From Butyrivibrio proteoclasticus B316 (GTDB taxonomy: Bacteria > Bacillota > Clostridia > Lachnospirales > Lachnospiraceae), in assembly GCF_000145035.1 (NCBI RefSeq), contig NC_014387.1, positions 938,276 to 1,002,275 of the forward strand: 64,000 nt of DNA, given 5' to 3'. Both the position numbers and the translations under genes were made by a program. How positions within the stretch are numbered: the stretch's first letter is position 1; each line of letters opens with the position of its first letter. A model generated the notes under the pieces. The model did not search any database and had not been told where the DNA came from. It saw only the letters and a list, made by a program, of their open reading frames with translations. Shown here one piece after another: positions 1-64,000 of this stretch.

Positions 1-88
1 AGTGCTCTCATCATACACTACTTCAGACTCTATGACAAATGAAACTCTATAAATCTTCCTTCTATTCACGGATAATACCTGCGCCACG

Positions 89-106
89 AGCCGCCTGCAG
101 GCGGCT
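89..106. repeat. GC-rich perfect palindrome
   Basis: An 18-nt perfect palindrome (agccgcctgcaggcggct) lies in the non-coding stretch before the helicase. It could be the stem of a terminator for a gene left of the window, but no T-run follows on either side. The first 120 bases hold nothing else I recognise. Confidence 0.4.
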
Positions 107-187
107 TGGCTGCGGGGCTGCGCAGTGGATAGCAATATTTTACAAAAATGTGCACTAGGGCAGACGTTTTGTGGTATGGTAGATACT

Positions 188-2395
188 ATGACGGAAAAAG
201 ATTTTTTGGATAAATATGGACAGAAATTAAATAATGAACAGCTTATGGCTGTGCGAACTATAGAGGGGCCGGTGTTACTACTGGCAGTGCCGGGAAGCGG
301 CAAGACTACGGTACTTGTCAATAGGCTTGGGTACATGCTGAGTGTTAAGGGGATAGCTCCTGAGAACATTCTGACGCTGACTTATACGGTTGCAGCGACA
401 AGGGATATGGCAAGGCGTTTTGAAGCTCTTTTTGGAAAAGAGATGGCTCAGGGCCTTGAGTTTAGGACTATTAACGGGATATGTGCCAAGATAATCAGCC
501 ACTATGGAAGGCTTATAGGCAAGAAGTCTTTTGACCTTATCACGGATGAGAAGGTTTCGGGCAAGATACTGACTGACCTATACGTCAAGGTCTGCAGGGA
601 ATATCCTACTGAGAGTGATATCAAGAATATCCGCACGCTCATCACCTACTGCAAGAACATGATGCTCACGGAAAAAGAGATCAGAAAGCGCGGCGAGGAT
701 GAAGGCATAGAACTGTGGGATATGTATGACAAGTACAATGCTGAACTTAAGGCCAGAAGCCTTATGGACTATGACGATCAGATGATCTACGCCTACAGGA
801 TGCTGAAAAGTTCACCGGATTTATTGGATTATTACAGAAAACTGTACAGATATATCTGCGTTGACGAAGCGCAGGATACCTCCAAGATCCAGCACATGAT
901 CATTTCACTTCTTGCAGGAGAAAATGGAAATCTTTTCATGGTTGGTGACGAGGATCAGAGTATTTATGGCTTTAGGGCGGCTTATCCGGAGGCTCTTCTT
1001 AACTTTGAAAAAGAGCACAGAGGCGCCAAAGTCCTTGTCATGGATCAAAACTACAGATCAAATGCCAAGATAGTTAAGCTTGCGGATATGTTCATTCAAA
1101 AGAACTTTAACCGCCACGAGAAGCATATGCGGGCCACAAGAGACGCGGCTGCTGATATTAGTTATGTAGTTCTGGATACTAGAAAAAGACAGTACAATTA
1201 TCTTCTGGATATGGCTAAGAGCCTGGATACTGAGACTGCGGTCCTGTACAGAGATAATGAGAGTATTCTGCCGCTTGTGGATATGCTTGATCGTGAGGAT
1301 ATGCCATATAGGATCAAGAGCGCAGATATGGCCTTTTTTACCCACAGAATAGTTGTGGACGTAGTCAATATCCTAAAGTTTGCCCTAAATCCCATGGACC
1401 CTGAACTCTTCATGAAGATATATTTTAAGTTCCAGACTTATTTGAGAAAACCTGATGCAGAGCAGATGTGCCAAATGGCTGATTACAAGCATTACGGAAT
1501 TCTGGATGCAGTTGAGGATATTGAGGTTAACAAGAATACTCTTTCAAATGTCAGATCCCTTCGCACTCACTTTAGGAATATGGCGGCGGACAGCCCGGCC
1601 AAGGCTATTAACCGCATAAACAAGTACATGGGCTATGGCGATTATCTTCGTGATAACAACATGGATGACAATAAGCTTTTTATCCTTGAGATGCTGGCTC
1701 AAAATGAAGCGACAATCCAGGGATTTCTGGATAGGCTCGAGGAGCTTAGGACTATTATTACGGAAAAAGAAAATGACTATAGTGCAAAACTCATTCTTTC
1801 AACTGTCCATTCCAGTAAGGGCCTTGAGTACAGTAATGTCATTTTGATAGATGTGATAAACGGAGTTTTTCCGAGTAAGATGATCAAGAATTTTAAGACT
1901 GCTCTTCCTTCCGAGAAGCGTGACTACGAGGAAGAGAGACGAATCTTTTACGTCGGAATGACAAGAGCCAAGGATAAACTGACCATATTTAAGTATGGGG
2001 ATGCACCGTCGATTTTTGTAGGGGAGCTGATAAAGGGAAACAAGGCCAAGACGGGCACCGGAGTGGGAAGTGTGGAAAGTGGCGTCAGAGAAACCGCCAG
2101 CATCAGAAGTGTAAATAGAGCAAAGGCTAAGATCAGAAGTAGTGAACATAGTGCCACAACAATGCTCCTTAAAAAGAAGGCTGCACCTGTGACTTCGGGC
2201 GCAAACGTGCCTGAAAATCTTGTCATGGGAGAGCGCGTCTATCAGGAAAGATATGGTGAGGGCGTTATTAGTGATGTGACCTGGGATGAAGATGAAATAC
2301 CGACCAAGTTCACTGTTGAGTTTGATGATGGTTCGGAGCGCAAGTTTATATATCCCTTCGCCTTTACAACCGGTATGAAAATATTAGAAGAATAA
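188..2395 (+). CDS. UvrD/PcrA-type superfamily 1 DNA helicase
   Basis: A 3'-5' SF1A DNA helicase of about 735 aa, expected to unwind DNA during repair or replication restart using ATP. Visible motifs: Walker A AVPGSGKTT near the N terminus, motif II VDEAQDTS, motif III GDEDQSIYGFRAA, a motif V region STVHSSKGLEYSNVILID and motif VI RRIFYVGMTRAKDKL. The C terminus (GERVYQERYGEGVI) resembles the Tudor-like domain that lets PcrA/UvrD bind RNA polymerase. The open frame extends to a GTG at 125, but that extension is non-conserved in character and lacks a ribosome-binding site. I favour the ATG at 188; an extended -10-like element (TGgTATGGT, ending at 180) sits so close that the transcript could be nearly leaderless. 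A hairpin terminator follows directly. Confidence 0.92.
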   Translation: MTEKDFLDKYGQKLNNEQLMAVRTIEGPVLLLAVPGSGKTTVLVNRLGYMLSVKGIAPENILTLTYTVAATRDMARRFEALFGKEMAQGLEFRTINGICAKIISHYGRLIGKKSFDLITDEKVSGKILTDLYVKVCREYPTESDIKNIRTLITYCKNMMLTEKEIRKRGEDEGIELWDMYDKYNAELKARSLMDYDDQMIYAYRMLKSSPDLLDYYRKLYRYICVDEAQDTSKIQHMIISLLAGENGNLFMVGDEDQSIYGFRAAYPEALLNFEKEHRGAKVLVMDQNYRSNAKIVKLADMFIQKNFNRHEKHMRATRDAAADISYVVLDTRKRQYNYLLDMAKSLDTETAVLYRDNESILPLVDMLDREDMPYRIKSADMAFFTHRIVVDVVNILKFALNPMDPELFMKIYFKFQTYLRKPDAEQMCQMADYKHYGILDAVEDIEVNKNTLSNVRSLRTHFRNMAADSPAKAINRINKYMGYGDYLRDNNMDDNKLFILEMLAQNEATIQGFLDRLEELRTIITEKENDYSAKLILSTVHSSKGLEYSNVILIDVINGVFPSKMIKNFKTALPSEKRDYEEERRIFYVGMTRAKDKLTIFKYGDAPSIFVGELIKGNKAKTGTGVGSVESGVRETASIRSVNRAKAKIRSSEHSATTMLLKKKAAPVTSGANVPENLVMGERVYQERYGEGVISDVTWDEDEIPTKFTVEFDDGSERKFIYPFAFTTGMKILEE

Positions 2396-2423
2396 AGATC
2401 AGGAAGATTTTAAGTAACAAAAA

Positions 2424-2460
2424 GGGCTGTCACACTAAATTAGTGCGACAGCCCCTCTTT
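2424..2460 (+). terminator. Rho-independent terminator after helicase
   Basis: The stem gggctgtc...gacagccc with an inner cacta/tagtg extension is followed by ctcttt. It lies 28 bases after the helicase stop codon. Confidence 0.75.
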
Positions 2461-2463
2461 ATA

Positions 2464-2528
2464 GGAATTGTAACTCAGCTGGGAGAGTAATGGTTTCCTA
2501 AACCATGAGTCGTGGGTTCGAGCCCCTT
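2464..2528 (+). pseudogene. Degenerate tRNA-Arg(CCU)-like sequence lacking its 3' acceptor strand
   Basis: The 5' part folds like a tRNA: acceptor 5' strand ggaattg, D-stem actc/gagt with an agctggga loop, and anticodon stem atggt/accat around ttCCTaa, giving a CCU (Arg) anticodon. The T-loop ttcgagc is present, but its stem has a mismatch (gtggg/ccctt). The bases that follow (agtggaa) do not pair with the 5' acceptor strand. I therefore read it as a broken or truncated tRNA, possibly the scar of an old integration or deletion. A functional tRNA is unlikely. Confidence 0.55.
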
Positions 2529-2558
2529 AGTGGAAAATAGATAGTTGTGACAATGATG

Positions 2559-2587
2559 GGATGGTAGAAATACCATCCTATTTTTGT
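2559..2587 (+). terminator. Hairpin with T-run upstream of the MNT/HEPN pair
   Basis: The perfect 8-bp stem ggatggta/taccatcc around a gaaa tetraloop is followed by tatttttg. It would insulate the toxin-antitoxin pair from upstream transcription. Confidence 0.7.
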
Positions 2588-2691
2588 TATTATAATTGTA
2601 CCAAGACATCATTAGATACATTCGATATCATAAAAATCAATGCCTTGTTTTGAACCCTTTTGGGCTATTATTTGCGATGAAAGGAGTTATC

Positions 2692-3072
2692 ATGTGCAAT
2701 ATTGTAACAATGAAGAATAATGTTGGTGACTCTTTTGGAGTTGCGGACATAAAAAAGGATATTATCGAGGAAATAATCAAGATTGCAGCAGAATGTAAGC
2801 TAATTGATACTATTTATCTGTTTGGCTCATCTCTGGAAAAGAGATGCACTAAACGGTCAGACATCGATCTTGCTATTGTGAGTAATGTAACAAGGTCAAG
2901 ATTGTTTAGATCGAAGTCGTATGATGACTTCAAGACTAAACTCTATAAGATAAACGAAGATCAAGACTATGATATCCTGACATTTAATTCTCAGGCAGCT
3001 CTTGATAAAAGCAAAGAGTTTGTAGCCAGAGATATACTAACGAAAGGGAAGATTATTTTTAAGAATGTTTGA
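2692..3072 (+). CDS. MNT-type minimal nucleotidyltransferase (antitoxin of a MNT/HEPN pair)
   Basis: A 126-aa protein of the DNA polymerase beta-like minimal nucleotidyltransferase family. It shows the exact GSx10DxD signature: GSS, then ten residues, then DID (GSSLEKRCTKRSDIDLAIV). In MntA/HepT-type systems this partner neutralises the HEPN toxin by attaching AMP to it. I placed the start at 2692 because AAGGAG ends five bases upstream; a longer frame back to 2596 has no such site. The last eight bases overlap the HEPN gene, so the two are translationally coupled. The pair lies just outside the tRNA-Trp-borne element. Whether it is an active toxin-antitoxin system cannot be read from sequence. 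Confidence 0.8.
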   Translation: MCNIVTMKNNVGDSFGVADIKKDIIEEIIKIAAECKLIDTIYLFGSSLEKRCTKRSDIDLAIVSNVTRSRLFRSKSYDDFKTKLYKINEDQDYDILTFNSQAALDKSKEFVARDILTKGKIIFKNV

Positions 3073-3505
3073 AGAATATCTTACAAAATCGTTGTCTGAT
3101 TTAGTGTTAGCTCGACAGGCAATTTGTAATTACCAGAGTAATAATGGACTTAAAGACATGAAGAATCTAGCTTCATATCATGTTCAACAGGCAATCGAGA
3201 AAATGTTGAAATACTGCATCTATAACAAGCAAACAAGTGGAGTGAAGGAATTATATATCCATGACTTGGATAGACTTATCAAAGATCACTGTGTAAAATA
3301 TGGCATTTCAGTTCCCAAAAAGATTGTCAAAAATGCAAATGAGTATACCAGATGGGAAGCCGAAAGCCGCTATTCATTAAAATACTCTGTGAGAATTACA
3401 TCTATTATCGGTGCATTAGTTGAAGCAGAGGATTGGCTTCTTACGTTAAAGCCTGCCTACAAGAAAAATATTATGCATTATAGAAGCAAATACAAGTTCA
3501 AATAA
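3065..3505 (+). CDS. HEPN-domain protein (putative HepT-like toxin)
   Basis: A 146-aa, mostly helical HEPN-domain protein (PF05168-like). The hallmark helix is visible at about residues 40-57 (HVQQAIEKMLKYCI). An R-x4-H sequence (RLIKDH) occurs near residue 76, but I cannot say whether it is the catalytic RNase motif; a later ESRYSLKYS stretch sits where the family usually has RYP. HEPN partners of MNT proteins are typically ribonuclease toxins acting on tRNA or mRNA. The ATG overlaps the end of the MNT gene (aagaATGtttga). Antitoxin-first order and overlap are typical of such pairs. Confidence 0.78.
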   Translation: MFEEYLTKSLSDLVLARQAICNYQSNNGLKDMKNLASYHVQQAIEKMLKYCIYNKQTSGVKELYIHDLDRLIKDHCVKYGISVPKKIVKNANEYTRWEAESRYSLKYSVRITSIIGALVEAEDWLLTLKPAYKKNIMHYRSKYKFK

Positions 3506-3624
3506 TCTTTTTTAATACGATTGACAAGCGATTTACCACCCTAAAATCACCCTGAATTTACTGTTTCAAAACGTACTTTTTTGAACTAAAACAGACATTT
3601 ACAACAAAAGATTTTTATCAACAA

Positions 3625-3671
3625 AAAAGACTGAAACTCCAGTAATTATCTGGTTTCCAGTCTTTTCTTTT
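3625..3671. terminator. Hairpin next to the displaced tRNA-Trp 3' end
   Basis: A long imperfect stem (aagactgaaactccag against ctggtttccagtctt) is followed by a T-rich run on the plus strand and an A-run before it. It can end transcription of the HEPN gene. On the minus strand it was probably the original tRNA-Trp terminator before the element inserted. Confidence 0.65.
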
Positions 3672-3673
3672 TG

Positions 3674-3716
3674 AGCAGGGGAAGCAGGATTCGAACCCGC
3701 ATGAGCGGTTTTGGAG
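3674..3716. repeat. Left attachment site: 43-bp copy of the tRNA-Trp 3' half
   Basis: These 43 bases are identical to 12908-12950, which form the 3' half of the intact tRNA-Trp from the anticodon loop to the end plus two bases. Flanks differ immediately on both sides. This is the displaced chromosomal 3' end left when an element integrated into the tRNA gene. It is not a functional tRNA because its 5' half is missing. Confidence 0.92.
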
Positions 3717-3777
3717 TTAGACTCACTACCTGCTAAAAAACTTGAAAATACAAGGATTATCAACTATCAACTCAATC

Positions 3778-3813
3778 TGTAGCCACATTTGTAGCCACAT
3801 TTGTAGCCACATC
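3778..3813. repeat. Three tandem 12-bp repeats (tgtagccacatt) near the left end
   Basis: Three head-to-tail copies of tgtagccacatt (the last ends in c) lie 62 bases inside the left attachment site. Two more copies sit at 12769-12792 near the right end, across the integrase start. Short repeats at both ends of a tyrosine-recombinase element are typical arm-type integrase binding sites. Confidence 0.75.
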
Positions 3814-4029
3814 TGTTGGAGAGATTAAAAACATCTCTAATTCAATATAAGGCGAATTATAATTTGTGGAAATAGGCTTGTCAAGAAAATGCGGTAATCG
3901 AGTATGCTAAGGATTTACATTAGTATTATAAGGTTTTTATACTTCTTTAATTGCCATTTTCTTTTATGGGAATGATAGTAATATGTATGAGAGTACATAT
4001 AAAAAGTCTTTTCAAGAAGGATTATGTCT
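3814..4029 (+). promoter_or_regulatory. Upstream region of the zinc-ribbon nuclease gene
   Basis: With the attachment site and tandem repeats this makes up a 524-base gene-free stretch from 3506. The remaining ~215 bases are AT-rich and should hold the nuclease promoter, but I see no convincing -35/-10 pair. AAGGA at 4016-4020 precedes the chosen start by about nine bases. Confidence 0.3.
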
Positions 4030-5904
4030 ATGGCAAGACCAAAACGAATTTTAGCTAAAGAACGCCCTGATTTACTTGATGAATGGGATTATAGTAAAAA
4101 TAACGAGATATGTTCTCCTAATGATGTGTCTGTATGTAGCACTATAAAAGTATGGTGGAAATGCCTTAAATGTGGTCAAACGTACTACAAAAGAATTGTT
4201 GATGTTAGTTATGGACATAAGTGTAATGACTGTGCCAGAAAGAGCATAGGGATTAAGAATTCTAGTCCACATGGAAAAAGAAATCGTAATTCGAAAGTGG
4301 TATCAGATTTTCCAGAAGTTGCAAAAGAATGGGACTATGAAAAGAATGGTAATCTAACACCGGATGATGTAACTGCATCAAGTGAAAAAAGAATATGGTG
4401 GGTTTGCCCTAAAGGACACAGCTATTCAGCTATTCCTAGCAATAGAATCCGCTTGAACAGTGGTTGTCCATATTGTTCTGGTAAAAAAGTTTTAGCAGGT
4501 TTTAATGATTTACAGTCGCAATATCCAGAGATAGCAAAACTATGGAATTATCAAAAGAATTATCCTCTTTTACCAAATGAGATTACAGCGCATAGCAGCT
4601 CAAAGAATGTTTGGTGGATATGCCCTAAAGGTCATGAATGGAAAGCTAAGCCTAACAGTTTGGCTAATGGTACATATTGCCCTCATTGTAGTTCCAGTTT
4701 ACGTACTTCATTGCCTGAACAAGCAATATTTTATTACCTTAAGCAAGTTACTAAGGTTGAAAGCAGGAAACAAATATGTGGGTGGGAAGTAGATGCTTTT
4801 TTGCCAGAATACAATATTGCTATTGAATATGATGGTATTTATTTCCATTCATCAGAAGAAGTAAAAGAAAGAGATAGCCGAAAGAATAAGGATATGCTTG
4901 CCAATAATATAAGGCTATTAAGAATAAAGGAAGTACTAAGAAATAAAAAAGATGAAGGTAATATAATCTATTATGACAGAACGCGACATTACAAGGAGTA
5001 TTCTGGAGCACTCAAACGACTACTAAAAAGAATAAATGAATTAACTAATAATTCTTTTGAGGTAGATATTGATTTTGAACGTGATAGAACAGATATTTTA
5101 AAAACGTATAAAACACATTTAAAAAAGAATAGTATTGTCGTTACTAATCCTGAATTAGAGGAAGAATGGAATTATAAAAAAAATGGCGATATGCTTCCTG
5201 ACATGTTTTCTAAAGGAAGTGGCGAGTATGTGTGGTGGATTTGTTCTAAAGGACACGAATGGAATGCTACTATCGCAAGTAGGGCGTATGGAGCAGGATG
5301 TCCATATTGCTATGGCGTAAAATGGCAAAGCGGTGAAAAGGATTTGAAGACCAAATATCCTGAGATTGCTAAAGAATGGGATTATGAAAAAAACTATCCT
5401 CTAAGACCAGAGAATATAAATGCTGGTTCTCGAAAAAAAGCGTGGTGGATATGTGAAAAAGGTCATTCTTATTATTCATCAATCTTAAATCGAACAAATG
5501 AAAAAAGTCATTGTGGCTGTCCTTATTGCGGTAATAAAAAGGTATTGAAAGGCTTCAATGATCTAGAAACACAATTTCCTGATATAGCCAAAGAATGGAA
5601 TTACGAAAAGAATGGTAGCCTGCTGCCGCAGGATGTAGTTTCAGGCAGTTTTAAAGAAGTGTGGTGGAAATGTTCCAATTGTGGAAAAGAGTACCAGAAA
5701 AGGGTATTGTATAGAACACGTAACAATTCTAAGTGTTCTTGCTATCAGCCAAATAAAAAGAAAGTTCTGTGCATAGAAACTGGCGAATTGTTTGCAGATA
5801 TTGTTAGTGCTGCCAAGTCAATCAATCGTAGTTATAGTTCTTTGAATATGTGTCTAAATGGAAAACAAGAAAAGTGTGGTGGATATCACTGGAAATATGA
5901 ATAG
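4030..5904 (+). CDS. Zinc-ribbon repeat protein with an embedded PD-(D/E)XK-like nuclease and a C-terminal NUMOD-like domain
   Basis: A 624-aa modular protein, probably DNA-acting. Six repeats of about 65 aa share EWDY.KN, a P-D/N-D/E turn, WW.C..GH and CPYC or similar Cys pairs. They resemble the DUF4379 'probable zinc-ribbon' family. Three repeats lie at about residues 12-225 and three at 373-575. Between them (about 226-340) is a restriction-endonuclease-fold-like segment with WEVDAFLPEYNIAIEYDG, giving candidate metal ligands D255, E266 and D268. The last ~48 residues (VLCIETGELF...AAKSI...GGYHWKYE) resemble the NUMOD DNA-binding domain of homing endonucleases. The ATG at 4030 has better AAGGA spacing than the ATG at 4024. 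It sits inside the integrated element as probable cargo; anti-phage defence or self-mobilising DNA cleavage are both possible. Confidence 0.75.
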   Translation: MARPKRILAKERPDLLDEWDYSKNNEICSPNDVSVCSTIKVWWKCLKCGQTYYKRIVDVSYGHKCNDCARKSIGIKNSSPHGKRNRNSKVVSDFPEVAKEWDYEKNGNLTPDDVTASSEKRIWWVCPKGHSYSAIPSNRIRLNSGCPYCSGKKVLAGFNDLQSQYPEIAKLWNYQKNYPLLPNEITAHSSSKNVWWICPKGHEWKAKPNSLANGTYCPHCSSSLRTSLPEQAIFYYLKQVTKVESRKQICGWEVDAFLPEYNIAIEYDGIYFHSSEEVKERDSRKNKDMLANNIRLLRIKEVLRNKKDEGNIIYYDRTRHYKEYSGALKRLLKRINELTNNSFEVDIDFERDRTDILKTYKTHLKKNSIVVTNPELEEEWNYKKNGDMLPDMFSKGSGEYVWWICSKGHEWNATIASRAYGAGCPYCYGVKWQSGEKDLKTKYPEIAKEWDYEKNYPLRPENINAGSRKKAWWICEKGHSYYSSILNRTNEKSHCGCPYCGNKKVLKGFNDLETQFPDIAKEWNYEKNGSLLPQDVVSGSFKEVWWKCSNCGKEYQKRVLYRTRNNSKCSCYQPNKKKVLCIETGELFADIVSAAKSINRSYSSLNMCLNGKQEKCGGYHWKYE

Positions 5905-5914
5905 CGTGTAGATA

Positions 5915-5953
5915 AAACAGCTTGTATTATTACAAAAAAAGGATAAGCTGTTT
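5915..5953 (+). terminator. Hairpin after the nuclease gene
   Basis: The perfect 9-bp stem aaacagctt/aagctgttt has an A-rich loop and lies just after the nuclease stop. There is no strong T-run, so its role as terminator is tentative; a better one follows at 5990. Confidence 0.45.
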
Positions 5954-5989
5954 ATGCGAAAAATACCCCTACATATTAGCTAAGTAAGA

Positions 5990-6021
5990 AAAAGACTGAC
6001 TATACAGAGAGTCAGTCTTTT
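5990..6021. terminator. Bidirectional terminator between convergent genes
   Basis: The perfect 12-bp stem aaaagactgact/agtcagtctttt with an eight-base loop has A and T runs on its two sides. It separates the nuclease gene (plus) from the serine recombinase gene (minus) and can serve both. Confidence 0.85.
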
Positions 6022-6029
6022 GTGCTTGA

Positions 6030-6692
6030 TTATTCAGATACTAAATCGCAGTATTTCTTGAAGGTGTTTCTGCTTATATTATGCTTTTTCATTAAATCAA
6101 TTGCTTTGATAGTTCGGTCTTTCTTATATTTTAGTATATCTGTCTTTAGTTCATCAGTTAGCTTGTCTACATTTCCAGTAATTCTACCGCTTTTTTTGTC
6201 ACTAGCGTTAATTCCGTCTTTTATTCTTTTTATAAGAATCAGCCTTTCTTGCTCGACTCTATCAAGCTCGACAATTAGTAGAAGTTTAACGGTGCTTTCT
6301 AAGCTTGTTTTGGCTACGAGATTTTGTTTTTCGGCAACGTTCAAAAGCTGTTTGATATATGGAGTGCTGATAGTTTGATTATCAATGAATATAAGCTCTA
6401 TTCCTTTTTCTAGTAGTTCCATATATTTTTGATAGCCCTTTTCAGCTTCTCGAGTAAAACGGCTTATATCTTTAAATACTATGGTGTCTCCAGATTGTAC
6501 GAGCTTTTCGAGCTTCTTCCATTCTTTACGATTACTGAAGCTTTTTCCACTTTCGTCTTCTTTAGCTATAAGGATGTATTCAAGGTTATTATCTTTAGCG
6601 TATTTTGTTAATGCTTTTTCTTGTCTTCCGTATTTCTGAAGCCCTCGTTCTTCTTTTGTGCTTATTCGCATATAAGCAAATGTATTCCCCAT
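6030..6692 (-). CDS. Small serine recombinase (resolvase/invertase family)
   Basis: A 220-aa serine recombinase expected to cut and rejoin DNA through a 5'-phosphoserine. The N terminus has the family signature AYMRISTKEE, whose serine is the nucleophile, followed by a conserved GRQ and later DISRFTR. The end (AIDLMKKHNISRNTFKKYC) is a Hin-type helix-turn-helix. The size matches resolvases and invertases rather than large serine integrases. A TTG gives a longer frame to 6707, but GGAGG lies seven bases before the ATG at 6692, which decides the start. A set of three palindromes 166-248 bp upstream is a candidate recombination site. Since the element already has a tyrosine integrase, this enzyme more likely resolves dimers or inverts DNA than integrates the element. 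Confidence 0.88.
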   Translation of the reverse strand: MGNTFAYMRISTKEERGLQKYGRQEKALTKYAKDNNLEYILIAKEDESGKSFSNRKEWKKLEKLVQSGDTIVFKDISRFTREAEKGYQKYMELLEKGIELIFIDNQTISTPYIKQLLNVAEKQNLVAKTSLESTVKLLLIVELDRVEQERLILIKRIKDGINASDKKSGRITGNVDKLTDELKTDILKYKKDRTIKAIDLMKKHNISRNTFKKYCDLVSE

Positions 6693-6857
6693 AGGTATAT
6701 CCTCCAATGAATAGTGTCATTTAAACTAGTGTTTAATTGATATATCAATAATACTGTCAAAATATCTTTATGTCAATATAAAATGACACTTATGTATCGT
6801 CTAGAATTCAATAAGGATAGTTTGACACAAAACTCAATATAGATTTTGCTAAAACTA

Positions 6858-6940
6858 TTCGTCATTAATGACGAACGCACCGATAATACGTTCGCCATTG
6901 ATGGCAAACGCATGGTTAAGCCATTCGCCATTAAGGCGAG
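6858..6940. repeat. Three related palindromes at ~33-bp spacing
   Basis: Palindrome 1 (6858-6875, ttcgtcattaatgacgaa) is perfect. Palindrome 2 (6890-6909, gttcgccattgatggcaaac) and palindrome 3 (6924-6940, ttcgccattaaggcgag) are near-perfect and share the half-site TTCGYCATT. Their centres fall at about 6866.5, 6899.5 and 6932, so the spacing is three helical turns. This fits three protein dimers bound on one DNA face, as in a resolvase res site, an operator array or iterons. Confidence 0.8.
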
Positions 6941-7270
6941 ACAACTGCTGCCCAGGATTATATTAAAAGTGTAGCTTTTAATATCGTACAACCTCAGTTT
7001 CCAAGCCGCTTTCAGCTATTTTAATGCTTATATTTATAATGATTATTTACGGCTAAAAATGATGTAATCGGCATGAACACTAACTTTGTGCGATAATAGA
7101 CCGATATGAATTTTTTGGACGATTTTCTTTGAAAACCAGTATTTATGCTGCTTTGTAGAGAGTTTGCTTTGAGTTATATAATAGCGGATTTAAGAGATTT
7201 CCATAGCTGTAGAGTGTTAGAAAACATATCGCGTTAATTTTTGTGACGCATATGTCATTATTGCAGATAT

Positions 7271-7301
7271 AAAAAAGACAGCATGACTGCTGCCTCTTTT
7301 T
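7271..7301 (-). terminator. Terminator after the 134-aa acidic protein gene
   Basis: An A-rich/T-rich stem with core cagca/tgctg and a tgac loop (one bulge) lies just downstream of the minus-strand gene ending at 7310. On that strand the stem ends in a T-run. Confidence 0.65.
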
Positions 7302-7309
7302 ATCATCTA

Positions 7310-7714
7310 TTAAGTTGTTTTTCCAACATTGCTTTTTCCCATCGAATCTATACCACTTGCTGTTGCTTTTTCAGGATATTCTTTTCTAGAAAACCATGAA
7401 TCACTCTCTGCATCATATTCATAGTCATCAAAGTTATAGTCATCATCAAAGCCATCATCAAAGTTATCCTCCTCCATTCCTAACATATAGATATCCCCAT
7501 CTTCACCTACAGTTAGAGCTTGTATACTACCAAGAACTTCGAGAATATTTAGGAGTCTGCAATAATAGAATTTGCGATGTAAGTTAGTTTGATCGCCAGT
7601 CCGCATACACTGAACATGCGTACTTTCTAACATTGTGTCCATCAACAATTGCGATAGAGATTCTGCAAATCCTCTGATATTGTTAACCTTTCTTTTAATG
7701 TCAAATGTATCCAT
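7310..7714 (-). CDS. Hypothetical protein with an acidic tail (element-borne)
   Basis: A 134-aa protein I do not recognise. The N-terminal ~65 residues look helical (MDTFDIKRKVNNIRGFAESL). Residues about 78-105 are extremely acidic and aromatic (EEDNFDDGFDDDYNFDDYEY). Such Asp/Glu-rich stretches sometimes mimic DNA or bind basic partners, so anti-restriction or anti-repressor roles can be imagined, but nothing shows this directly. AGGAG lies six bases before the ATG, so translation is credible. It sits between two structured non-coding regions and has its own terminator. Confidence 0.7.
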   Translation of the reverse strand: MDTFDIKRKVNNIRGFAESLSQLLMDTMLESTHVQCMRTGDQTNLHRKFYYCRLLNILEVLGSIQALTVGEDGDIYMLGMEEDNFDDGFDDDYNFDDYEYDAESDSWFSRKEYPEKATASGIDSMGKSNVGKTT

Positions 7715-8124
7715 GAAACACTCCTTTCATAATTAGGCGCTCTTTAAAGCACCAAATACTTGTTCTTTCAAACGTTTTTCAAGAACAGATACTAACCAAT
7801 TAATAATTTGTCACCTTATTACAGTATTTAAACTGCGCAGGGATAAATCTAAAGATTTATGCCCTTGCTCGTTTCGCTCTGGTAGTGCGCATTTGTTCAT
7901 ATGAATTGTTCTGTCGAACAAGTTCATACGAAGCAAATTGCTGCTCCCAGAAGCATTTATATTTTTCAATCTAACTTATTTGCGAAAACAACTTGTTGTT
8001 GGAGCATGGCACGAACCACTTGTGTTCGTGTCATACCAACTAACTGGAATCATAAAGAAAATTTTGACACTTTAGAAAAGTATAATAATACTCTTAGATA
8101 TATAATATTTTAAAGTGTCAATTT
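7715..8124. other. 410-base hairpin-rich non-coding region (candidate origin or structured RNA)
   Basis: This gap contains at least four inverted repeats: ataaatct/agatttat (7843-7860), a long imperfect hairpin with ~21-nt arms and a tgtc loop (7891-7938), aacaac/gttgtt (7987-8000), and an 11-bp stem around cacgaac/gttcgtg (8006-8034). A 70-codon plus-strand frame at 7901-8113 runs straight through these hairpins and lacks a ribosome-binding site, so I do not call it. The next gene leftward on the minus strand begins at 7714, so the structures could also lie in its leader. Confidence 0.55.
7891..7938. repeat. Long imperfect hairpin
   Basis: Arms 7891-7911 and 7916-7938 pair over nearly their whole length around a tgtc loop, with one bulged base and a few mismatches. 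It is the strongest of the inverted repeats between 7841 and 8034 and has no T-run, which argues against a simple terminator. Confidence 0.7.
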
Positions 8125-9198
8125 TTATGCAAAGAGTTCTAGTTCATCTGCTTCCCAATCATTCCTCAATAAGAAATATTCCTCAACTTTCGCCTTGTTT
8201 GTACTTAATAGTTTCATAGCTAACATCCTTTGTATATCCATATAACTCCTATGGTATCTAAAGGACGTTTCTGGATCATTGTTGGTCTGTTCACATCTTT
8301 GCTCAATCGTGTCTAACACTTTATCCATAGATTTATCATTTAACTCTTGTTTAAGAGCTTTCAGGTTCTCAACAAGTCCCTGATTCAAATACTTTGGATT
8401 GCAAATAATGTGATACCTTCTAAAGATATACTGGATTCCCAAACGACTTTTTAATTTCTCGTCTCGTAACTTCATATATCTCGCAACTGATACTTCTTTA
8501 TCTGAGTTATAGATAACATTACTCATCGAAGCACAGTTTAATTCATTTAAAGTCTCTTTTTCTATCTCCAATATTTGAGTTCTAAGCTCTTTATCTTTGA
8601 CCTCAAAATATGAACCTCTCTTATCTTTGGCAACTAATACATTGTCCTCAAATTCAATCAGCTTTCGATTTCTTAATGACTTTAATGCGGAATTGACAAT
8701 ATTATTCATTACTCTTCTGCTATCAGCATAGAAGTTTTTAATTTGCCAGTCCTTTATTCCACAATCATACAACTGTAATTCTCTTTTAAGTGGTGCATAG
8801 TTATCGTCATATTTTCCATACTCTGGATTAACGAGTCCTAATATTTCCCATAATTCTTTTTTACGAAAATTTGCAGTAGTAAGTTTGTGTTCAATGAAAT
8901 AACTCAGCAGTACACTCTCAACAAGAGTTACATATACTTTATGGTTCCCATCTTGTCTTTTATCAACTTTTACCTTAGGAACATCATAAATACTATCAAT
9001 AATAATCTTGTGACCTTCTTTATGATAATCACAAAATCTCTTGAGCTCTTCCATACGAAGCTCTCGTTTTCTACCGCCAGTATTATCCCACTCAAATATT
9101 TCACATAGCTTTTTATAGTTGGCTATCTCAACTCTTAGGCCATCCAGCCCGTCTACCTTCAAACTACGAAGGCGCGCTAAAATAAATGCATCATTCAT
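8125..9198 (-). CDS. Element-borne DNA-binding-like protein, possible replication protein
   Basis: A 357-aa protein that I cannot assign firmly. Residues about 25-80 (YKKLCEIFEW, RMEELKRFCDYHKEGHK, then a short IIDSIYDVPK) resemble a DNA-binding domain that is common at the start of proteins from Firmicute mobile elements. The central part has a second possible winged-helix (RRVMNNIVNSALKSLRNRKL). No nuclease, primase or Walker motif is visible. Its place beside a hairpin-rich region, in the operon-like minus-strand block with the excisionase-like gene, suggests a role in replication initiation or regulation of the element. The ATG has only a weak ribosome-binding site. Confidence 0.55.
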   Translation of the reverse strand: MNDAFILARLRSLKVDGLDGLRVEIANYKKLCEIFEWDNTGGRKRELRMEELKRFCDYHKEGHKIIIDSIYDVPKVKVDKRQDGNHKVYVTLVESVLLSYFIEHKLTTANFRKKELWEILGLVNPEYGKYDDNYAPLKRELQLYDCGIKDWQIKNFYADSRRVMNNIVNSALKSLRNRKLIEFEDNVLVAKDKRGSYFEVKDKELRTQILEIEKETLNELNCASMSNVIYNSDKEVSVARYMKLRDEKLKSRLGIQYIFRRYHIICNPKYLNQGLVENLKALKQELNDKSMDKVLDTIEQRCEQTNNDPETSFRYHRSYMDIQRMLAMKLLSTNKAKVEEYFLLRNDWEADELELFA

Positions 9199-9387
9199 AA
9201 TAAATCTGGGTTTGCAGATATTCTCTTTTCAAGGTACTTTATGATTTCAGCAAGAGAGTACTGAGTATAGTATCCATTATCAGAAGCATCATTTTTCAAA
9301 AAAGGTCAGGGAATCATTTTTGTTGAAAACCACATAGTATAAATGGGAACTAATTGCATCTGATAGTGTATAGACATCAGTAAAGTA

Positions 9388-9594
9388 TTAAACAACATAT
9401 CGTTTTCCTAAGGCACCATGATTTAGCCATTGCATAAATGCTTCTTTGGGAACAATGCGTTTCTTTTTTCCAATCTGGATAGAAGGAAAATCACTTCTAT
9501 TTACAAGTGCTCTAGCCTGATTGATCCCTATTCCTAATATATTAGAAATATCTTTTATAGATAGAACATCTTGAAATACCACTATTTTATCCAT
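9388..9594 (-). CDS. Excisionase-like small helix-turn-helix protein
   Basis: A 68-aa protein with a MerR-like winged-helix of the excisionase family: the helix-turn-helix is read in LSIKDISNILGIGINQARAL and the wing in PSIQIGKKKRIVPKEAFMQW. Such proteins bind next to the attachment sites and turn the integrase towards excision. A longer frame begins at 9642, but AGGAG seven bases before the ATG at 9594 decides the start. A good minus-strand promoter lies just upstream, and the HTH regulator gene diverges from it. This is the usual regulatory switch layout of small integrative elements. Confidence 0.82.
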   Translation of the reverse strand: MDKIVVFQDVLSIKDISNILGIGINQARALVNRSDFPSIQIGKKKRIVPKEAFMQWLNHGALGKRYVV

Positions 9595-9629
9595 TTTTGA
9601 ACTCCTTTCCATTATTTTTAACAGAAAAT

Positions 9630-9658
9630 ATAATATCAGCAAGCTTGTAAAAAGTCAA
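9630..9658 (-). promoter_or_regulatory. Promoter of the excisionase-like gene
   Basis: Reading the minus strand, TTGACT (9658-9653) and TATTAT (9635-9630) are separated by exactly 17 bases. It points towards the gene starting at 9594. Confidence 0.75.
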
Positions 9659-9697
9659 TAATTTTACGTAGAAAATAAAAAAAGTACAAAATATCCA

Positions 9698-9726
9698 TTT
9701 ACAAATACGCAAGAGAGCAATACAAT
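9698..9726 (+). promoter_or_regulatory. Promoter of the divergent HTH regulator
   Basis: TTTACA (9698-9703) and TACAAT (9721-9726) are separated by 17 bases and lie 32 bases before the regulator's start codon. It lies back to back with the excisionase promoter, so the regulator could control both. Confidence 0.7.
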
Positions 9727-9758
9727 ATAAATACAGATTTTTTTGGAGGAGCTTTTTT

Positions 9759-10442
9759 ATGAATGGAAATAAAATTATTTTGAGTGAACGAATGATTTCA
9801 TATATAAAGAGAAGAAGGAAAGATTTGGGCATATCAGCTTATAAATTATCTGCTGATTGTGGTCAAAATAAGTACTGGGTAAACAATATAGAAAACGGAC
9901 GAACAAAGACAATTTCAGAGGAATCTGCACATAAGATTTTTGAAGCTTTGGATGCGATAGAACATAATCGTGTGTTGGATGATTTCTTGAAGAAAATTGA
10001 ATCAGGCGAAGCTGATGCTTCATTAGCTTTTTTCGCGGAAGATGGAAAAAATATTGAAGAATTAGAAGGCGGAGAGCATTATCATTTTGACGCTGAACAG
10101 CATAAGAAAGAATTAAAAAAGCAAATGAACGTAGCACATAATAAAATGCTAAAGTTGCTCGAGAAGATTGACTATGATGATGCGAATTCAATTATGAAAT
10201 ATGAGACATACATAAGGACTTATATAGCTTTATTAACATCTATAGGTGGACAGGCTTTCTTTAGAAAGATTATGAAGTATCCTTTGCACTTTGCTTCATA
10301 TTCATGTGTGGATGGGGTGCAAAAGAAAATCAAAGATGATGCGATGTATGAGTATATGATTAAGAAAGACGAAAATGGAAAACCATATATGATGGTTAAA
10401 TCCCTAATATCTGATGAAGAAAATGAAAATCTGTTTGGATAA
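9759..10442 (+). CDS. XRE-type helix-turn-helix regulator of the element
   Basis: A 227-aa protein with an N-terminal Cro/CI-like helix-turn-helix at about residues 9-50 (ISYIKRRRKDLGISAYKLSA, then WVNNIENGRTKTIS). The rest is mostly helical and acidic and is not recognised; it may serve dimerisation or sensing. GGAGG lies ten bases before the ATG. Being transcribed away from the excisionase-like gene across a shared promoter region, it is the natural candidate for the lysogeny-type repressor that keeps the element integrated. Binding to the 9630-9726 interval is inference. Confidence 0.82.
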   Translation: MNGNKIILSERMISYIKRRRKDLGISAYKLSADCGQNKYWVNNIENGRTKTISEESAHKIFEALDAIEHNRVLDDFLKKIESGEADASLAFFAEDGKNIEELEGGEHYHFDAEQHKKELKKQMNVAHNKMLKLLEKIDYDDANSIMKYETYIRTYIALLTSIGGQAFFRKIMKYPLHFASYSCVDGVQKKIKDDAMYEYMIKKDENGKPYMMVKSLISDEENENLFG

Positions 10443-10446
10443 TAAA

Positions 10447-10471
10447 GGCAGCAGGCTATATACCTGCTGCC
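10447..10471. terminator. Hairpin between convergent genes
   Basis: The perfect 9-bp stem ggcagcagg/cctgctgcc with a ctatata loop lies between the HTH regulator and the SHOCT protein gene, whose stop codons face each other. There is no strong T-run. Confidence 0.6.
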
Positions 10472-10498
10472 GATTATAATGCTTTATGCTGCCTGATT

Positions 10499-11323
10499 TT
10501 ACATTAGTGCTGTTATATTCAATGCAGCTTTTCTTTCAGCGGCATATTCTTCCTCTGTAATAAGGCCATCACTAAGTTTCTTCTTAAGATCTTCTAACTT
10601 ATCATATAAAGTGATTTCCTTAGGTTTGACCTCTTTTTGTGATGTTCCGCTAATACCGCCATGAGCCATTATATATTTGTCACTTTTTAATGGTAGCTTG
10701 TTATGTAAAAATTCTCCAAATTCAAAGCCTTCGCCGGTACTTGACTTTGAAACCTTCATCATTTTTGTTACATCATACTGATCTTTATAATAAATGTAGA
10801 CCACTCTTTCATCGACTTGCTCAACTTCTGTATCTATATGATGTCTATCTTTCGTTGCACCAACAGCCATTCCAGCTGATCCAGCTATGATTCCACCAAC
10901 AACAGCTCCTGAAAGAGATATATCTTTTCCAGTATTTTTTACTTTTGATATGTATGAAACAGAACCATCCTTGGTGTACATCTCAATCTTTTCAAGTGGA
11001 ATCGTAAGCGCTTTCTGTGTCCCTACGAAACAAAGCTTATTCTTCTGACTATCTACCCAATAATATGCTGGACTAATCTTACTTGATCCATTTTCTACAA
11101 CGACCTCGTTTTGAAATATATATGTATATTTATAGTTTGCATATGATTGTCTATAAGATGGCTCAACAAAAGTAATATCTGCATCTTTACAACTTCTTTT
11201 CAATTCTTCAAAATAACGATTAATATAATCATTTTCCTTATCTGATTCATTATTAGACATGCTAGCTACGCCAATAAAAACAACTCCTACAATAATAATA
11301 GTCAATAATACTGTTCCCAACAT
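10499..11323 (-). CDS. Membrane-anchored protein with C-terminal SHOCT domain
   Basis: A 274-aa protein with one N-terminal membrane helix (VLLTIIIVGVVFIGVASM) followed by a soluble region. A glycine-rich hydrophobic stretch at about 138-155 (LSGAVVGGIIAGSAGMAVGA) may be a second membrane segment. The last ~30 residues (LEDLKKKLSDGLITEEEYAA) match the SHOCT domain, a short domain found at the ends of many bacterial membrane and phage proteins. The function is unknown; superinfection exclusion or surface modification are possible for an element-borne membrane protein, but nothing proves it. The gene lies between the regulator and the integrase. Confidence 0.75.
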   Translation of the reverse strand: MLGTVLLTIIIVGVVFIGVASMSNNESDKENDYINRYFEELKRSCKDADITFVEPSYRQSYANYKYTYIFQNEVVVENGSSKISPAYYWVDSQKNKLCFVGTQKALTIPLEKIEMYTKDGSVSYISKVKNTGKDISLSGAVVGGIIAGSAGMAVGATKDRHHIDTEVEQVDERVVYIYYKDQYDVTKMMKVSKSSTGEGFEFGEFLHNKLPLKSDKYIMAHGGISGTSQKEVKPKEITLYDKLEDLKKKLSDGLITEEEYAAERKAALNITALM

Positions 11324-11481
11324 AATCTCTCATTCCCTTTAATTTGCTTATTCGCTGGTGCATATTTTATCATATTCTCATTGAAAGTTATATATGGAAA
11401 TACAGTATTCATAAGCTCTGTATTTCACACACGTATAACTATCGATTCTTAAATCTTCTTATTTTTCTTTTGAACAATATG

Positions 11482-11520
11482 TAAAGCTCAACCTTCTGTG
11501 ACAATGAGGGTTGAGCTTTA
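11482..11520. terminator. Hairpin between SHOCT gene promoter region and integrase end
   Basis: The stem taaagctcaacc/ggttgagcttta lies just downstream of the integrase stop on the minus strand. The T-run is poor, so termination efficiency is uncertain. Confidence 0.55.
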
Positions 11521-11559
11521 AATGTATTTTATGCACTTTATAAAAATGCTTCATGATAA

Positions 11560-12753
11560 TCATGCAATATGGTCGAACATGCTCATTTTCTGTTCTTCAA
11601 TGATATTATAGTAAATCTTCATTGTAGTAGAGATATCAGAATGTCCTGCCGTACGGCTGATAAGTGAGATGTCTACTCCGTGCCTGATGTAATAACTGAT
11701 TCCAGTATGCCTCAGACCATGCAAACTGATATCTTTAGTAATTCCTGCGTTCACAAGAGCTTGTTTAAGTTTCTTGTTTAGATGCTGTAATGAGATAGGA
11801 TTCCCATTTTCGGATTGAAAAACAAAACTACTTGCCTCAATATTGTTGCACCAGAGTTTAATGTGCTCTTTTAAACAAGCTTGAGCTTGAGAACTGAGTG
11901 GAACAGTTCTAATGGCGTGTTTAGACTTTGGAGTAGTCAGCTTCCATTCCTTCTTTCCTGTGTCGTAGTTCATTTCTTGGCTATATTCCCTTGATATTCG
12001 CATGGTACAACGAGTGTTGTCTGCGCATTCTAGGTTGGCAATATCTCCGTATTTTAAACCTAGAGCTTCACCAATTCTGACGTAAGACCACATGATAAAT
12101 AGGAGCATATATCCACATTTATATCCTCCAATACCATTCTGATAGGGTTTAGTTAGCTCTTTCGTTAATAGTTCAATTTCTTCGTCTGACAATACTTTGT
12201 TGTTATCAATATCTCCTGCATCCACAACAGAATAGTCAATTTGCTTTTGAGGCTTATCTACAAGAAGCATGGGATTATTGTTGGAATCCCTTTTGTAGTA
12301 ATGCTCAAAGAACTGATTAAGCAATCCGTGAACCTTATTCACAGTTGATTGTGATCTGCTGTATGAAACTTCATTTAAAAGTGACTGGATGTCATTAGAA
12401 CCAATATTATCAATAGACATCCTTCCTATTGGCATTTCCTCGATATATGTGTGGAATATCTGCATATTCCTATCGAATGAACGGCCTTTGAGTTTACCCT
12501 TTCTGTACGTCTCTAACCAGAACAGAACGGCATCTTTAAACAAAGCACATTGTTCGATATCAGAAGGGTGCATTAGCTTTTCTTTCTCGAGAAGCTGTGA
12601 TTCTTTCTCTTTCATTTTTTTGATGCATTCACGTTCTGACTTTCCGTAGACACTAACATACTTGCCTAGAATGCGCTTCCTATACCTGATAGGAGCATTT
12701 GGACGATTTGTCACTTCGGAGAATGTTCCTTCTCCATAAATACCTTTAGCCAT
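11560..12753 (-). CDS. Tyrosine recombinase/integrase of the tRNA-Trp element
   Basis: A 397-aa phage-type integrase that joins the element to the tRNA-Trp gene. The N-terminal part resembles an AP2-like arm-binding domain (GKYVSVYGKSERECIKKMKE), followed by a SAM-like core-binding domain and the catalytic domain. Catalytic residues are visible: Arg in RIGEALGLKYGD, His-x-x-Arg in SLHGLRHTG, His in TAGHSD and the nucleophile Tyr in TTMKIYYNI. A GTG at 12789 extends the frame, but the added residues only translate the 12-bp repeats. AGAGG seven bases before the ATG at 12753 decides the start. The gene reads away from the tRNA beside the right attachment site, the standard arrangement. Confidence 0.95.
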   Translation of the reverse strand: MAKGIYGEGTFSEVTNRPNAPIRYRKRILGKYVSVYGKSERECIKKMKEKESQLLEKEKLMHPSDIEQCALFKDAVLFWLETYRKGKLKGRSFDRNMQIFHTYIEEMPIGRMSIDNIGSNDIQSLLNEVSYSRSQSTVNKVHGLLNQFFEHYYKRDSNNNPMLLVDKPQKQIDYSVVDAGDIDNNKVLSDEEIELLTKELTKPYQNGIGGYKCGYMLLFIMWSYVRIGEALGLKYGDIANLECADNTRCTMRISREYSQEMNYDTGKKEWKLTTPKSKHAIRTVPLSSQAQACLKEHIKLWCNNIEASSFVFQSENGNPISLQHLNKKLKQALVNAGITKDISLHGLRHTGISYYIRHGVDISLISRTAGHSDISTTMKIYYNIIEEQKMSMFDHIA

Positions 12754-12768
12754 AAATAACCTCTTTCT

Positions 12769-12792
12769 TGTAGCCACATTTGTAGCCACATT
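12769..12792. repeat. Two tandem 12-bp repeats (tgtagccacatt) near the right end
   Basis: These are the same 12-bp units as the three at 3778-3813, in the same orientation, immediately upstream of the integrase start codon. They are probable arm-type binding sites and could also let the integrase repress its own gene. Confidence 0.75.
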
Positions 12793-12907
12793 TAATAGTG
12801 GGAATTAGTGTTTTTGAGTGTTTTTTAGTTGAAATTGGGAATTTGTTTTCAGACCTGAAAACAACAAAAAAGCCTGAAAACATGTAGTTTTCAAGCTCTC
12901 AATAATT

Positions 12908-12950
12908 AGCAGGGGAAGCAGGATTCGAACCCGCATGAGCGGTTTTGGAG
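12908..12950. repeat. Right attachment site within tRNA-Trp
   Basis: This is the second copy of the 43-bp repeat. Here it completes the intact tRNA, covering positions 32 to the 3' end plus two bases. The element therefore occupies about 3717-12950, some 9.2 kb. Confidence 0.92.
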
Positions 12951-12981
12951 ACCGGCATACTAGCCATTGTATGATTCCCCT
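12910..12981 (-). tRNA. tRNA-Trp (anticodon CCA)
   Basis: A 72-nt tRNA on the minus strand with a perfect 7-bp acceptor stem (aggggaa/ttcccct), D-stem atac/gtat, an anticodon loop ctCCAaa giving CCA, T-loop ttcgaat and discriminator base G. The terminal CCA is not encoded. Its 3' half is supplied by the integrated element; the original 3' half remains at 3674-3716. Confidence 0.93.
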
Positions 12982-13379
12982 TTATTTATTTGTGTCAGTA
13001 TCTATCAGCACCGACGAATGTTAGTTTATCACATTGATTATTGATTGTAAATAATTATTTTATAGTTATTTTATTTACTAATAAGTGTCCTATGTTAAAA
13101 GCTTTATATGTTTTGCCCCGAAAAAATCAAAAATATTAAATTCGGGTATAAACCTCTCAGAAAACTACAATCCTTAAAGTCCGTATAGCAGACGCAGGTG
13201 ATATTTAATTGAGCTCAATTTCCTTCTATACGAGAAATACAATATGATGTATAATAATAAGTGTTATATAATAGATATAGTGCTAATGCTATGAAATGAA
13301 TAAAGTTATCAGATGACAACAGCGCTATAGACTGATAACTAAGTCTTATAAGGCAATTTATCTCATAAGGGGGATTTGT
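12982..13379 (+). promoter_or_regulatory. 398-base non-coding region before the secreted repeat protein
   Basis: No gene is seen. Structures include cccgaa/ttcggg with an 18-nt loop (13117-13146), a perfect 14-bp palindrome aattgagctcaatt (13207-13220), a -10-like TATAAT at 13267-13272, and a perfect 9-bp stem agttatcag/ctgataact (13304-13340) in what would be the transcript leader. AAGGGGG lies six bases before the start codon at 13380. I found no match to a known riboswitch. Confidence 0.45.
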
Positions 13380-14423
13380 ATGAAAAAAAGAGCTCTTTCG
13401 ATATTTACTGTGGCTATTATGTTATTTTCTATGTTTGCCGGTGTTATTCTTTTTCCGGTGAGGATTGTAGCTGCAGAGTCGACCTTTTCAGGTACGGTTT
13501 CAGACAAAACAAATGCAGAAATGCTATACCTTAATACCAGCGGTGGAACAATGGAGATTAAGATTGATTCAAATGTAGCTGTTTCGGGAACCAAGGTTAT
13601 CCTGCCCGGTAATTCAGTAGTTGCCACCTGCTATGTGGGAAGTGATGAGTACTGGCATGTATCCAAGTTATCTGGAAGTACCCAGGTTGGTAAGCCGGCA
13701 ATTGATCAGAGTACCAAGGCAACTGTAAAGGGCAGAATTGCCAAGGGTACATCAGAGGAACTTCTGTATCTTGTTGTTGATAACGGAACAATGCAGATCA
13801 AGATGGATGCAGATACTGATCTTAGCGGGACTACAATGCTGATAATTGGTAAGCAGGTACAGGTAGTCTGCGCAAGAGGATCTGATGCTTATATGCATGC
13901 TCTTTCAATATCTGATGTTGCTACTGCAAGCTCAAGTGTTTCATCGGCATCTTCAACTTCATCTGGCGGATCATCTGCCAATTATGTGAGCGGAACAGTT
14001 GAAAAGGGAACAACTGCATCAATGCTGTATCTTGGTACATCAGGCGGTACAATGGAATTTGTTCTTGATCTTGCTACAGATGCAAGCGGATGCAGAGTAT
14101 TGATACCGGGGCAGTCTATTTCAGTTAATTTCTACAGAGAAAGTGATGCCTGGAATCATACTTCCAAGATAGTTAATAATTCCTCCAAGGCCGCAGCGGA
14201 GGTTTCACTTGATGCTTCTTCCAAGACAACAGTTACAGGTACAGTTGATGGAGCTACTACGGAGAATACACTTTTCCTCAATACCAGTGGCGGAACAATG
14301 CAGATAAGGCTCGATGCTTCCACCAATTTTTCAAGATGTCCTGTAATTCTCCAGGATAAGAATATTTCTGTAACGATCGAACGTGGAAGCGACGAATATT
14401 ATCATGCTGTTGCTATCCAGTAA
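13380..14423 (+). CDS. Secreted protein with four ~75-residue repeats
   Basis: A 347-aa protein with a Sec signal peptide (lysines, then FTVAIMLFSMFAGVILF, probable cleavage after AAE or nearby). The mature part has four repeats, starting at about residues 35, 112, 204 and 282. Each has G-T-V or GR(I), then a TT/TSEE-ML-YL segment, S/NGGTM-x-I/F-x-(L/M)D and a G-S-D-x-Y/W-H ending. A serine-rich linker (ATASSSVSSASSTSSGG) divides repeats 2 and 3. The repeats look beta-rich, like small barrels, and I do not recognise the family. An extracellular binding role is inferred only from secretion and repetition. A terminator follows. Confidence 0.75.
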   Translation: MKKRALSIFTVAIMLFSMFAGVILFPVRIVAAESTFSGTVSDKTNAEMLYLNTSGGTMEIKIDSNVAVSGTKVILPGNSVVATCYVGSDEYWHVSKLSGSTQVGKPAIDQSTKATVKGRIAKGTSEELLYLVVDNGTMQIKMDADTDLSGTTMLIIGKQVQVVCARGSDAYMHALSISDVATASSSVSSASSTSSGGSSANYVSGTVEKGTTASMLYLGTSGGTMEFVLDLATDASGCRVLIPGQSISVNFYRESDAWNHTSKIVNNSSKAAAEVSLDASSKTTVTGTVDGATTENTLFLNTSGGTMQIRLDASTNFSRCPVILQDKNISVTIERGSDEYYHAVAIQ

Positions 14424-14475
14424 CAATCATATGATGTAAAAGATATAATAAATATGCGAATATTGTAGAAGTAAG

Positions 14476-14516
14476 AGAGTGTCGTGCTTGGAGAATATAG
14501 TACGACACTCTTTGTT
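14476..14516 (+). terminator. Terminator after the secreted repeat protein
   Basis: The perfect 10-bp stem agagtgtcgt/acgacactct, with a loop of about 16 bases, is followed by ttgttct. Confidence 0.7.
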
Positions 14517-14541
14517 CTGTATATTGAAAAATGACGTCAAC

Positions 14542-14571
14542 TTGAATATCACGCACATAATATCGTAAAAT
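14542..14571 (+). promoter_or_regulatory. Promoter of the GAF-ABC operon
   Basis: TTGAAT (14542-14547) and TAAAAT (14566-14571) are separated by 18 bases, about 60 bases before the chosen start codon. Confidence 0.5.
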
Positions 14572-14631
14572 AGTGTGTGTAATAATATGCAATCGCCCTC
14601 TATTGTACATCAACCACAGGAGATCTTGCGA

Positions 14632-15846
14632 ATGGCAATTACAAATGACAATATGCTGACGCTGCTGAATATAATGCATTTGATGGAAGCTGATCAGATT
14701 GAGACGGCTCTTTCGGATGCCTTTGAGGCGCTGCTCAAAGAGGTATCTGCTTCTTCCGGTGGGATTTGGCTTAAAAGTCCTGACACTATGCACATTTACA
14801 GCATAGTGTCAGTTGGCGAAAACAATATCGCCGGCTTTTCGATTGAATATGGACAGGGAATTGTTGGAGAAATCTCCGATGGGAATAAAGAACTGTTCAT
14901 AGCAGATACAGGGGGAGATTCACGGTTTCCGGGAGGAAAAGATGATATCACGGGAAATGTGGTTAAGAATGTCCTGTTATTCCCGATGATCCTTCGAAGC
15001 CAGACTATAGGCTGTGTTGAAATCTTTGATAAAGCTGATGCTGCCTACACGGAAGATGAGATGGCACTTATGAAGTCCTTTGCTGCGCTGGTTGCGATGA
15101 ACATTGATGAGAGAGGGTATGTCTATAATACCAATACTGATCGCAAGGTGGTCATGTCTCTTAGAAACATAATCAAGGATTACCCGTCAGGCCAGGAAGT
15201 TGCGCATATTTTAAAGGGTGTCGACCTTGATATATATGAAAATGAATTTCTGGTTATTTTGGGAGAGAGTGGCTGTGGCAAGACAACTCTTCTTAATATA
15301 ATCGGTGGAATGGACTCAGCGAGCAGCGGAGAGATTTTTTTTGATGGAAAAGACTTTTCGAAACCCACGGAAAAAGAGCTGATTGATTATCGAAGAGATG
15401 ACGTTGGCTTTATTTTCCAGTCCTATAACTTAATGCCAAATCTCACGGCACTTGAGAATGTCAAATTTATCGCCGAAATCTGTAAGAATCCTGCAGAGCC
15501 GGAAAAGGCACTTGATATGGTTGGACTTTCAAACAGGGCAGGCAATTATCCTTCTATGATGAGTGGAGGTCAGCAGCAGAGAGTGTCCATCGCAAGGGCA
15601 ATTGTCAAAAGACCAAGGATCATACTTGCAGATGAACCTACGGCAGCTCTTGATTTTGCTACAGGGCAGGAGGTTTTGGAACTTATTGAGAATCTTATCA
15701 GCAAGAAGATCACAACAGTTGTTATGGTCACTCACAATGCTGAGATTGCCAAGATGGCCAATCGTGTGGTCAGGGTCAAGAACGGCAAAATCTCAAGTAT
15801 ACGCGTAAATGCATGGCCAATGCACGCTTCAGAGCTTTCATGGTAA
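14632..15846 (+). CDS. GAF domain fused to an ABC transporter ATPase
   Basis: A 404-aa fusion. Residues about 10-165 read as a GAF sensory domain (ASSGGIWLKS, SIEYGQGIVGEI, VLLFPMILRSQTIGCVEI). Residues about 175-400 are a LolD/MacB-type nucleotide-binding domain with Walker A GESGCGKTT, Q-loop IFQSYNLMPNL, signature MSGGQQQRVSIARA, Walker B IILADEPTAALD and the H-loop VTHNAE. AGGAG lies nine bases before the ATG at 14632; a GTG at 14575 lacks such a site. The permease begins 18 bases after the stop, so the two form one transporter. A small-molecule or redox sensor on an ABC ATPase suggests that transport is gated by a cytoplasmic signal; the ligand is unknown. Confidence 0.88.
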   Translation: MAITNDNMLTLLNIMHLMEADQIETALSDAFEALLKEVSASSGGIWLKSPDTMHIYSIVSVGENNIAGFSIEYGQGIVGEISDGNKELFIADTGGDSRFPGGKDDITGNVVKNVLLFPMILRSQTIGCVEIFDKADAAYTEDEMALMKSFAALVAMNIDERGYVYNTNTDRKVVMSLRNIIKDYPSGQEVAHILKGVDLDIYENEFLVILGESGCGKTTLLNIIGGMDSASSGEIFFDGKDFSKPTEKELIDYRRDDVGFIFQSYNLMPNLTALENVKFIAEICKNPAEPEKALDMVGLSNRAGNYPSMMSGGQQQRVSIARAIVKRPRIILADEPTAALDFATGQEVLELIENLISKKITTVVMVTHNAEIAKMANRVVRVKNGKISSIRVNAWPMHASELSW

Positions 15847-15864
15847 ATGTTTTTGGGAGATCAA

Positions 15865-18800
15865 ATGAAAAAGACCTTTTTTCTGGACACTGTCAGAAAC
15901 ATTAGAAAACGTCTGGTGTCCTGGCTTTCTATTTCCATAATCATTTTTATAGGTATCAGCGGGATTCTGGGAATAAATTCAACAGCTTATTCCATAGAAA
16001 GATGCGTAGACGGATACTATAAAGAGCACAATTTCAAGGATTACGATATTACTTCCAATCTCGGGATCAAAGAAAGCGAAATTGAGAAGTTTAAAAGTCT
16101 TGCCTACATTGCTGATGCGGAAGGAATGATCAGTATAGCAGGCAAGATTTCTTTTGCCGGAGAATCTTCTGACGCAACGCTTCTGACGAAAACCAGCATA
16201 ATAAGCGTTCCTTATGCAACAGAAGGCCGGCTCCCCCAAGCTGACAACGAAGTTGCCATAGGAAAAGAACTGGCGGAATCTATTGGGGCATCAATCGGCG
16301 ATACAGTCAGCATTTCTCCTAATTCAAGCAGACTTTCCGGGATACTCAAAAATCAGGAATATGTAGTTACAGGGTATGCGTATCACCCTGATTTTGTCTA
16401 TGACAGTGTCTTAAATAACTGCATTTTTTCTATAGATGCGTTTGATACAAGCGGTTTATCTTTTGACTATACAAATGTCGTTCTTGACAGCGATGTGCCG
16501 CATTCTGCCGGCTCTCTTAGCAGTGCATATGTGAACAATGTAAGGTCACATATGGATGATCTGAATGCTGCGACTGATGAAATGTCAGCAGATCGAATTG
16601 AATCTTTTTCCCGTGAACTTGATGATGAATATGCGGCCAAAGAAAAGGAGGCAGAAGATAAGCTCTCCGAGGCGAGAACTGAGCTTGACAAGGCACAGAA
16701 GGAGTACGATGAACAGGTAAAAGAGGCAGAGGATAAGCTTGAAGATGGAAGAACAGCCCTTATAGATGCTAAGAAAACGGTCGATAGCGAACTTGCTAAG
16801 GCGTGGAAAGAAATCACTGATGGAGAAGCCGAGTACAACAGACAGGTGGCAGAGGGCGAAAAACAGCTTGCAGATGGCAAGAAGCAGCTTGAGGATGAGC
16901 TTGCCAACGGAAAATGGAAGCTCTTTGCCGGCTTTTTGGAGCTTGATAATGCTGAGAAAACTTTGAATGAAAAAGAGGCACAGTACAAGGCTGCGGAAGA
17001 CAGAATAGCAGGCCTTTATGAGGAAGCCAGAAACGGAAGGGACAAACTTGATAAAGCTTGGGGAGAATTTAACAGTCAGACAGCTTCTATTGATAATGAG
17101 ATATCAAATGACAGGATAGATATGGTAGCCGCTCTTATGATCGACGATTCCCTGAAGGCCAAGTTCTTGAATCTCAAGAATTATTCAGGCTATGACAGGG
17201 GTGTGCAGGTTCTGAACCTGTATGAGTCTGACGCAACAGTCAGGACAACAGTTGATGCCTATCCTGAACTTGGGTCCAAGATACCTCTTATCAGAAATAT
17301 GATTGCTGCCAAGTCAAGTCTTGACGCAGCAGAGAGTGAGTACGGCTCCAAGGTGGGAGAACTTGATAGTGCCAAAGCCCAGCTTGATGCAGCCAGGAAA
17401 GAGCTGGATCAGGGCTGGTTTACACTTGAACAGGGAAAGAGACAACTGGCAGATGCCCAGGCTGAATACGATAGAAAAGAGCCCGAGGCCAGAGCTGAAC
17501 TTGCTTCCAAAGAAGCCGAGTTTGAAAAGCAAAAGGCTGAAGGCGCAGATAAGATAAAAAAGGCAAAGGGCACCTATGCATCAAATAAGGCTAAGGCTCA
17601 GGAGGAGCTTACTTCCAGGGAAAAAGAGTTTGATGAAGCTGTGGCTGAATTTGAAGAAAAGAAAAAAGACGGTGAAGAACAGCTTTCACAGGCCCGAAAG
17701 GAATACGCTGATGCCAAGGCAGAAATTGCCAAGGCACTTTCGGATGCGCGAAAAGAGATAGAGGAAGCCAAGAAGATAGGCCTTAAGTGGATAGTTCAGA
17801 CAAGAGAAGCAAATCCCGGCTTTCTGCACATCAAGACAACCCAGGGCGTTCTTGCAAACTTCTTCTTGTATTTTACCCCTTTGTACGTGATCATAGTATC
17901 TCTTGTAGTTTTCTTTACAATGACGATCATAGTTGAAGAGCAGAAGCTTGAAATCGGTGTGGTTAAGGCATTTGGAATGTATGCCTCAGAGATTATCCGC
18001 AAGTACCTGACATTTGGGATTACTTCTGCAATCTTGGGCGTGATCATGGGAATTACAGGAGCATATCTTATAGAAAATCTATTTCTTCATACAATCAGAG
18101 GAAATTATATATTTGGAAGTTTTCCTGCGCTCCTTAGCGCTATTCCGACAGCTCTTTTGGCTATTGGTTCTGTACTTCTGACAGCGATTGTAGTTAGAAG
18201 AGCCTGCGCCAAGATGCTGTCTTGTTCGGCGGTTGGCCTTATGAATGGCACCGAGCCTCCGATAAAGAGTATCAATAAATCAAGAAATAAAGTCGGAAGT
18301 AGCATTTACTTTAGCCTTATCATCAATAATATCCTGACGGATCTTGGCAGAGTTATAGTGTCTGTCATTATTATTCTGGCTTCGTGCCTTATGATAGGCC
18401 TTGGCTTTACCACAAGAAATGCCCTGTACATGGCAATTGACAAGCAGCTTGACGATGTGTGGCATTTTGACCTTTTTGCAGTCACAAAAGGTGATATTAC
18501 TGACGAAGAATCCCAGGAAATATCTGAATTTCTTGAGAATTACAGGTATGATGAACTCTATAGCTTTGAGGGGCTTGCTGAGCTTGATTATCAGCAGACG
18601 CCTCTTAACGTGCTGGTGGTAGACAGTCTTGATGATATCAGCGAAAGGTACACGGTTGCTGACGATAAGGGAAAAGAGCTGTCTCTTTCTGATGATGGAA
18701 TCCTTGTGACAAGAGAGATGCTTGAGAAAAACGGATACACCCCCGGAACTGAGATCAAACTTGTTAATTCAAGCTTTGACGTGGCAAACGTGAGAGTTTC

Positions 18801-19413
18801 GGATATCTTTATCCAGTATTTTGAGAAGACCATGATCATGTCGAGGAAGTATTATGAGCAAATGTACGGAAAATCTCCTGAGAATAACACATTTATAATT
18901 AGCGCAGGGGGACGGGACGTTAATGCTATGGAAAAAGAGCTGCAGAGCCTTAGCGGTATAGAAAAGGTCACGATAGCATCCGCAATCAAGGAAAATTACG
19001 CATCAATTCTGACTCTTTTTAACCTGCTGGTAATTGTTATCATTGCACTTGCAATTCTTCTTGCGTTTATGATCCTGCTAAACCTTAGTAATATCCTGGT
19101 TCTGCACAGGATGAGAGAACTTCTCACCATGAGGGTAAATGGATTTAGTAACTCTCAGGTGATAGGATATCTGGCGAGGGAGACAATAGCTACAGCAGCT
19201 CTGGGACTTATATTGGGAGTTGTTGCGGGCGTTCCATTCTCTGCTTTCCTCATCACCAAGCTGGAAGCGACTGCTGTCATGTTCTATAGACTGCCATTTC
19301 CCCCTGCCTGGATAATTGCTCTTGCTATATCTGCCTTTTTCTCGGTATCTATCAATGCCATAGCATTCAGGAAAGTTGGTAAGGTGCCTCTTACGGATAT
19401 TTCCAAGTACTAA
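15865..19413 (+). CDS. Giant FtsX-like ABC permease with long periplasm-facing-type coiled coil
   Basis: A 1182-aa permease partner of the GAF-ABC ATPase. A first membrane helix (WLSISIIIFIGISGILG) is followed by an extracytoplasmic domain, then some 400 residues of heptad-rich Lys/Glu/Ala coiled coil (about 245-650). An FtsX-type three-helix block follows (FFLYFTPLYVIIVSLVVFFT onwards), then further helices, a second extracytoplasmic domain and a final FtsX block (LTLFNLLVIVIIALAILLAF to the end). FtsX-type permeases often act mechanically rather than importing a solute. The long coiled coil would reach into the cell wall. GGGAG five bases before the ATG at 15865 fixes the start. Substrate or target is unknown. 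Confidence 0.85.
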   Translation: MKKTFFLDTVRNIRKRLVSWLSISIIIFIGISGILGINSTAYSIERCVDGYYKEHNFKDYDITSNLGIKESEIEKFKSLAYIADAEGMISIAGKISFAGESSDATLLTKTSIISVPYATEGRLPQADNEVAIGKELAESIGASIGDTVSISPNSSRLSGILKNQEYVVTGYAYHPDFVYDSVLNNCIFSIDAFDTSGLSFDYTNVVLDSDVPHSAGSLSSAYVNNVRSHMDDLNAATDEMSADRIESFSRELDDEYAAKEKEAEDKLSEARTELDKAQKEYDEQVKEAEDKLEDGRTALIDAKKTVDSELAKAWKEITDGEAEYNRQVAEGEKQLADGKKQLEDELANGKWKLFAGFLELDNAEKTLNEKEAQYKAAEDRIAGLYEEARNGRDKLDKAWGEFNSQTASIDNEISNDRIDMVAALMIDDSLKAKFLNLKNYSGYDRGVQVLNLYESDATVRTTVDAYPELGSKIPLIRNMIAAKSSLDAAESEYGSKVGELDSAKAQLDAARKELDQGWFTLEQGKRQLADAQAEYDRKEPEARAELASKEAEFEKQKAEGADKIKKAKGTYASNKAKAQEELTSREKEFDEAVAEFEEKKKDGEEQLSQARKEYADAKAEIAKALSDARKEIEEAKKIGLKWIVQTREANPGFLHIKTTQGVLANFFLYFTPLYVIIVSLVVFFTMTIIVEEQKLEIGVVKAFGMYASEIIRKYLTFGITSAILGVIMGITGAYLIENLFLHTIRGNYIFGSFPALLSAIPTALLAIGSVLLTAIVVRRACAKMLSCSAVGLMNGTEPPIKSINKSRNKVGSSIYFSLIINNILTDLGRVIVSVIIILASCLMIGLGFTTRNALYMAIDKQLDDVWHFDLFAVTKGDITDEESQEISEFLENYRYDELYSFEGLAELDYQQTPLNVLVVDSLDDISERYTVADDKGKELSLSDDGILVTREMLEKNGYTPGTEIKLVNSSFDVANVRVSDIFIQYFEKTMIMSRKYYEQMYGKSPENNTFIISAGGRDVNAMEKELQSLSGIEKVTIASAIKENYASILTLFNLLVIVIIALAILLAFMILLNLSNILVLHRMRELLTMRVNGFSNSQVIGYLARETIATAALGLILGVVAGVPFSAFLITKLEATAVMFYRLPFPPAWIIALAISAFFSVSINAIAFRKVGKVPLTDISKY

Positions 19414-19424
19414 TTTTCTTTTTG

Positions 19425-19460
19425 GAAAACGTTTTCTGGAACAAGTCTTTGTGTTATACT
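19425..19460 (+). promoter_or_regulatory. Extended -10 promoter overlapped by a LacI-type operator before the amylase gene
   Basis: The perfect palindrome gaaaacgttttc (19425-19436) is centred on CG, as in LacI/MalR/CcpA-family operators. It overlaps the -35 position of an extended -10 promoter TGtTATACT (19452-19460). A repressor bound here would block transcription of the amylase gene. The regulator itself is not in the window. Confidence 0.6.
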
Positions 19461-19507
19461 TCGAGAAGATAAAAGCCATATACATACAAGTAAAAGAAAG
19501 AAGACTA

Positions 19508-21451
19508 ATGATGAGAAAGAAAATATTTTCACGCTTTGGATCACTTAATAAATCAGGAAGGAAGGCCAATACCAGAATTGTGTCCCTTGGAATGGCAGCT
19601 CTTTTGCTGACTATGACAGCCTGTGGACAGAATGCAGCCGGAGACTTGAGCGGAAATGCAGATTCCGTTTCTGATACATCCTTAAGTAGTGATGCAGGTG
19701 TCAGCGCAAGCTCTGACCTCCGCAGTGATGTGGATGCAGATGCCGGCATTGGCGGAATTACAGGTGCTGATGCGTTTAATCTGGATGATGTTGCAGACAA
19801 GGAACTCAATATTCTGGATGACAAGTACCGCACTACCTATGAGATATTCGTTTATTCTTTTTACGACAGTGATGGGGACGGCATTGGTGATCTTCGCGGC
19901 GTAATAGATAAGCTTGATTATGTTAACGACGGAGATGACAGCACGAGCACAGATCTTGGCTGCAATGAGATCTGGCTTATGCCGATTTCTCCATCGCCAA
20001 CATACCATAAATACGACATTACAGATTATAAGGAGATTGACCCTGAGTATGGAACTCTTGAGGATTTTGATGAGCTGGTCTCTGCCTGCCACAAGAGAAA
20101 GGTAAGTCTCATCATAGACCTTGTGCTCAATCATACGTCAAATGAGCATCCTTGGTTTAAGGAGGCTGCGAATTACCTCAGGGAGCATCCTGAGCTGACA
20201 GAGATCGGTAAGACCCCGGAACTTATGGATGCGTGTCCATATCTGTACTACTACAATTTCTCTAATGAGCCCCAGACCGGCTATGAGAAGCTAGCGGGCA
20301 CAAACTGGTACTACGAAGCCCGCTTCTGGTCCGGAATGCCAGATCTTAATCTGGATAATGATATGGTAAAAGAGGAAATTGCTGATATTACACAGTTCTG
20401 GATTGACAGAGGAGTAGATGGATTCAGGCTTGATGCGGTTACTTCTTATTATACCGACAACGATACATCAAATATTGAGTTTATGACCTGGCTTAATGAC
20501 ACTATTAAGAGTCAGAAGGAAGATGCCTACATTGTTGGAGAGGCATGGACAGCTCTTTCAAGGTATTCCAAGTACTACGCAAGCGGAGTAGACAGCTTTT
20601 TTGCCTTCGAATTTTCAGGAACTGAAGGCGTTATAGCAAGCGTGGCCAGATCAAAGAGATCGCCCCTTTCCTATGCCAAGGCCATTTCAGATGCGGAAAA
20701 AGAGCTTTCTTCTGTTAATGAGAGCTACATCGATGCGCCGTTTTTTACCAACCATGACATGGCAAGGGCTGCGGGATATTTTGTGGGCCGCAGCTCAGAA
20801 AAGATGGTTAAGCTTGCAGGAGCATTGAACCTTCTCATGGGCGGAAATGCCTTTGTTTATTACGGAGAAGAGCTTGGAATGAAGGGCTCAGGCAAGGACG
20901 AAAACAAGCGCGCTCCAATGCAGTGGGAATCTGCAGATGCTACCGGAATGTGCCAAGGCCCCAAGGATATGGAGAAATTTGACATGACTTATCCATCCCT
21001 TATGGAGCAGGCTTCCGACCCATATTCTATCTACAACTATTACAAAAAGGCTATCCGCCTTCGCAACACCTACCCTGTGATAGCAAGGGGCAAGACCCAG
21101 CCGGTTGAAGCTTTATCTGATGATGACATCGGAGCTTTTGTGAGATATGGAAATACAGGACTTTCATCAGATTCCAATGATTATATTGCTTTTGATGAAA
21201 ACGGCGACAACATAGGAGTAGACGGCGTTATTTCACCAGTTCTCGGAGCTAAGGATCCGTTATATAAAGAGGCAGCTCTTTTGATAATAATTAATAACGC
21301 AGATGAGGCGAAGACTGTCGACCTTGGCAAATGGAGCGGAACAGGCTCTTCACCTAAGCTTTCATATCAGCTTAATGTCGGGGAAGAAGTAAGTACGCTT
21401 GATGGCACGAGTTTGTCGATTCCTTCCTATGGAATTGCTGTGATCAAATAA
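19508..21451 (+). CDS. GH13 alpha-amylase-family lipoprotein
   Basis: A ~647-aa surface lipoprotein that hydrolyses alpha-glucans. The N terminus has a lipoprotein signal (SLGMAALLLTMTAC, Cys at about 40). A Ser/Asp-rich linker follows, then the GH13 barrel: EIFVYSFYDSDGDGIGDLRG, DLVLNHTS, the nucleophile Asp in GFRLDAVTSY, acid/base Glu in VGEAW and the third carboxylate in FFTNHDMA. The C-terminal ~100 residues look like the usual beta-domain. The frame opens at 19376 inside the previous gene, but lipoprotein logic places the start at the ATG pair 19508/19511, which has only a weak ribosome-binding site. Substrate specificity within GH13 is not decided; starch oligosaccharides are likely. 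A LacI-type operator suggests sugar control. Confidence 0.9.
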   Translation: MMRKKIFSRFGSLNKSGRKANTRIVSLGMAALLLTMTACGQNAAGDLSGNADSVSDTSLSSDAGVSASSDLRSDVDADAGIGGITGADAFNLDDVADKELNILDDKYRTTYEIFVYSFYDSDGDGIGDLRGVIDKLDYVNDGDDSTSTDLGCNEIWLMPISPSPTYHKYDITDYKEIDPEYGTLEDFDELVSACHKRKVSLIIDLVLNHTSNEHPWFKEAANYLREHPELTEIGKTPELMDACPYLYYYNFSNEPQTGYEKLAGTNWYYEARFWSGMPDLNLDNDMVKEEIADITQFWIDRGVDGFRLDAVTSYYTDNDTSNIEFMTWLNDTIKSQKEDAYIVGEAWTALSRYSKYYASGVDSFFAFEFSGTEGVIASVARSKRSPLSYAKAISDAEKELSSVNESYIDAPFFTNHDMARAAGYFVGRSSEKMVKLAGALNLLMGGNAFVYYGEELGMKGSGKDENKRAPMQWESADATGMCQGPKDMEKFDMTYPSLMEQASDPYSIYNYYKKAIRLRNTYPVIARGKTQPVEALSDDDIGAFVRYGNTGLSSDSNDYIAFDENGDNIGVDGVISPVLGAKDPLYKEAALLIIINNADEAKTVDLGKWSGTGSSPKLSYQLNVGEEVSTLDGTSLSIPSYGIAVIK

Positions 21452-21480
21452 ATTACACTAAGGCCAAAATGAGGAGAATT

Positions 21481-22281
21481 ATGAAAAGAGAGTACGACAA
21501 CTATATTTTTGATTTATACGGAACCCTGATCGATATTCATACTGATGAGCAGCAGCCGCTTTTATGGGAAAAGATGGCGGAGTATCTTGATGAGCATTTT
21601 GGAGCCAAATACGAACCTTCGGCCCTTAGGAAAAGATATCTCGAAATCTGCAAGGATGAGGAAGATAAGCTTCAGGCAAAAAATCACGCCAAGTGGCCTG
21701 AAATCAGGATTGAAGATGTATGGATCAGGCTGATTGATGAAAAAAGAGAGAAAATCTGTACTGAGAGTGTGACAGCAGAAATAAAAAATGATCATGCCTA
21801 CGAGGAAGATGAAATCCGTGCTCTTTGCATCTATTTCAGGGAAGAGTCCCGCGATAAGCTGGTTGTATATGATGGCGTCCTCGAAACTCTGGATGAGCTT
21901 AAGAAAGCCGGCAAGGGCATATATCTTTTGTCTAATGCGCAGCGCGTCTTTACGGAAAAAGAGCTGGAAAAGGCCGGGCTTACCAAATATTTTGACGACA
22001 TATTCATTTCATCCGATAAAGGTATCAAAAAGCCCCAGAAAGAATTTCTGGAGCAACTAATTAATGAAAACACACTTATTTCAGACAATTGTGTTATGAT
22101 AGGAAATGATCTTCTAAGCGATGTGGGCGTTGCCTTTAAAAATGGCATAGACAGCGTCTTTTTGAACACTTATGATTATTCTGACAAGAAGATCGAAGAA
22201 GAGCTTACTGAGCTTGGGATCAAGGGCTCTAAGTTCATGCCCCTTATAGTAGGAGATGGAGATATTCGCAAGATATTGTGA
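21481..22281 (+). CDS. HAD-family hydrolase (YjjG-like)
   Basis: A 266-aa HAD-superfamily phosphatase. Motif I is FDLYGTLID with the nucleophile Asp, motif II LLSNAQ, motif III the lysine in GIKKPQKEF and motif IV VMIGNDLLSDV. The helical cap between motifs I and II is the C1 type seen in nucleotidase-like members. GAGGAG before the ATG at 21481 sets the start. The substrate is unknown; sugar phosphates or nucleotides are common for this group. It lies 29 bases after the amylase and may be cotranscribed with it. Confidence 0.85.
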   Translation: MKREYDNYIFDLYGTLIDIHTDEQQPLLWEKMAEYLDEHFGAKYEPSALRKRYLEICKDEEDKLQAKNHAKWPEIRIEDVWIRLIDEKREKICTESVTAEIKNDHAYEEDEIRALCIYFREESRDKLVVYDGVLETLDELKKAGKGIYLLSNAQRVFTEKELEKAGLTKYFDDIFISSDKGIKKPQKEFLEQLINENTLISDNCVMIGNDLLSDVGVAFKNGIDSVFLNTYDYSDKKIEEELTELGIKGSKFMPLIVGDGDIRKIL

Positions 22282-22311
22282 TGGCAAATAAATGTAAAGA
22301 GAGGATACAGT

Positions 22312-24111
22312 ATGCAGGACAGATTACCAAAACGTGATGAAGTAGCACTCGAGCTCACATGGAGACTTGAGGATATTTATGATGATGAGAAGAAGTGGGA
22401 GGAAGAACTTGCCAGGATTACTGAGTATGCAGATAAAGTTGCTGCTTACGAGGGCAAGCTTGCAGATAACAGCAAGGACCTCCTTGCAGCTCTTAAACTT
22501 GATGAGGAGCTTGGTCTTTACATCGACAGAGTACACGGCTATGCCCACATGAGAGAGGATCAGGATACAGCTAATTCCAAGTATCAGGGAATGAAGCAGA
22601 GAGCAATGTCAGCTTACATGTATGCATCTGAAAAAGAGGCATTTATAAGCCCTGAGATCCTTGCAATTTCAGATGATAAGCTCGAGTCATTCTACAAGGA
22701 AACACCTGAGCTTGACAGATATAAGAGAGAAATCGCTGAGATCAGAAGACTTAAAGATCACATGCTGAGCGCAGAGATGGAACAGCTCCTTGCCAGCGCA
22801 GGCGAGATGCAGGGCGCATCACAGAAGGCATACGGAATGCTTTCAAACGCAGACCTCAAGTTCCCTTCAGTCAAGGATTCCAAGGGTGAAGAGGTTCAGC
22901 TTTCTAATGGAAGATTTGTTCCTACCCAGATGTCCAAGGACAGAAACCTCAGAAAGGCCAGCTTTGAGGCTTTCTATGGCAAGTATGAAGAGTTCAAGAA
23001 TACCTGGGCTGCAATGTATGACGGCGAAGTTAAGGGACGTATTTTTGAAGCCAAGGCTCGTAAGTATAATTCAGCTTTTGAGGCAGCTGTTAACAGCAAT
23101 GATGTTTCACCCAAGGTTTGCGACAGCCTCTTTGAGTCAATTCACGATAACATGGACAAGATGCACAGATACGTAACTCTTCGTAAGAAGCTTCTTGGTG
23201 TTGACGAGCTTCACATGTACGACGTTTACGTTCCAATGCTTGCTGACTACGACATGAAGGTTACTTATGATGAGGCCAAAGAGCTCTCACTTAAGGCGCT
23301 TGCTCCTCTGGGCGAGGACTATCTTGATGTGGTAAAAGAGGCATATGAGAACAGATGGATCGACGTAGTTGAGAATGAAGGCAAGAGAGGCGGCGCATAT
23401 TCATCAGGCGTTTACAATGTGCACCCATACATGCTCCTTAACTACAACGATACTCTTGATGATGTATTTACACTGGTTCACGAGATGGGCCACTCAATGC
23501 ACACATGGTATTCCAACAAGGCACAGACAATTATTGATGCCAACTACAAGATTTTTGTAGCAGAAGTAGCTTCTACAACTAACGAAGTTCTTCTCTATCA
23601 CTATATGAAGGATCATGCTTCCAGCAAGGAAGAGAAGGCATTTATCATCAACCACTTCCTTGACAGCTTCAAGGGAACAATGTTCCGTCAGACAATGTTT
23701 GAAGAGTTTGAGCGCAAGACCTGTGAGATGGCTGAGGCCGGAACTCCACTTACTGCTGAGTCATTGTATGAGGTTTATCTTGACCTTAACAAGCAGTACT
23801 TTGGTGCAGACATGATCTCAGATCCTCAGATCGGATGGGAGTGGTGCAGAATTCCTCACTTCTATTACAACTTCTATGTATATCAGTATGCTACAAGCTT
23901 TGCAGCTGCTGTTGCTATCGCTGACAGAATCCTCAAGGAGGGCGCTTCTGCAGTAGAGCAGTACAAGAAGTTCCTTTCAAGCGGATGCACACAGGATCCT
24001 GTAAGCCTTCTCAAGATTGCAGGCGTAGACCTTACAACCAAGGCACCTATCGATGCAGCGCTTAATGTATTCGGTGAAGCCATCACTGAGATGGAAGAGA
24101 TCATGAAATGA
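22312..24111 (+). CDS. pepF: Oligoendopeptidase F (M3 family)
   Basis: A 599-aa cytoplasmic zinc metallopeptidase that degrades oligopeptides. The zinc motif HEXXH is seen in TLVHEMGHSMHTWY (His, Glu, His), and a downstream Glu ligand lies in FVAEVASTTNE, as in the M3B family. Length matches PepF. AGAGAGG lies seven bases before the ATG at 22312. It follows the HAD gene by 30 bases on the same strand and may share its transcript. Confidence 0.95.
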   Translation: MQDRLPKRDEVALELTWRLEDIYDDEKKWEEELARITEYADKVAAYEGKLADNSKDLLAALKLDEELGLYIDRVHGYAHMREDQDTANSKYQGMKQRAMSAYMYASEKEAFISPEILAISDDKLESFYKETPELDRYKREIAEIRRLKDHMLSAEMEQLLASAGEMQGASQKAYGMLSNADLKFPSVKDSKGEEVQLSNGRFVPTQMSKDRNLRKASFEAFYGKYEEFKNTWAAMYDGEVKGRIFEAKARKYNSAFEAAVNSNDVSPKVCDSLFESIHDNMDKMHRYVTLRKKLLGVDELHMYDVYVPMLADYDMKVTYDEAKELSLKALAPLGEDYLDVVKEAYENRWIDVVENEGKRGGAYSSGVYNVHPYMLLNYNDTLDDVFTLVHEMGHSMHTWYSNKAQTIIDANYKIFVAEVASTTNEVLLYHYMKDHASSKEEKAFIINHFLDSFKGTMFRQTMFEEFERKTCEMAEAGTPLTAESLYEVYLDLNKQYFGADMISDPQIGWEWCRIPHFYYNFYVYQYATSFAAAVAIADRILKEGASAVEQYKKFLSSGCTQDPVSLLKIAGVDLTTKAPIDAALNVFGEAITEMEEIMK

Positions 24112-24142
24112 TGTGATGTAGAATTGCGAGAATAACGAAGTT

Positions 24143-24163
24143 ATGGAGCAATTCGTATATCAT
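24143..24163. repeat. Dispersed repeat, copy 1
   Basis: These 21 bases recur exactly at 44689-44709. A second module (24174-24193, caatggtcaaaaatgcg and on) follows here and resembles 44651-44683, which precedes the shared segment there. The two modules therefore occur in swapped order at the two loci, both intergenic. Confidence 0.6.
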
Positions 24164-24236
24164 ATATAGGTGTCAATGGTCAAAAATGCGTACATACTTG
24201 CATGTTAAGCGTTTTGACTGTGCTTTTGGAGGTCTT

Positions 24237-24956
24237 ATGGCAAAAGAGATATGGCGCCCGGGAAATATGCTATATCCGGCACCTCCCGTTATGGTGAGCT
24301 GTGGCCGCGAGGGCGAGAAGCCAAATATAATTACTGTAGCATGGGCAGGGACAATATGTTCTGACCCTGCCATGCTCTCTATATCTGTGAGAAAAGAGAG
24401 GTTTTCTCATAGTATCATCAAGGAAACCGGTGAGTTTGTTGTAAATCTCACCAGCAGTAAACTTGCATACGCAGCAGATTGGTGCGGTGTGCGTTCCGGA
24501 AGAGATTATGACAAATTCAAGGAGATGAAGCTTACTCCTCTGCAGTCTCAAAAAATCTCAGCACCCGGAATTGCAGAAGCTCCTGTCAATATCGAGTGCA
24601 AGGTTAAACAGATCCTTGAGCTTGGAACACATGACATGTTCATCGCAGAAGTTGTGAGCGTGTCAGTTGATGATAAGCTTCTTGATGATACCGGAAGACT
24701 TGACCTTGGTAAGGCAGGACTTGTGGCTTATTCACACGGCGAATACTATAGCCTTGGCGAGAAACTGGGTAAATTCGGCTATAGCGTTGCCCGCAAGCAT
24801 AGTCAAGGACAGAAGAAAACTGCAGATAAGCAGGGCACTAAGAGAGTCAATACAGGATTTGGTGATAAAAAGAAAGCTGAGAAGTCTTCAGTAACTAATA
24901 AGACCGGAGCAAATAAAAAATCTTCAGTTAATAAGAACAAGAAGAGAAATAAATAA
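24237..24956 (+). CDS. Flavin reductase-like (FMN-binding split barrel) protein with basic tail
   Basis: A 239-aa protein. Residues 1-175 match the flavin reductase-like/split-barrel family that binds FMN (PPVMVSCGREGEKPNIITVA, ISVRKERFSHSIIKETGEF, VVNLTSSKLAYA). The last ~55 residues are a lysine-, serine- and asparagine-rich low-complexity tail (SSVTNKTGANKKSSVNKNK) not typical of the family. GGAGG four bases before the ATG at 24237 sets the start; an upstream ATG at 24186 has none. The tail could bind nucleic acid or anionic surfaces, but that is a guess. Electron donor and acceptor are unknown. Confidence 0.85.
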   Translation: MAKEIWRPGNMLYPAPPVMVSCGREGEKPNIITVAWAGTICSDPAMLSISVRKERFSHSIIKETGEFVVNLTSSKLAYAADWCGVRSGRDYDKFKEMKLTPLQSQKISAPGIAEAPVNIECKVKQILELGTHDMFIAEVVSVSVDDKLLDDTGRLDLGKAGLVAYSHGEYYSLGEKLGKFGYSVARKHSQGQKKTADKQGTKRVNTGFGDKKKAEKSSVTNKTGANKKSSVNKNKKRNK

Positions 24957-24963
24957 TTAAAAT

Positions 24964-25027
24964 AAGAAATATTAAGTAAGAAATAATAAGTAACAAATAA
25001 TTAGTAAGAAATAATTAGTAAGAAACA
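24964..25027. repeat. 14-bp tandem repeat, about 4.5 copies
   Basis: Units aagaaatattaagt, aagaaataataagt, aacaaataattagt and aagaaataattagt run head to tail, followed by a partial copy, directly after the flavoprotein gene and before the VanZ gene. Confidence 0.8.
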
Positions 25028-25062
25028 GCAATAAGATTTAAGGAATATAGAACGAGTAGTAC

Positions 25063-25593
25063 ATGAAATATTTTCTTTTATATATTAAGCAAACATTGCG
25101 GTTTGTACTAAAGCCCTTGTCTTTCGTGCCCGCAATCATAATGATGTGTCTCATATTTTCTTTTTCCGGACAGGATGCAGACACTTCATCAGAGTTGAGT
25201 TTTCAGGTTGGAATCAAAGTCTTTTCGGTAGCAAACGAGACCTTCGATAAGGGCTGGAGCAGCCAAAAGATTGAGCAGCTCTCAGAAGCCTCACAATATT
25301 ACATCAGGAAAACAGCGCATTTTACAGAGTATTTGATCCTTGCCATCACAGTGGCATTTCCTCTTTATGTCTTTGGAATAAGAGGGCTGTGGCTTGTGAT
25401 CCTGGCGGGGAGCTTTTGCATAGCTTTTGCGGGACTTGATGAGTACCACCAGTCCTTTGTGGCAGGGCGAAGCCCACAGAAAAAAGATGTGCTGATCGAC
25501 AGCTGCGGAGTTATCGTCGGAGTTATCATGACAAGAATTATCGGCTGGACAGGCAGGATGACTGTGTTCAGACCGCTTGCGAACAGGTCATGA
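25063..25593 (+). CDS. VanZ-like membrane protein
   Basis: A 176-aa VanZ-family membrane protein with about four hydrophobic helices. Family hallmarks are FSFSGQDADTSSE after the first helix, YYIRKTAHFTEYLILA, and DEYHQSFVAGRSPQKKDVLID before the last helix. Members are named after a teicoplanin-resistance gene, but their biochemical role is unclear and resistance should not be assumed. No strong ribosome-binding site precedes the ATG. Confidence 0.88.
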   Translation: MKYFLLYIKQTLRFVLKPLSFVPAIIMMCLIFSFSGQDADTSSELSFQVGIKVFSVANETFDKGWSSQKIEQLSEASQYYIRKTAHFTEYLILAITVAFPLYVFGIRGLWLVILAGSFCIAFAGLDEYHQSFVAGRSPQKKDVLIDSCGVIVGVIMTRIIGWTGRMTVFRPLANRS

Positions 25594-25653
25594 CGATGAT
25601 TCGAAATATTTCAATCCAGACAGGTTGTTTTGATCATTCAGTTCATTTCGGAA

Positions 25654-27333
25654 TTATGAATTCTGATTGGTCCTTCGGTCAATTCCGGCTTCTTTATAGA
25701 ATAATGCTTTGTCTTCATACATTCTTTTATCAGCGATCTTAGAAAGATCATTAATAGAACAGTCAGGATTTTCCCAGACGGCAGCACTTCCAACGGCGAC
25801 AGTGATGCCGTCTATATATTTGCCCTTCCATTTTCCGAGCATTATTTTCATATTTCTGATCCTGGTTTCAACCTCAGCTTTTCCCGCAATTATCAAAATA
25901 GCAAATTCATCGCCGCCCATTCTGCTGATTGTGGTAGTGGGTGAAGAAGAAAAAGCGTTTTTAATGCACTGAGCAGTGCCAACTAAAAGCTCATCCCCGG
26001 CATCGTGGCCAATGTTGTCATTGACGAATTTGAGCTTGTTGACATCAATCGCAATATAAGTCAGGTTGTGGGGAAGCTTATTCTTTTCATAATCATCTAT
26101 CATTGTATAGAAATGGCGCCTGTTTCCAAGCCTTGTGAGTTCATCGGTAAATGCAAAGATCTTGGCCTGCATGAACTCTTTTTCCTCTCTGACGTTGAGA
26201 CCTATTCTCCTGTAGACAAGCCCTACCTGGACCATGATATAGATCATCAGATCGATTATGATAAAAAATGTATAGTTATTATCTACGTTGACTATGTACT
26301 TAAACAGGGCGTAGCAGGCAATCATGATGAAAAGGCCGTTTGCGAGGGCAATGCCTGTTCTTGCGTTGAGCTGCTGTTCTTTTTTGATACTGGAAAAAGA
26401 GTAGTAGGCAACCATGAACATAGCGATAACATCAAGAACGTGTGCGACATAGATGAGCCATCCCCACTGAATATAGCCAATAACAGCAAGCAGACAGGAT
26501 ATGAGGATAATAACTATCATAAATATATCTATGGCGTTATCGACAGGATCAGTCCTGAGATAAATAGTTCGTGAAATGCTATAGAACAGAAGGGGCATCA
26601 GGAGAAAAGAAATAATTGTGAGCACGGAAAAGCCTGTCATAAAGCCAAACAGGATAAATGGAAGCCTGGTTTCGTTTATGATCCACTGGGCAGATATGAT
26701 AGAGAACCAGCCTGCGTAAAAGAGTGCCTCAAAGGAAAGCTTTCTGATAAGATGAGCTCTTTTTAATATAAAGAAGGCAGAAACAATTACTTCAAAAACG
26801 CCGGTGACTGTAAAGAGAACGAAAATAACTGCAGAAAGAGCATTACTCTTAAGCTGCATGATCCCATAGCCTGAACGTGTTGTGATAAAGCCCTCGGACA
26901 GCTCTGAGCCATAGAGGGCCTTTTGCATCTCGAGGTGAATTGAGATGGTTGACCCGGAGTAGTCCTCTGAAAGAGGGACCCAGATTTCTTTTTTACCAAC
27001 ATTTGTCTCCTTGCCAAATAACTTGTTTGGGCGGTCCTCAAGGATTTCTTTTCCGTCAATGGATACGATAAAGTGCTCGTAGTAGCAGCGCAGAACCAGG
27101 ATCTGATCGCCGTAGACTTTGGGCAGAGTGTTCTCTATGGTGAATTCTTCATGGTTACTATAGGGAAAAGTGATGAGCTTGCCGTTAACTGTCCAATAAT
27201 CATCAAAACGGGAAGCGTTTTCGCGATAGTAGCTGTTGGTTTCGTTGGAATAACAAAAGCCAAGCCCTATAAATAATAGTATGACAAGAGTATAAGTGAA
27301 TCCGATGATCCGGCGCATTAGTCCATAATTCAT
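25654..27333 (-). CDS. Membrane-bound diguanylate cyclase (GGDEF)
   Basis: A 559-aa protein likely to make cyclic di-GMP from GTP. One N-terminal helix precedes an extracytoplasmic domain of about 150 residues that looks beta-rich, followed by seven or so membrane helices, a layout like the 7TMR-DISM receptors. The C-terminal ~165 residues form a GGDEF domain with the intact active-site loop SRMGGDEFAIL and the substrate region TDELTRLGNRRHF. No RxxD inhibitory site lies just upstream of GGDEF. GAGG six bases before the ATG at 27333 sets the start. The ligand is unknown; fused DISM-type domains often bind carbohydrates. Confidence 0.9.
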   Translation of the reverse strand: MNYGLMRRIIGFTYTLVILLFIGLGFCYSNETNSYYRENASRFDDYWTVNGKLITFPYSNHEEFTIENTLPKVYGDQILVLRCYYEHFIVSIDGKEILEDRPNKLFGKETNVGKKEIWVPLSEDYSGSTISIHLEMQKALYGSELSEGFITTRSGYGIMQLKSNALSAVIFVLFTVTGVFEVIVSAFFILKRAHLIRKLSFEALFYAGWFSIISAQWIINETRLPFILFGFMTGFSVLTIISFLLMPLLFYSISRTIYLRTDPVDNAIDIFMIVIILISCLLAVIGYIQWGWLIYVAHVLDVIAMFMVAYYSFSSIKKEQQLNARTGIALANGLFIMIACYALFKYIVNVDNNYTFFIIIDLMIYIMVQVGLVYRRIGLNVREEKEFMQAKIFAFTDELTRLGNRRHFYTMIDDYEKNKLPHNLTYIAIDVNKLKFVNDNIGHDAGDELLVGTAQCIKNAFSSSPTTTISRMGGDEFAILIIAGKAEVETRIRNMKIMLGKWKGKYIDGITVAVGSAAVWENPDCSINDLSKIADKRMYEDKALFYKEAGIDRRTNQNS

Positions 27334-27478
27334 GAGATACCTCGCAACTACTTGAAAAGACAATTGACTTACAGTAAAATTATAATTCCGAAGAAATATT
27401 TTTTGTTAAAAAGTCGCGAAAAATAATACAAAATTGAGAATATTTAATTTATATTTAATAGTTTGCTATAAAAATATG

Positions 27479-27508
27479 TTGACATTGTTATCACGATTGT
27501 GATATTGT
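27479..27508 (+). promoter_or_regulatory. Promoter of the infC-rpmI-rplT operon
   Basis: TTGACA (27479-27484) is followed after 18 bases by TATTGT (27503-27508). It lies about 180 bases upstream of the infC start, leaving a long leader RNA. Confidence 0.6.
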
Positions 27509-27534
27509 ATTACAGTATTTGAAAACCAAGCAGA

Positions 27535-27656
27535 GTATCCACTCTCACCCTGCGGCCTAGCTAGCAGGCGTTAATATCTTTTAGATACAGCCTTTTGGGT
27601 TTGTACTTTTATGATTATTCAGTGGATACATTGCGAGTGTATCCACTTTTTTATTT
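27535..27656 (+). promoter_or_regulatory. infC leader with terminator/antiterminator (L20-type attenuator)
   Basis: A strong terminator has arms agtggataca (27621-27630) and tgtatccact (27638-27647) plus a T-run. The sequence gtatccact at 27535-27543 is a second perfect partner for the first terminator arm, so an antiterminator can form. Together with a GC-rich segment at about 27550-27570 this matches the logic of L20 leaders, in which ribosomal protein L20 represses its own operon by premature termination. Confidence 0.8.
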
Positions 27657-27684
27657 TTCTTTTATTGTTTGGAGGTATAAGGCC

Positions 27685-28194
27685 ATTAGCGAATTATTTA
27701 TTAACGATCAGATCAGAGCTAAAGAGGTAAGGGTTATCGGTATCGAGGGAGAACAGCTTGGAGTAATGTCAATCCAGGATGCCAGGAAGATTGCTGATGA
27801 TGAGGGTGTTGATCTTGTTATGATCGCTCCTACAGCTAAACCACCTGTTTGCAGAGTTGTTGATTATGGAAAGTTCAAGTATGAGCAGCTTCGCAAAGAG
27901 AAGGAAGCCAAGAAGAAGCAGAAGACTGTAGAAATTAAGGAAATCAGACTTTCACCTAACATTGATACCAACGATCTGAATACTAAGGTTAATGCAGCTA
28001 AGAAGTTCCTTGAGAAAGGAAACAGAGTTAAGATCACACTTCGTTTCCGCGGACGTGAGATGGCTCATATGGGGGCAAGCGTACATATTCTTACAGATTT
28101 TGCAGAGGCACTTTCTGATGTCGCTGTAATTGAGAAGCAGCCCAAGGTTGAGGGACGTAGCATGACAATGTTCCTTACCGAGAAGAAGAACTGA
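27685..28194 (+). CDS. infC: Translation initiation factor IF-3
   Basis: A 169-aa initiation factor that keeps 30S subunits free and checks start codon choice. The protein starts ISELFINDQIRAKEVRVIG and contains family blocks DLVMIAPTAKPPVCRVVDYG and VEIKEIRLSPNIDTNDL. No ATG, GTG or TTG lies at the conserved N terminus. GGAGG at 27671-27675 is nine bases before an ATT at 27685, and this ATT is the probable start, as in E. coli infC. IF-3 discriminates against AUU, which gives autoregulation. The longer frame to 27595 would run through the terminator hairpin and is rejected. First gene of the operon with rpmI and rplT. Confidence 0.93.
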   Translation: MSELFINDQIRAKEVRVIGIEGEQLGVMSIQDARKIADDEGVDLVMIAPTAKPPVCRVVDYGKFKYEQLRKEKEAKKKQKTVEIKEIRLSPNIDTNDLNTKVNAAKKFLEKGNRVKITLRFRGREMAHMGASVHILTDFAEALSDVAVIEKQPKVEGRSMTMFLTEKKN

Positions 28195-28350
28195 TTTTTC
28201 ACCAATTTATTTGGTTGGAAATATATATGATATTGGTCATTACAGGCAGTTGCCTGAAGGTAGACCTATGGTGATTGTGAGAGCATAGCGGATCAATCGG
28301 ATATCATATAGATATTATTATTTTAAGAGATATACAGGAGGATTTTAGTT

Positions 28351-28551
28351 ATGCAGCAAAAGATGAAGACAAAGAGAGCTGCTGCCAAGAGATTCAAGGT
28401 TACAGGCACAGGCAAGCTCATGAGAAACAAAGCGTATAAGCGCCACATCTTAACAAAGAAGTCCACAAAGAGAAAGAGAAATCTTAGACATGCTGGACTC
28501 GTTGACGCTACAAATGTAAAGGCAATGAAGAGCATTCTTCCTTACGCTTGA
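28351..28551 (+). CDS. rpmI: 50S ribosomal protein L35
   Basis: A 66-aa basic ribosomal protein with the L35 pattern [19 protein letters not shown] and [20 protein letters not shown] lies about ten bases before the ATG. It sits between infC and rplT, the conserved order in Firmicutes. Confidence 0.97.
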
Positions 28552-28613
28552 TCATTTTGCGTTAAGTTTTCGGTAGTACCAGTAGTATTTGATTATTTTA
28601 GGAGGATTTTACA

Positions 28614-28970
28614 ATGGCAAGAGTTAAAGGCGCATTAAATGCCAAGAAGAAGCACAATAGAGTATTAAAGCTTGCAAAGGGCTATAGAGGAGCAAGATCT
28701 AAGCAGTATAGAGTTGCTAAGCAGTCAGTTATGAGAGCACTTACATCAGCATTTGCTGGACGTAAGCAGAAGAAGAGAGATATGAGATCTCTTTGGATCA
28801 CACGTATCAACGCTGCAGCTAGAATCAATGGTCTTTCATACAGCAACATGATGCATGGTCTTAAGCTTGCAGGCGTAGACATCAACAGAAAGATGCTTGC
28901 TGAGCTTGCAGTTAACGATCCAGACGGATTCAAGACACTTGCAGAGCTTGCAAAAGAGAAGATTGCTTAA
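28614..28970 (+). CDS. rplT: 50S ribosomal protein L20
   Basis: A 118-aa ribosomal protein needed for early 50S assembly. Typical blocks are [35 protein letters not shown] and [23 protein letters not shown] lies about eight bases before the ATG. In Bacillus it represses this operon by binding the leader, and the attenuator upstream of infC fits the same control here. Confidence 0.98.
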
Positions 28971-28990
28971 TAGATTTATCTTAAATATAA

Positions 28991-29025
28991 AAAGTTTCCG
29001 GAATGATAGTTATTCTGGAAACTTT
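28991..29025 (+). terminator. Terminator of the infC operon
   Basis: A long 14-bp stem aaagtttccggaat/attctggaaacttt with a gatagtt loop lies about 20 bases after rplT. Confidence 0.85.
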
Positions 29026-29059
29026 TATTGTATTAATAGTTTTTATAGGATAAAATGTA

Positions 29060-29089
29060 GGAGTATCGAGGATTTGATACTCCTTTTTT
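29060..29089 (+). terminator. Second terminator before pepD
   Basis: The perfect 8-bp stem ggagtatc/gatactcc is followed by six T. It lies 65 bases before pepD, so it could be a backup terminator or a leader attenuator. Confidence 0.75.
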
Positions 29090-29154
29090 CATAATGATAC
29101 AAAATCCGATTTGGATATTTGGATAAAAATGCTTTAGTGCATGGAGGTACTTAT

Positions 29155-30600
29155 ATGTCAGTTTTAGATAATTTACAGCCTGGAGTAGTATTCCATTTTT
29201 TTGAGGAGCTTTGCAATATTCCACATGGTTCAGGTAATTTGCAGAAGATAAGCGACTATCTTGTTTCTTTTGCCAAGGAGAGAGGCTATGAGGTAGAGCA
29301 GGATAAAGAGCTCAACGTTATTATCAAGGCTCCGGGAACAGCAGGATATGAGGACAAAGAGCCGGTTATCATTCAGGGACATATGGATATGGTTGCAGTT
29401 AAGGAAGATAGCTGCGACATCGATATGAAGACAGATGGCCTTAGAGTGACAACAGATGGTGAGTATGTATGGGCAGAGGGAACAAGCCTTGGCGGTGATG
29501 ATGGTATCGCGGTAGCTTATTGTCTTGCGATTCTTGATTCCAAGGATATTCCTCATCCACCACTTGAGGTAGTTATCACAACTAATGAAGAAACTGGTAT
29601 GTTCGGAGCTGCAGCAATTGATCTTTCCGGCCTCAAGGGTAAGAGAATGATCAATATTGATAATGAAGAGGAAGGCGTATTCATTACCAGCTGTGCAGGA
29701 GGAGCAAGAGTTTATTCAAAGCTCTCTATGGAACAGGAAAATGCTGATGGCACTAAGTGCACAGTAGCTGTATCAGGCCTTTTGGGCGGACATTCAGGCG
29801 AGATGATAAAGTGCGGCAGAGGAAATGGCAACCACATTGCAGGAAGAATTCTGTATAGATTGTCCAAAGAGATGAGTGTTAAGCTTATCAGCATTGACGG
29901 TGGTGTTGCAGACAATGCAATTCCTTCAAATGCTACACTTAGATTTGTAGTTGATAATGGGGATGTCGACAAGGCGCAGACTATTGTAAAGGCTGTTCTT
30001 GAGGAAGTTAAGGGCGAGCTTGAAGCCAAAGATGAAGGAGTAGATATTTCTTTTGCCACAGAGGGAGCTTCTAATGTTCTGGCATTTAACTGCAAGGATA
30101 CTGAGGCAGTAGCTAAGATGATCACAATCATGCCTGATGGAGTTCAGGCTATGAGCGCTATGGTAGCAGGTCTTGTTGAGACTTCACTTAACCTTGGTAT
30201 TGTTAAGACTGAAGGAAAGGTTGTTACACTTGAACAGTCAGTTCGTAGCAGCGTTGAATCTTCCAAGAAGGTTCTGATCGACAAGCTTCTTACAATTGGC
30301 GAGATGTTCGGAGCAGAGGTTACAGTAAGCGGTGAGTATCCTGGATGGAAATTCAGACAGCATTCAGGACTTCGTGACCATATGGTAAGAGTATATCAGG
30401 ATATGTATGGCAAGGCTCCACAGGTTCAGGCTATTCATGCAGGCCTTGAGTGCGGAATTCTCAGCGAGAAGATTGATGATCTTGACTGTATTTCAATCGG
30501 ACCTGATATGAAGGATATTCACTCAACGGGTGAGAAGCTTTCAGTTAAGTCAACAGCCAATGTATGGGCATATCTTGTTGAAGTATTAAAGCAGTTCTGA
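29155..30600 (+). CDS. pepD: Aminoacyl-histidine dipeptidase (M20 family)
   Basis: A 481-aa zinc dipeptidase of the PepD group that cleaves Xaa-His and similar dipeptides. Metal-site motifs are IIQGHMDMVAV with the ligand His and catalytic Asp, TSLGGDDGIAVAY, and VVITTNEETGMFGA with the general base Glu; a late HSTGEKL carries the final His. GGAGG lies seven bases before the ATG at 29155. It stands alone behind a terminator. Confidence 0.95.
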   Translation: MSVLDNLQPGVVFHFFEELCNIPHGSGNLQKISDYLVSFAKERGYEVEQDKELNVIIKAPGTAGYEDKEPVIIQGHMDMVAVKEDSCDIDMKTDGLRVTTDGEYVWAEGTSLGGDDGIAVAYCLAILDSKDIPHPPLEVVITTNEETGMFGAAAIDLSGLKGKRMINIDNEEEGVFITSCAGGARVYSKLSMEQENADGTKCTVAVSGLLGGHSGEMIKCGRGNGNHIAGRILYRLSKEMSVKLISIDGGVADNAIPSNATLRFVVDNGDVDKAQTIVKAVLEEVKGELEAKDEGVDISFATEGASNVLAFNCKDTEAVAKMITIMPDGVQAMSAMVAGLVETSLNLGIVKTEGKVVTLEQSVRSSVESSKKVLIDKLLTIGEMFGAEVTVSGEYPGWKFRQHSGLRDHMVRVYQDMYGKAPQVQAIHAGLECGILSEKIDDLDCISIGPDMKDIHSTGEKLSVKSTANVWAYLVEVLKQF

Positions 30601-30659
30601 TAAAGAGTGGGAAAAGAGTTATTTTGATGTGATGGGGTTAACATTTTAAGGAGGGCTAC

Positions 30660-31220
30660 ATGGAAGAGACAAGACAACAGATCATGGATGCGGTTATTGA
30701 CCAGTTCAATGAGAAGGGTATGAAGTTCACTATGGATGATATTTCCAGGGAACTTCACATCAGTAAGAAAACTATTTACAAGGAGTTTGATGATAAAGAC
30801 GAACTGTTTTTTGCAACAGTTGATTACGGTTTTTCTGCCATCAAGAAGAAGGAGGCAGAAATCATAGCGGATGAATCACTGAATCTTGTAGATAAGATTT
30901 CAAGGCTGATCGTGTGCCTTCCTGACAATTACAAGAATATTGATTTTAGAAGAGTTTATCAGCTCAAAGACAAATATCCCAAGGTATACATGAAGGTTGC
31001 CGAAAGGGTTGAGAGTGACTGGGGTGAAACTGAAAAGCTCCTTAATCAGGCTATGGATCAGGGACTTATAAAAAGAGTTCCTATTCAGCTCATCAAGCTT
31101 ATGGTTGAGGGAGCTATCGAGAAGTTCTTAAGTTCAGAGGAATTGTCTCATACAGAATTTAGCTACGAAGAGTCGCTGAACATGATGATAGATGTCATCA
31201 TGAACGGAATTAAGGCTTGA
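30660..31220 (+). CDS. TetR-family transcriptional regulator
   Basis: A 186-aa TetR-type repressor with the helix-turn-helix at about residues 25-50 (FTMDDISRELHISKKTIYKE). The C-terminal domain is helical and divergent, so its ligand cannot be told. AAGGAGGG lies four bases before the ATG. It precedes the alpha-galactosidase gene on the same strand by about 100 bases, but linkage in control is not shown. Confidence 0.9.
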   Translation: MEETRQQIMDAVIDQFNEKGMKFTMDDISRELHISKKTIYKEFDDKDELFFATVDYGFSAIKKKEAEIIADESLNLVDKISRLIVCLPDNYKNIDFRRVYQLKDKYPKVYMKVAERVESDWGETEKLLNQAMDQGLIKRVPIQLIKLMVEGAIEKFLSSEELSHTEFSYEESLNMMIDVIMNGIKA

Positions 31221-31318
31221 GTTACAGAGATAGCTATTATGTATTAGTGTAATTGCCTGAGCCATAAGATTTTTTTATGGGAATAGATATAACAGATATA
31301 GTTTTGGAGGGTAACGAA

Positions 31319-33760
31319 TTGATTTACGCAGATGGAAACATCTTTTTGCTGCAGACAGCACATACATCTTACTTGTTCAGGAGGACTGCGTCAGGGCATC
31401 TTGAACACATTCACTATGGAAAATCCATTATTTCTGAGGATAAATATCAGAAAGCTGTAGAGGCAGGCGACCTTGAACAGGCCTTTAAGGATGGCAAGAA
31501 TGGTCTTATGAGTATTGCTGATGCAATTGGACCTAAGCATTACCATGGCGGCGGAAATATGAATGTGTATTCCGATGACCATAAGGATACTTTTCTGGAG
31601 ATGCTGGGCCTAGAAATGTCATCTTTTGGCAAGGGAGATATTAGAGAGCCGTTTGTGGAGCTGACTTATGCTGATGGCAATACTACAGTGGATTTCCAGT
31701 ATTACAGCATGAAGGTCACAGATGGCAAGAAGGCGCTTAGGACACTTCCGTCATCCTATGATGACACGGATGTTTCCGGTGACAATAGTGCTGTCAAAAA
31801 GGATAAAACTCAGCAGCTTATTATCGTTCTCAAGGATCCAGGATATGGGACTAGCCTTGAAATGATCTATTCTGTATTTCCTGACAGTGATGTCATTACA
31901 AGAAGTGCAGTGCTTCATAATGACAGCGATAAGGAGGTTAGGATCGAGAGGCTTCTTAGTACTCAGATTGACTTTGATACTCGTGCACTTAAATTCACTT
32001 CTTTCCACGGCAGGTGGGCTGATGAAATGGGAATTCATACAAGTCTGTGCACCGGTGGCAAGGTTGTGTGTGAAGAACTTGCGGCAGGCGAGTCAGGATC
32101 AAGGTCTAACCCGCTTGTTATCGTGAGTGAACCAGATGCAGATGAGGAGCACGGCGGATGTATAGGCTTTAATCTTGTATACAGTGGCAATCACTATGAA
32201 GCTCTTTCTTCTAATGCCAAGAATATGAGCAGATTCGTATGTGGTATTCAGCCGGTAGGCTTTAACTGGCTTCTTGCACCGGGAGAGGCCTTTGAGGCTC
32301 CTGAAGCTGTTATGGCTTATTCTGACAAGGGCTTTAACGGCATGAGTCTTAGAATGCAGGATTTTGTAAGACGCCATATTGTAAGAGGCTCCTGGAGAGA
32401 CAAGGAGAGACCTATCCTTATCAACAGCTGGGAAGCGTCATACTTTAACATTACACAGAATTCTCTTTTATCCCTTGCAAAAGAGGCAAAGAAGTGCGGT
32501 ATTGAGCTCTTTGTAATGGATGATGGCTGGTTTGGCAAGCGTAATGATGATACTTCATCACTTGGCGACTGGTATGAAAATAAGAAAAAGCTTCCGGGTG
32601 GGATCAAGGAGCTTGCTGATAGAATAAATGAGCTTGGTCTCATGTTTGGTATATGGGTTGAGCCTGAGATGGTCAATGAGGATAGTGATCTGTACAGGGC
32701 GCACCCTGACTGGGCTGTAGCTGTTCCGGGAAAACCACATTCCAAAGGCCGTAATCAGATGAACCTTGATCTGTCCAGGACAGAAGTTCAGGACTATGTC
32801 ATTGACGCCATGAAGAAGGTCTTTTCCGCAGGCAATGTGTCCTATGTCAAATGGGATATGAACAGAATCTTCTCAGACAGATTCTCTACAAGTCTTCCTG
32901 CTGACAGACAGGGCGAGTTTCAGCATAGATATTATATTGGCCTGTACCGTATTATGAAGGAGCTGACAGAGAGCTTTCCTGAGATATTGTTTGAGGGATG
33001 CTCTGCAGGCGGCAACAGATTTGACCTTGGCATTCTGTGCTATTTCCCACAGATATGGGGAAGCGATGATACTGATGCTTTCTGCAGACTTGATATTCAG
33101 AGAGGCTATAGCTATGGATATCCTGCAAACACAATTGGCGCGCATGTTTCAGCATGCCCTAACCATCAGACTCTTAACACAGTGCCTCTTGAGACAAGAT
33201 TTGAGATAGCTTGTCCGGGATGCTTTGGTTATGAGCTTAATCTGTGCGAAATGTCAGAATCAGATAAGAAGATTGTTACCTCTCAGGTTGAGTTCTACAA
33301 GAAGTGGAGAGAAGTATTCCAGTTTGGCGACTATTACAGACTTCCAGACTATGGATATATGATCGTTACGAGGGACCAGAAGAAGGCTGTAGGCTTTGTT
33401 GTTGAAAAGGGCAGCAGACCTAATAATGACTATCGAAAGCTTAAGTGTGTCGGCCTTGATGACGATAAGCTTTATAATATCGTAAACCGCGTGGTTCCGC
33501 TTAATCTCAAGGATTTTGGAAGCCTTGTCAATGCTATAGCACCTGTTCATGTTAAACAGGATGGAATCATCCACAATATTATGGATAAGGTTGTTCACAT
33601 GAACGGCGAGGAACAGAAAGCAGTAGCAACAGGAGCTGCGCTCAACAGCCATGGCTTTGCTCTTAATGCAAACTTTGCAGGAACCGGATATAATCAGGAT
33701 ACTCGTATCATGAGAACCGGTGATTCAAGGTTATATACATTTGAAGAAGTCGCTGAATAA
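31319..33760 (+). CDS. GH36 alpha-galactosidase
   Basis: An ~813-aa cytoplasmic alpha-galactosidase for raffinose-type or galactomannan oligosaccharides. Family features are the N-terminal beta-supersandwich start (LLQTAHTSYLFRR), FVMDDGWFGKR, the nucleophile Asp in VKWDMNR and the acid/base Asp in WGSDDTDA, with EGCSAGGNRFDLGI between. An ATG at 31277 extends the frame, but it lacks a ribosome-binding site; GGAGG eight bases before a TTG at 31319 is much better and gives the usual GH36 N terminus. No signal peptide is present. Galactoside uptake genes are not in the window. Confidence 0.94.
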   Translation: MIYADGNIFLLQTAHTSYLFRRTASGHLEHIHYGKSIISEDKYQKAVEAGDLEQAFKDGKNGLMSIADAIGPKHYHGGGNMNVYSDDHKDTFLEMLGLEMSSFGKGDIREPFVELTYADGNTTVDFQYYSMKVTDGKKALRTLPSSYDDTDVSGDNSAVKKDKTQQLIIVLKDPGYGTSLEMIYSVFPDSDVITRSAVLHNDSDKEVRIERLLSTQIDFDTRALKFTSFHGRWADEMGIHTSLCTGGKVVCEELAAGESGSRSNPLVIVSEPDADEEHGGCIGFNLVYSGNHYEALSSNAKNMSRFVCGIQPVGFNWLLAPGEAFEAPEAVMAYSDKGFNGMSLRMQDFVRRHIVRGSWRDKERPILINSWEASYFNITQNSLLSLAKEAKKCGIELFVMDDGWFGKRNDDTSSLGDWYENKKKLPGGIKELADRINELGLMFGIWVEPEMVNEDSDLYRAHPDWAVAVPGKPHSKGRNQMNLDLSRTEVQDYVIDAMKKVFSAGNVSYVKWDMNRIFSDRFSTSLPADRQGEFQHRYYIGLYRIMKELTESFPEILFEGCSAGGNRFDLGILCYFPQIWGSDDTDAFCRLDIQRGYSYGYPANTIGAHVSACPNHQTLNTVPLETRFEIACPGCFGYELNLCEMSESDKKIVTSQVEFYKKWREVFQFGDYYRLPDYGYMIVTRDQKKAVGFVVEKGSRPNNDYRKLKCVGLDDDKLYNIVNRVVPLNLKDFGSLVNAIAPVHVKQDGIIHNIMDKVVHMNGEEQKAVATGAALNSHGFALNANFAGTGYNQDTRIMRTGDSRLYTFEEVAE

Positions 33761-33868
33761 TAATGTCTTGCATTAATGCTTTCTTGAGAGTAGAATACAT
33801 TTTGTGCAATCTAATAATTGCAATTTTTGTAAGCTACTGTTTGTACTTTGATGTTTTGAGGTATGACC

Positions 33869-34159
33869 ATGGGATTTTTGAAAGATTTATTCTTTGGTAA
33901 TGATACAGAAAGTGAGGAATCGAACATGAGTGAAGAACTTAAGAATGAGGGAGCTCTCATTACTACAGATATGTTAGTAGGAGATATTATCAGTAAGCAT
34001 CCGCTTGCATCTCAGTTTCTGATGGAGTGTGGCATGGGATGCATCCATTGTCCTGCTTCTCAGATGGAGTCTCTTGCTGAGGCATGCGCTGTTCACGGAA
34101 TTGACGGCGATGAGATCGTAGATGCTCTTAATGACTACCTTCTTGAGCATAATGCTTAA
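33869..34159 (+). CDS. DUF1858-domain small protein
   Basis: A 96-aa protein whose last ~65 residues match DUF1858: ITTDMLVGDIISKHP, the Cys pair MGCIHCPASQMESL and HGIDGDEIVDALNDYL. The Cys-x-x-Cys is conserved in the family and may bind metal or be redox active; the function is unknown. GAGG precedes the ATG at 33869. An alternative ATG at 33926, also with GAGG upstream, would give only the domain (77 aa). Confidence 0.85.
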   Translation: MGFLKDLFFGNDTESEESNMSEELKNEGALITTDMLVGDIISKHPLASQFLMECGMGCIHCPASQMESLAEACAVHGIDGDEIVDALNDYLLEHNA

Positions 34160-34182
34160 TTTGATATAACCTTCTTTAAGAA

Positions 34183-34623
34183 TTAAAAAAAGGATCTGAT
34201 GATTGAAAAGAGGTTATCGTGAACATAGACCATGGGTTCATCTCCGGGAAACATGAAGATCATCCGGTAGATGTACACCAATATGGTAAGGACTCCGGTA
34301 AAAAGAAGAGGATAGTAGAGGCCTTTAAGGCTCTTTCCTCTGACGTACCTCGTCCAAAAAGCTGCTAGCAGAAATGCAAGCCATAACGGGTAAACAGGAT
34401 TGTAATGAAGTGCCTTAACAGGATGCAGTGTTACAAAAGCCCAAAAGGCTCTTGTGATGCCGCATCCCGGGCATGGATATCCGCAGATTAGGACAACAGG
34501 GCAGAAACGGTGGAACAAGAGATTAAGTATTCCCCACAGAACTGCTACTATGATGATAAATGTCGCGTTTCTGCGCAGATCTTTAATTATTCTACTAGTA
34601 ATAGTGTTAAGTGTATTTCTCAA
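34183..34623 (-). CDS. DUF2752 membrane protein
   Basis: A 146-aa protein with three or four membrane helices. It carries the family signature CGYPCPGCGITRAFWA followed by HPVKALHYNPVYPLW. Function unknown. It is convergent with the DUF1858 gene and ends 24 bases from it. Confidence 0.85.
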   Translation of the reverse strand: MRNTLNTITSRIIKDLRRNATFIIIVAVLWGILNLLFHRFCPVVLICGYPCPGCGITRAFWAFVTLHPVKALHYNPVYPLWLAFLLAAFWTRYVRGKSLKGLYYPLLFTGVLTILVYIYRMIFMFPGDEPMVYVHDNLFSIIRSFF

Positions 34624-34670
34624 AATCTTTATTACTCTTTCAAGTTACTATTATCATTATTATTCTTGAA

Positions 34671-34767
34671 GCATTCCTAAGTGAACTTGTCTTGTCACAG
34701 ATGCTCTCTGATGCGTTCCTAAGTGAATTTGCCTAGTCACAGATGCTCTCTGATACGTTCCTCAGTG
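34671..34767. repeat. 42-bp tandem duplication across the end of the TetM-Rae1-like gene
   Basis: Copies 34671-34712 and 34713-34754 are nearly identical, and a partial third begins at 34755. The gene's stop codon lies within the second copy. Since 42 is a multiple of three, the outer copy is a duplicated C-terminal tail (14 codons) left in the 3' untranslated region. Confidence 0.8.
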
Positions 34768-37574
34768 TGTTTTACTTCTTCCCAGAATTCTCTTGCAGAT
34801 AACCTGATAGCACCGCTGCTCATGACGATGACCTGTTCGATTGCATCGGAAGTAGCCACGGTTACGCGATATTTTTTGCCGATTTCATGAGCTGCCTTTT
34901 CTATGTACTGATCTGCGGTTTCTGCTTCCTTGGTGTAGATGACAGTGAGCCCTGAGTGATCCTCCATGTGCTCCGAGCCGCCGCGAACCCTGTAGGCATC
35001 AAAGACCAGGATAACCTGTTCTCTGCGATAGCCCTGGAAATTCACAATCTTATCTATCAGTGCATCTCTTGCAGCCTTTAAGTCAGTAGCAGCAAGGCTT
35101 TTGAGGTCGTCACTTGCATATATTATGTTATAACCATCAACCAGCAGATATTCTTTTTGGCGCTCAGCAATCCGCTGATCCTTTTTGCTGCTTTGCTTTC
35201 TGGTAGAAAGTGTAACTTCGGGAGCTTCATCAGGTTCAATCAGACCCTCAGCAATGGCTCTTTGTCTTTCTCTTTCTGCGTCCTGCTTTGCATAGCGTCT
35301 TCTGTCTTCCTCGGTTTCCACATATCTTGGCTTAATTGTTCCGTAAGTTCTCTCGAAGATATCTTTTAACTCATTCTCAGCCAAACGAAGGTCACGCTCA
35401 ATCTCATCAAAAGTTCTGTCATCAGTAGTCTTGCGTGTACTTCGTGCCTGTAGCTTTTTGAGCGCGTCCATATCAATATTGTCTGTAAGGTCAGTGCCTG
35501 CTGTGATCCCTTTGTCGGGACTCCAGGCGCTTTCAAGGTGCATATGGGATCTGACTTCATCCCAGGGAATAATTGTGCCGGCGCCGTGGGAACAGAACAC
35601 GGATGAAGCAGGATTAGCCGTATCAAGCTCAGGATAGTAGCCGATAGTTTCCAAAACCTCTTCGGTGTTGTGGCATGGAGCATAGCCGCTAAGAGTTGTG
35701 GATAAAACGCCTTCTCCGTGAGTGTAGCTCTTGAGTTCCTGGGCGTAGTCGTAGAGGCAGGCCGCCGGAACAGTGCCTGTAACTACGGATTTGCCATTTT
35801 CTATTTCCGGAAGACCAACAGTTCCGTTCATCTTCTGGATGTCAGTAAGAACCCTTCCTACGTTTTCCTGAGGAACCTCTATCCGGTAATCGAATATGGG
35901 CTCAAGCAGAACCGACTGAGCCTCCATCAGCCCCTGCCTTACTGCTCTGTAGGTGGCCTGCCTGAAATCTCCGCCTTCTGTGTGCTTTTCATGAGCTCTT
36001 CCTGTTAAAAGAGTGATCCTCATATCGGTTATTTCAGAACCTGTGAGGACGCCAACATGCTTTTTTTCCTGCAAGTGAGTTAGTATAAGCCTCTGCCAGT
36101 TGAGGGACAACTGGTCGGTAGAGCATTTATTGTCAAAAGATATACCGCTTCCGGGCTCTGTCGGCTCAAGAAGCAGATGAACCTCGGCGTAGTGCCTAAG
36201 CGGCTCAAAATGGCCTACTCCCTCAACAGGACCTGCGATTGTTTCCTTATAAACAATCTGTCCCTGTCCGAATTTAACATCTATGCCAAATCTCGTAAGA
36301 ATGAGGTGATGAAGGATCTCTTTTTGCACATCACCCATGACCTGAACCATGATCTCACCTGTTGCTTCATGGAGCGATAACAGCAGCATTGGTTCTTCCT
36401 CTTCAAGAGATTTGATCTTCTTGTAAAAAGAGATAGTGTCTACATCATCAGGCAGAATAAGGGCGCAGGATAGGATTGGCTGGATTACTTCGGCAGAAAC
36501 ACTGCCTTTAAGGGCACCAAGACCTTCGCCTGCTCTGGTTGAAGATAGACCTGATATTGCAACGATCATTCCGGCAGTGGCTTCGGGAAGAGCTTCAAAT
36601 TTGTCTCCGTTATAAAGCCGGATCTGGTCAATCTTTTCATCTTGAATAGTATCGCGCACCTTAAGAGAGCCGCTTATGATCTTCATGTGAGTCAGGCGGT
36701 TTCCCTGAGCGTCGCGGCTTATTTTGTATACGCGGGCAGAGAATTTATCGTTATTATTAAGTGCTGATTCGTGTGTTAATGGATTTTCTTCAGGCGCGGA
36801 AAAATCTAGTGAATTGCTTGTGCGCATAGTGCTTTTGGCTGATTGCTGGATGAAATCCATGGAATTGCCTGTACTGCACAGACTTGTCAGGGTATCCAAA
36901 AGCTCTTTTACCCCGTTAAGTTTTAGCGCTGAGCCAAAGATGCAAGGGAAAGTTTTCCTGGATCTGACAAGTTCTTCCACATCTTGGAGCGTTACAACGT
37001 AGCCTTCAAGGAACTTCTCGAGAAGCTTATCGTCACAAACAGCAAGCTCTTCCTGAAGCTCAGGAGAAGATAAATCTAACAGAGAGCTACCTTCGGGAAC
37101 TCCATCAAAATCAACGCAGTGGTTTCCAAGAACGTCTTTGAGCTGGGAGAGAACTGCGTTTTTATCAGCACCCGGCTGATCCATTTTATTGACAAAAATA
37201 ATTGTGGGAACCTTGTAGTGGTCAAGAAGACGCCACAAGAGCCTTACCTGACTGGTTACACCGTCAGCAGCACTTATGACTAAAATGGCCATATCAAGGA
37301 CCTGAAGAGTCCTCTCCATTTCAGGAGAGAAGTCAGCGTGACCGGGAGTATCCAGCAGGGTATAAGAGATACCGCCATACTGGAAAACTGCCTGTTTGGA
37401 GAATATAGTAATGCCGCGTGATCTCTCAAGCTCATAGCTGTCAAGAAAAGCATCCTTGTGATCTACGCGGCCAAGTTTCCTTATTTTTCCTGAGGTGTAT
37501 AGAAGAGCCTCGGAAAGTGTTGTTTTACCGGCATCAACGTGTGCCAGAATTCCAATTGTAATATAATTGTTCAT
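34737..37574 (-). CDS. TetM-like ribosomal-protection GTPase fused to a Rae1/YacP-like NYN nuclease
   Basis: A 945-aa fusion. Residues 1 to about 690 are an EF-G-like translational GTPase of the TetM/TetO/TetW type: G1 AHVDAGKTT, G2 in ERSRGIT, G3 DTPGHADF, G4 NKMD, and the domain IV/V region with GYAPCHNTEEVLETIGYYPE. A charged linker (about 690-805) leads to an NYN/PIN-like domain at about 807-945 with LLVDGYNII, VFDAYR, TADQYIEKAA and VATSD, matching YacP/Rae1. Bacillus Rae1 cuts mRNA in the ribosomal A site, where TetM-like factors also bind. Joining both suggests a ribosome-rescue or surveillance factor; tetracycline resistance is only one possibility. The ATG follows the ArsR gene's stop directly (taaATG), so the two are coupled. 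Confidence 0.88.
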   Translation of the reverse strand: MNNYITIGILAHVDAGKTTLSEALLYTSGKIRKLGRVDHKDAFLDSYELERSRGITIFSKQAVFQYGGISYTLLDTPGHADFSPEMERTLQVLDMAILVISAADGVTSQVRLLWRLLDHYKVPTIIFVNKMDQPGADKNAVLSQLKDVLGNHCVDFDGVPEGSSLLDLSSPELQEELAVCDDKLLEKFLEGYVVTLQDVEELVRSRKTFPCIFGSALKLNGVKELLDTLTSLCSTGNSMDFIQQSAKSTMRTSNSLDFSAPEENPLTHESALNNNDKFSARVYKISRDAQGNRLTHMKIISGSLKVRDTIQDEKIDQIRLYNGDKFEALPEATAGMIVAISGLSSTRAGEGLGALKGSVSAEVIQPILSCALILPDDVDTISFYKKIKSLEEEEPMLLLSLHEATGEIMVQVMGDVQKEILHHLILTRFGIDVKFGQGQIVYKETIAGPVEGVGHFEPLRHYAEVHLLLEPTEPGSGISFDNKCSTDQLSLNWQRLILTHLQEKKHVGVLTGSEITDMRITLLTGRAHEKHTEGGDFRQATYRAVRQGLMEAQSVLLEPIFDYRIEVPQENVGRVLTDIQKMNGTVGLPEIENGKSVVTGTVPAACLYDYAQELKSYTHGEGVLSTTLSGYAPCHNTEEVLETIGYYPELDTANPASSVFCSHGAGTIIPWDEVRSHMHLESAWSPDKGITAGTDLTDNIDMDALKKLQARSTRKTTDDRTFDEIERDLRLAENELKDIFERTYGTIKPRYVETEEDRRRYAKQDAERERQRAIAEGLIEPDEAPEVTLSTRKQSSKKDQRIAERQKEYLLVDGYNIIYASDDLKSLAATDLKAARDALIDKIVNFQGYRREQVILVFDAYRVRGGSEHMEDHSGLTVIYTKEAETADQYIEKAAHEIGKKYRVTVATSDAIEQVIVMSSGAIRLSAREFWEEVKHTEERIREHL

Positions 37575-38495
37575 TTATTGTTCTAATGGGCTATAGGCAA
37601 TCTTAACATTGATGTCCTGATTGTAATTGCCAAATCCTTTTCCGAAAATTGTTAGTCCACCGACATTGCTGGCATTTTCAGGAACTTCGAGCTTGAACTT
37701 GAGACTACTCTTGGAAGTCAGAGCGAGGTCGTCAATTGTAACATCAGAGATCTTGATCCCGTCAATGAAAGTGCCTTTGTGACCGATTACCAACATCTTG
37801 AGCATACCATATTGGTTCCAATTAGGAAACCACCAATCAGGGGTAAAAAAGCCTTTGACATCGCCAAAATCTCCGGGAGAAGTCCAGGAGCCAAGTGGCG
37901 TCCCGTTAAGGTAAAAATAAATATCGGAAGGCCATACATTGTTAAAGCCCGGAGCTTCTGAACTAAGCTCAGCTGTTATGCAGACTTCATCTATCTGCTG
38001 GCCTGCAGGAACAAAGTTGGGAATATCGTATTCAACAAAACCCTTGGTAAACCAGAGAATATCAGCATCAAATCTGTCCTGATGAGCAAAGTACCTGATA
38101 TCATCAACCTCACCGATCACTTTGGAACCGGAAGCAAGACCACAGGTAGGAGATACGTCATAATCGTTGTAGTGACCAACCTTGATCTCTGTGTTATAGA
38201 CGTTGGTAGTGACAGGTGCATCCTGAATATCAATCAGTATCTTGTCCAGATTAACGGAGCAGAATTTCTGATTGCCGTGTCCTGAGCCCTCTGCAGAGAC
38301 AGTTACAATTCCACATTCCTCAAGTTTACGGATGTGACTGGTAAGAGCGCCGTTAGTTATCTTGAGCTTTTTGGCAAGCTCGTTCATATTCATTCCGCTC
38401 TCTTTTAATAGAATATTGATGATCTCAATTCTGATATCTGATCCGAGCGCTTTGAACAGTTCAAGTCCTTCGTTTAGATTGTTAATGTGTATCAT
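37575..38495 (-). CDS. ArsR-type regulator with a large C-terminal beta-rich domain
   Basis: A 306-aa protein. Residues about 10-75 form an ArsR-like winged helix (LGSDIRIEIINILLKESGMN, MNELAKKLKITNGALTSHIR). The remaining 220 residues are aromatic and beta-rich (DILWFTKGFVEYDIPNF, FTPDWWFPNWNQYGM), like a jelly-roll or ligand-binding lectin-like fold, instead of the metal sites of classic ArsR. It is directly followed by the TetM-Rae1-like gene (stop and start touch), so it probably controls its own operon in response to an unknown ligand. No convincing ribosome-binding site was examined beyond the ATG at 38495. Confidence 0.8.
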   Translation of the reverse strand: MIHINNLNEGLELFKALGSDIRIEIINILLKESGMNMNELAKKLKITNGALTSHIRKLEECGIVTVSAEGSGHGNQKFCSVNLDKILIDIQDAPVTTNVYNTEIKVGHYNDYDVSPTCGLASGSKVIGEVDDIRYFAHQDRFDADILWFTKGFVEYDIPNFVPAGQQIDEVCITAELSSEAPGFNNVWPSDIYFYLNGTPLGSWTSPGDFGDVKGFFTPDWWFPNWNQYGMLKMLVIGHKGTFIDGIKISDVTIDDLALTSKSSLKFKLEVPENASNVGGLTIFGKGFGNYNQDINVKIAYSPLEQ

Positions 38496-38932
38496 AAGGG
38501 TACCCCGTCAAAAGAATGCTGATAAGTGATTTACTATTATTGTGAACGATGTTTATATAATCATAAAATATTTCAAATTTTATTATAAGAGTCATACTTA
38601 TTTTGTGCAACTCCTGCCTGAATAGTAACCGTGGCCTTGCATATAGTTACTGCTGCTAATTCCTGTTGCTAATTACAATTGCTGATTTCTGAGAGCTTTA
38701 CCCGAAAAGTAGTTATATTTACGATTTCGGGTAATCACCTGCCAAAACCATGATCAAAAACATGATCAAAAAAGAGAAGAACCCAACTTCTTCAAGTTTA
38801 CTTGAAAGATTGAGTCCTTCTCTTTTTAATATGCTCGCTTTTGCAAGACAATATGTAATGACCTCGCTTTTGTAGCTGTGTCATTTTTATTTAGTAGATT
38901 TGCCGTCCGTCACGCAAGTTTTGCTAATTTTA
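38496..38932. promoter_or_regulatory. 437-base region between arsR-like gene and purA
   Basis: The right part holds a long purA terminator (38768-38827). A perfect 9-bp hairpin tacccgaaa/tttcgggta (38699-38733) and a direct repeat of catgatcaaaaa (about 38750-38772) lie to its left. The promoter of the minus-strand ArsR-like gene should lie near 38500-38600, an AT-rich stretch in which I see no clear boxes. Confidence 0.5.
38768..38827 (-). terminator. Terminator of purA
   Basis: A long stem with outer arms aaaagagaaga/tccttctcttt and an inner ttcaag/cttgaa loop stem flanks A and T runs. It lies about 100 bases after the purA stop and could act in both directions. Confidence 0.75.
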
Positions 38933-40228
38933 TTACTTGGAGAGCTTGCTCTCTCTGTAGATGATATCTGATCTTGCTGGTCCGTTGCTGACCATTGTGA
39001 TAGGATATCCAATCTGTTCCTCGATGAATTCGATATAGTTACGGCACTTCTCAGGAAGATCTTCATACTTCTTGATGCCGCGAATCTCGCATTTCCAACC
39101 TGGAAGAGTCTTGTAAACAGGCTTAGCCTTGTCGAGAAGGTGAGTAACAGGGAATTCTGTTGTAACTTCTCCGTCAATGTCGTAGCCTACACAAACAGGA
39201 ATCTCATCAAGATAGCCCAGAACATCAAGAACTGTGAAAGCAACATCTGTTGTGCCCTGGAGTCTGCAGCCATACTTACTTGCTACGCAGTCATACCAAC
39301 CAACACGTCTTGGTCTTCCTGTAGTTGCGCCATACTCACCACCGTCGCCACCACGTCTTCTAAGTTCCTCAGCCTCATCTCCGAAGAGCTCTGAAACAAA
39401 TGCGCCTGCACCAACAGCGGAAGAGTAAGCCTTGGATACAGTAACAACCTGCTTGATCTCGTAAGGAGGAATACCTGCACCGATCGCACCATAAGCTGCA
39501 AGTGGTGATGAAGAAGTAACCATAGGATAAATACCGTGGTCAGGATCCTTCATGGTTCCAAGCTGACCCTCGAGGAGGATTGTCTTACCTTCCTTGATAG
39601 CCTTATCGAGATAAAGAGCTACATTACCGATGTAAGGCTTAACCTGTTCTCTCCATTCAACAATCTGGTTGAAAAGAGCTTCCTGATCGATAGGATCTGA
39701 GTGATAGAGATTAACAAGGAGAACATCCTTGATCTCAGCAACTCGTGCAATTTTCTCCTTGATAGCTGCATCATCCTGGAAGAACTCGTTGATCTGCCAG
39801 CCAATCTTGGAATACTTATCTGAATAGAATGGAGCAATACCTGACTTGGTAGAACCAAAGCTCTTACCTGCAAGTCTTGCTTCCTCAAGTGTATCAAAGA
39901 GTACGTGATAAGGCATCATAACCTGTACTCTGTCAGAGATCATGATCTGAGGAGCAGGAACTCCCTTGGATGTGATCTCGCTAAGTTCCTTCATGAACTT
40001 GGTGATATCAAATGCAACTCCGTTACCAATGATATTCATGATATTCTGGTGGAATACTCCAGATGGCATTGTGTGGAGTGCAAATTTGCCGTAATCATTA
40101 ACTATTGTGTGACCTGCATTGGCGCCACCCTGAAAGCGGATAACAACGTCTGCCTGATCAGACAGAGTGTCTGTGATCTTTCCCTTACCTTCGTCTCCCC
40201 AGTTAGCACCTACGACTGCTTTTACCAT
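38933..40228 (-). CDS. purA: Adenylosuccinate synthetase
   Basis: A 431-aa GTP-dependent enzyme that converts IMP and aspartate to adenylosuccinate, the first committed step to AMP. The P-loop GANWGDEGKGK, the IMP loop GGANAGHTIV and HTMPSGVFH are intact, as is TTGRPRRVGWYD. GAGGG lies nine bases before the ATG. Monocistronic, with its own terminator. Confidence 0.97.
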   Translation of the reverse strand: MVKAVVGANWGDEGKGKITDTLSDQADVVIRFQGGANAGHTIVNDYGKFALHTMPSGVFHQNIMNIIGNGVAFDITKFMKELSEITSKGVPAPQIMISDRVQVMMPYHVLFDTLEEARLAGKSFGSTKSGIAPFYSDKYSKIGWQINEFFQDDAAIKEKIARVAEIKDVLLVNLYHSDPIDQEALFNQIVEWREQVKPYIGNVALYLDKAIKEGKTILLEGQLGTMKDPDHGIYPMVTSSSPLAAYGAIGAGIPPYEIKQVVTVSKAYSSAVGAGAFVSELFGDEAEELRRRGGDGGEYGATTGRPRRVGWYDCVASKYGCRLQGTTDVAFTVLDVLGYLDEIPVCVGYDIDGEVTTEFPVTHLLDKAKPVYKTLPGWKCEIRGIKKYEDLPEKCRNYIEFIEEQIGYPITMVSNGPARSDIIYRESKLSK

Positions 40229-40545
40229 TTTTCAATTCCCTCTCTGTTTCTAAAACTTGAAATTATGACTTCTTGTGGGCATAAGCGGAAATAGCTCAAA
40301 CCTTAATCATAATATCAATTATTCGTCCATAAGTAAAATCAATATTTTTTATACTTGACATAAGTAATACTTATTTCTCGAAATTTTATATAAATTTATA
40401 CATATTTATGACACTTTTCCATATAATTGCGTAAAATATATTATGTAGGATGACGAAATAACATTTGGAATAGTTTGTTTTACAAAATAAGTCTTAGTAG
40501 AAAAGGTTTATGTAGTTATCATAGAAGTGTTGTAAGGAGGTTTAT
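40229..40545. promoter_or_regulatory. 317-base divergent promoter region of purA and the chemoreceptor gene
   Basis: An AT-rich stretch without a gene. It contains an inverted repeat ataagta-a-tacttat (40360-40374) and a related ataagtaaaat on its left (40330-40337 region). A -35-like TTGACA lies at 40355-40360 on the plus strand. AAGGAGG sits seven bases before the receptor start. No PurR-box-like sequence is evident. Confidence 0.4.
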
Positions 40546-42261
40546 ATGGCGGACGCTGCTAAGAAAAAGGATTCCTTTAGCCTTGGAGAATTCAGGAAAC
40601 TATCAGTATCTGATAAGTTTAAAAAAGTATTTGGCAATCTGAGAACGAATCTTATTGCTATTTTCGCCGTAATCATTCTGATTGATGTTGTAGCTCTTTT
40701 CAATCTGCATAATATCTATGCGGTGTATTATGAGCAGAACACTGATCAGGGTGAGATCAGGATCACCATTCAGGCCCTTGCCAAATATTATCTGTGGGCG
40801 CTTTCTGCGCAGGATGAAGAGGATAGAAATGAACAGTTTGCAGGGGTTGATGAGAAGATCCAGGAATTAAATGATGGTCTCACAACACTCAGCAGAGTTT
40901 ACAAGGGTGACCTTTCGACGGCCTATCAGCATGTCAAAGATATAGATACCGCCGATGATAAGCTTAGAGAAATGTTTCAATCCGGAGCCGGTTCTGCCGA
41001 AATCTATGAATACTACGTTGGCACTATCAACGAAGCTATTAAAGTAGTTGTTAAAGACTTTAAGGAGATTGGAATATCAGCCAAGGCTCAGGCTCAGTCG
41101 GCGTATGTTCTTGCACTTGTATCAGTTCTTGTGATGACAGCGATTTCTCTTATCGTTCTTATTTACGCTATCCTTTATATGAACAAGGCCAAGAAGGCCC
41201 TGACAAACAGTATCCTTGGACCGATTGAAGCAATATCAGCAGCTGCCGATGATATGGCAAAGGGTAAACTTGAAGTCAAGGTACATACTGAATCTGAGGA
41301 TGAACTTGGCAAGCTCGCAGATGATATTACTTATTCCACAGATGTAATTGAGGATGTGGTAAAAGATATTATTGAGACCTTAAAGCGTATGTCCGGCGGA
41401 GATTTCACTACCGGAAGCAGAAATGAAAAGATATATATCGGAGATTACGGTGCTATCAGGGATGCATTTAAAGATATCTCAGGAAATCTCAGCAGCACTC
41501 TTTTGGAAGTCAGAAATTCTTCACAGCAGGTTTCTCAAGGGGCTATGAATATGTCACAGGGAGCAACTGATCTGGCTGAAGGTTCTACCGATCAGGCTGC
41601 CGCAGTTGAGGAGCTTACGGCATCTGTCAACTCAGTTACAGAACAGACAAGACAGCTTGCAGATGTGGCTGAAAAGAGTAAGGCTATGGCCACAGAAGTT
41701 AGAGAAAACGCTGAGACCAGCGCAAGAAAGATGCATCTTGTTACTGATGCTATGACAAGGATCACAGAAGCTTCTGCAGAGATTGAGCAGGTTACAAACT
41801 CAATCGAAGCTATTGCCAAGCAGACTTCCCTTCTTGCACTTAATGCTTCTATTGAGGCAGCAAGAGCAGGCGAGACAGGTAAAGGATTTGCGGTTGTTGC
41901 TGATCAGATTGGTAAGCTTGCAGATCAGAGTAGTGAAGCTGCCAAGAATACACATCAGCTCATTGCAGATACAATGGATGAGATCAATAATGGTAACTCT
42001 GTAGTTGCAGAGACCACTGAGGCTCTTGATGCTATGCAGCACAGCGTTGAGGAAATCACAGACATGATCATCCAGACAGGAGATCTTGCAGAAGAGCAGG
42101 CTCAGAGCATGGACGAGATTGATAAGGGTATTGAGATGATCTCCAATGTTGTACAGAGCAATTCTGCTACAGCTGAGCAGTCAAGCGCTGTATCTCAGGA
42201 GCTTTCCGAGCAGTCAGAGTCGCTTAACAGCCTCATCGGACAGTTTACGATAAGTGAATGA
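40546..42261 (+). CDS. Methyl-accepting chemotaxis protein
   Basis: A 571-aa chemoreceptor that signals to CheA/CheW. One N-terminal membrane helix (LIAIFAVIILIDVVALF), a helical four-helix-bundle-like sensor domain of about 130 residues, a second helix (LALVSVLVMTAISLIVLIYA), HAMP (IEAISAAADDMAKGKLEVKV) and a long signalling coiled coil with the hairpin tip QTSLLALNASIEAARAGETG. AAGGAGG lies seven bases before the ATG. The ligand is unknown. A strong terminator follows, so it is not cotranscribed with the phosphatase gene downstream. Confidence 0.95.
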   Translation: MADAAKKKDSFSLGEFRKLSVSDKFKKVFGNLRTNLIAIFAVIILIDVVALFNLHNIYAVYYEQNTDQGEIRITIQALAKYYLWALSAQDEEDRNEQFAGVDEKIQELNDGLTTLSRVYKGDLSTAYQHVKDIDTADDKLREMFQSGAGSAEIYEYYVGTINEAIKVVVKDFKEIGISAKAQAQSAYVLALVSVLVMTAISLIVLIYAILYMNKAKKALTNSILGPIEAISAAADDMAKGKLEVKVHTESEDELGKLADDITYSTDVIEDVVKDIIETLKRMSGGDFTTGSRNEKIYIGDYGAIRDAFKDISGNLSSTLLEVRNSSQQVSQGAMNMSQGATDLAEGSTDQAAAVEELTASVNSVTEQTRQLADVAEKSKAMATEVRENAETSARKMHLVTDAMTRITEASAEIEQVTNSIEAIAKQTSLLALNASIEAARAGETGKGFAVVADQIGKLADQSSEAAKNTHQLIADTMDEINNGNSVVAETTEALDAMQHSVEEITDMIIQTGDLAEEQAQSMDEIDKGIEMISNVVQSNSATAEQSSAVSQELSEQSESLNSLIGQFTISE

Positions 42262-42287
42262 CGATTTTAATATGATGTCTGTCAATT

Positions 42288-42322
42288 CAGTTCCGAAAGG
42301 TTTACCTTTCGGAACTGTTTTT
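42288..42322 (+). terminator. Terminator of the chemoreceptor gene
   Basis: A perfect 13-bp stem cagttccgaaagg/cctttcggaactg with a ttta loop and a following T-run. Confidence 0.92.
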
Positions 42323-42412
42323 ACGTATATATATTTGTATTAATCCCATATTTTCGGTAAAATTATTAAGAATACACTTTTTTTCAAATTAGTTGTGAGG
42401 GGAAACTATTTG

Positions 42413-44524
42413 ATGAAGAAAAAAATCATGAAGATCATGCTGGTCATATCTTCAATTCTTTTGATACTATTTGGATTCTTTACCGTGCAGATGATGACTA
42501 ATGTCAGGGATATCACACTACGAAATTCCGAGAAGACCGGAAAACAGGTGGAAGAGTACTCTGACAAGGCTATGCGCGATCAGATTACGGGACGTCTTAG
42601 TGCAACAGCGCTAGGATGTGCCTATATTCTAAATGAAATGTTCAGCGATTTCGCCGGATCAGTGGCTCTGAATGCAGAAGCTGCAACCGATATCTACACA
42701 AATCCCGAAAAATATGGAAATGCAAGGGTCACAAGACCTGAGAAGTTTGAAATTGGACAGATGAAAGCCCAGTTCGTCTATGCGGAAGGTGTAAATCCCA
42801 ATGACGTGGATATTAGAAAAGAACTGGCTATGATCGGAAATCTTCAGGGAAATCTTACTGCCATGTATGGTCAGTACAATCAGCTGGGGGCTTCTTATAT
42901 TGGCACTGAAACCGGAATATTGCTCCTGGCAGGCCCTGTACTCCAGGAAAGATGGGACAGCAATGGCAATTATGTTCATCTGGACCCAAGACAGCGCCCC
43001 TGGTACCGCAAGGCCAGAATGACCCAGAAGGTAAGCTTTACAGATATTCAGAATGACTATGACACAGGCAGACAGGCCATAATGTGCGGAGCTCCGATTT
43101 ATAAAGGGAAAACCTTTGTAGGAGTTGCCGGGGCAGGACTATACCTTGAAGGCATTGAGAAAATGATGATGAATGCAAGAATAGGTGATGAAGGTGATTC
43201 CTGCATTATCAACGGCAAGGGAAAAGTTATCTTTTCCTCTAGAAAAGAAGGACAATTAGAGCCGCAGTCACTTCTTATAGAGGATAAGGATAAAGATGTA
43301 GCTTCTTTTGCAGCCAAGGCAGCCAGCGGAGAGAGCGGACTGGAACTTTTGGATATCGATGGAGTTACCTGTTATCTTGCTTATTCTCCGGTAGAAATTG
43401 TTGGATGGTCACTTGTATCAATAATTCCAGAAAAGACAGTGCTTGCACCCAATGAAAACCTGATGACTTCGATCAGAGACAGTCAGGATGAAGAACATAC
43501 AGCGATACTCAGCATTATCAGGACAGCTCTTTTTAACATGCTGACACTTATAGTAGCAATGGGAATCATTACTGTCATCTTGTCCAGCTTTCTGAGTGAG
43601 CGTTTTGTAAGACCGATAACGCTTCTTACTAGCAAGGTCCATGACCTTGAAGGAGATCAGCTGGATTTTGAGTGGAATGAGGATACAGGCGATGAAGTTC
43701 AGGAGCTTGCTACGACTTTCAAGCAGATGACTGACAGAATGAAGACCTATATTGACGACATTCAGAAGGCTACTGCTGAAAAAGAGAGGATCGGAGTTGA
43801 GCTGGGACTTGCAACCCGTATTCAGGCGAGTATGCTGCCTCACGAGTTTCCGCCTTTCCCTGACAGAAAAGAGTTCGATATTTATGCACTGATGGATCCT
43901 GCCAAGGAGGTCGGTGGTGACTTCTATGATTTCTTCCTGATAGATGATGACCACTTGGGGCTTGTTATGGCAGATGTATCAGGTAAAGGTATTCCGGCAG
44001 CTCTTTTCATGATGATCTCCAAGGTTATTCTGCAGAGCTGTGCGATGCTGGGAACATCAGCTGCTGAGACGCTCAATAAGACTAATGATGCGCTTTCTTC
44101 CAGTAATCAGACTGAAATGTTCGTAACTGTCTGGTTTGGAATTCTGGAGATTTCAACGGGCAATCTTAGCTGTGCCAACGCAGGACATGAGTACCCTGCT
44201 ATAAAAAGAGCTGACGGCTGTTTTGAAATTTATAAGGACAAGCACGGCTTTGTAATAGGCGGAATGGATGGAGTCAAGTACAAAGAATACAACATCAAAC
44301 TTGAGCATGGAGATAAGATCTTCTTATATACTGATGGCGTGCCGGAGGCAACTAACAGCGAAGTTAAGATGTTTGGCACAGAGCGCATGCTACAGGCACT
44401 TAATAAGGATGCGTCTGCAGGACCTGAAAAACTGCTTCAGAATGTTAAGGATGCAGTTGCAGACTTTGTAGGCGACGCGGAGCAGTTTGATGACATGACA
44501 ATGCTGTGCTTTGAATATAAATAA
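42413..44524 (+). CDS. Cache-HAMP-PP2C (SpoIIE/RsbU-type) phosphatase
   Basis: A 703-aa transmembrane serine/threonine phosphatase. An N-terminal helix (IMLVISSILLILFGFFTVQM) and a second one (LFNMLTLIVAMGIITVILSS) bracket a Cache-like extracellular sensor (RPWYRKARMTQKVSFTDI, GWSLVSIIPEKT). HAMP follows, then a PP2C domain of the RsbU kind: ATRIQASMLPHEFPPFP, AKEVGGDFYDFF and MADVSGKGIPAALFM, with metal-binding Asp residues in place. RsbU-type phosphatases dephosphorylate STAS-domain antagonists. The STAS protein at 46800 is the likely substrate. AGGGG ten bases before the ATG at 42413 sets the start; the GTG at 42395 lies in the ribosome-binding site itself. Confidence 0.92.
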   Translation: MKKKIMKIMLVISSILLILFGFFTVQMMTNVRDITLRNSEKTGKQVEEYSDKAMRDQITGRLSATALGCAYILNEMFSDFAGSVALNAEAATDIYTNPEKYGNARVTRPEKFEIGQMKAQFVYAEGVNPNDVDIRKELAMIGNLQGNLTAMYGQYNQLGASYIGTETGILLLAGPVLQERWDSNGNYVHLDPRQRPWYRKARMTQKVSFTDIQNDYDTGRQAIMCGAPIYKGKTFVGVAGAGLYLEGIEKMMMNARIGDEGDSCIINGKGKVIFSSRKEGQLEPQSLLIEDKDKDVASFAAKAASGESGLELLDIDGVTCYLAYSPVEIVGWSLVSIIPEKTVLAPNENLMTSIRDSQDEEHTAILSIIRTALFNMLTLIVAMGIITVILSSFLSERFVRPITLLTSKVHDLEGDQLDFEWNEDTGDEVQELATTFKQMTDRMKTYIDDIQKATAEKERIGVELGLATRIQASMLPHEFPPFPDRKEFDIYALMDPAKEVGGDFYDFFLIDDDHLGLVMADVSGKGIPAALFMMISKVILQSCAMLGTSAAETLNKTNDALSSSNQTEMFVTVWFGILEISTGNLSCANAGHEYPAIKRADGCFEIYKDKHGFVIGGMDGVKYKEYNIKLEHGDKIFLYTDGVPEATNSEVKMFGTERMLQALNKDASAGPEKLLQNVKDAVADFVGDAEQFDDMTMLCFEYK

Positions 44525-44650
44525 TGTAATTCTTAGAGAATTATGTCTGTGAGTAATTGGAATATCTTTTCCATTCTGATATAGGTGTATAAAAAATTAT
44601 AATAATTTAAGAAATTGACTGACAAATATACATTATAATGATAAGGAAGC

Positions 44651-44709
44651 CAATAGTCATAAATGCGCATTTTGCTTGCATACTTATCATGGAGCAATTC
44701 GTATATCAT
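44651..44709. repeat. Dispersed repeat, copy 2
   Basis: Contains the same 21 bases (44689-44709) found at 24143-24163, preceded by caatagtcataaatgcg, which resembles a module that follows the shared segment at the first locus. It lies in the 276-base gap between the phosphatase and the first double-glycine peptide gene. A TATAAT at 44634-44639 nearby is a possible -10 box for the peptide gene. Confidence 0.6.
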
Positions 44710-44800
44710 TATGATAATTGTGGATAGATAAATTTCTTTTGCCACAAACTTAAGATCTTCGTATAAAAAGATATCCAGGGAATACAGGAGGACAAAAGAC

Positions 44801-45031
44801 ATGAGCATTTTAAACGATAATGATCTTGAGAAGGTGGTTGGCGGAACTATAGCACATGCCGGTGAAAAGGCTGTGTTTGCTACCAAAAAGGAAGAATTCG
44901 AGGCTGCATGGGATGCTCTTAAGATGGAGAAAAAGGGCTATACCGGCAACATGAGAGCAGAGCTCTATGATGATTGGGAGAGTACGGATTATTCCACATC
45001 AGCAATCAGCTTCCTTGCTAAGATCAAATAA
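44801..45031 (+). CDS. Double-glycine-leader peptide 1
   Basis: A 76-aa precursor with a 15-residue leader MSILNDNDLEKVVGG, the classical pattern cut after Gly-Gly by C39 peptidase exporters. The 61-residue core (TIAHAGEKAVFATKKEEFEA onwards) has no cysteine, is charged and probably helical in its first half, and ends ISFLAKIK. It is not typical of class II bacteriocins and carries no obvious residues for lanthionine formation beyond a few Ser/Thr. AGGAGG lies nine bases before the ATG, the strongest such site in the cluster. The exporter with a matching peptidase lies 3.2 kb downstream. Signal, toxin or matrix roles are open. Confidence 0.8.
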   Translation: MSILNDNDLEKVVGGTIAHAGEKAVFATKKEEFEAAWDALKMEKKGYTGNMRAELYDDWESTDYSTSAISFLAKIK

Positions 45032-45058
45032 AGTTTTTGGGTAAGCGAGGTGATGCCA

Positions 45059-45256
45059 ATGGATGAGAGGGCTATGGCTATGAATGATAATGAACTTGAA
45101 AACATAACCGGTGGCGGCAAAGGCAAAAGTGATCAGACAACGGGAGAGAGGACAACAGAAGCATATTGTCCGATTTGCAAAAAGACAACAACATTTATAG
45201 TTTACTCCGGTTCGAGAGGTAAGTGTAAGAAATGCGGCGAAATGTCGCAGATATGA
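45059..45256 (+). CDS. Double-glycine-leader peptide 2 with zinc-ribbon-like core
   Basis: A 65-aa precursor whose leader ends MNDNELENITGG, closely matching that of peptide 1. The core after Gly-Gly has two CxxC pairs (CPIC and CKKC, 17 residues apart), as in a small zinc ribbon; the same cysteines could instead form disulfides once outside. Two ATGs are plausible: 45059 (GAGG eight bases upstream) and 45080, giving MNDNELEN directly. The gene starts 28 bases after peptide 1 and is followed by a hairpin, so both peptides may be made in excess over the genes behind. An exported zinc-ribbon peptide is unusual. Confidence 0.75.
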   Translation: MDERAMAMNDNELENITGGGKGKSDQTTGERTTEAYCPICKKTTTFIVYSGSRGKCKKCGEMSQI

Positions 45257-45266
45257 TGAGTTTATC

Positions 45267-45298
45267 GACACTTGCAGCAAAGGGCTGCAAGTGTCTTT
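45267..45298 (+). terminator. Intercistronic hairpin after the peptide genes
   Basis: The perfect 11-bp stem gacacttgcag/ctgcaagtgtc with a caaaggg loop is followed by only three T. It probably allows partial read-through or stabilises the peptide mRNA. Confidence 0.75.
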
Positions 45299-45332
45299 AC
45301 GCGTTTTCATGCGTCACAAATCAGGGAGCATT

Positions 45333-45737
45333 ATGGAAAAACTTACTGTTGAAGCAACTAAAGAAAATCTGATCGCGGTCAACGAATTTGTGGAGACTAA
45401 TCTTGAGAAAATAGATTGTCCCATGAAGGCTATGATGCAGATAAATGTTGCTGTAGAAGAAATCTATATTAACATTGCAAGTTATGCCTATGGTGATGCG
45501 TCAGGTCAGGCAGAGATACTTCTTGATACTGATACACCTGGCCAGGTTTCCATAGTTTTTATGGACAGCGGAACACCTTATGATCCACTCGCCAAGGAAG
45601 ATCCGGATATTACACTTTCCGCTGAGGAAAGAGGAATAGGCGGTCTTGGAATCTTTATGGTCAAGAAGAGTATGGATGATGTTAAGTACAGATACGAGGA
45701 CGGTAAGAACATTCTGACTCTGATCAAGAAAATCTAA
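45333..45737 (+). CDS. RsbW/SpoIIAB-like anti-sigma-type ATPase kinase
   Basis: A 134-aa GHKL-fold protein of the RsbW type. Visible boxes are the N-box INVAVEEIYINIASYAY, the G1 box MDSGTPYDPL and the G2 box RGIGGLGIFMVKK. Such proteins bind a partner (often a sigma factor) and phosphorylate a STAS antagonist, being countered by a PP2C phosphatase. All three parts exist in this cluster (phosphatase 42413, STAS 46800), but no sigma factor is nearby. AGGGAG four bases before the ATG at 45333 sets the start; the frame extends to 45291 through the hairpin, which I reject. Confidence 0.88.
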   Translation: MEKLTVEATKENLIAVNEFVETNLEKIDCPMKAMMQINVAVEEIYINIASYAYGDASGQAEILLDTDTPGQVSIVFMDSGTPYDPLAKEDPDITLSAEERGIGGLGIFMVKKSMDDVKYRYEDGKNILTLIKKI

Positions 45738-45759
45738 GTGATTGATTTGAGGTGTAGCC

Positions 45760-46236
45760 ATGAAGATCTCTTTTGATCTGGACGAGGTTCTGTTTGTCAG
45801 CCCTGACTATATGGAAACAGAGCCTGAACTGAGATTTCCCTTGAACAGGATGTTTCCGGAAAGGCTCAGGAAAGGAACAGTATATCTGATAAATGAGCTT
45901 CAAAAGAGAGGCTTTGAAGTGTGGGTTTATACATCCTCTTTTCGCACAGATGTGTACATCAGATCACTTTTCAGAAGATACGGAATTCATTTTGATGACA
46001 TTGTAAACGGCTACAGACATAAGGCGGAAGTTCAGGGAAACAGAGCAGATATGCTTCCACAGAAGATGCCGACATTCTACCGCATATCCCTTCACATTGA
46101 TGATGAGGATGCGATCATAGAAAACGGTAAAAGATATGGTTTCAGGGTGCTCAGGATATGCGAACCCGATGAACACTGGACTGACAAGGTATTGGAGGAA
46201 GCAGAGCGCATCAGAAAGATTGAAGAGGGAAACTAG
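45760..46236 (+). CDS. HAD-like hydrolase
   Basis: A 158-aa small HAD-superfamily-like protein beginning MKISFDLDEVLFVSP, which matches motif I (DxD). YTSSFR fits motif II, and HIDDEDAIIENGKRYGF fits the acidic motif IV. No real cap domain is present. The substrate is unknown. GAGGTG lies five bases before the ATG, and the gene follows the RsbW-like gene by 22 bases, so it belongs to the same transcript. Its role in peptide export or partner switching is unclear. Confidence 0.7.
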   Translation: MKISFDLDEVLFVSPDYMETEPELRFPLNRMFPERLRKGTVYLINELQKRGFEVWVYTSSFRTDVYIRSLFRRYGIHFDDIVNGYRHKAEVQGNRADMLPQKMPTFYRISLHIDDEDAIIENGKRYGFRVLRICEPDEHWTDKVLEEAERIRKIEEGN

Positions 46237-46293
46237 ATACCAGAGGGCAGAAAATATAAGGTAGAAGATATAGGATTACAGAGGAAAACCGAT

Positions 46294-46641
46294 ATGGAGG
46301 ATAATAAAAGTATTGAGAAGAGGCTTGATTACGTCGAATCCATTTTTGAAAAATACGGAGCAAAGGCCCTTGATATAAATGAAAAAAATCGCGACAAGTT
46401 TGGCGATAGAAGAGCTTTTTTATATGATGGGAATTACTACAGAACAGGAACGATGGAGTTTGAAGATCAGGACGAACCTTATATAGTTATCAGCTGCATC
46501 GATAATGAGAAGTTTGCAAACGTTGGAGTTATGGAAGATATTGATGCTTTTTCCTCTAAACTCAGCGATGAAGATATAGAAAAACAGGTCAGATATGCCT
46601 TTGGGATAGAACCTTATCCTGAGGAATATGGAGCAGAATAA
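46294..46641 (+). CDS. Hypothetical 115-aa protein in the partner-switching cluster
   Basis: An acidic 115-aa protein that I do not recognise. It starts MEDNKSIEKRLDYVESIFEK with a helical segment, has an aromatic middle (RAFLYDGNYYRTGTMEFEDQ) and ends with an amphipathic helix (DEDIEKQVRYAFGIEPYPEE). No signal peptide or membrane helix. GAGG lies nine bases before the ATG. A 158-base gap with a weak hairpin (about 46717-46752) separates it from the STAS gene, which may have its own promoter. Confidence 0.65.
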   Translation: MEDNKSIEKRLDYVESIFEKYGAKALDINEKNRDKFGDRRAFLYDGNYYRTGTMEFEDQDEPYIVISCIDNEKFANVGVMEDIDAFSSKLSDEDIEKQVRYAFGIEPYPEEYGAE

Positions 46642-46799
46642 ATACTATTAGTACGGAATAATAGGAAATACTGCAGGAATTCGATGAAAACTTGATGATA
46701 AGTCTGGTTGTGATGGTATTAATCCCAAGAAGAATCATCTTGGCGGGAATAATATATATTTTTTAACAGCATAAATTGTGTAACAGGAGGGTAAAACAC

Positions 46800-47099
46800 A
46801 TGTTGAACATTAACAAAACTTTAGCAGAAAAGGATCTTAACATCAGTCTTGAGGGAAGACTTGATACTATGACAGCGCCTGATCTTGAGGCACAGCTTTC
46901 AGCAAGCCTTGGCGGCGTTGAAAATCTTGTTTTTGATCTTGCTAAGCTTGAGTACATCTCATCTGCAGGTCTTCGTGTTCTTTTGTCAGCTCAGAAGACT
47001 ATGAACAAGCAGGGCTCAATGGTTGTCAGAAACGCAACAGAAGAAGTTAAGGAAATCTTTGAGGTTACAGGCTTCTCAGATATTCTGACCATCGAATAA
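46800..47099 (+). CDS. STAS-domain anti-anti-sigma-type antagonist
   Basis: A 99-aa SpoIIAA/RsbV-like protein. Its STAS fold is read from SLEGRLDTMTAPDLEAQL, then LVFDLAKLEYISSAGLRVLL, where the second Ser before Ala-Gly is the usual phosphorylation site. When dephosphorylated by a PP2C enzyme it would bind and sequester an RsbW-type kinase. AGGAGGG eight bases before the ATG at 46800 sets the start. It is 39 bases before the degenerate RsbW-like gene. Confidence 0.92.
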   Translation: MLNINKTLAEKDLNISLEGRLDTMTAPDLEAQLSASLGGVENLVFDLAKLEYISSAGLRVLLSAQKTMNKQGSMVVRNATEEVKEIFEVTGFSDILTIE

Positions 47100-47138
47100 A
47101 CAGTTCTTATGAGAAAATGATGCGGGGAGATGATAGAA

Positions 47139-47762
47139 ATGGAATCTGAGAAAATACTGATCACTAACAAGAATTTCAAGCTCTATGATGCACTTGGAAA
47201 GATTGATAACTATCTGGAAGATTTCGAACTTGGCAGGAAGGATACACTTCACATGAGACTTATCATGGAGGAGACGCTTGGAATGCTGGGAGCAATGACA
47301 GGTGAGTACCATGCTCTTTTATGGATGGAGAAAAAGCCTGACGCCTGCGAGATCAAGCTTGTAGCCAAGACTGATATGGATGTGGATAAGAAAAAAGAGC
47401 TTCTGTCAGTTTCCAAGACCGGCGAAAATGCGCTTGCCAAGGGCTTTATGGGTAAGATTGGTGAGATCATTGAAAACGGAATCCTCAATTACGAGAATAT
47501 CATGAAGCTGCAGCAGGTTTATGGCGGCGGATATGTTGATTACGCTGCACTTGGCGGAAATCCTTCAGATTCAATGTTTGTATGGAGTCTTGACCAGTAC
47601 AGGGATGCTCTTGATGAAGCAAGAGTAGATGATGATGCGGCAGGACACGCCTGGGATGAGCTTGAGAAGTCTATTGTTGCAAGTGTTGCCAAGGACGTTG
47701 TAGTCGGAGTCAAGATGGATCAGGTAGAGCTTACTATTACTGCGGCTTTGACCGGTGAATGA
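47139..47762 (+). CDS. Degenerate RsbW/GHKL-like protein
   Basis: A 207-aa protein. Residues about 20-60 (LGRKDTLHMRLIMEETLGML) resemble the helix that carries the N-box of anti-sigma ATPases, but the Asn is replaced, and no G1 or G2 glycine box is seen afterwards. ATP binding is therefore doubtful. The end (KMDQVELTITAAL) resembles the last strand of GHKL folds. It may be a non-catalytic binding partner of the STAS protein, or its fold may differ entirely. GGGGAG precedes the ATG at 47139. The HlyD-like gene follows after ten bases. Confidence 0.55.
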   Translation: MESEKILITNKNFKLYDALGKIDNYLEDFELGRKDTLHMRLIMEETLGMLGAMTGEYHALLWMEKKPDACEIKLVAKTDMDVDKKKELLSVSKTGENALAKGFMGKIGEIIENGILNYENIMKLQQVYGGGYVDYAALGGNPSDSMFVWSLDQYRDALDEARVDDDAAGHAWDELEKSIVASVAKDVVVGVKMDQVELTITAALTGE

Positions 47763-47772
47763 TTAAAAATTT

Positions 47773-48189
47773 ATGGATAATAATCTTTTTAGAGAAAAGA
47801 GCGTCAAAAAGTTGTCCTCACCTGAGAATCTGAGTGAGTACCTTCGGGTTACAACACCTGCCATGTGGGTGATCCTGATAGGGATAATGGTAGGAGTGAT
47901 CGGACTCTATATCTGGAGCTATTTCATGACCATTAATAGCTATGCCTATGGCGATGGCGTGGTCAGAAACGGCATTTTGACAGTTACCTACGAAGAGAAC
48001 AGTACAGCTCAGTATGTCAAAGATGATATGGATGTTATCATTGGCGGAGTGCGCATGCCGATAGATTCTATAGGAAAAGATGATAACGGCAAGATCATAT
48101 CTGTTTCCAAAACTGATTTTCCTGATGGAGACTACGCTGCCAAAGCCAGTTATAAACAGACCAGGATGATAAGTATGCTCTTTAACTAA
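47773..48189 (+). CDS. Short HlyD-like (NHLM-type) secretion protein
   Basis: A 138-aa protein with the N-terminal pattern LSSPENLSEYLRVTTPAMW, which recalls the start of NHLM-system membrane fusion proteins. One membrane helix (VILIGIMVGVIGLYIWSYFM) and a ~75-residue external beta-rich part follow. Full HlyD-type adaptors of these systems are several hundred residues long with coiled coil and lipoyl domains, which are missing here. A Gram-positive cell may need only this anchor. It starts ten bases after the previous gene and ends just before the C39 exporter gene, so it is probably part of the export complex. Confidence 0.72.
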   Translation: MDNNLFREKSVKKLSSPENLSEYLRVTTPAMWVILIGIMVGVIGLYIWSYFMTINSYAYGDGVVRNGILTVTYEENSTAQYVKDDMDVIIGGVRMPIDSIGKDDNGKIISVSKTDFPDGDYAAKASYKQTRMISMLFN

Positions 48190-48208
48190 GGAAACTGAGG
48201 TGGCGTTT

Positions 48209-50386
48209 ATGGGCGCCAATAGAACTGTAAAGAAGCCTTCTGTTGGTAAAAGAGTTCATGTCCCTATTGTAATGCAGATGGAAGCTCTGGAATGCGGAGC
48301 AGCCTGCCTTGACATGATACTTGCTTACTACGGAAAGTGGATACCCCTTGAAAAGGTCAGATACGACTGCGGGGTATCCAGAGACGGCTCTAATGCCAAA
48401 AATATATTATGTGCCGCAAGAAACTATGGCCTTGAGGCAAGTGGGTACCGCTTTGAACCTGAGACACTGGTTAAAAGTGGCTCTTTTCCATGCATAATTC
48501 ACTGGGAATTCAACCATTTCGTTGTTTTATGCGGATTTCAGGGTGGTTATGCCTATATAAATGACCCCGGAAGGGGAATTCTTAAAATGCCCATGAGCGA
48601 GTTTGACGAAGGCTTTACAGGAATAGTCCTGTGCTTTGAGCCCGGTGATAATTTCGTTCAGAGCGGCAAAAAAATGCGCACCATAGACTACGTTAATATC
48701 AGGTTAAAGGGTGCGTCTAAAGCAGTTATCTTTGTCCTTTTTTCCACTTTTGTTGCATATCTTTTTAATACGCTAAATCCGGCATTTAGCAGGTTCTTTA
48801 TGGACAGACTCCTGTCCGGAGAAAATAAGGAACTACTTATGCCGTTTATTGTGCTGTTCTCGGCTGTTGCTTTTTTTAACATTGTGAGCAGCGCAGTATC
48901 TGATATATATTCTCTCAGGATCGATGGTAAGCTGTCAGTTCTTTCTAACAGCAACTATGTCTGGAAGGTACTGCATCTTCCTATGAATTTCTTTAGCCAG
49001 AGATTATCCGGAGACATATTGCAGAGAAAGGGCTCACAGATATCCAAGATACTTGTAGATACTGTGGCTCCCCTCCTTCTGAATTTTGTCATGATGATCT
49101 TCTATTTGGTGTTCATGCTAAGGTACAGCCCCTTATTATCACTCATAGGTATTGCCTCGATTGTTCTGAACAGCTTTGTCGGAAGGCTTATTTCCAGAAA
49201 AAGAGTCAACATTACCCGCTGCAGTCTCAGAGATTCAGCCAAACTCGAATCTACAACTCTTTCGGGAGTAATGATGATAGAGACAATTAAGAGCTCCGGT
49301 GCGGAAGCCGGCTTTTTCAAGAAGTGGGCGGGCTATCAGGCAGCAGTTAATAAAGAAAAGATTGAATACGGGCATATCAATATATGGCTTGGAAGTATTC
49401 CGGCACTTATAAATTCCCTCGCCGGCTACATGGTGCTTATACTTGGTGTTGCCCTTGTAATGAGGGATCAGTTCACACTTGGTATGGTTTTGAGTTTCCA
49501 GATGTATCTGAGCTATTTTACCGCGCCGGCCATGGGTATCATAGGAGCGGGGCAGTCTATAGAAGAGATGCGCTCCATGATGGAGAGATACGAAGATGTA
49601 ATGCAGTATCCGGATGATGAACTTTTCGATGCAGAGAGCATTTCGGATGACCAGGAGTATCAGAAGCTTAAAGGGGATATCCACCTAAGAAACGTTACAT
49701 TTGGATATAGCAGGCTTGCCAATCCGGTAATCAAAGACTTTAGTCTCGATATTGCAGAGGGCAGTAAAGTAGCCATAATCGGGGCTTCGGGCTGCGGAAA
49801 GAGCACTCTTTCCAAACTCATATCAGGCTTATATAAGCCATGGAGCGGAGAAATAACCTTTAGTGATAAGACTATCGAGCAGATAGACAGAAATGTTTTT
49901 ACCGGCTCCGTAGCTGTAGTTGATCAGGATATAACTCTTTTCCAGGATACTATAGATCAGAATATCAAGCTGTGGGATAACAGCATCGAGGATTTTGAAG
50001 TTATACTTGCGGCCAGAGATGCGGGCATTCACGATGAAATCATGGAAAGAGATGCAGGCTACAAGGGAGCTGTTGCAGAAAACGGAAATAATTTCTCCGG
50101 CGGACAAAAGCAGCGCCTTGAGATAGCAAGAGTCCTTGCTCAGGATCCTTCCATAATTATTCTGGATGAAGCAACAAGCGCATTGGATGCGGTGACAGAA
50201 ATGAAAGTCATCGAAGCTATCAAAAAGCGCGGAATTACCTGCGTTGTAATCGCCCACAGACTCTCGACTATCAGAGACTGCGACAATATCGTAGTGCTCA
50301 GAGACGGAGAAATTGCTGAGCAGGGAACACATGAGGAGCTTCTGGAGAAGGGCACGTACTATAAAGAACTGGTAACTAACGAATAA
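48209..50386 (+). CDS. C39-peptidase ABC exporter (PCAT, NHLM-type)
   Basis: A 725-aa bifunctional exporter that cuts double-glycine leaders and pumps out the core peptide. The C39 domain (about 15-145) has Gln23 and the catalytic Cys29 in QMEALECGAAC, His in FNHFVVLCGF (about 105) and Asp in INDPGRG (about 121). Six membrane helices follow (about 165-460), then the ATPase with Walker A GASGCGKST, signature FSGGQKQRLEIARV, Walker B IIILDEATSALD and H-loop VIAHRLS. GAGGTG six bases before the ATG at 48209 sets the start. The two GG-leader peptides upstream are its likely substrates. Confidence 0.93.
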   Translation: MGANRTVKKPSVGKRVHVPIVMQMEALECGAACLDMILAYYGKWIPLEKVRYDCGVSRDGSNAKNILCAARNYGLEASGYRFEPETLVKSGSFPCIIHWEFNHFVVLCGFQGGYAYINDPGRGILKMPMSEFDEGFTGIVLCFEPGDNFVQSGKKMRTIDYVNIRLKGASKAVIFVLFSTFVAYLFNTLNPAFSRFFMDRLLSGENKELLMPFIVLFSAVAFFNIVSSAVSDIYSLRIDGKLSVLSNSNYVWKVLHLPMNFFSQRLSGDILQRKGSQISKILVDTVAPLLLNFVMMIFYLVFMLRYSPLLSLIGIASIVLNSFVGRLISRKRVNITRCSLRDSAKLESTTLSGVMMIETIKSSGAEAGFFKKWAGYQAAVNKEKIEYGHINIWLGSIPALINSLAGYMVLILGVALVMRDQFTLGMVLSFQMYLSYFTAPAMGIIGAGQSIEEMRSMMERYEDVMQYPDDELFDAESISDDQEYQKLKGDIHLRNVTFGYSRLANPVIKDFSLDIAEGSKVAIIGASGCGKSTLSKLISGLYKPWSGEITFSDKTIEQIDRNVFTGSVAVVDQDITLFQDTIDQNIKLWDNSIEDFEVILAARDAGIHDEIMERDAGYKGAVAENGNNFSGGQKQRLEIARVLAQDPSIIILDEATSALDAVTEMKVIEAIKKRGITCVVIAHRLSTIRDCDNIVVLRDGEIAEQGTHEELLEKGTYYKELVTNE

Positions 50387-50466
50387 ATTATTGAGAATCT
50401 GAAATGTGATCATTGATACAAGTGAGTGTTGCGCAACAGTAATATATTAATAGAGGAAACAGAGTA

Positions 50467-52644
50467 GTGGGTTGGTTTGACGAGCAGATAAGGCAGAGAA
50501 CAAAGAGCGATCAGGAAGTATTTGAGGATTCCATATTTAATATGGCTTCCTCTGTTATTGGTGTCAAAGCCGTCAAGGACATTACTGATAGCCGCGTTGT
50601 GACCAAGGCTGCCATCGAAGAGATAATTAAATACTTTGGATATAAGCCGGAAACTGACTCCTTTAATCAGCTTGGAGAAGATATAGATCTGGCAAATATT
50701 CTGCGCCCATTTGGAATAATGTTCAGAGAAGTCACTCTGGATGAGGAGTGGACTAAGGAAGCTTATGGTCCAATGATCGGCAAGCTCAGATCCGACGGCA
50801 CTGTCATAGCTCTTTTACCTGGGAAATCTAAGGGCTACTATTATCAGGATTATAAGCTTGGCAAAAGAGTCAATGTGAGCAGAAAGGTGCTGGAGGATAT
50901 TGATCCACAGGCTATATGCTTTTATAAGCCTCTCCCGACCAAGAAGCTTGGAATACGCGACCTTATTATTTATATGAAGAACTGTCTGGATATTCCGGAT
51001 TTCATCGGCTATGTAATCCTGATGTCAATTGTTACTATTATAGGAATTATGGCGACTTCTCTTGTAGAAATCGTGTCCGGATATGTGGTTTCCATGCACA
51101 GCTATCCTATGCTGTTTGGAACGGCTATTTTCCTCTTTTCACTGGGAATTTCGGAGTTTATGATCGAAGCCAGCGCTGAACTTATTATGGAGAGGATTGA
51201 ACTCAAGACAGGAATAAATGTAGAAGCAGCGGTGATGAACAGGGTTTTAAATCTCCCTGCCGGGTTCTTTAGAAAGTATACCTCGGGAGAACTTGCGGCA
51301 AGGATCAATTCAGTCAAGGAGCTGTGCGAACTTATAATAGGAAACGCTGTAACAATGCCACTTGTCCTGGTGCTGTCCCTTGCGTATCTGTTTGAGATCA
51401 GGTCTTTTGCCCCTGCATTGGTTTTACCGGCGCTTGCGATAAATGTGATCTCTCTTATTTTTTCTTTGATCACAATATTTATACAGACCGGAATTACCCA
51501 GAAGGTTATGCAGTATGATGCGGAAGAAGACGGTATAACCTATGCTTTTATCAATGGTATCCAGAAAATCAAGCTTGCCGGAGCAGAGAAAAGAGCTTTT
51601 GCGAAATGGGCAAACTCTTTTAACGAAAGCGCAAACCTTCTCTATAGCCCGCCTACAGTTATCAAACTAAATAAGACTATCAATATGGCAATTGGCCTTG
51701 TCGGAACCCTGATAATCTATGCGATAGCTGTTAAAACAAATGTCAATGAGTCTGAGTACATGGCCTTTAATACAGCCTACGGCCTTTTGGGAGGCGCCTT
51801 TGCTTCTATATCATCGGTTGCGCTTCAGACTGCCAACATCAGACCAATCCTCAAACTGGCAGAGCCAATCCTTACTGAAATTCCGGAATCCAGCGAGGGG
51901 AAAGCTGTAATAAACAGAGTTAACGGTAATATTGAGCTGTCTAACGTCAGGTTCAAATATGATGAAAACGGCCCGGAGATTCTAAGAGGAGTATCGACCA
52001 GGATCAAAGCTGGGGAATATGTGGCAATTGTCGGTAAAACGGGATGCGGTAAGAGTACGCTCCTAAGACTCCTTCTGGGGTTCGAAGTGCCGACAAAGGG
52101 CGCTATTTACTATGATGGCAGGGATATCACCAAGATAGATATGACCAGCCTTCGCAGGAAAATAGGAACTGTCACCCAGAACGGATCTCTTTTTCAGGGA
52201 GATATTTATTCTAATATAGTAATAACTAATCCGCTCCTGACAGTGGATGATGCCTGGGAAGCCGCTGAGATTGCGGGAATTGCCGATGACATTCGCCAGA
52301 TGCCTATGGGAATGAATACCTTTGTGTCAGAAGGACAGGGCGGAATCTCTGGCGGACAGAAGCAGAGAATCATGATCGCGAGAGCTGTCGCTCCAAAGCC
52401 TAAGATCCTGATGCTGGATGAAGCCACAAGTGCACTTGATAATATCACGCAAAAGAAGGTTTCAGAGTCACTGGATAAACTTAAGTGCACCAGGATAGTT
52501 ATTGCGCACAGACTTTCTACTATTAAGAACTGCGACAGGATTCTTGTAATTGATGATGGTAAGATTGTGGAAGAGGGTAGGTACGAGGAACTTATGGAAA
52601 AAGAGGGGTACTTTGCCGAGCTTGTTAAGAGGCAGCAACTGTAG
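50467..52644 (+). CDS. Second NHLM-type ABC exporter without peptidase domain
   Basis: A 725-aa ABC half-transporter partner. Its N-terminal ~165 residues are not a C39 domain and lack its catalytic residues, but they resemble the extended cytoplasmic region of the ATP-binding protein that pairs with the peptidase exporter in NHLM systems. Six helices follow (from FIGYVILMSIVTIIGIMATS), then the ATPase with GKTGCGKST, ISGGQKQRIMIARA and ILMLDEATSALD. It begins with GTG at 50467, ten bases after GAGG. The two transporters probably form a heterodimer. Confidence 0.9.
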   Translation: MGWFDEQIRQRTKSDQEVFEDSIFNMASSVIGVKAVKDITDSRVVTKAAIEEIIKYFGYKPETDSFNQLGEDIDLANILRPFGIMFREVTLDEEWTKEAYGPMIGKLRSDGTVIALLPGKSKGYYYQDYKLGKRVNVSRKVLEDIDPQAICFYKPLPTKKLGIRDLIIYMKNCLDIPDFIGYVILMSIVTIIGIMATSLVEIVSGYVVSMHSYPMLFGTAIFLFSLGISEFMIEASAELIMERIELKTGINVEAAVMNRVLNLPAGFFRKYTSGELAARINSVKELCELIIGNAVTMPLVLVLSLAYLFEIRSFAPALVLPALAINVISLIFSLITIFIQTGITQKVMQYDAEEDGITYAFINGIQKIKLAGAEKRAFAKWANSFNESANLLYSPPTVIKLNKTINMAIGLVGTLIIYAIAVKTNVNESEYMAFNTAYGLLGGAFASISSVALQTANIRPILKLAEPILTEIPESSEGKAVINRVNGNIELSNVRFKYDENGPEILRGVSTRIKAGEYVAIVGKTGCGKSTLLRLLLGFEVPTKGAIYYDGRDITKIDMTSLRRKIGTVTQNGSLFQGDIYSNIVITNPLLTVDDAWEAAEIAGIADDIRQMPMGMNTFVSEGQGGISGGQKQRIMIARAVAPKPKILMLDEATSALDNITQKKVSESLDKLKCTRIVIAHRLSTIKNCDRILVIDDGKIVEEGRYEELMEKEGYFAELVKRQQL

Positions 52645-53085
52645 GTATAAGAATGCAGACAATAGATTGCACACAATTTAAATGTTGATCAGTATGTGAT
52701 AAGCAATCTAAAGTGTCGAATTTTTTATCAATTTGTCGGAAATTTTTGAATAAAATATGTGAAAGAGCTGTTTGTTAGTCAATTGAAATTAATATACAGC
52801 TCTTTTTTTGCGCATAAAATGAAAGAATGCGATAAATATGCGTGGTTTAACGATTGCATTAATTGAAATTGTGTTAAATGAATATTTATAAATGGATAAA
52901 AAGACGGCAAGACGGCAAAATAAGTGCGTTAACACGGATATATTAATAATGGAACGTTAATAATAATACGGCAAAAAGAAAATAACTATAAAAAATAAAT
53001 AAAAATTCTATAAATAAATACTTGTTTAATAGATAATTTCATATTATCATATCTCTGATGAAATTTTGTATTGGAGAGTTTTTTT
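52645..53085 (+). promoter_or_regulatory. 441-base gap between the exporter cluster and the polysaccharide operon
   Basis: The first half holds a terminator (52762-52809). The second half is very AT-rich with short repeats (agacggca twice near 52903-52918, then tacggcaaaaag) and presumably carries the promoter of the long surface-polysaccharide operon. I see no clear box pair. GGAGAG precedes the Wzz-like start at 53086. Confidence 0.5.
52762..52809 (+). terminator. Terminator of the exporter cluster
   Basis: The perfect 10-bp stem aaagagctgt/acagctcttt with a 24-base loop is followed by a run of seven T. Confidence 0.88.
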
Positions 53086-53841
53086 ATGACTGAATTCAAC
53101 TCAATTAGCGCAGTTCAAGAGGATGACGAGATTGATCTTGCTGAACTTTTTTTCGTTCTCAGACGTAAGATTTGGATAATTATTTCATGCGGACTGGTCG
53201 GTGCAACAATTGCATTATTATACACGATGTTTTTGATTAAACCTTTATACCAGTCATCATCAATGATTTACATTTTTTCGAAGACAACTACTGTTACATC
53301 AGCGATAGATCTTCAGATTGGTAAACAGCTTACCGTAGATTTTGAAATTCTGGGTAAGAGCAGACCTGTTCTTGAGAAGGTTATATCTGATCTGCAGCTT
53401 GATACAAGCTATGAATCACTTCTTAGCACAATTTCTGTTGAGAATCCAACTGATTCCAGAATCATCAAGATAGCAGTCAAGAATCAGGACCCGCAGCTCG
53501 CCTGTGATATAGCTAATAGCCTTGCTGAGAATCTTGCGGCGAGAGTTGCAGAAGTTACAGATACTACCAAGCCTTCATCTGTTGAACAGGCTGTACCTGC
53601 AATCAGACCTATTAGTCCTAGCAAGAGCAAGAACACAATGATGGGTGGAATGGTAGGAGTTTTACTTGCAATAGCAGTAATCCTTGTTATGTACTATAGC
53701 GATATGTCAATCAGAAGCGAGGATGACGTCAGGAAGTATCTCGGGCTTGGAACTCTTGCATCCGTTCCATTCGAGAAGAGCATTTCAGAGGGACATGAGT
53801 CCAAATCAACCAAGAAGAAAAAGGCCAAGAAGAAAAAATAA
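53086..53841 (+). CDS. Wzz/CpsC-type chain-length and kinase-activator protein
   Basis: A 251-aa membrane protein with two helices, IWIIISCGLVGATIALLYTM near the N terminus and MMGGMVGVLLAIAVILVMYY at about 185, framing an external domain, as in CpsC/YwqC. A proline-rich segment before the second helix (VPAIRPISPSKSKN) is typical. It activates the partner tyrosine kinase (57322) and sets polymer length. The lysine-rich C terminus (STKKKKAKKKK) is notable. GGAGAG before the ATG at 53086 sets the start. First gene of the polysaccharide operon; the sortase gene overlaps its stop by one base. Confidence 0.88.
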   Translation: MTEFNSISAVQEDDEIDLAELFFVLRRKIWIIISCGLVGATIALLYTMFLIKPLYQSSSMIYIFSKTTTVTSAIDLQIGKQLTVDFEILGKSRPVLEKVISDLQLDTSYESLLSTISVENPTDSRIIKIAVKNQDPQLACDIANSLAENLAARVAEVTDTTKPSSVEQAVPAIRPISPSKSKNTMMGGMVGVLLAIAVILVMYYSDMSIRSEDDVRKYLGLGTLASVPFEKSISEGHESKSTKKKKAKKKK

Positions 53842-54731
53842 TGAACAACGTAAGGAAATTTCTTTTAAGTTTACTAGTTATTACTTTGGCTGTTTCTGCC
53901 GGAGTTGGAAGTTATCTGTATACAGATTCCAGGAACAGTTCTGAAGAGATGAATGAGCTGTCTGTTGTTGCCCATAGCAATGCTGAGAATGATTCAGCGA
54001 CAGTTGCCAAGGCTTCTACAGGCACTGTGACTAAGACTTCAAGTGGAACTGCTAATAATGTTTCTGCAGAAACAGCTACTAACAATAATGTAGCTGGTAA
54101 TGGGACAACAGGAGCAGCCACAACTACGCAGAGCGGGAAACTACCTGTAGATATCCAGGCACTTCAGAAGGCTAATCCGGATATAGTAGCCTGGGTAACG
54201 GTTCCGGGAACAGTTATTGATTATCCTATTTGTCAGCATCCAACAGATGACAGTTATTATCTTAAGCATGGCCCTGAGGGAATGAAATCTTCCCACGGAT
54301 GCCCATTTATAGAGGTTTGTGATTCCAAGACATTTCAGGATTACAACACAGTTGTTTATGGTCACAATATGAATGATGGCTCAATGTTTGCCGGACTTCA
54401 TAAATTTGAAAATAAAAAGTTCCTTGATGAGCATAGAGAGATAACGGTTACTACTGCTGATCATGTAATGACCTATAAGATTTTTGCTGCGGTCATGTAC
54501 AGTGATAAATATATACCTTATTACTTCGATGATACCAAGAAGGCAGACAGAACGGCCTTCATCAAGTCTTTGAGTACAGATATTGTCAAGAAGAGGAGTA
54601 TTGTACTAAGTGATGAGAAGGTAACTGATGCTAACAAGGTTATTACCCTAAGTACCTGTGACAAGAAACTGCGTGACAAGAGATTTATTGTTGTTGGCGT
54701 TCTCAAACAAATCGACGGAGCAGATGTTTAA
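53841..54731 (+). CDS. Class B sortase
   Basis: A 296-aa membrane-anchored transpeptidase that links proteins to the cell wall. One N-terminal helix and a Thr/Asn/Ser-rich linker (about 30-100) precede the catalytic domain. Active-site residues: His in VYGHNMNDGSMF, Cys in ITLSTCD and Arg in KRFIVVG. The text between His and Cys is of class B type. The ATG overlaps the Wzz-like gene's stop (taATG). The likely substrate, with an SPRTG signal, is encoded two genes downstream. Confidence 0.92.
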   Translation: MNNVRKFLLSLLVITLAVSAGVGSYLYTDSRNSSEEMNELSVVAHSNAENDSATVAKASTGTVTKTSSGTANNVSAETATNNNVAGNGTTGAATTTQSGKLPVDIQALQKANPDIVAWVTVPGTVIDYPICQHPTDDSYYLKHGPEGMKSSHGCPFIEVCDSKTFQDYNTVVYGHNMNDGSMFAGLHKFENKKFLDEHREITVTTADHVMTYKIFAAVMYSDKYIPYYFDDTKKADRTAFIKSLSTDIVKKRSIVLSDEKVTDANKVITLSTCDKKLRDKRFIVVGVLKQIDGADV

Positions 54732-54737
54732 CCAGAT

Positions 54738-55751
54738 ATGAAGAACAGGAGATCGTTAGTAAAGTTTATACCCCTTTTGTTTATCGTTTTACTGGTGGCG
54801 TATATGACTGGTGAGACTATTGCCAATAATAAGAACGCCGAAGCGGTCAAACGAATGGAGGGTAGTTCTGCTGATGAAGCAACTGTAGCAGGTGCCAGCA
54901 GACCTTACGAGAGAGATAGCTTTGATGGGAGCATTCTATATGGTGACAACAGATATGAAGCTAATTCTCATATAGATACAGTTTTATTCCTCGGGATTGA
55001 CAGTAGCAGTCAGGAGAGAGAAGGCGTTGGAATTACAGAGGGCGGTAGAAGTGATACCATCATACTCTTTGTAATAGACAATGACAAACAGCTTATCACA
55101 CCACTTGAGATCAATAGAGATACCATGGTGGATGTTGATATATATGACAATGATGGAAATTATCTTGCCCAGGGTGTTGAACAGCTGACAATGCAGTATG
55201 CATACGGCAATACACCGCAGAAAGCCAGCAACCTCACAAGAGATAAGGTATCTGACCTCCTCGGCAGAAAGAGGATAGGCAGTGTGATCTCACTTACTAT
55301 GGATGGCATTGAACCAATAGTTGACTCCATAGGCGGTGTGGAACTGACATTACAGTCTGATGAAACAGATATTGATCCATCATATAAGGCAGGCAAGACC
55401 ATCCACTTGGATGGAGCGACTGCTAAGGCCTTTGTCCACAACAGAGATGTGGAAGTAAGAGGCAGTAATATTTCCAGAATGTCCAGACAGACCCAGTTCA
55501 TGCTGGCTATGTTCCAGACGATCAAGAGTCAGGGCAGTTCCATTGTAGAGACAATGGAGGAGGCTGCAGGAGATTATCTCTATGAGGATATCGATGCAGA
55601 CAGCGTCGATCACATGACTCATTATGACTATTCCGGAGAAGTCTTAAACCTTCCGGGAGAGAATGTGGAGAGCGGAATCCACGACGAATTTTATGTAGAT
55701 GATGACAAGTTAACAGAGCTTATATTGGACCTGTTTTATATCAGGTCTTAA
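54738..55751 (+). CDS. LytR-CpsA-Psr (LCP) family phosphotransferase
   Basis: A 337-aa enzyme of the family that attaches anionic polymers or capsule to peptidoglycan. It has a membrane anchor (FIPLLFIVLLVAYMTGETI) and the LCP core TVLFLGIDSSS, GGRSDTIILFVIDN, TPLEINRDTMVDV with the key Asp and Arg residues, and later HNRDVEVRGSNISR. It begins six bases after the sortase stop, within the operon. It probably transfers the polysaccharide made by the downstream genes. Confidence 0.92.
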   Translation: MKNRRSLVKFIPLLFIVLLVAYMTGETIANNKNAEAVKRMEGSSADEATVAGASRPYERDSFDGSILYGDNRYEANSHIDTVLFLGIDSSSQEREGVGITEGGRSDTIILFVIDNDKQLITPLEINRDTMVDVDIYDNDGNYLAQGVEQLTMQYAYGNTPQKASNLTRDKVSDLLGRKRIGSVISLTMDGIEPIVDSIGGVELTLQSDETDIDPSYKAGKTIHLDGATAKAFVHNRDVEVRGSNISRMSRQTQFMLAMFQTIKSQGSSIVETMEEAAGDYLYEDIDADSVDHMTHYDYSGEVLNLPGENVESGIHDEFYVDDDKLTELILDLFYIRS

Positions 55752-55819
55752 GCCTATGTTTTAACTTTGTATCAAATAGTAAGGACAACAAGATTTTAAC
55801 TTACAGGGAGAGGAAAAGT

Positions 55820-56500
55820 ATGAGGAAAAATGTTTTAGTAAGTGCTGCAATAGCAGTAGTACTGATGGCTAATGTGATCTTCTCAGTAGATGCACAGGCA
55901 GTCAGCAGAACAACAACAACAGAGCTTGGAGGAACAGGACGTAGCGTGGAAGAGGCAATCAACCTTGATCCTCAGGTCCTCGGTGCAAGAAGGTCAGCAA
56001 CTACAAATACACAGGGTGTTACATTAGGAGAGATCACAGATCCTAACGCTCTGGCTGCACTTTCTAACCTTGAGATTTTTGCCAAGCTTATAAGTGATTA
56101 TACACACACACAGGTTAAAGCAAGCGAGCTTGCTATTCTTGATTCTATGGAGGTTACTCCACAGGCAGGAGTTACAATTTCTGCTCAGAGTCCTCTTTAT
56201 GTCTCATTTAGTTTCCCGGCTATTACAGCTAAGTCTGAAGTTTATGTACTTCACTATGGCAAGAACGGATGGGAGATTGTTCCTGGAACAGTAGTTGAAG
56301 GAAAGATTGTTGGTGCGTTTTCATCACTTTCTCCTGTAGCTATTGTAGCTAAGAAGAATACTCTTAATGGTTCAGTTCTCGGTGCAAACAGAAAGACATC
56401 TCCAAGAACAGGAGATAATTTCTGGCTCATTATTATCGCTGGAGCCGGAGTCGTTGCAATGTCTGCAATTGGACTTCAGAAGAAATATTTACATGATTGA
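55820..56500 (+). CDS. Secreted protein with C-terminal SPRTG sorting signal
   Basis: A 226-aa protein with a Sec signal peptide (VLVSAAIAVVLMANVIFSVDA) and a C-terminal sorting signal: SPRTGD, a hydrophobic stretch (FWLIIIAGAGVVAMSAIGL) and a basic end (QKKYLHD). SPxTG-type motifs are used by class B sortases such as that of Clostridioides difficile, and such a sortase gene lies in the same operon. The motif VLGA-R/N occurs both near the mature N terminus and before SPRTG. The middle looks beta-rich. Function unknown; a wall anchor point for the polysaccharide machinery is a guess. Confidence 0.82.
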   Translation: MRKNVLVSAAIAVVLMANVIFSVDAQAVSRTTTTELGGTGRSVEEAINLDPQVLGARRSATTNTQGVTLGEITDPNALAALSNLEIFAKLISDYTHTQVKASELAILDSMEVTPQAGVTISAQSPLYVSFSFPAITAKSEVYVLHYGKNGWEIVPGTVVEGKIVGAFSSLSPVAIVAKKNTLNGSVLGANRKTSPRTGDNFWLIIIAGAGVVAMSAIGLQKKYLHD

Positions 56501-57335
56501 TTTTCATAAGCCCGTCGTCGGACTTGCAGATCTTCACAGCCACATTGTTCCATTCGTGGACGATGGGGCTGAAGATTATGAGGAAGCTCAGGAACTTATC
56601 AGGGAGGAGTACTCTCAGGGAGTTCGCTTTCTGGTCATGACAGTTCACCTTAGAAATGGAATGTTTGAATCACCAATCAGTAAGGCATCGAGACATTTCG
56701 AGGAATTAAAGAGCTGGCTTAAGACAACAGATATGAGTGATATGGAACTCATCCTCAGCCGTGAGTATTACTGCGATAATAGATTTATGGCATTACTGGG
56801 CGGATATGTAAGAGGCGATGAAGAGATTACATTCGATGGCAAGAAATATGTTCCAAGGGATGAAATAAGACCTTTTGGCAGACATAAATGCATTCTATTA
56901 GAGTTTTCTTCTAACAGGATGCAAGATAGTGAATTTGAAATATTTATCCAGAAAGCTTCGCAGGCAGGACTTACGCCTATAATAGCTCATGCTGAGCGTT
57001 GTCCTGCTGTGCAGGATAGACCTACGATTGTTTACAGGATGAAAGAGCAGCGAGCTTTTGTTCAGGTAAATTGCGAGTCACTTTTATCAGGAACGAGGAC
57101 CAAAGAGGCAATTGTTGCCCAGGGACTTGTCAAACATAATATGGCAGATTTGGTTTCATCAGATTGTCATAATCTGAAAGATCGCCTGCCTGAAATAAAA
57201 AAATGTTATGCATTTATTAAAAAGAAATATGGCATAAAAGCTGCAGATGAGCTGATGCGAGAAAAGGCACTTTCGCTTATCTATGGTGATGAAGTAGGCA
57301 ATTGTAAGGAGTTATTTGTAAATGTTAGAAATTAA
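56493..57335 (+). CDS. CpsB/YwqE-type PHP tyrosine phosphatase
   Basis: A 280-aa PHP-family metallophosphatase that removes phosphate from the CpsD-type kinase. Metal-binding motifs are LADLHSHIVPFVDDGA at the start, AHAERCP in the middle and VSSDCHN near residue 230. The ATG overlaps the previous stop by eight bases; the frame back to 56367 lies inside the SPRTG gene and is rejected. The kinase gene begins 14 bases before this gene ends. Confidence 0.92.
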   Translation: MIDFHKPVVGLADLHSHIVPFVDDGAEDYEEAQELIREEYSQGVRFLVMTVHLRNGMFESPISKASRHFEELKSWLKTTDMSDMELILSREYYCDNRFMALLGGYVRGDEEITFDGKKYVPRDEIRPFGRHKCILLEFSSNRMQDSEFEIFIQKASQAGLTPIIAHAERCPAVQDRPTIVYRMKEQRAFVQVNCESLLSGTRTKEAIVAQGLVKHNMADLVSSDCHNLKDRLPEIKKCYAFIKKKYGIKAADELMREKALSLIYGDEVGNCKELFVNVRN

Positions 57336-58047
57336 GCTTGAGAAAAAAGAACTTCCTTTTGCTATGGCAGAGGAAATCAAGAATCTGAGAACAGGTATCA
57401 GCTTTAGCGGAGAGAATCTAAAAACAATTCTGTTTACAAGCTGTACCCCCAATGAAGGAAAGAGCACAATTGCTCTTGAGACTGTAAGGTCCTTTGCTGA
57501 ACTTGGTAAGAAAGCTCTTTATATTGACTGTGACCTTAGAAAATCAATCTTCAACAGCAGAGTTGTAGAAGGTAAGCCTAAATATGGACTTACACATTTC
57601 CTCACAGGTCAGTGCAAACTTGAGAATATCATTTACAGAAACGTCGATAAAGAAGATGATATACACTTTGATTTGATTCCTGCAGGCCCTGTAAGCAACA
57701 GCCCTACAGAGCTTGTGGCATCAGACAAATTTAAAGATACACTAAAAAAACTCCGTGATGAGTATGACATCATAATAATCGATACACCTCCTCTTGCATC
57801 AGTCGGTGATGCAGCAATCATTGGAGCTATGGTTGATGGATCAATCCTTGTAGTGGAAGCAGGCAATGCCGACTACAGGCTTGTTCAGAAAGTTAGAGAT
57901 AAGCTTGCTACATCAGGATCCAGAATACTAGGCGTTGTTCTTAATAAAGTTGATAAGTCTAACAAAAGCTATGGATACTATAAGCGTGGCTATGGTTATG
58001 GATATGGTTATGGCTACGGATACGGGTATGGACATAGCGAACAGTAA
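57322..58047 (+). CDS. CpsD/YwqD-type bacterial tyrosine kinase with YG-repeat tail
   Basis: A 241-aa BY-kinase. Walker A is SCTPNEGKSTIALE, Walker A' ALYIDCDLR and Walker B IIIIDTPPLAS. The C-terminal autophosphorylation cluster is unusually regular: after YGYYKRG comes a perfect YG dipeptide run of about nine units ending GHSEQ. Phosphorylation there controls polymer synthesis through the Wzz-like partner and is reversed by the PHP phosphatase. AAGGAG lies ten bases before the ATG. Confidence 0.94.
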   Translation: MLEIKLEKKELPFAMAEEIKNLRTGISFSGENLKTILFTSCTPNEGKSTIALETVRSFAELGKKALYIDCDLRKSIFNSRVVEGKPKYGLTHFLTGQCKLENIIYRNVDKEDDIHFDLIPAGPVSNSPTELVASDKFKDTLKKLRDEYDIIIIDTPPLASVGDAAIIGAMVDGSILVVEAGNADYRLVQKVRDKLATSGSRILGVVLNKVDKSNKSYGYYKRGYGYGYGYGYGYGYGHSEQ

Positions 58048-58220
58048 ATTGGTGATTATTCTATAGAATTTATCCAAATAAAGTTAAATGAATAAACTTA
58101 CTTTATAACGTACATTTTATGTATGTTGAGTTTTGTGTGCTCAAAAATCGATATTGATAAGAACTATTGGTGTAAAAGATAAACGGAAAAACATAGATAT
58201 ATCCAGGGAGGAGAAAAGTC

Positions 58221-59576
58221 GTGGGGAGACCGGAAAAACAGAAATTATTAATATATGCACATTACTATGCACCGGATGTTGCTTCTACGGGGCAGCTATT
58301 ACAGGACATGGCTGAGGGAATGCTTGATGTGTTTGATGTCACAGTTATTTGTACTGTTCCTTCATATGGTGGTAAGGTAAGTCCTGAGTATAAAGATAAA
58401 AAGTTCTATGAGGAGAATATTAATGGTGTTAAGGTAATCAGAATTTCTGTTCCTGAATTTACCAAGAGCAATAAAATATCTCGCATTAGGAATTTATTTG
58501 CTTATTATTTTGGTGCCAAGAAAGCTACCAAAATGGTAGGGCATCAGGATTTTATCTTCACAATTTCGCAGCCTCCAATCCTTGGTGGAATGTTAGGAGT
58601 TTTTGGAAAGAAAGTTTTGAAAAACTCAGAAGGCGGCTCTCCTCTATTTGTATATTGTATTCAGGATTTTAATCCTGAACAGGTAATAGCTACTGGATAT
58701 GTTAAGTTCAAATCAATCATAAAGATAGCTAAATGGATGGATAACAGAAGTTGTGTCAAATCTGACCTTGTTGTAACAGTAGGAAGAGATCTTGAACAGA
58801 CTCTTGTTCATAGATTTGGAAACAAAAAGGTTCCCAATCATACAATTATCAACAACTGGGTTGATGAAAAAGAGATACACCCTCTTTCTGCTGATAGCGA
58901 AGGCGTTGAAGAGTTTAATAAGACCTATGGTCTTGAGAACAAATTCGTCATCATGTATTCCGGAAATATAGGATTATATTATGATCTTGATGGCCTTATT
59001 GAAGTTATGGCTAAGTTTAACGGAGCTAAAACTCCTGACGGAAGGGAAGTTTGCTTTGCCTTTGTTGGAGCAGGCGCAATGCTCAAGAAGTTAGAAGAGT
59101 ATAAGGAAGAGCATTCTCTTAATAATATTGTATTTATTCCATATCAGGACAAGGATAAGTTAATTTATTCCTTAAATGCTGCGGATGTTCATTGGTGCGT
59201 AAGTGCTAAAGGAATTAAGGGAGTTTCTTGCCCTTCTAAATTCTATGGAATAGCAGGTGTTGGCAAGCCAGTAATCGGTGTTCTTGAGAAAGGCGCTGAG
59301 ATTGAAATGCTCATAGATGAAATTGGCTGTGGCAAACTTGCAGAACCGGGAGATTATGATACCATAGAGGAGATTGTCAACTGGTTCATATCTAATGCAG
59401 ATAGCTCTGAATTGGCTGAAATGGGAAGAAAAGCTCATGATTACCTCATGGGACATCTTACCAAGAACCTGTCAATCAATAAGTACAAGAAAGCGATGTT
59501 GACTTATGAACAGCAATTACTTCAAACTTCTGTTGAAACTACAGAAGGTGAAATACGGAAAGAAATTACTGCTTAA
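58221..59576 (+). CDS. Glycosyltransferase family 4 (WbuB-like)
   Basis: A 451-aa GT-B-fold glycosyltransferase. The N terminus LLIYAHYYAPDVASTGQLLQ and VTVICTVPSYGGKV, and the nucleotide-sugar region VIMYSGNIGLYYDLDGLIE and FVGAGAMLKKLEE, are as in WbuB/WcaI-like enzymes of repeat-unit synthesis. It starts with GTG at 58221 behind a strong GGGAGGAG. Donor and acceptor cannot be told. A 173-base gap separates it from the kinase gene. Confidence 0.9.
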   Translation: MGRPEKQKLLIYAHYYAPDVASTGQLLQDMAEGMLDVFDVTVICTVPSYGGKVSPEYKDKKFYEENINGVKVIRISVPEFTKSNKISRIRNLFAYYFGAKKATKMVGHQDFIFTISQPPILGGMLGVFGKKVLKNSEGGSPLFVYCIQDFNPEQVIATGYVKFKSIIKIAKWMDNRSCVKSDLVVTVGRDLEQTLVHRFGNKKVPNHTIINNWVDEKEIHPLSADSEGVEEFNKTYGLENKFVIMYSGNIGLYYDLDGLIEVMAKFNGAKTPDGREVCFAFVGAGAMLKKLEEYKEEHSLNNIVFIPYQDKDKLIYSLNAADVHWCVSAKGIKGVSCPSKFYGIAGVGKPVIGVLEKGAEIEMLIDEIGCGKLAEPGDYDTIEEIVNWFISNADSSELAEMGRKAHDYLMGHLTKNLSINKYKKAMLTYEQQLLQTSVETTEGEIRKEITA

Positions 59577-60087
59577 GGGTATTCCAGTAATATTCAATAA
59601 AAAGGGCGCAGAGATCAGTATAGGAGATGGATGCACAATTAAATCATCTTTTCTCTCTAACCTGGTAGGCTTATATAGTCGCACTATTGTTGTCACTCGC
59701 AGGCCTGGAGCTTATATCAGAATAGGTAATAATGTGGGAATATCCGGAGCTACAATTTATGCACGAAAGGGTATTACCATCGGCGATAATACAGCCATTG
59801 GTGGAAATGTTAAGATTCTTGATAATGATTTCCATCCAATAGAATTCGAAGAAAGAAATAAGCTTCTTAATGATGAAAATGGTGGTAATTCAGATCTGGT
59901 TCCTGCAAAAGAAGTATCAATTGGTAGGAACTGTTTTATTGGGTGCAATTCCATCATTCTAAAAGGTACTGTGTTAGGAGATGGATGCGTCGTTGGTGCT
60001 GGTGCAGTTGTTGCTGGACAATTTGAGCCTAATAGTGTAATTGTAGGAAATCCTGGAAGAGTAATTAGGACACTTGATGTAAAGTGA
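59506..60087 (+). CDS. Left-handed beta-helix acyltransferase
   Basis: A 193-aa hexapeptide-repeat acetyltransferase of the WbbJ/serine acetyltransferase-like group. Repeats such as ISIGDGCTIKSS, IRIGNNVGISGATIYA, ITIGDNTAIGG and VSIGRNCFIGCNSIIL are clear, with the active-site-like DNDFHPI and the final VIVGNPGRVIR. It probably acetylates a sugar in the polymer. The start overlaps the previous gene by 71 bases, so a later start cannot be excluded. Confidence 0.88.
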   Translation: MNSNYFKLLLKLQKVKYGKKLLLKGIPVIFNKKGAEISIGDGCTIKSSFLSNLVGLYSRTIVVTRRPGAYIRIGNNVGISGATIYARKGITIGDNTAIGGNVKILDNDFHPIEFEERNKLLNDENGGNSDLVPAKEVSIGRNCFIGCNSIILKGTVLGDGCVVGAGAVVAGQFEPNSVIVGNPGRVIRTLDVK

Positions 60088-60106
60088 TTTAGGAGCAATT
60101 GTAATT

Positions 60107-61003
60107 ATGGTAGATTTAACGGTAGTCATTCTTACTAAGAATGAAGAGAAGAATCTTAGAAAATGTGTGGAATCATTTAGAGGAATAGCTAAAAGGTTTG
60201 TAATAGTTGATAGTGGTTCAACTGATGGTACAAAGGATTTATGTGACAAGTTAAATGCTGAGCTTAATGAAAATGGTGCCTCTTTGGATTTTTACTATAA
60301 CGAATGGGTTTCCTATGCCAATCAGTTAAATTGGGGATTACAGAACACTGGAATCGATACTGAATGGTCTATGCGAATGGATGCGGATGAAGAATTGCTG
60401 GAAGATCTTGTAAAAGAGATAGAAGAAAAACTTCCTACCGTGAATTCACCTATAAATGGAATTGTGTTGAGACGAAGAGTGTATTTTATGGGGCGCTGGA
60501 TTAAGCATGGTGGTAGATACCCTGAATTATTATTGAGAATATTTAGAACTGGGAAGGCTATGTGTGAAATGAAAATTATGGATGAGCACATGATTCTTTC
60601 CGAAGGGACAACAATTGAGTTTAGACATGACTTAAAAGATAATAATCAAAAAGATTTGGAATGGTGGATATCTAAACACAATTGGTACAGCAATCGTGAA
60701 GTGCTAGATCATCAAATGAGGTTAGCTGGGGATTCATTTGTTGAGAAAGGTTGCTCTAGTAATCAAGCTAAGATGAAGAGAATAGTAAAAGATGGTGGAT
60801 ACTACAAGTTGCCTAAATTTATTAGGGCACATCTTTACTTTATATATCGGTATTATATAAAGCTAGGGTTTTTAGATGGCCCAGAGGGTAGAATCTTTCA
60901 TTTTTTACAAGCTTATTGGTATCGATTCCTGGTAGATGCCAAGATGTTTGAGTGTGAAAAAAAAGGTGTTATTATGAAGTCTCAAGCCGATTTGAAGGCA
61001 TAA
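60107..61003 (+). CDS. Glycosyltransferase family 2
   Basis: A 298-aa GT-A glycosyltransferase. It begins LTVVILTKNEEKNLRKCVES, with IVDSGSTDGT and the DxD-like metal motif MRMDADEELLE. KdtX/WaaE-like members add a sugar in repeat-unit synthesis. TAGGAG precedes the ATG. Substrates unknown. Confidence 0.9.
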   Translation: MVDLTVVILTKNEEKNLRKCVESFRGIAKRFVIVDSGSTDGTKDLCDKLNAELNENGASLDFYYNEWVSYANQLNWGLQNTGIDTEWSMRMDADEELLEDLVKEIEEKLPTVNSPINGIVLRRRVYFMGRWIKHGGRYPELLLRIFRTGKAMCEMKIMDEHMILSEGTTIEFRHDLKDNNQKDLEWWISKHNWYSNREVLDHQMRLAGDSFVEKGCSSNQAKMKRIVKDGGYYKLPKFIRAHLYFIYRYYIKLGFLDGPEGRIFHFLQAYWYRFLVDAKMFECEKKGVIMKSQADLKA

Positions 61004-61013
61004 GGGAGCCAAT

Positions 61014-62114
61014 ATGATTAAGGTGCTTATGATTGCAAAGGCTATGGAAAGGACAGGTGTCACAAGTGTGATGCTGTCATACTTTGATAATATTGATAAA
61101 AGTATGATTAAAATTGACTTTGCAACAGGATTAGTTTATGAAATAAGCTATAAAGAACATGTAGAAAGTGCGGGAAGCCATTTTTGGATAATTCCAGATC
61201 GCGATAAAAATATACTATTGTATATTAAAAAGCTTGCGAGTTTAATTAAAAAAAATGGATATGATGTTGTTCATGTGCACGGTAATAGTGGAATGATTTT
61301 TCCAGAACTGATGGCAGCAAAACTCGGAGGAGCAAAGGTAAGAATAGCTCATTCACATAATACTATGTGTAATCATCCAAGGTTGGAAACACTAGTTAGA
61401 CCTATTTTCAATCATTATTATACCCATGCAATAGCATGTTCTCAAGAAGCTGGGGAATGGATGTTTAAAGGAAGACCTTTTAGGATAATAAATAATGGAA
61501 CTGATACAGCTAAAATGGTGTTTTCAGAAAACGATAGGAATTTGATTAGGAATAAGCTGGGTATAGCTGAGGATACAATTCTTATTGGACACATAGGATA
61601 CTTCAACTATCAAAAAAATCATCATAGGTTAATCAAAATTTATAAGAATGTTTTTCAGAAGAATAGTAGGACTAAGCTTTTATTGGTCGGTGATGGTGGA
61701 GAACGCCCTAATATTGAAAAAATGGTCCATGAGTATGGTCTTACTGATAATGTGATTTTTTATGGGCAAAGTAATGAAATACCTTGTTTATTGGCAGCGA
61801 TGGACGTTTTTGTTCTTCCTTCACATTTTGAAGGCTTTGCCATCGTTTTATTGGAAGCACAAGCTTCTGGGCTGAATTGTATAGCAAGTAGTGTTGTGCC
61901 TTTAAATGCAGCAAATGCGGCAAATGCTGTTGAGTTCTTGAAGTTAGATGATTCTGATGAAGTATGGGCAGATGCGATCATAAGGGCTGCAGAAAGAAAT
62001 TTAGGGCATAGAAAAGAAAAATCAGCTATTTGTCGTAAAAAAATGATAGATAGAAAATATGATGTACAGGCTATAGCTAACGAAATGAGTGAATTGTACA
62101 TGTCGGCTGTGTAG
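61014..62114 (+). CDS. Glycosyltransferase family 4 (EpsF-like)
   Basis: A 366-aa GT-B enzyme: VLMIAKAMERTGVTSVMLSY, YDVVHVHGNSG and RIAHSHNT at the N-terminal side, and a donor site with LIGHIGYFNYQKNH, LLLVGDGGERP and the EX7E region PSHFEGFAIVLLEAQASGL. It resembles EpsF-type exopolysaccharide transferases. It follows the GT2 gene by ten bases. Confidence 0.9.
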   Translation: MIKVLMIAKAMERTGVTSVMLSYFDNIDKSMIKIDFATGLVYEISYKEHVESAGSHFWIIPDRDKNILLYIKKLASLIKKNGYDVVHVHGNSGMIFPELMAAKLGGAKVRIAHSHNTMCNHPRLETLVRPIFNHYYTHAIACSQEAGEWMFKGRPFRIINNGTDTAKMVFSENDRNLIRNKLGIAEDTILIGHIGYFNYQKNHHRLIKIYKNVFQKNSRTKLLLVGDGGERPNIEKMVHEYGLTDNVIFYGQSNEIPCLLAAMDVFVLPSHFEGFAIVLLEAQASGLNCIASSVVPLNAANAANAVEFLKLDDSDEVWADAIIRAAERNLGHRKEKSAICRKKMIDRKYDVQAIANEMSELYMSAV

Positions 62115-62128
62115 GGAGAAATAGTAAG

Positions 62129-63265
62129 ATGAAGATTGCTGGATTAACTTGGTGGAGGGGAAATTATGGGTCTATTCTGCAAGCATATGCGCTTCAAGAG
62201 TTGATTTCTTTATACACTAATGTTGAATATGAAATATTGGATCAGTATGGAGAAATTGCTTCAGTTGGTAATTTGTGTGATAGATTAAGGCGATGGGGAA
62301 TAAAAAAAACACTAAAAAAAATTAGATGGAAATTTGCATCTTCAGGTTTTAAAGCAAGAAATGAAGCATTACAGAAATTCGTGGATGAGAAGTTACGACT
62401 TTCTGATTATAGATATACTGAAGAAACTATTAAAGAGTGTTTGAACAAGTATGATGGTTTTATATGCGGAAGTGATCAAATATGGAATCCTTTATTGTCT
62501 AGTGTGAATGATATTTATTGGTTGGGATTTGCAGGTGAGGATAAGCTAAAAATTGCATATGCACCAAGTATTGGTGTTGATGAATGTAATGATGATACCG
62601 CGAAAACAATTAGAGATAATTTAAAAACATTTGATTTTATATCTTCAAGGGAGCAATCGAGTTCAGATTTTTTGAATTATTTATTGGGAGATAATCTTTG
62701 TGAAACCGTTCTTGATCCTACACTTGCATTGCCAAGAGACAAATGGGATGAAATATTGCCAAAGCCTAAACTATCATCAAATATAAAGTATGTTTTTGCT
62801 TATATTTTGCGTGGAAATAAAGAACAACGTCAACTTGTTGAACAATATGCTATAGAGCATGGATTAAAGGTTGTATCATTTCCTTACTTGGATTCGGATT
62901 ATATTGAAAAATATGATAAACAATTTGGAGATATCCAAATATATGATGCTTCTCCAACAGATTTTGTTCAGTTGATAAGAGGAGCGGAATATATATTTAC
63001 TGATTCTTTTCATTGTACGGTGTTTAGTATTTTATACCATAAGCTTTATTGCTTATTTCCCAAGATTGGTAAAACACAAAATGTAAGACTGAATGATTTA
63101 CAGCAAAAATTCCAAATAGAAGATCGCATGATAAAAAGTAATAATTTGTTAGAAGTGAATTCATTAAAGCCTATTAATTGGGAAACTGTTGATGAGAATT
63201 TGGATGTTTGGCGAAAAAAATCAGTTTCGTATTTAGTAAATGCTTTGGAAAAGAGAAAAGTATGA
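62129..63265 (+). CDS. Polysaccharide pyruvyl transferase-family protein
   Basis: A 378-aa protein of the pyruvyl transferase family, which adds pyruvate ketals to polymer sugars. Typical parts are WWRGNYGSILQAYALQELI, FICGSDQIWNPLL, ISSREQSS and FTDSFHCTVFSILY. The next gene overlaps its stop by four bases (ATGA). Genes of this family are often next to FrhB-like iron-sulfur proteins in polysaccharide loci, as here. Confidence 0.9.
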   Translation: MKIAGLTWWRGNYGSILQAYALQELISLYTNVEYEILDQYGEIASVGNLCDRLRRWGIKKTLKKIRWKFASSGFKARNEALQKFVDEKLRLSDYRYTEETIKECLNKYDGFICGSDQIWNPLLSSVNDIYWLGFAGEDKLKIAYAPSIGVDECNDDTAKTIRDNLKTFDFISSREQSSSDFLNYLLGDNLCETVLDPTLALPRDKWDEILPKPKLSSNIKYVFAYILRGNKEQRQLVEQYAIEHGLKVVSFPYLDSDYIEKYDKQFGDIQIYDASPTDFVQLIRGAEYIFTDSFHCTVFSILYHKLYCLFPKIGKTQNVRLNDLQQKFQIEDRMIKSNNLLEVNSLKPINWETVDENLDVWRKKSVSYLVNALEKRKV

Positions 63266-64000
63266 TTTCAGTAAACAATAAAACATGTACTGGATGTAGG
63301 GCCTGTGAGCATACGTGTCCTAAGAAATGTATTAGCATGAAAGCGGATACTGAAGGCTTTCTAATCCCTTCAGTGGATATAAAAGAATGTATAAAATGTG
63401 GTGCGTGTGATAGGGTATGCCCTCAACTAAAAAAAAATAATGCGCCTGAATGCTCTGAGGCTGTGGCATTTCATTTTAACAACACTGAGATTAACAAATA
63501 TAGCACATCAGGAGGAGCTTTTGCTGCACTAGCTACTTTAATCCTCGAAAATAAGGGAATTGTAATTGGTGCAGCTTTTACTGATGTGAATCATGTGAAT
63601 CACATCAGTATTAGTAGTAGTGATGAGCTATATAGATTACAAGGAAGCAAATATGTACAGAGTAATACTTTGAATACTTATGTACAGGCAAAGCATTATT
63701 TGGATGATGGAAGACTTGTACTTTATTCTGGAACAGCATGTCAGATTGCTGGATTAAAGGCCTTTTTAGATAAAGATTATAACAATCTTTTGTGTGTAGA
63801 TGTAATTTGTCATGGAGTATCCTCGCCACTTTTATATGAAAAATATATAGAATGGCTGCAGGAAAAAAAATCATGTGAGGTTAGTTTATATCATTTTAGA
63901 ACTAAATCAGATGCTGGGTGGGGACACTATGGAAAAATCGTACTAGATAAAAAGAAAGAACAACTTTTTTCATCTAATGATCCTTATATTAAGGCTTTTA
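63262..64000 (+). CDS. Ferredoxin/FrhB-type (F420 hydrogenase beta subunit-like) protein, cut by window end
   Basis: The first ~246 codons of a protein that runs off the window. Two 4Fe-4S ferredoxin motifs come first (CTGCRACEHTCP and CIKCGACDRVCP). The FrhB/FdhB-like domain follows: YSTSGGAFAALATLILE, LQGSKYVQSNT, LYSGTACQIAGLKAF and VDVICHGVSSP. In polysaccharide clusters such proteins accompany pyruvyl transferases; their reaction is not known. The ATG overlaps the previous stop. The 3' part is missing only because the window ends. Confidence 0.9.
   Translation, partial: MISVNNKTCTGCRACEHTCPKKCISMKADTEGFLIPSVDIKECIKCGACDRVCPQLKKNNAPECSEAVAFHFNNTEINKYSTSGGAFAALATLILENKGIVIGAAFTDVNHVNHISISSSDELYRLQGSKYVQSNTLNTYVQAKHYLDDGRLVLYSGTACQIAGLKAFLDKDYNNLLCVDVICHGVSSPLLYEKYIEWLQEKKSCEVSLYHFRTKSDAGWGHYGKIVLDKKKEQLFSSNDPYIKAF

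Follow-up and report, generated by a model that had tools for sequence, protein, structure and literature searches.

The gene cluster described in this study probably encodes a partner-switching circuit that controls an ECF sigma factor, SIG, and through it a peptide-secretion regulon, as judged from sequence comparison. It lies in a window of 64,000 nucleotides, the whole stretch of DNA that was analyzed, from Butyrivibrio proteoclasticus B316, and combines regulatory genes, leader peptide genes and exporter genes. SIG itself is encoded at a distance, and its presence in related genomes follows that of a promoter motif found in front of the first leader peptide gene.

Genetic organization of the cluster

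All genes of the cluster lie on the forward strand. The first encodes a Cache-HAMP-PP2C (SpoIIE-type) sensor phosphatase (42413..44524), assigned by domain profiles and by its best solved match, 6k4e, with which the GGDFY, SGKG, TDG and DD stretches align. A candidate promoter motif, TTGCC-N14-TTCGTATA, follows at 44739..44765, and the ATG of GG1, a GG-leader peptide of 76 aa (44801..45031), is found 36 nt 3' of it. The second GG-leader peptide, GG2 (45059..45256, ORF open from 45050), possesses a zinc-ribbon-like core of the CxxC...CxxC type. Neither GG1 nor GG2 matched the NHase-leader (NHLP) or Nif11-leader NCBIfam models at E<=1. The RsbW-like serine kinase (45333..45737, ORF open from 45291) retains intact ATP-binding boxes (N, G1 and G2) and is similar to RsbW and SpoIIAB, which are proteins that hold sigma factors. 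A sub-threshold HAD-like protein (45760..46236) and a 115-aa protein of unassigned function (46294..46641) are both also found in related clusters. In the STAS antagonist of RsbV/SpoIIAA type (46800..47099), the Ser of ISSAG is aligned with the Ser of RsbV MDSTG. It is followed by DegW, a degenerate RsbW-fold protein and putative anti-sigma factor (47130..47762, second ATG at 47139), a short HlyD-like membrane protein of 138 aa (47773..48189), the C39 peptidase exporter ABC1 of NHLM type (48200..50386), and ABC2, a TIGR03797-like exporter without peptidase (50467..52644). An intrinsic terminator at 52761..52806 closes the cluster 3' of ABC2. Domain profiles and the terminator call thus bear out the gene set that the sequence-only reading had placed on one strand before a terminator. 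PP2C, STAS with the acceptor Ser and kinase with the three boxes are all present together, as expected of partner switching.

The regulator genes adjoin the exporter genes, and their co-transcription is probable. A motif scan of the window found no SIG motif 5' of the PP2C gene, and a gap of 158 nt lies directly 5' of the STAS gene, so that a single transcript is uncertain.

ABC1 exceeds the TIGR03796 cut-off (863.7 vs 853.3 bits), is the sole such match in the B316 genome, and has a PCAT-type protein, 4ry2, as its best solved match. ABC2 stays under the TIGR03797 cut-off (681 vs 709.4 bits) and is clearly related, and the HlyD-like protein is under the TIGR03794 cut-off (32.9 vs 156.2 bits), matching at its N-terminus over 54 of 421 positions. 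As outlined in passages of PMC2887384 (BMC Biol 2010), NHLM/NHLP export shares with the cluster the C39 exporter, the paired ABC exporter, the HlyD-like gene and the several leader peptides per genome. The cluster differs from what those passages describe in the truncated HlyD-like protein, the sub-cut-off ABC2, the short leaders of GG/AAG types and the regulator genes inside the cluster.

SIG and its putative anti-sigma factor DegW

The SIG gene was located at G000:C1:1017504-1017983 (G000 being B316), 26.6 kb 3' of the cluster. SIG is a clear ECF factor, matching TIGR02937 at 108.5, over 42.9, as well as Sigma70 r2 and r4. It is present in 18 and absent from 43 of 61 genus genomes; an enlarged set of 79 comprises 23 with and 56 without it. 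One of the 43, G008, holds a divergent SIG (7.3e-40), and G103 has three copies of equal score, perhaps an assembly artefact. SIG associates with the exporter, DegW and GG1 across the genus genomes, and all 18 SIG genomes possess the exporter. The SIG gene is found within about 5 kb of DegW on the same strand in 9 of 23 SIG genomes and is not near it in the other 14, including B316. SIG, DegW and STAS are consecutive in loci L073, L074, L076 and L077, and no RsbW gene was found within these four loci.

DegW is devoid of ATP-binding motifs: a G2-like motif occurs in none and a G1-like motif in one of 54 sequences, and position 50, the site of the N-box Asn, is M in 47 and L in 7 of them. No match was obtained against Pfam at E<=1 or against PDB sequences at E<=10, and hhalign gave a probability of 15.7% over 60 columns. 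Sequence-only searches being uninformative, the fold is seen only from the structure model. The predicted structure displays the GHKL (RsbW/SpoIIAB) fold, its nine best structural matches are anti-sigma factor entries, and it also matches the fold of SiaB. DegW is likely the anti-sigma factor of SIG. A close DegW occurs in 22 of 23 SIG genomes, and G029 carries SIG with a distant DegW only (1.3e-27).

The role of anti-sigma factor for SIG could instead fall to the RsbW-like kinase, in the manner of the SigB and SigF systems, with DegW as an extra adaptor or a binder of, for instance, the exporter. We regard this as unlikely: the kinase retains its ATP boxes and its RsbW/SpoIIAB likeness, but the four kinase-free strings of SIG, DegW and STAS, the anti-sigma fold predicted for DegW and the near-constant company of a close DegW with SIG argue against it. 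The occurrence of DegW in 25 of 56 SIG-lacking genus genomes speaks for the kinase in this role, and it also means that DegW must have partners other than SIG.

Exporter linkage and the promoter motif

Regulators and exporters are adjacent in relatives too, which leaves standing the link between them that had been proposed from B316. At least four joined gene orders were found, namely the window type, HlyD-ABC1-ABC2-SIG-DegW-STAS, SIG-ABC1-ABC2-DegW-STAS-RsbW, and that of L286, where HlyD-ABC1-ABC2 is followed by STAS-DegW-RsbW-PP2C. Among 37 loci chosen solely by the exporter, several of them cut by contig ends, 16 have a gene for a PP2C-profile, STAS, RsbW or ECF protein at a distance of up to 7 kb; the PP2C label in relatives comes from a profile built on the full-length phosphatase of the window, which at low scores also takes in other HAMP/Cache proteins. 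Of 79 named loci, some of them short, only 15 have an ABC1 above threshold no more than 8 kb from DegW. Across the 61 genus genomes ABC1 and DegW show no association (p=0.29). In the G040 genome, which is 87% complete, no exporter gene follows the module (L061), and neither SIG nor an over-threshold exporter was found.

These observations bear on the target of the switch, for which the sequence-only reading had offered three candidates: the exporter, the degenerate RsbW-like protein and a sigma factor encoded elsewhere. The last two are now favored together, since the presence of SIG across the genus tracks the promoter motif found before GG1 and many scattered GG-leader genes; the exporter ATPases as kinase target are unsupported, and the module also exists without an exporter. 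A switch acting post-translationally, through the STAS or kinase-like protein on the ATPases and with SIG controlled separately, is accordingly rated improbable. It would suit the adjoining and probably co-transcribed genes, and passages of PMC7498569 describe a precedent in Bordetella BtrU/V/W acting on type III secretion, but L061 and the small share of loci with ABC1 near DegW count against it.

The motif TTGCCA-N13/14-TTCGTATAAATAA precedes GG1 and has 17 sites in the B316 genome, 6 of which, GG1 included, lie before GG/AAG-leader peptides. In the window, TTGCC-N14-TTCGTATA matched once against a mean of 0.07 in shuffles, and the PWM gave 33.7 at the GG1 site and at most 9 at every other. 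The 18 SIG genomes average 9.67 sites (5-17) vs 1.49 (0-8) in the 43 without SIG (p=6e-10), although these motif counts, like the gene counts, treat as independent genomes of which those with SIG are kin. A reversed-motif control gave means of 0.83 and 1.05, respectively. Conservation extends outside the search pattern: the three positions after TTCGTAT are A, A and A in 98, 88 and 96% of 48 sites with a start codon behind.

GG/AAG leaders were found behind 37 of 90 sites in SIG genomes vs 0 of 24 in SIG-lacking ones (p=3.5e-5), where the 90 are those in fetched loci, some chosen for nearness to DegW, SIG or exporter, the 24 are one per genome with 12 from outside the genus, and the 37 were settled by eye (regex false case L214 out, missed L152 in). 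Three SIG genomes with every site read (G000, G019, G039) gave 13 of 40 vs 0 of 24 (p=0.001). The contrast is weaker against the 12 genus-only sites (37/90 vs 0/12, p=0.0036; 13/40 vs 0/12, p=0.024). Further products behind the motif are lipoproteins (10 among the 90 sites, with L174 and L218 being membrane proteins instead) and a structured RNA, which had no match in Rfam at gathering scores in six loci. No ORF stands behind 25 of the 90 sites.

GG1 homologs occur in 24 of the 79 genus genomes; four SIG genomes are without one. When the search was started from the protein, 20 of 24 homologs had the motif upstream, with CGTAT retained. A GG2-like core on a different leader is encoded beside a divergent SIG in locus L155. 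All five new genomes in which GG1 follows the motif carried SIG, as predicted, and DegW too; the PWM was trained partly on GG1 sites scored later, and this prediction is the cleaner test.

It is very improbable that the motif serves as a plain housekeeping promoter and that SIG simply denotes a lineage with many GG peptides. Hexamers and spacing loosely fit sigma-A (TTGCCA-N17-TATAAA is close to its consensus), the SIG genomes are interrelated, and in G051 and G009 the motif precedes GG1 with no SIG ortholog found. Nevertheless, same-genus genomes without SIG have motif counts close to those of the reversed control, the contrast holds against the 19 of them that bear an exporter (p=2.7e-7), and both the retained CGTAT and the predicted SIG carriers oppose this explanation. 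The poorest prospect is a chance joining of the DegW module and an NHLM exporter in one lineage, which the exporter-free majority of DegW loci and the absent exporter-DegW association would suit but the multiple joined gene orders contradict.

Proposed circuit and its significance

In the circuit that we favor, the Cache domain would read an outside ligand and set the activity of PP2C, as its domains suggest. Given their intact motifs, STAS would be dephosphorylated by PP2C and phosphorylated by the RsbW-like kinase. Gene order, co-occurrence and fold suggest that unphosphorylated STAS binds DegW, a dead kinase fold, and so frees SIG. From the cross-genome correlation, SIG would start transcription at the GG1 motif and at as many as 16 other sites in the genome, with five more GG/AAG-leader peptides, lipoproteins and the structured RNA as predicted targets. 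The C39 exporter of the cluster, as known for its family, would cleave the leaders and export the peptides, and a feedback loop is probable, in which the GG1 promoter would also increase expression of the genes for the kinase, STAS, DegW and the exporters. The earlier proposal of an external signal acting as a switch on peptide synthesis or export thus gains support, at the level of sequence, from the co-occurrence of SIG and motif across the genus.

The model is supported by the ECF identity of SIG, the SIG-DegW-STAS strings, the motif counts, the leader contrast, the five borne-out predictions, the exporter in every one of the 18 SIG genomes and the fold of DegW. It is weakened by G051 and G009, DegW in SIG-lacking genomes, G029, the distance between SIG and DegW, L061, the SIG genomes without GG1, the doubtful single transcript, the ORF-less sites and genome kinship.

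The cluster has PP2C, STAS, a kinase with its motifs and an anti-sigma fold in common with RsbU-RsbV-RsbW and SpoIIAA-SpoIIAB, but its apparent target is an ECF rather than a SigB/SigF-type sigma factor, and it adds another protein of RsbW fold that lacks the kinase motifs. It differs from Pseudomonas SiaA-SiaB-SiaC in the lack of ATP motifs in DegW, the RsbV type of its STAS protein and the lack of a recognised diguanylate cyclase. According to passages of PMC7498569, Bordetella BtrS/BtrA with BtrU/V/W likewise unites an ECF sigma factor, a partner switch and a secretion system: its switch proteins govern secretion through a mechanism still to be defined, the anti-sigma factor BtrA is itself secreted, and an effector gene 2.5 Mbp away is under the same sigma factor. 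Leader peptides and a C39 exporter set the B316 cluster apart from the system in those passages. The chances seem even that we deal with a separate class of ECF control, in which the kinase charging STAS and the holder of the sigma factor have become two genes, the holder is a dead kinase that often occurs in tandem, SIG commands lipoproteins, a structured RNA and leader-peptide mini-proteins, of which several are zinc-ribbon-like, across the genome, and the exporter belongs to the regulator's operon.

No description of a comparable system was found among the titles and abstract openings listed from the open-licence PMC literature. The main text of an ECF review (PMC8103513) has no instance of 'RsbW' or 'STAS', and PP2C/STAS/RsbW-type control is absent from the five mechanisms listed there; the main text of a 2026 Hungate1000 survey of rumen bacteriocins (PMC13289728) has no instance of 'NHLP', 'sigma factor' or 'double glycine'. 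For an orphan peptide exporter of the rumen there are now a proposed regulator, the sequence of a putative promoter and a list of candidate substrates, all directly testable, and the motif can also serve to locate small leader peptides distant from exporters throughout a genome. If the model is true, one outside signal would turn on scattered peptide genes together with their exporter in B. proteoclasticus B316T, a polysaccharide-degrading bacterium of the rumen.

The gene cluster and its exporter

The sequence-only reading had placed at 42413..52644, on a single strand, a cluster whose first gene encodes a Cache-HAMP-PP2C phosphatase and whose last encodes a second ABC exporter, with a strong terminator at its end, and all of this was borne out. 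The genome of strain B316T comprises 4,404,886 bases, with a main contig of 3,554,804 (Table 1, PMC2914790). The cluster exporter is of the NHLM type. Its C39 component, ABC1, is the sole protein in the B316 genome to pass the TIGR03796 cut-off; the remaining 83 matches begin at model position 134 or later, beyond the peptidase. The bacteriocin transporter 4ry2 can be aligned to ABC1 across the C39 domain, and ABC1 retains the stretches around Cys, His and Asp, the catalytic residues. ABC2, the exporter without peptidase, scores below the TIGR03797 cut-off, and the TIGR03794 match of the HlyD-like gene is confined to the first 54 model positions. Directly upstream of the phosphatase, window positions 40546-42261 encode what by eye looks like a methyl-accepting chemotaxis protein; a counterpart with the same weak profile match also lies upstream in loci L263-L265, L267 and L268.

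A sigma factor associated with the cluster genes

SIG, encoded outside the cluster, is an ECF factor. B316 has one ortholog (74% identity to the L076 protein), encoded on the opposite strand 26.6 kb beyond the cluster, and its next-best matches reach at most 32% identity. Four relatives display the order HlyD-ABC1-ABC2-SIG-DegW-STAS, DegW being the degenerate RsbW-like protein, and three of them carry the HAD-like and 115-aa genes between ABC2 and SIG. The order SIG-ABC1-ABC2-DegW-STAS-RsbW was found in two relatives, pieced from two loci (L065 and L057) in G058, and at L060 the window-type order is directly followed by SIG.

SIG is present in 18 of 61 genus genomes, B316 counted (E<1e-70). 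All 18 carriers possess an over-cut-off exporter vs 19 of the 43 others (p=2e-5). With 18 further genomes added for SIG, DegW and the GG-leader peptide GG1 (23 carriers, 56 others), a close DegW (E<1e-40) was found in 22 carriers vs 25 others (p=1.1e-5), and a GG1 homolog in 19 vs 5 (p=3e-10). In the neighbourhood of NHLM exporters or DegW/STAS genes there are further ECF-like sigma genes (L040, L100, L104, L108, L110, L120, L096, L306, L330) that are more distant from SIG, which suggests parallel versions with other promoters.

The promoter-like motif

The element TTGCC-N14/15-TTCGTAT is common to GG1 in the window and small ORFs adjoining SIG in the loci of six relatives. A looser form has 19 matches in B316 vs 2 for the reversed pattern. 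Seventeen B316 sites have spacing 14-15, and behind them lie six GG/AAG-leader peptides, five lipoprotein-like ORFs and two other ORFs, with no convincing ORF at four. Site alignment lengthens the motif to TTGCCA-N13/14-TTCGTATAAATAA, with conservation also at bases outside the search pattern; the window holds a single such site. The unit containing SIG itself has the motif in front of it at L073, L074, L076 and L077, as would be expected of ECF autoregulation.

Judged from site counts, the motif tracks SIG across the genus: the mean is 9.67 sites per genome in the 18 carriers vs 1.49 in the 43 others (p=6e-10), and 0.83 and 1.05 for the reversed-motif control. The difference holds against the 19 SIG-negative genomes with the exporter (p=2.7e-7). 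Leader peptides lie behind 37 of the 90 carrier sites that were read vs none of 24 in non-carriers, 12 of these 24 coming from outside the genus. In genomes where every site was read, they follow 13 of 40 (B316 6/17, G039 5/11, G019 2/12). Among genus genomes without SIG, the highest site counts are those of G051 (8), G009 (5) and G047 (4); the motif in G051 and G009, where SIG was not found, counts against the link.

From the protein side, GG1 homologs were found in 24 of 79 genomes. In 20 of these the upstream region contains the motif (scores 17.9 to 35.6), in one it has a site scoring 10.7, and none was found in G038, G114 and G008. SIG was sought in five new genomes with the motif before GG1 and was present in all (E 2.4e-75 or better), as was DegW. 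In G008 and G114 a divergent SIG, with 49 and 51% identity respectively, is encoded at a distance of about 0.5 kb from the GG1 homolog. The intervening G008 gene (L155) encodes a peptide with a GG2-like core and another leader; here a peptide pair of the same kind adjoins a sigma gene, in a genome that lacks any motif match.

A second family of precursors, with the pattern M..KL.RLFDYQK...LSDDEL...NAAG or VAAAG, adjoins SIG in many genomes (L146-L154, L073, L074, L077), often with the motif directly upstream. The motif also precedes a secreted-looking protein of about 920 aa near tandem DegW genes (L065:10808, L072:8271, L070, L081). At L172, L178 and L183 in B316 (G000:C1:2366095, G000:C1:3242006, G000:C4:155540) and at L225, L226, L227, L196 and L210, the motif is followed by a structured RNA that has repeated hairpins and ends in a terminal element; L196 and L210 are in SIG-negative genomes, and L210 is missing the terminal element. 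Across an alignment of eight copies, for which the fold of one supplied the structure, both sides change in 5 of 15 pairs (covariation score 0.250 vs 0.111 in shuffles); further pair types were no more numerous than in shuffles, and Rfam gave nothing at gathering scores in six loci carrying this RNA.

Proposed regulation and known systems

Comparison establishes the cluster, the SIG ortholog, the motif and its tie to SIG and leader peptides, as well as the loss of ATP motifs from DegW and the fold predicted for this protein. In the model we propose, a ligand would act on the sensor, the phosphatase and kinase would set STAS phosphorylation, and STAS would bind DegW and free SIG. SIG would then drive the peptides and exporter; the cluster may form one transcript, and scattered peptides may also be exported.

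Bordetella combines an ECF factor with both a partner switch and a secretion system, and the sigma factor there also controls an effector gene located far away (PMC7498569); the switch's mechanism of action in Bordetella is described as unknown. The modes of ECF control listed in a review are anti-sigma factors, either membrane-anchored or soluble, Ser/Thr kinases, extensions and transcription (PMC8103513). For a Rhodobacter partner switch, a cognate sigma factor was sought, ECF factors included, and none was found (PMC3999984).
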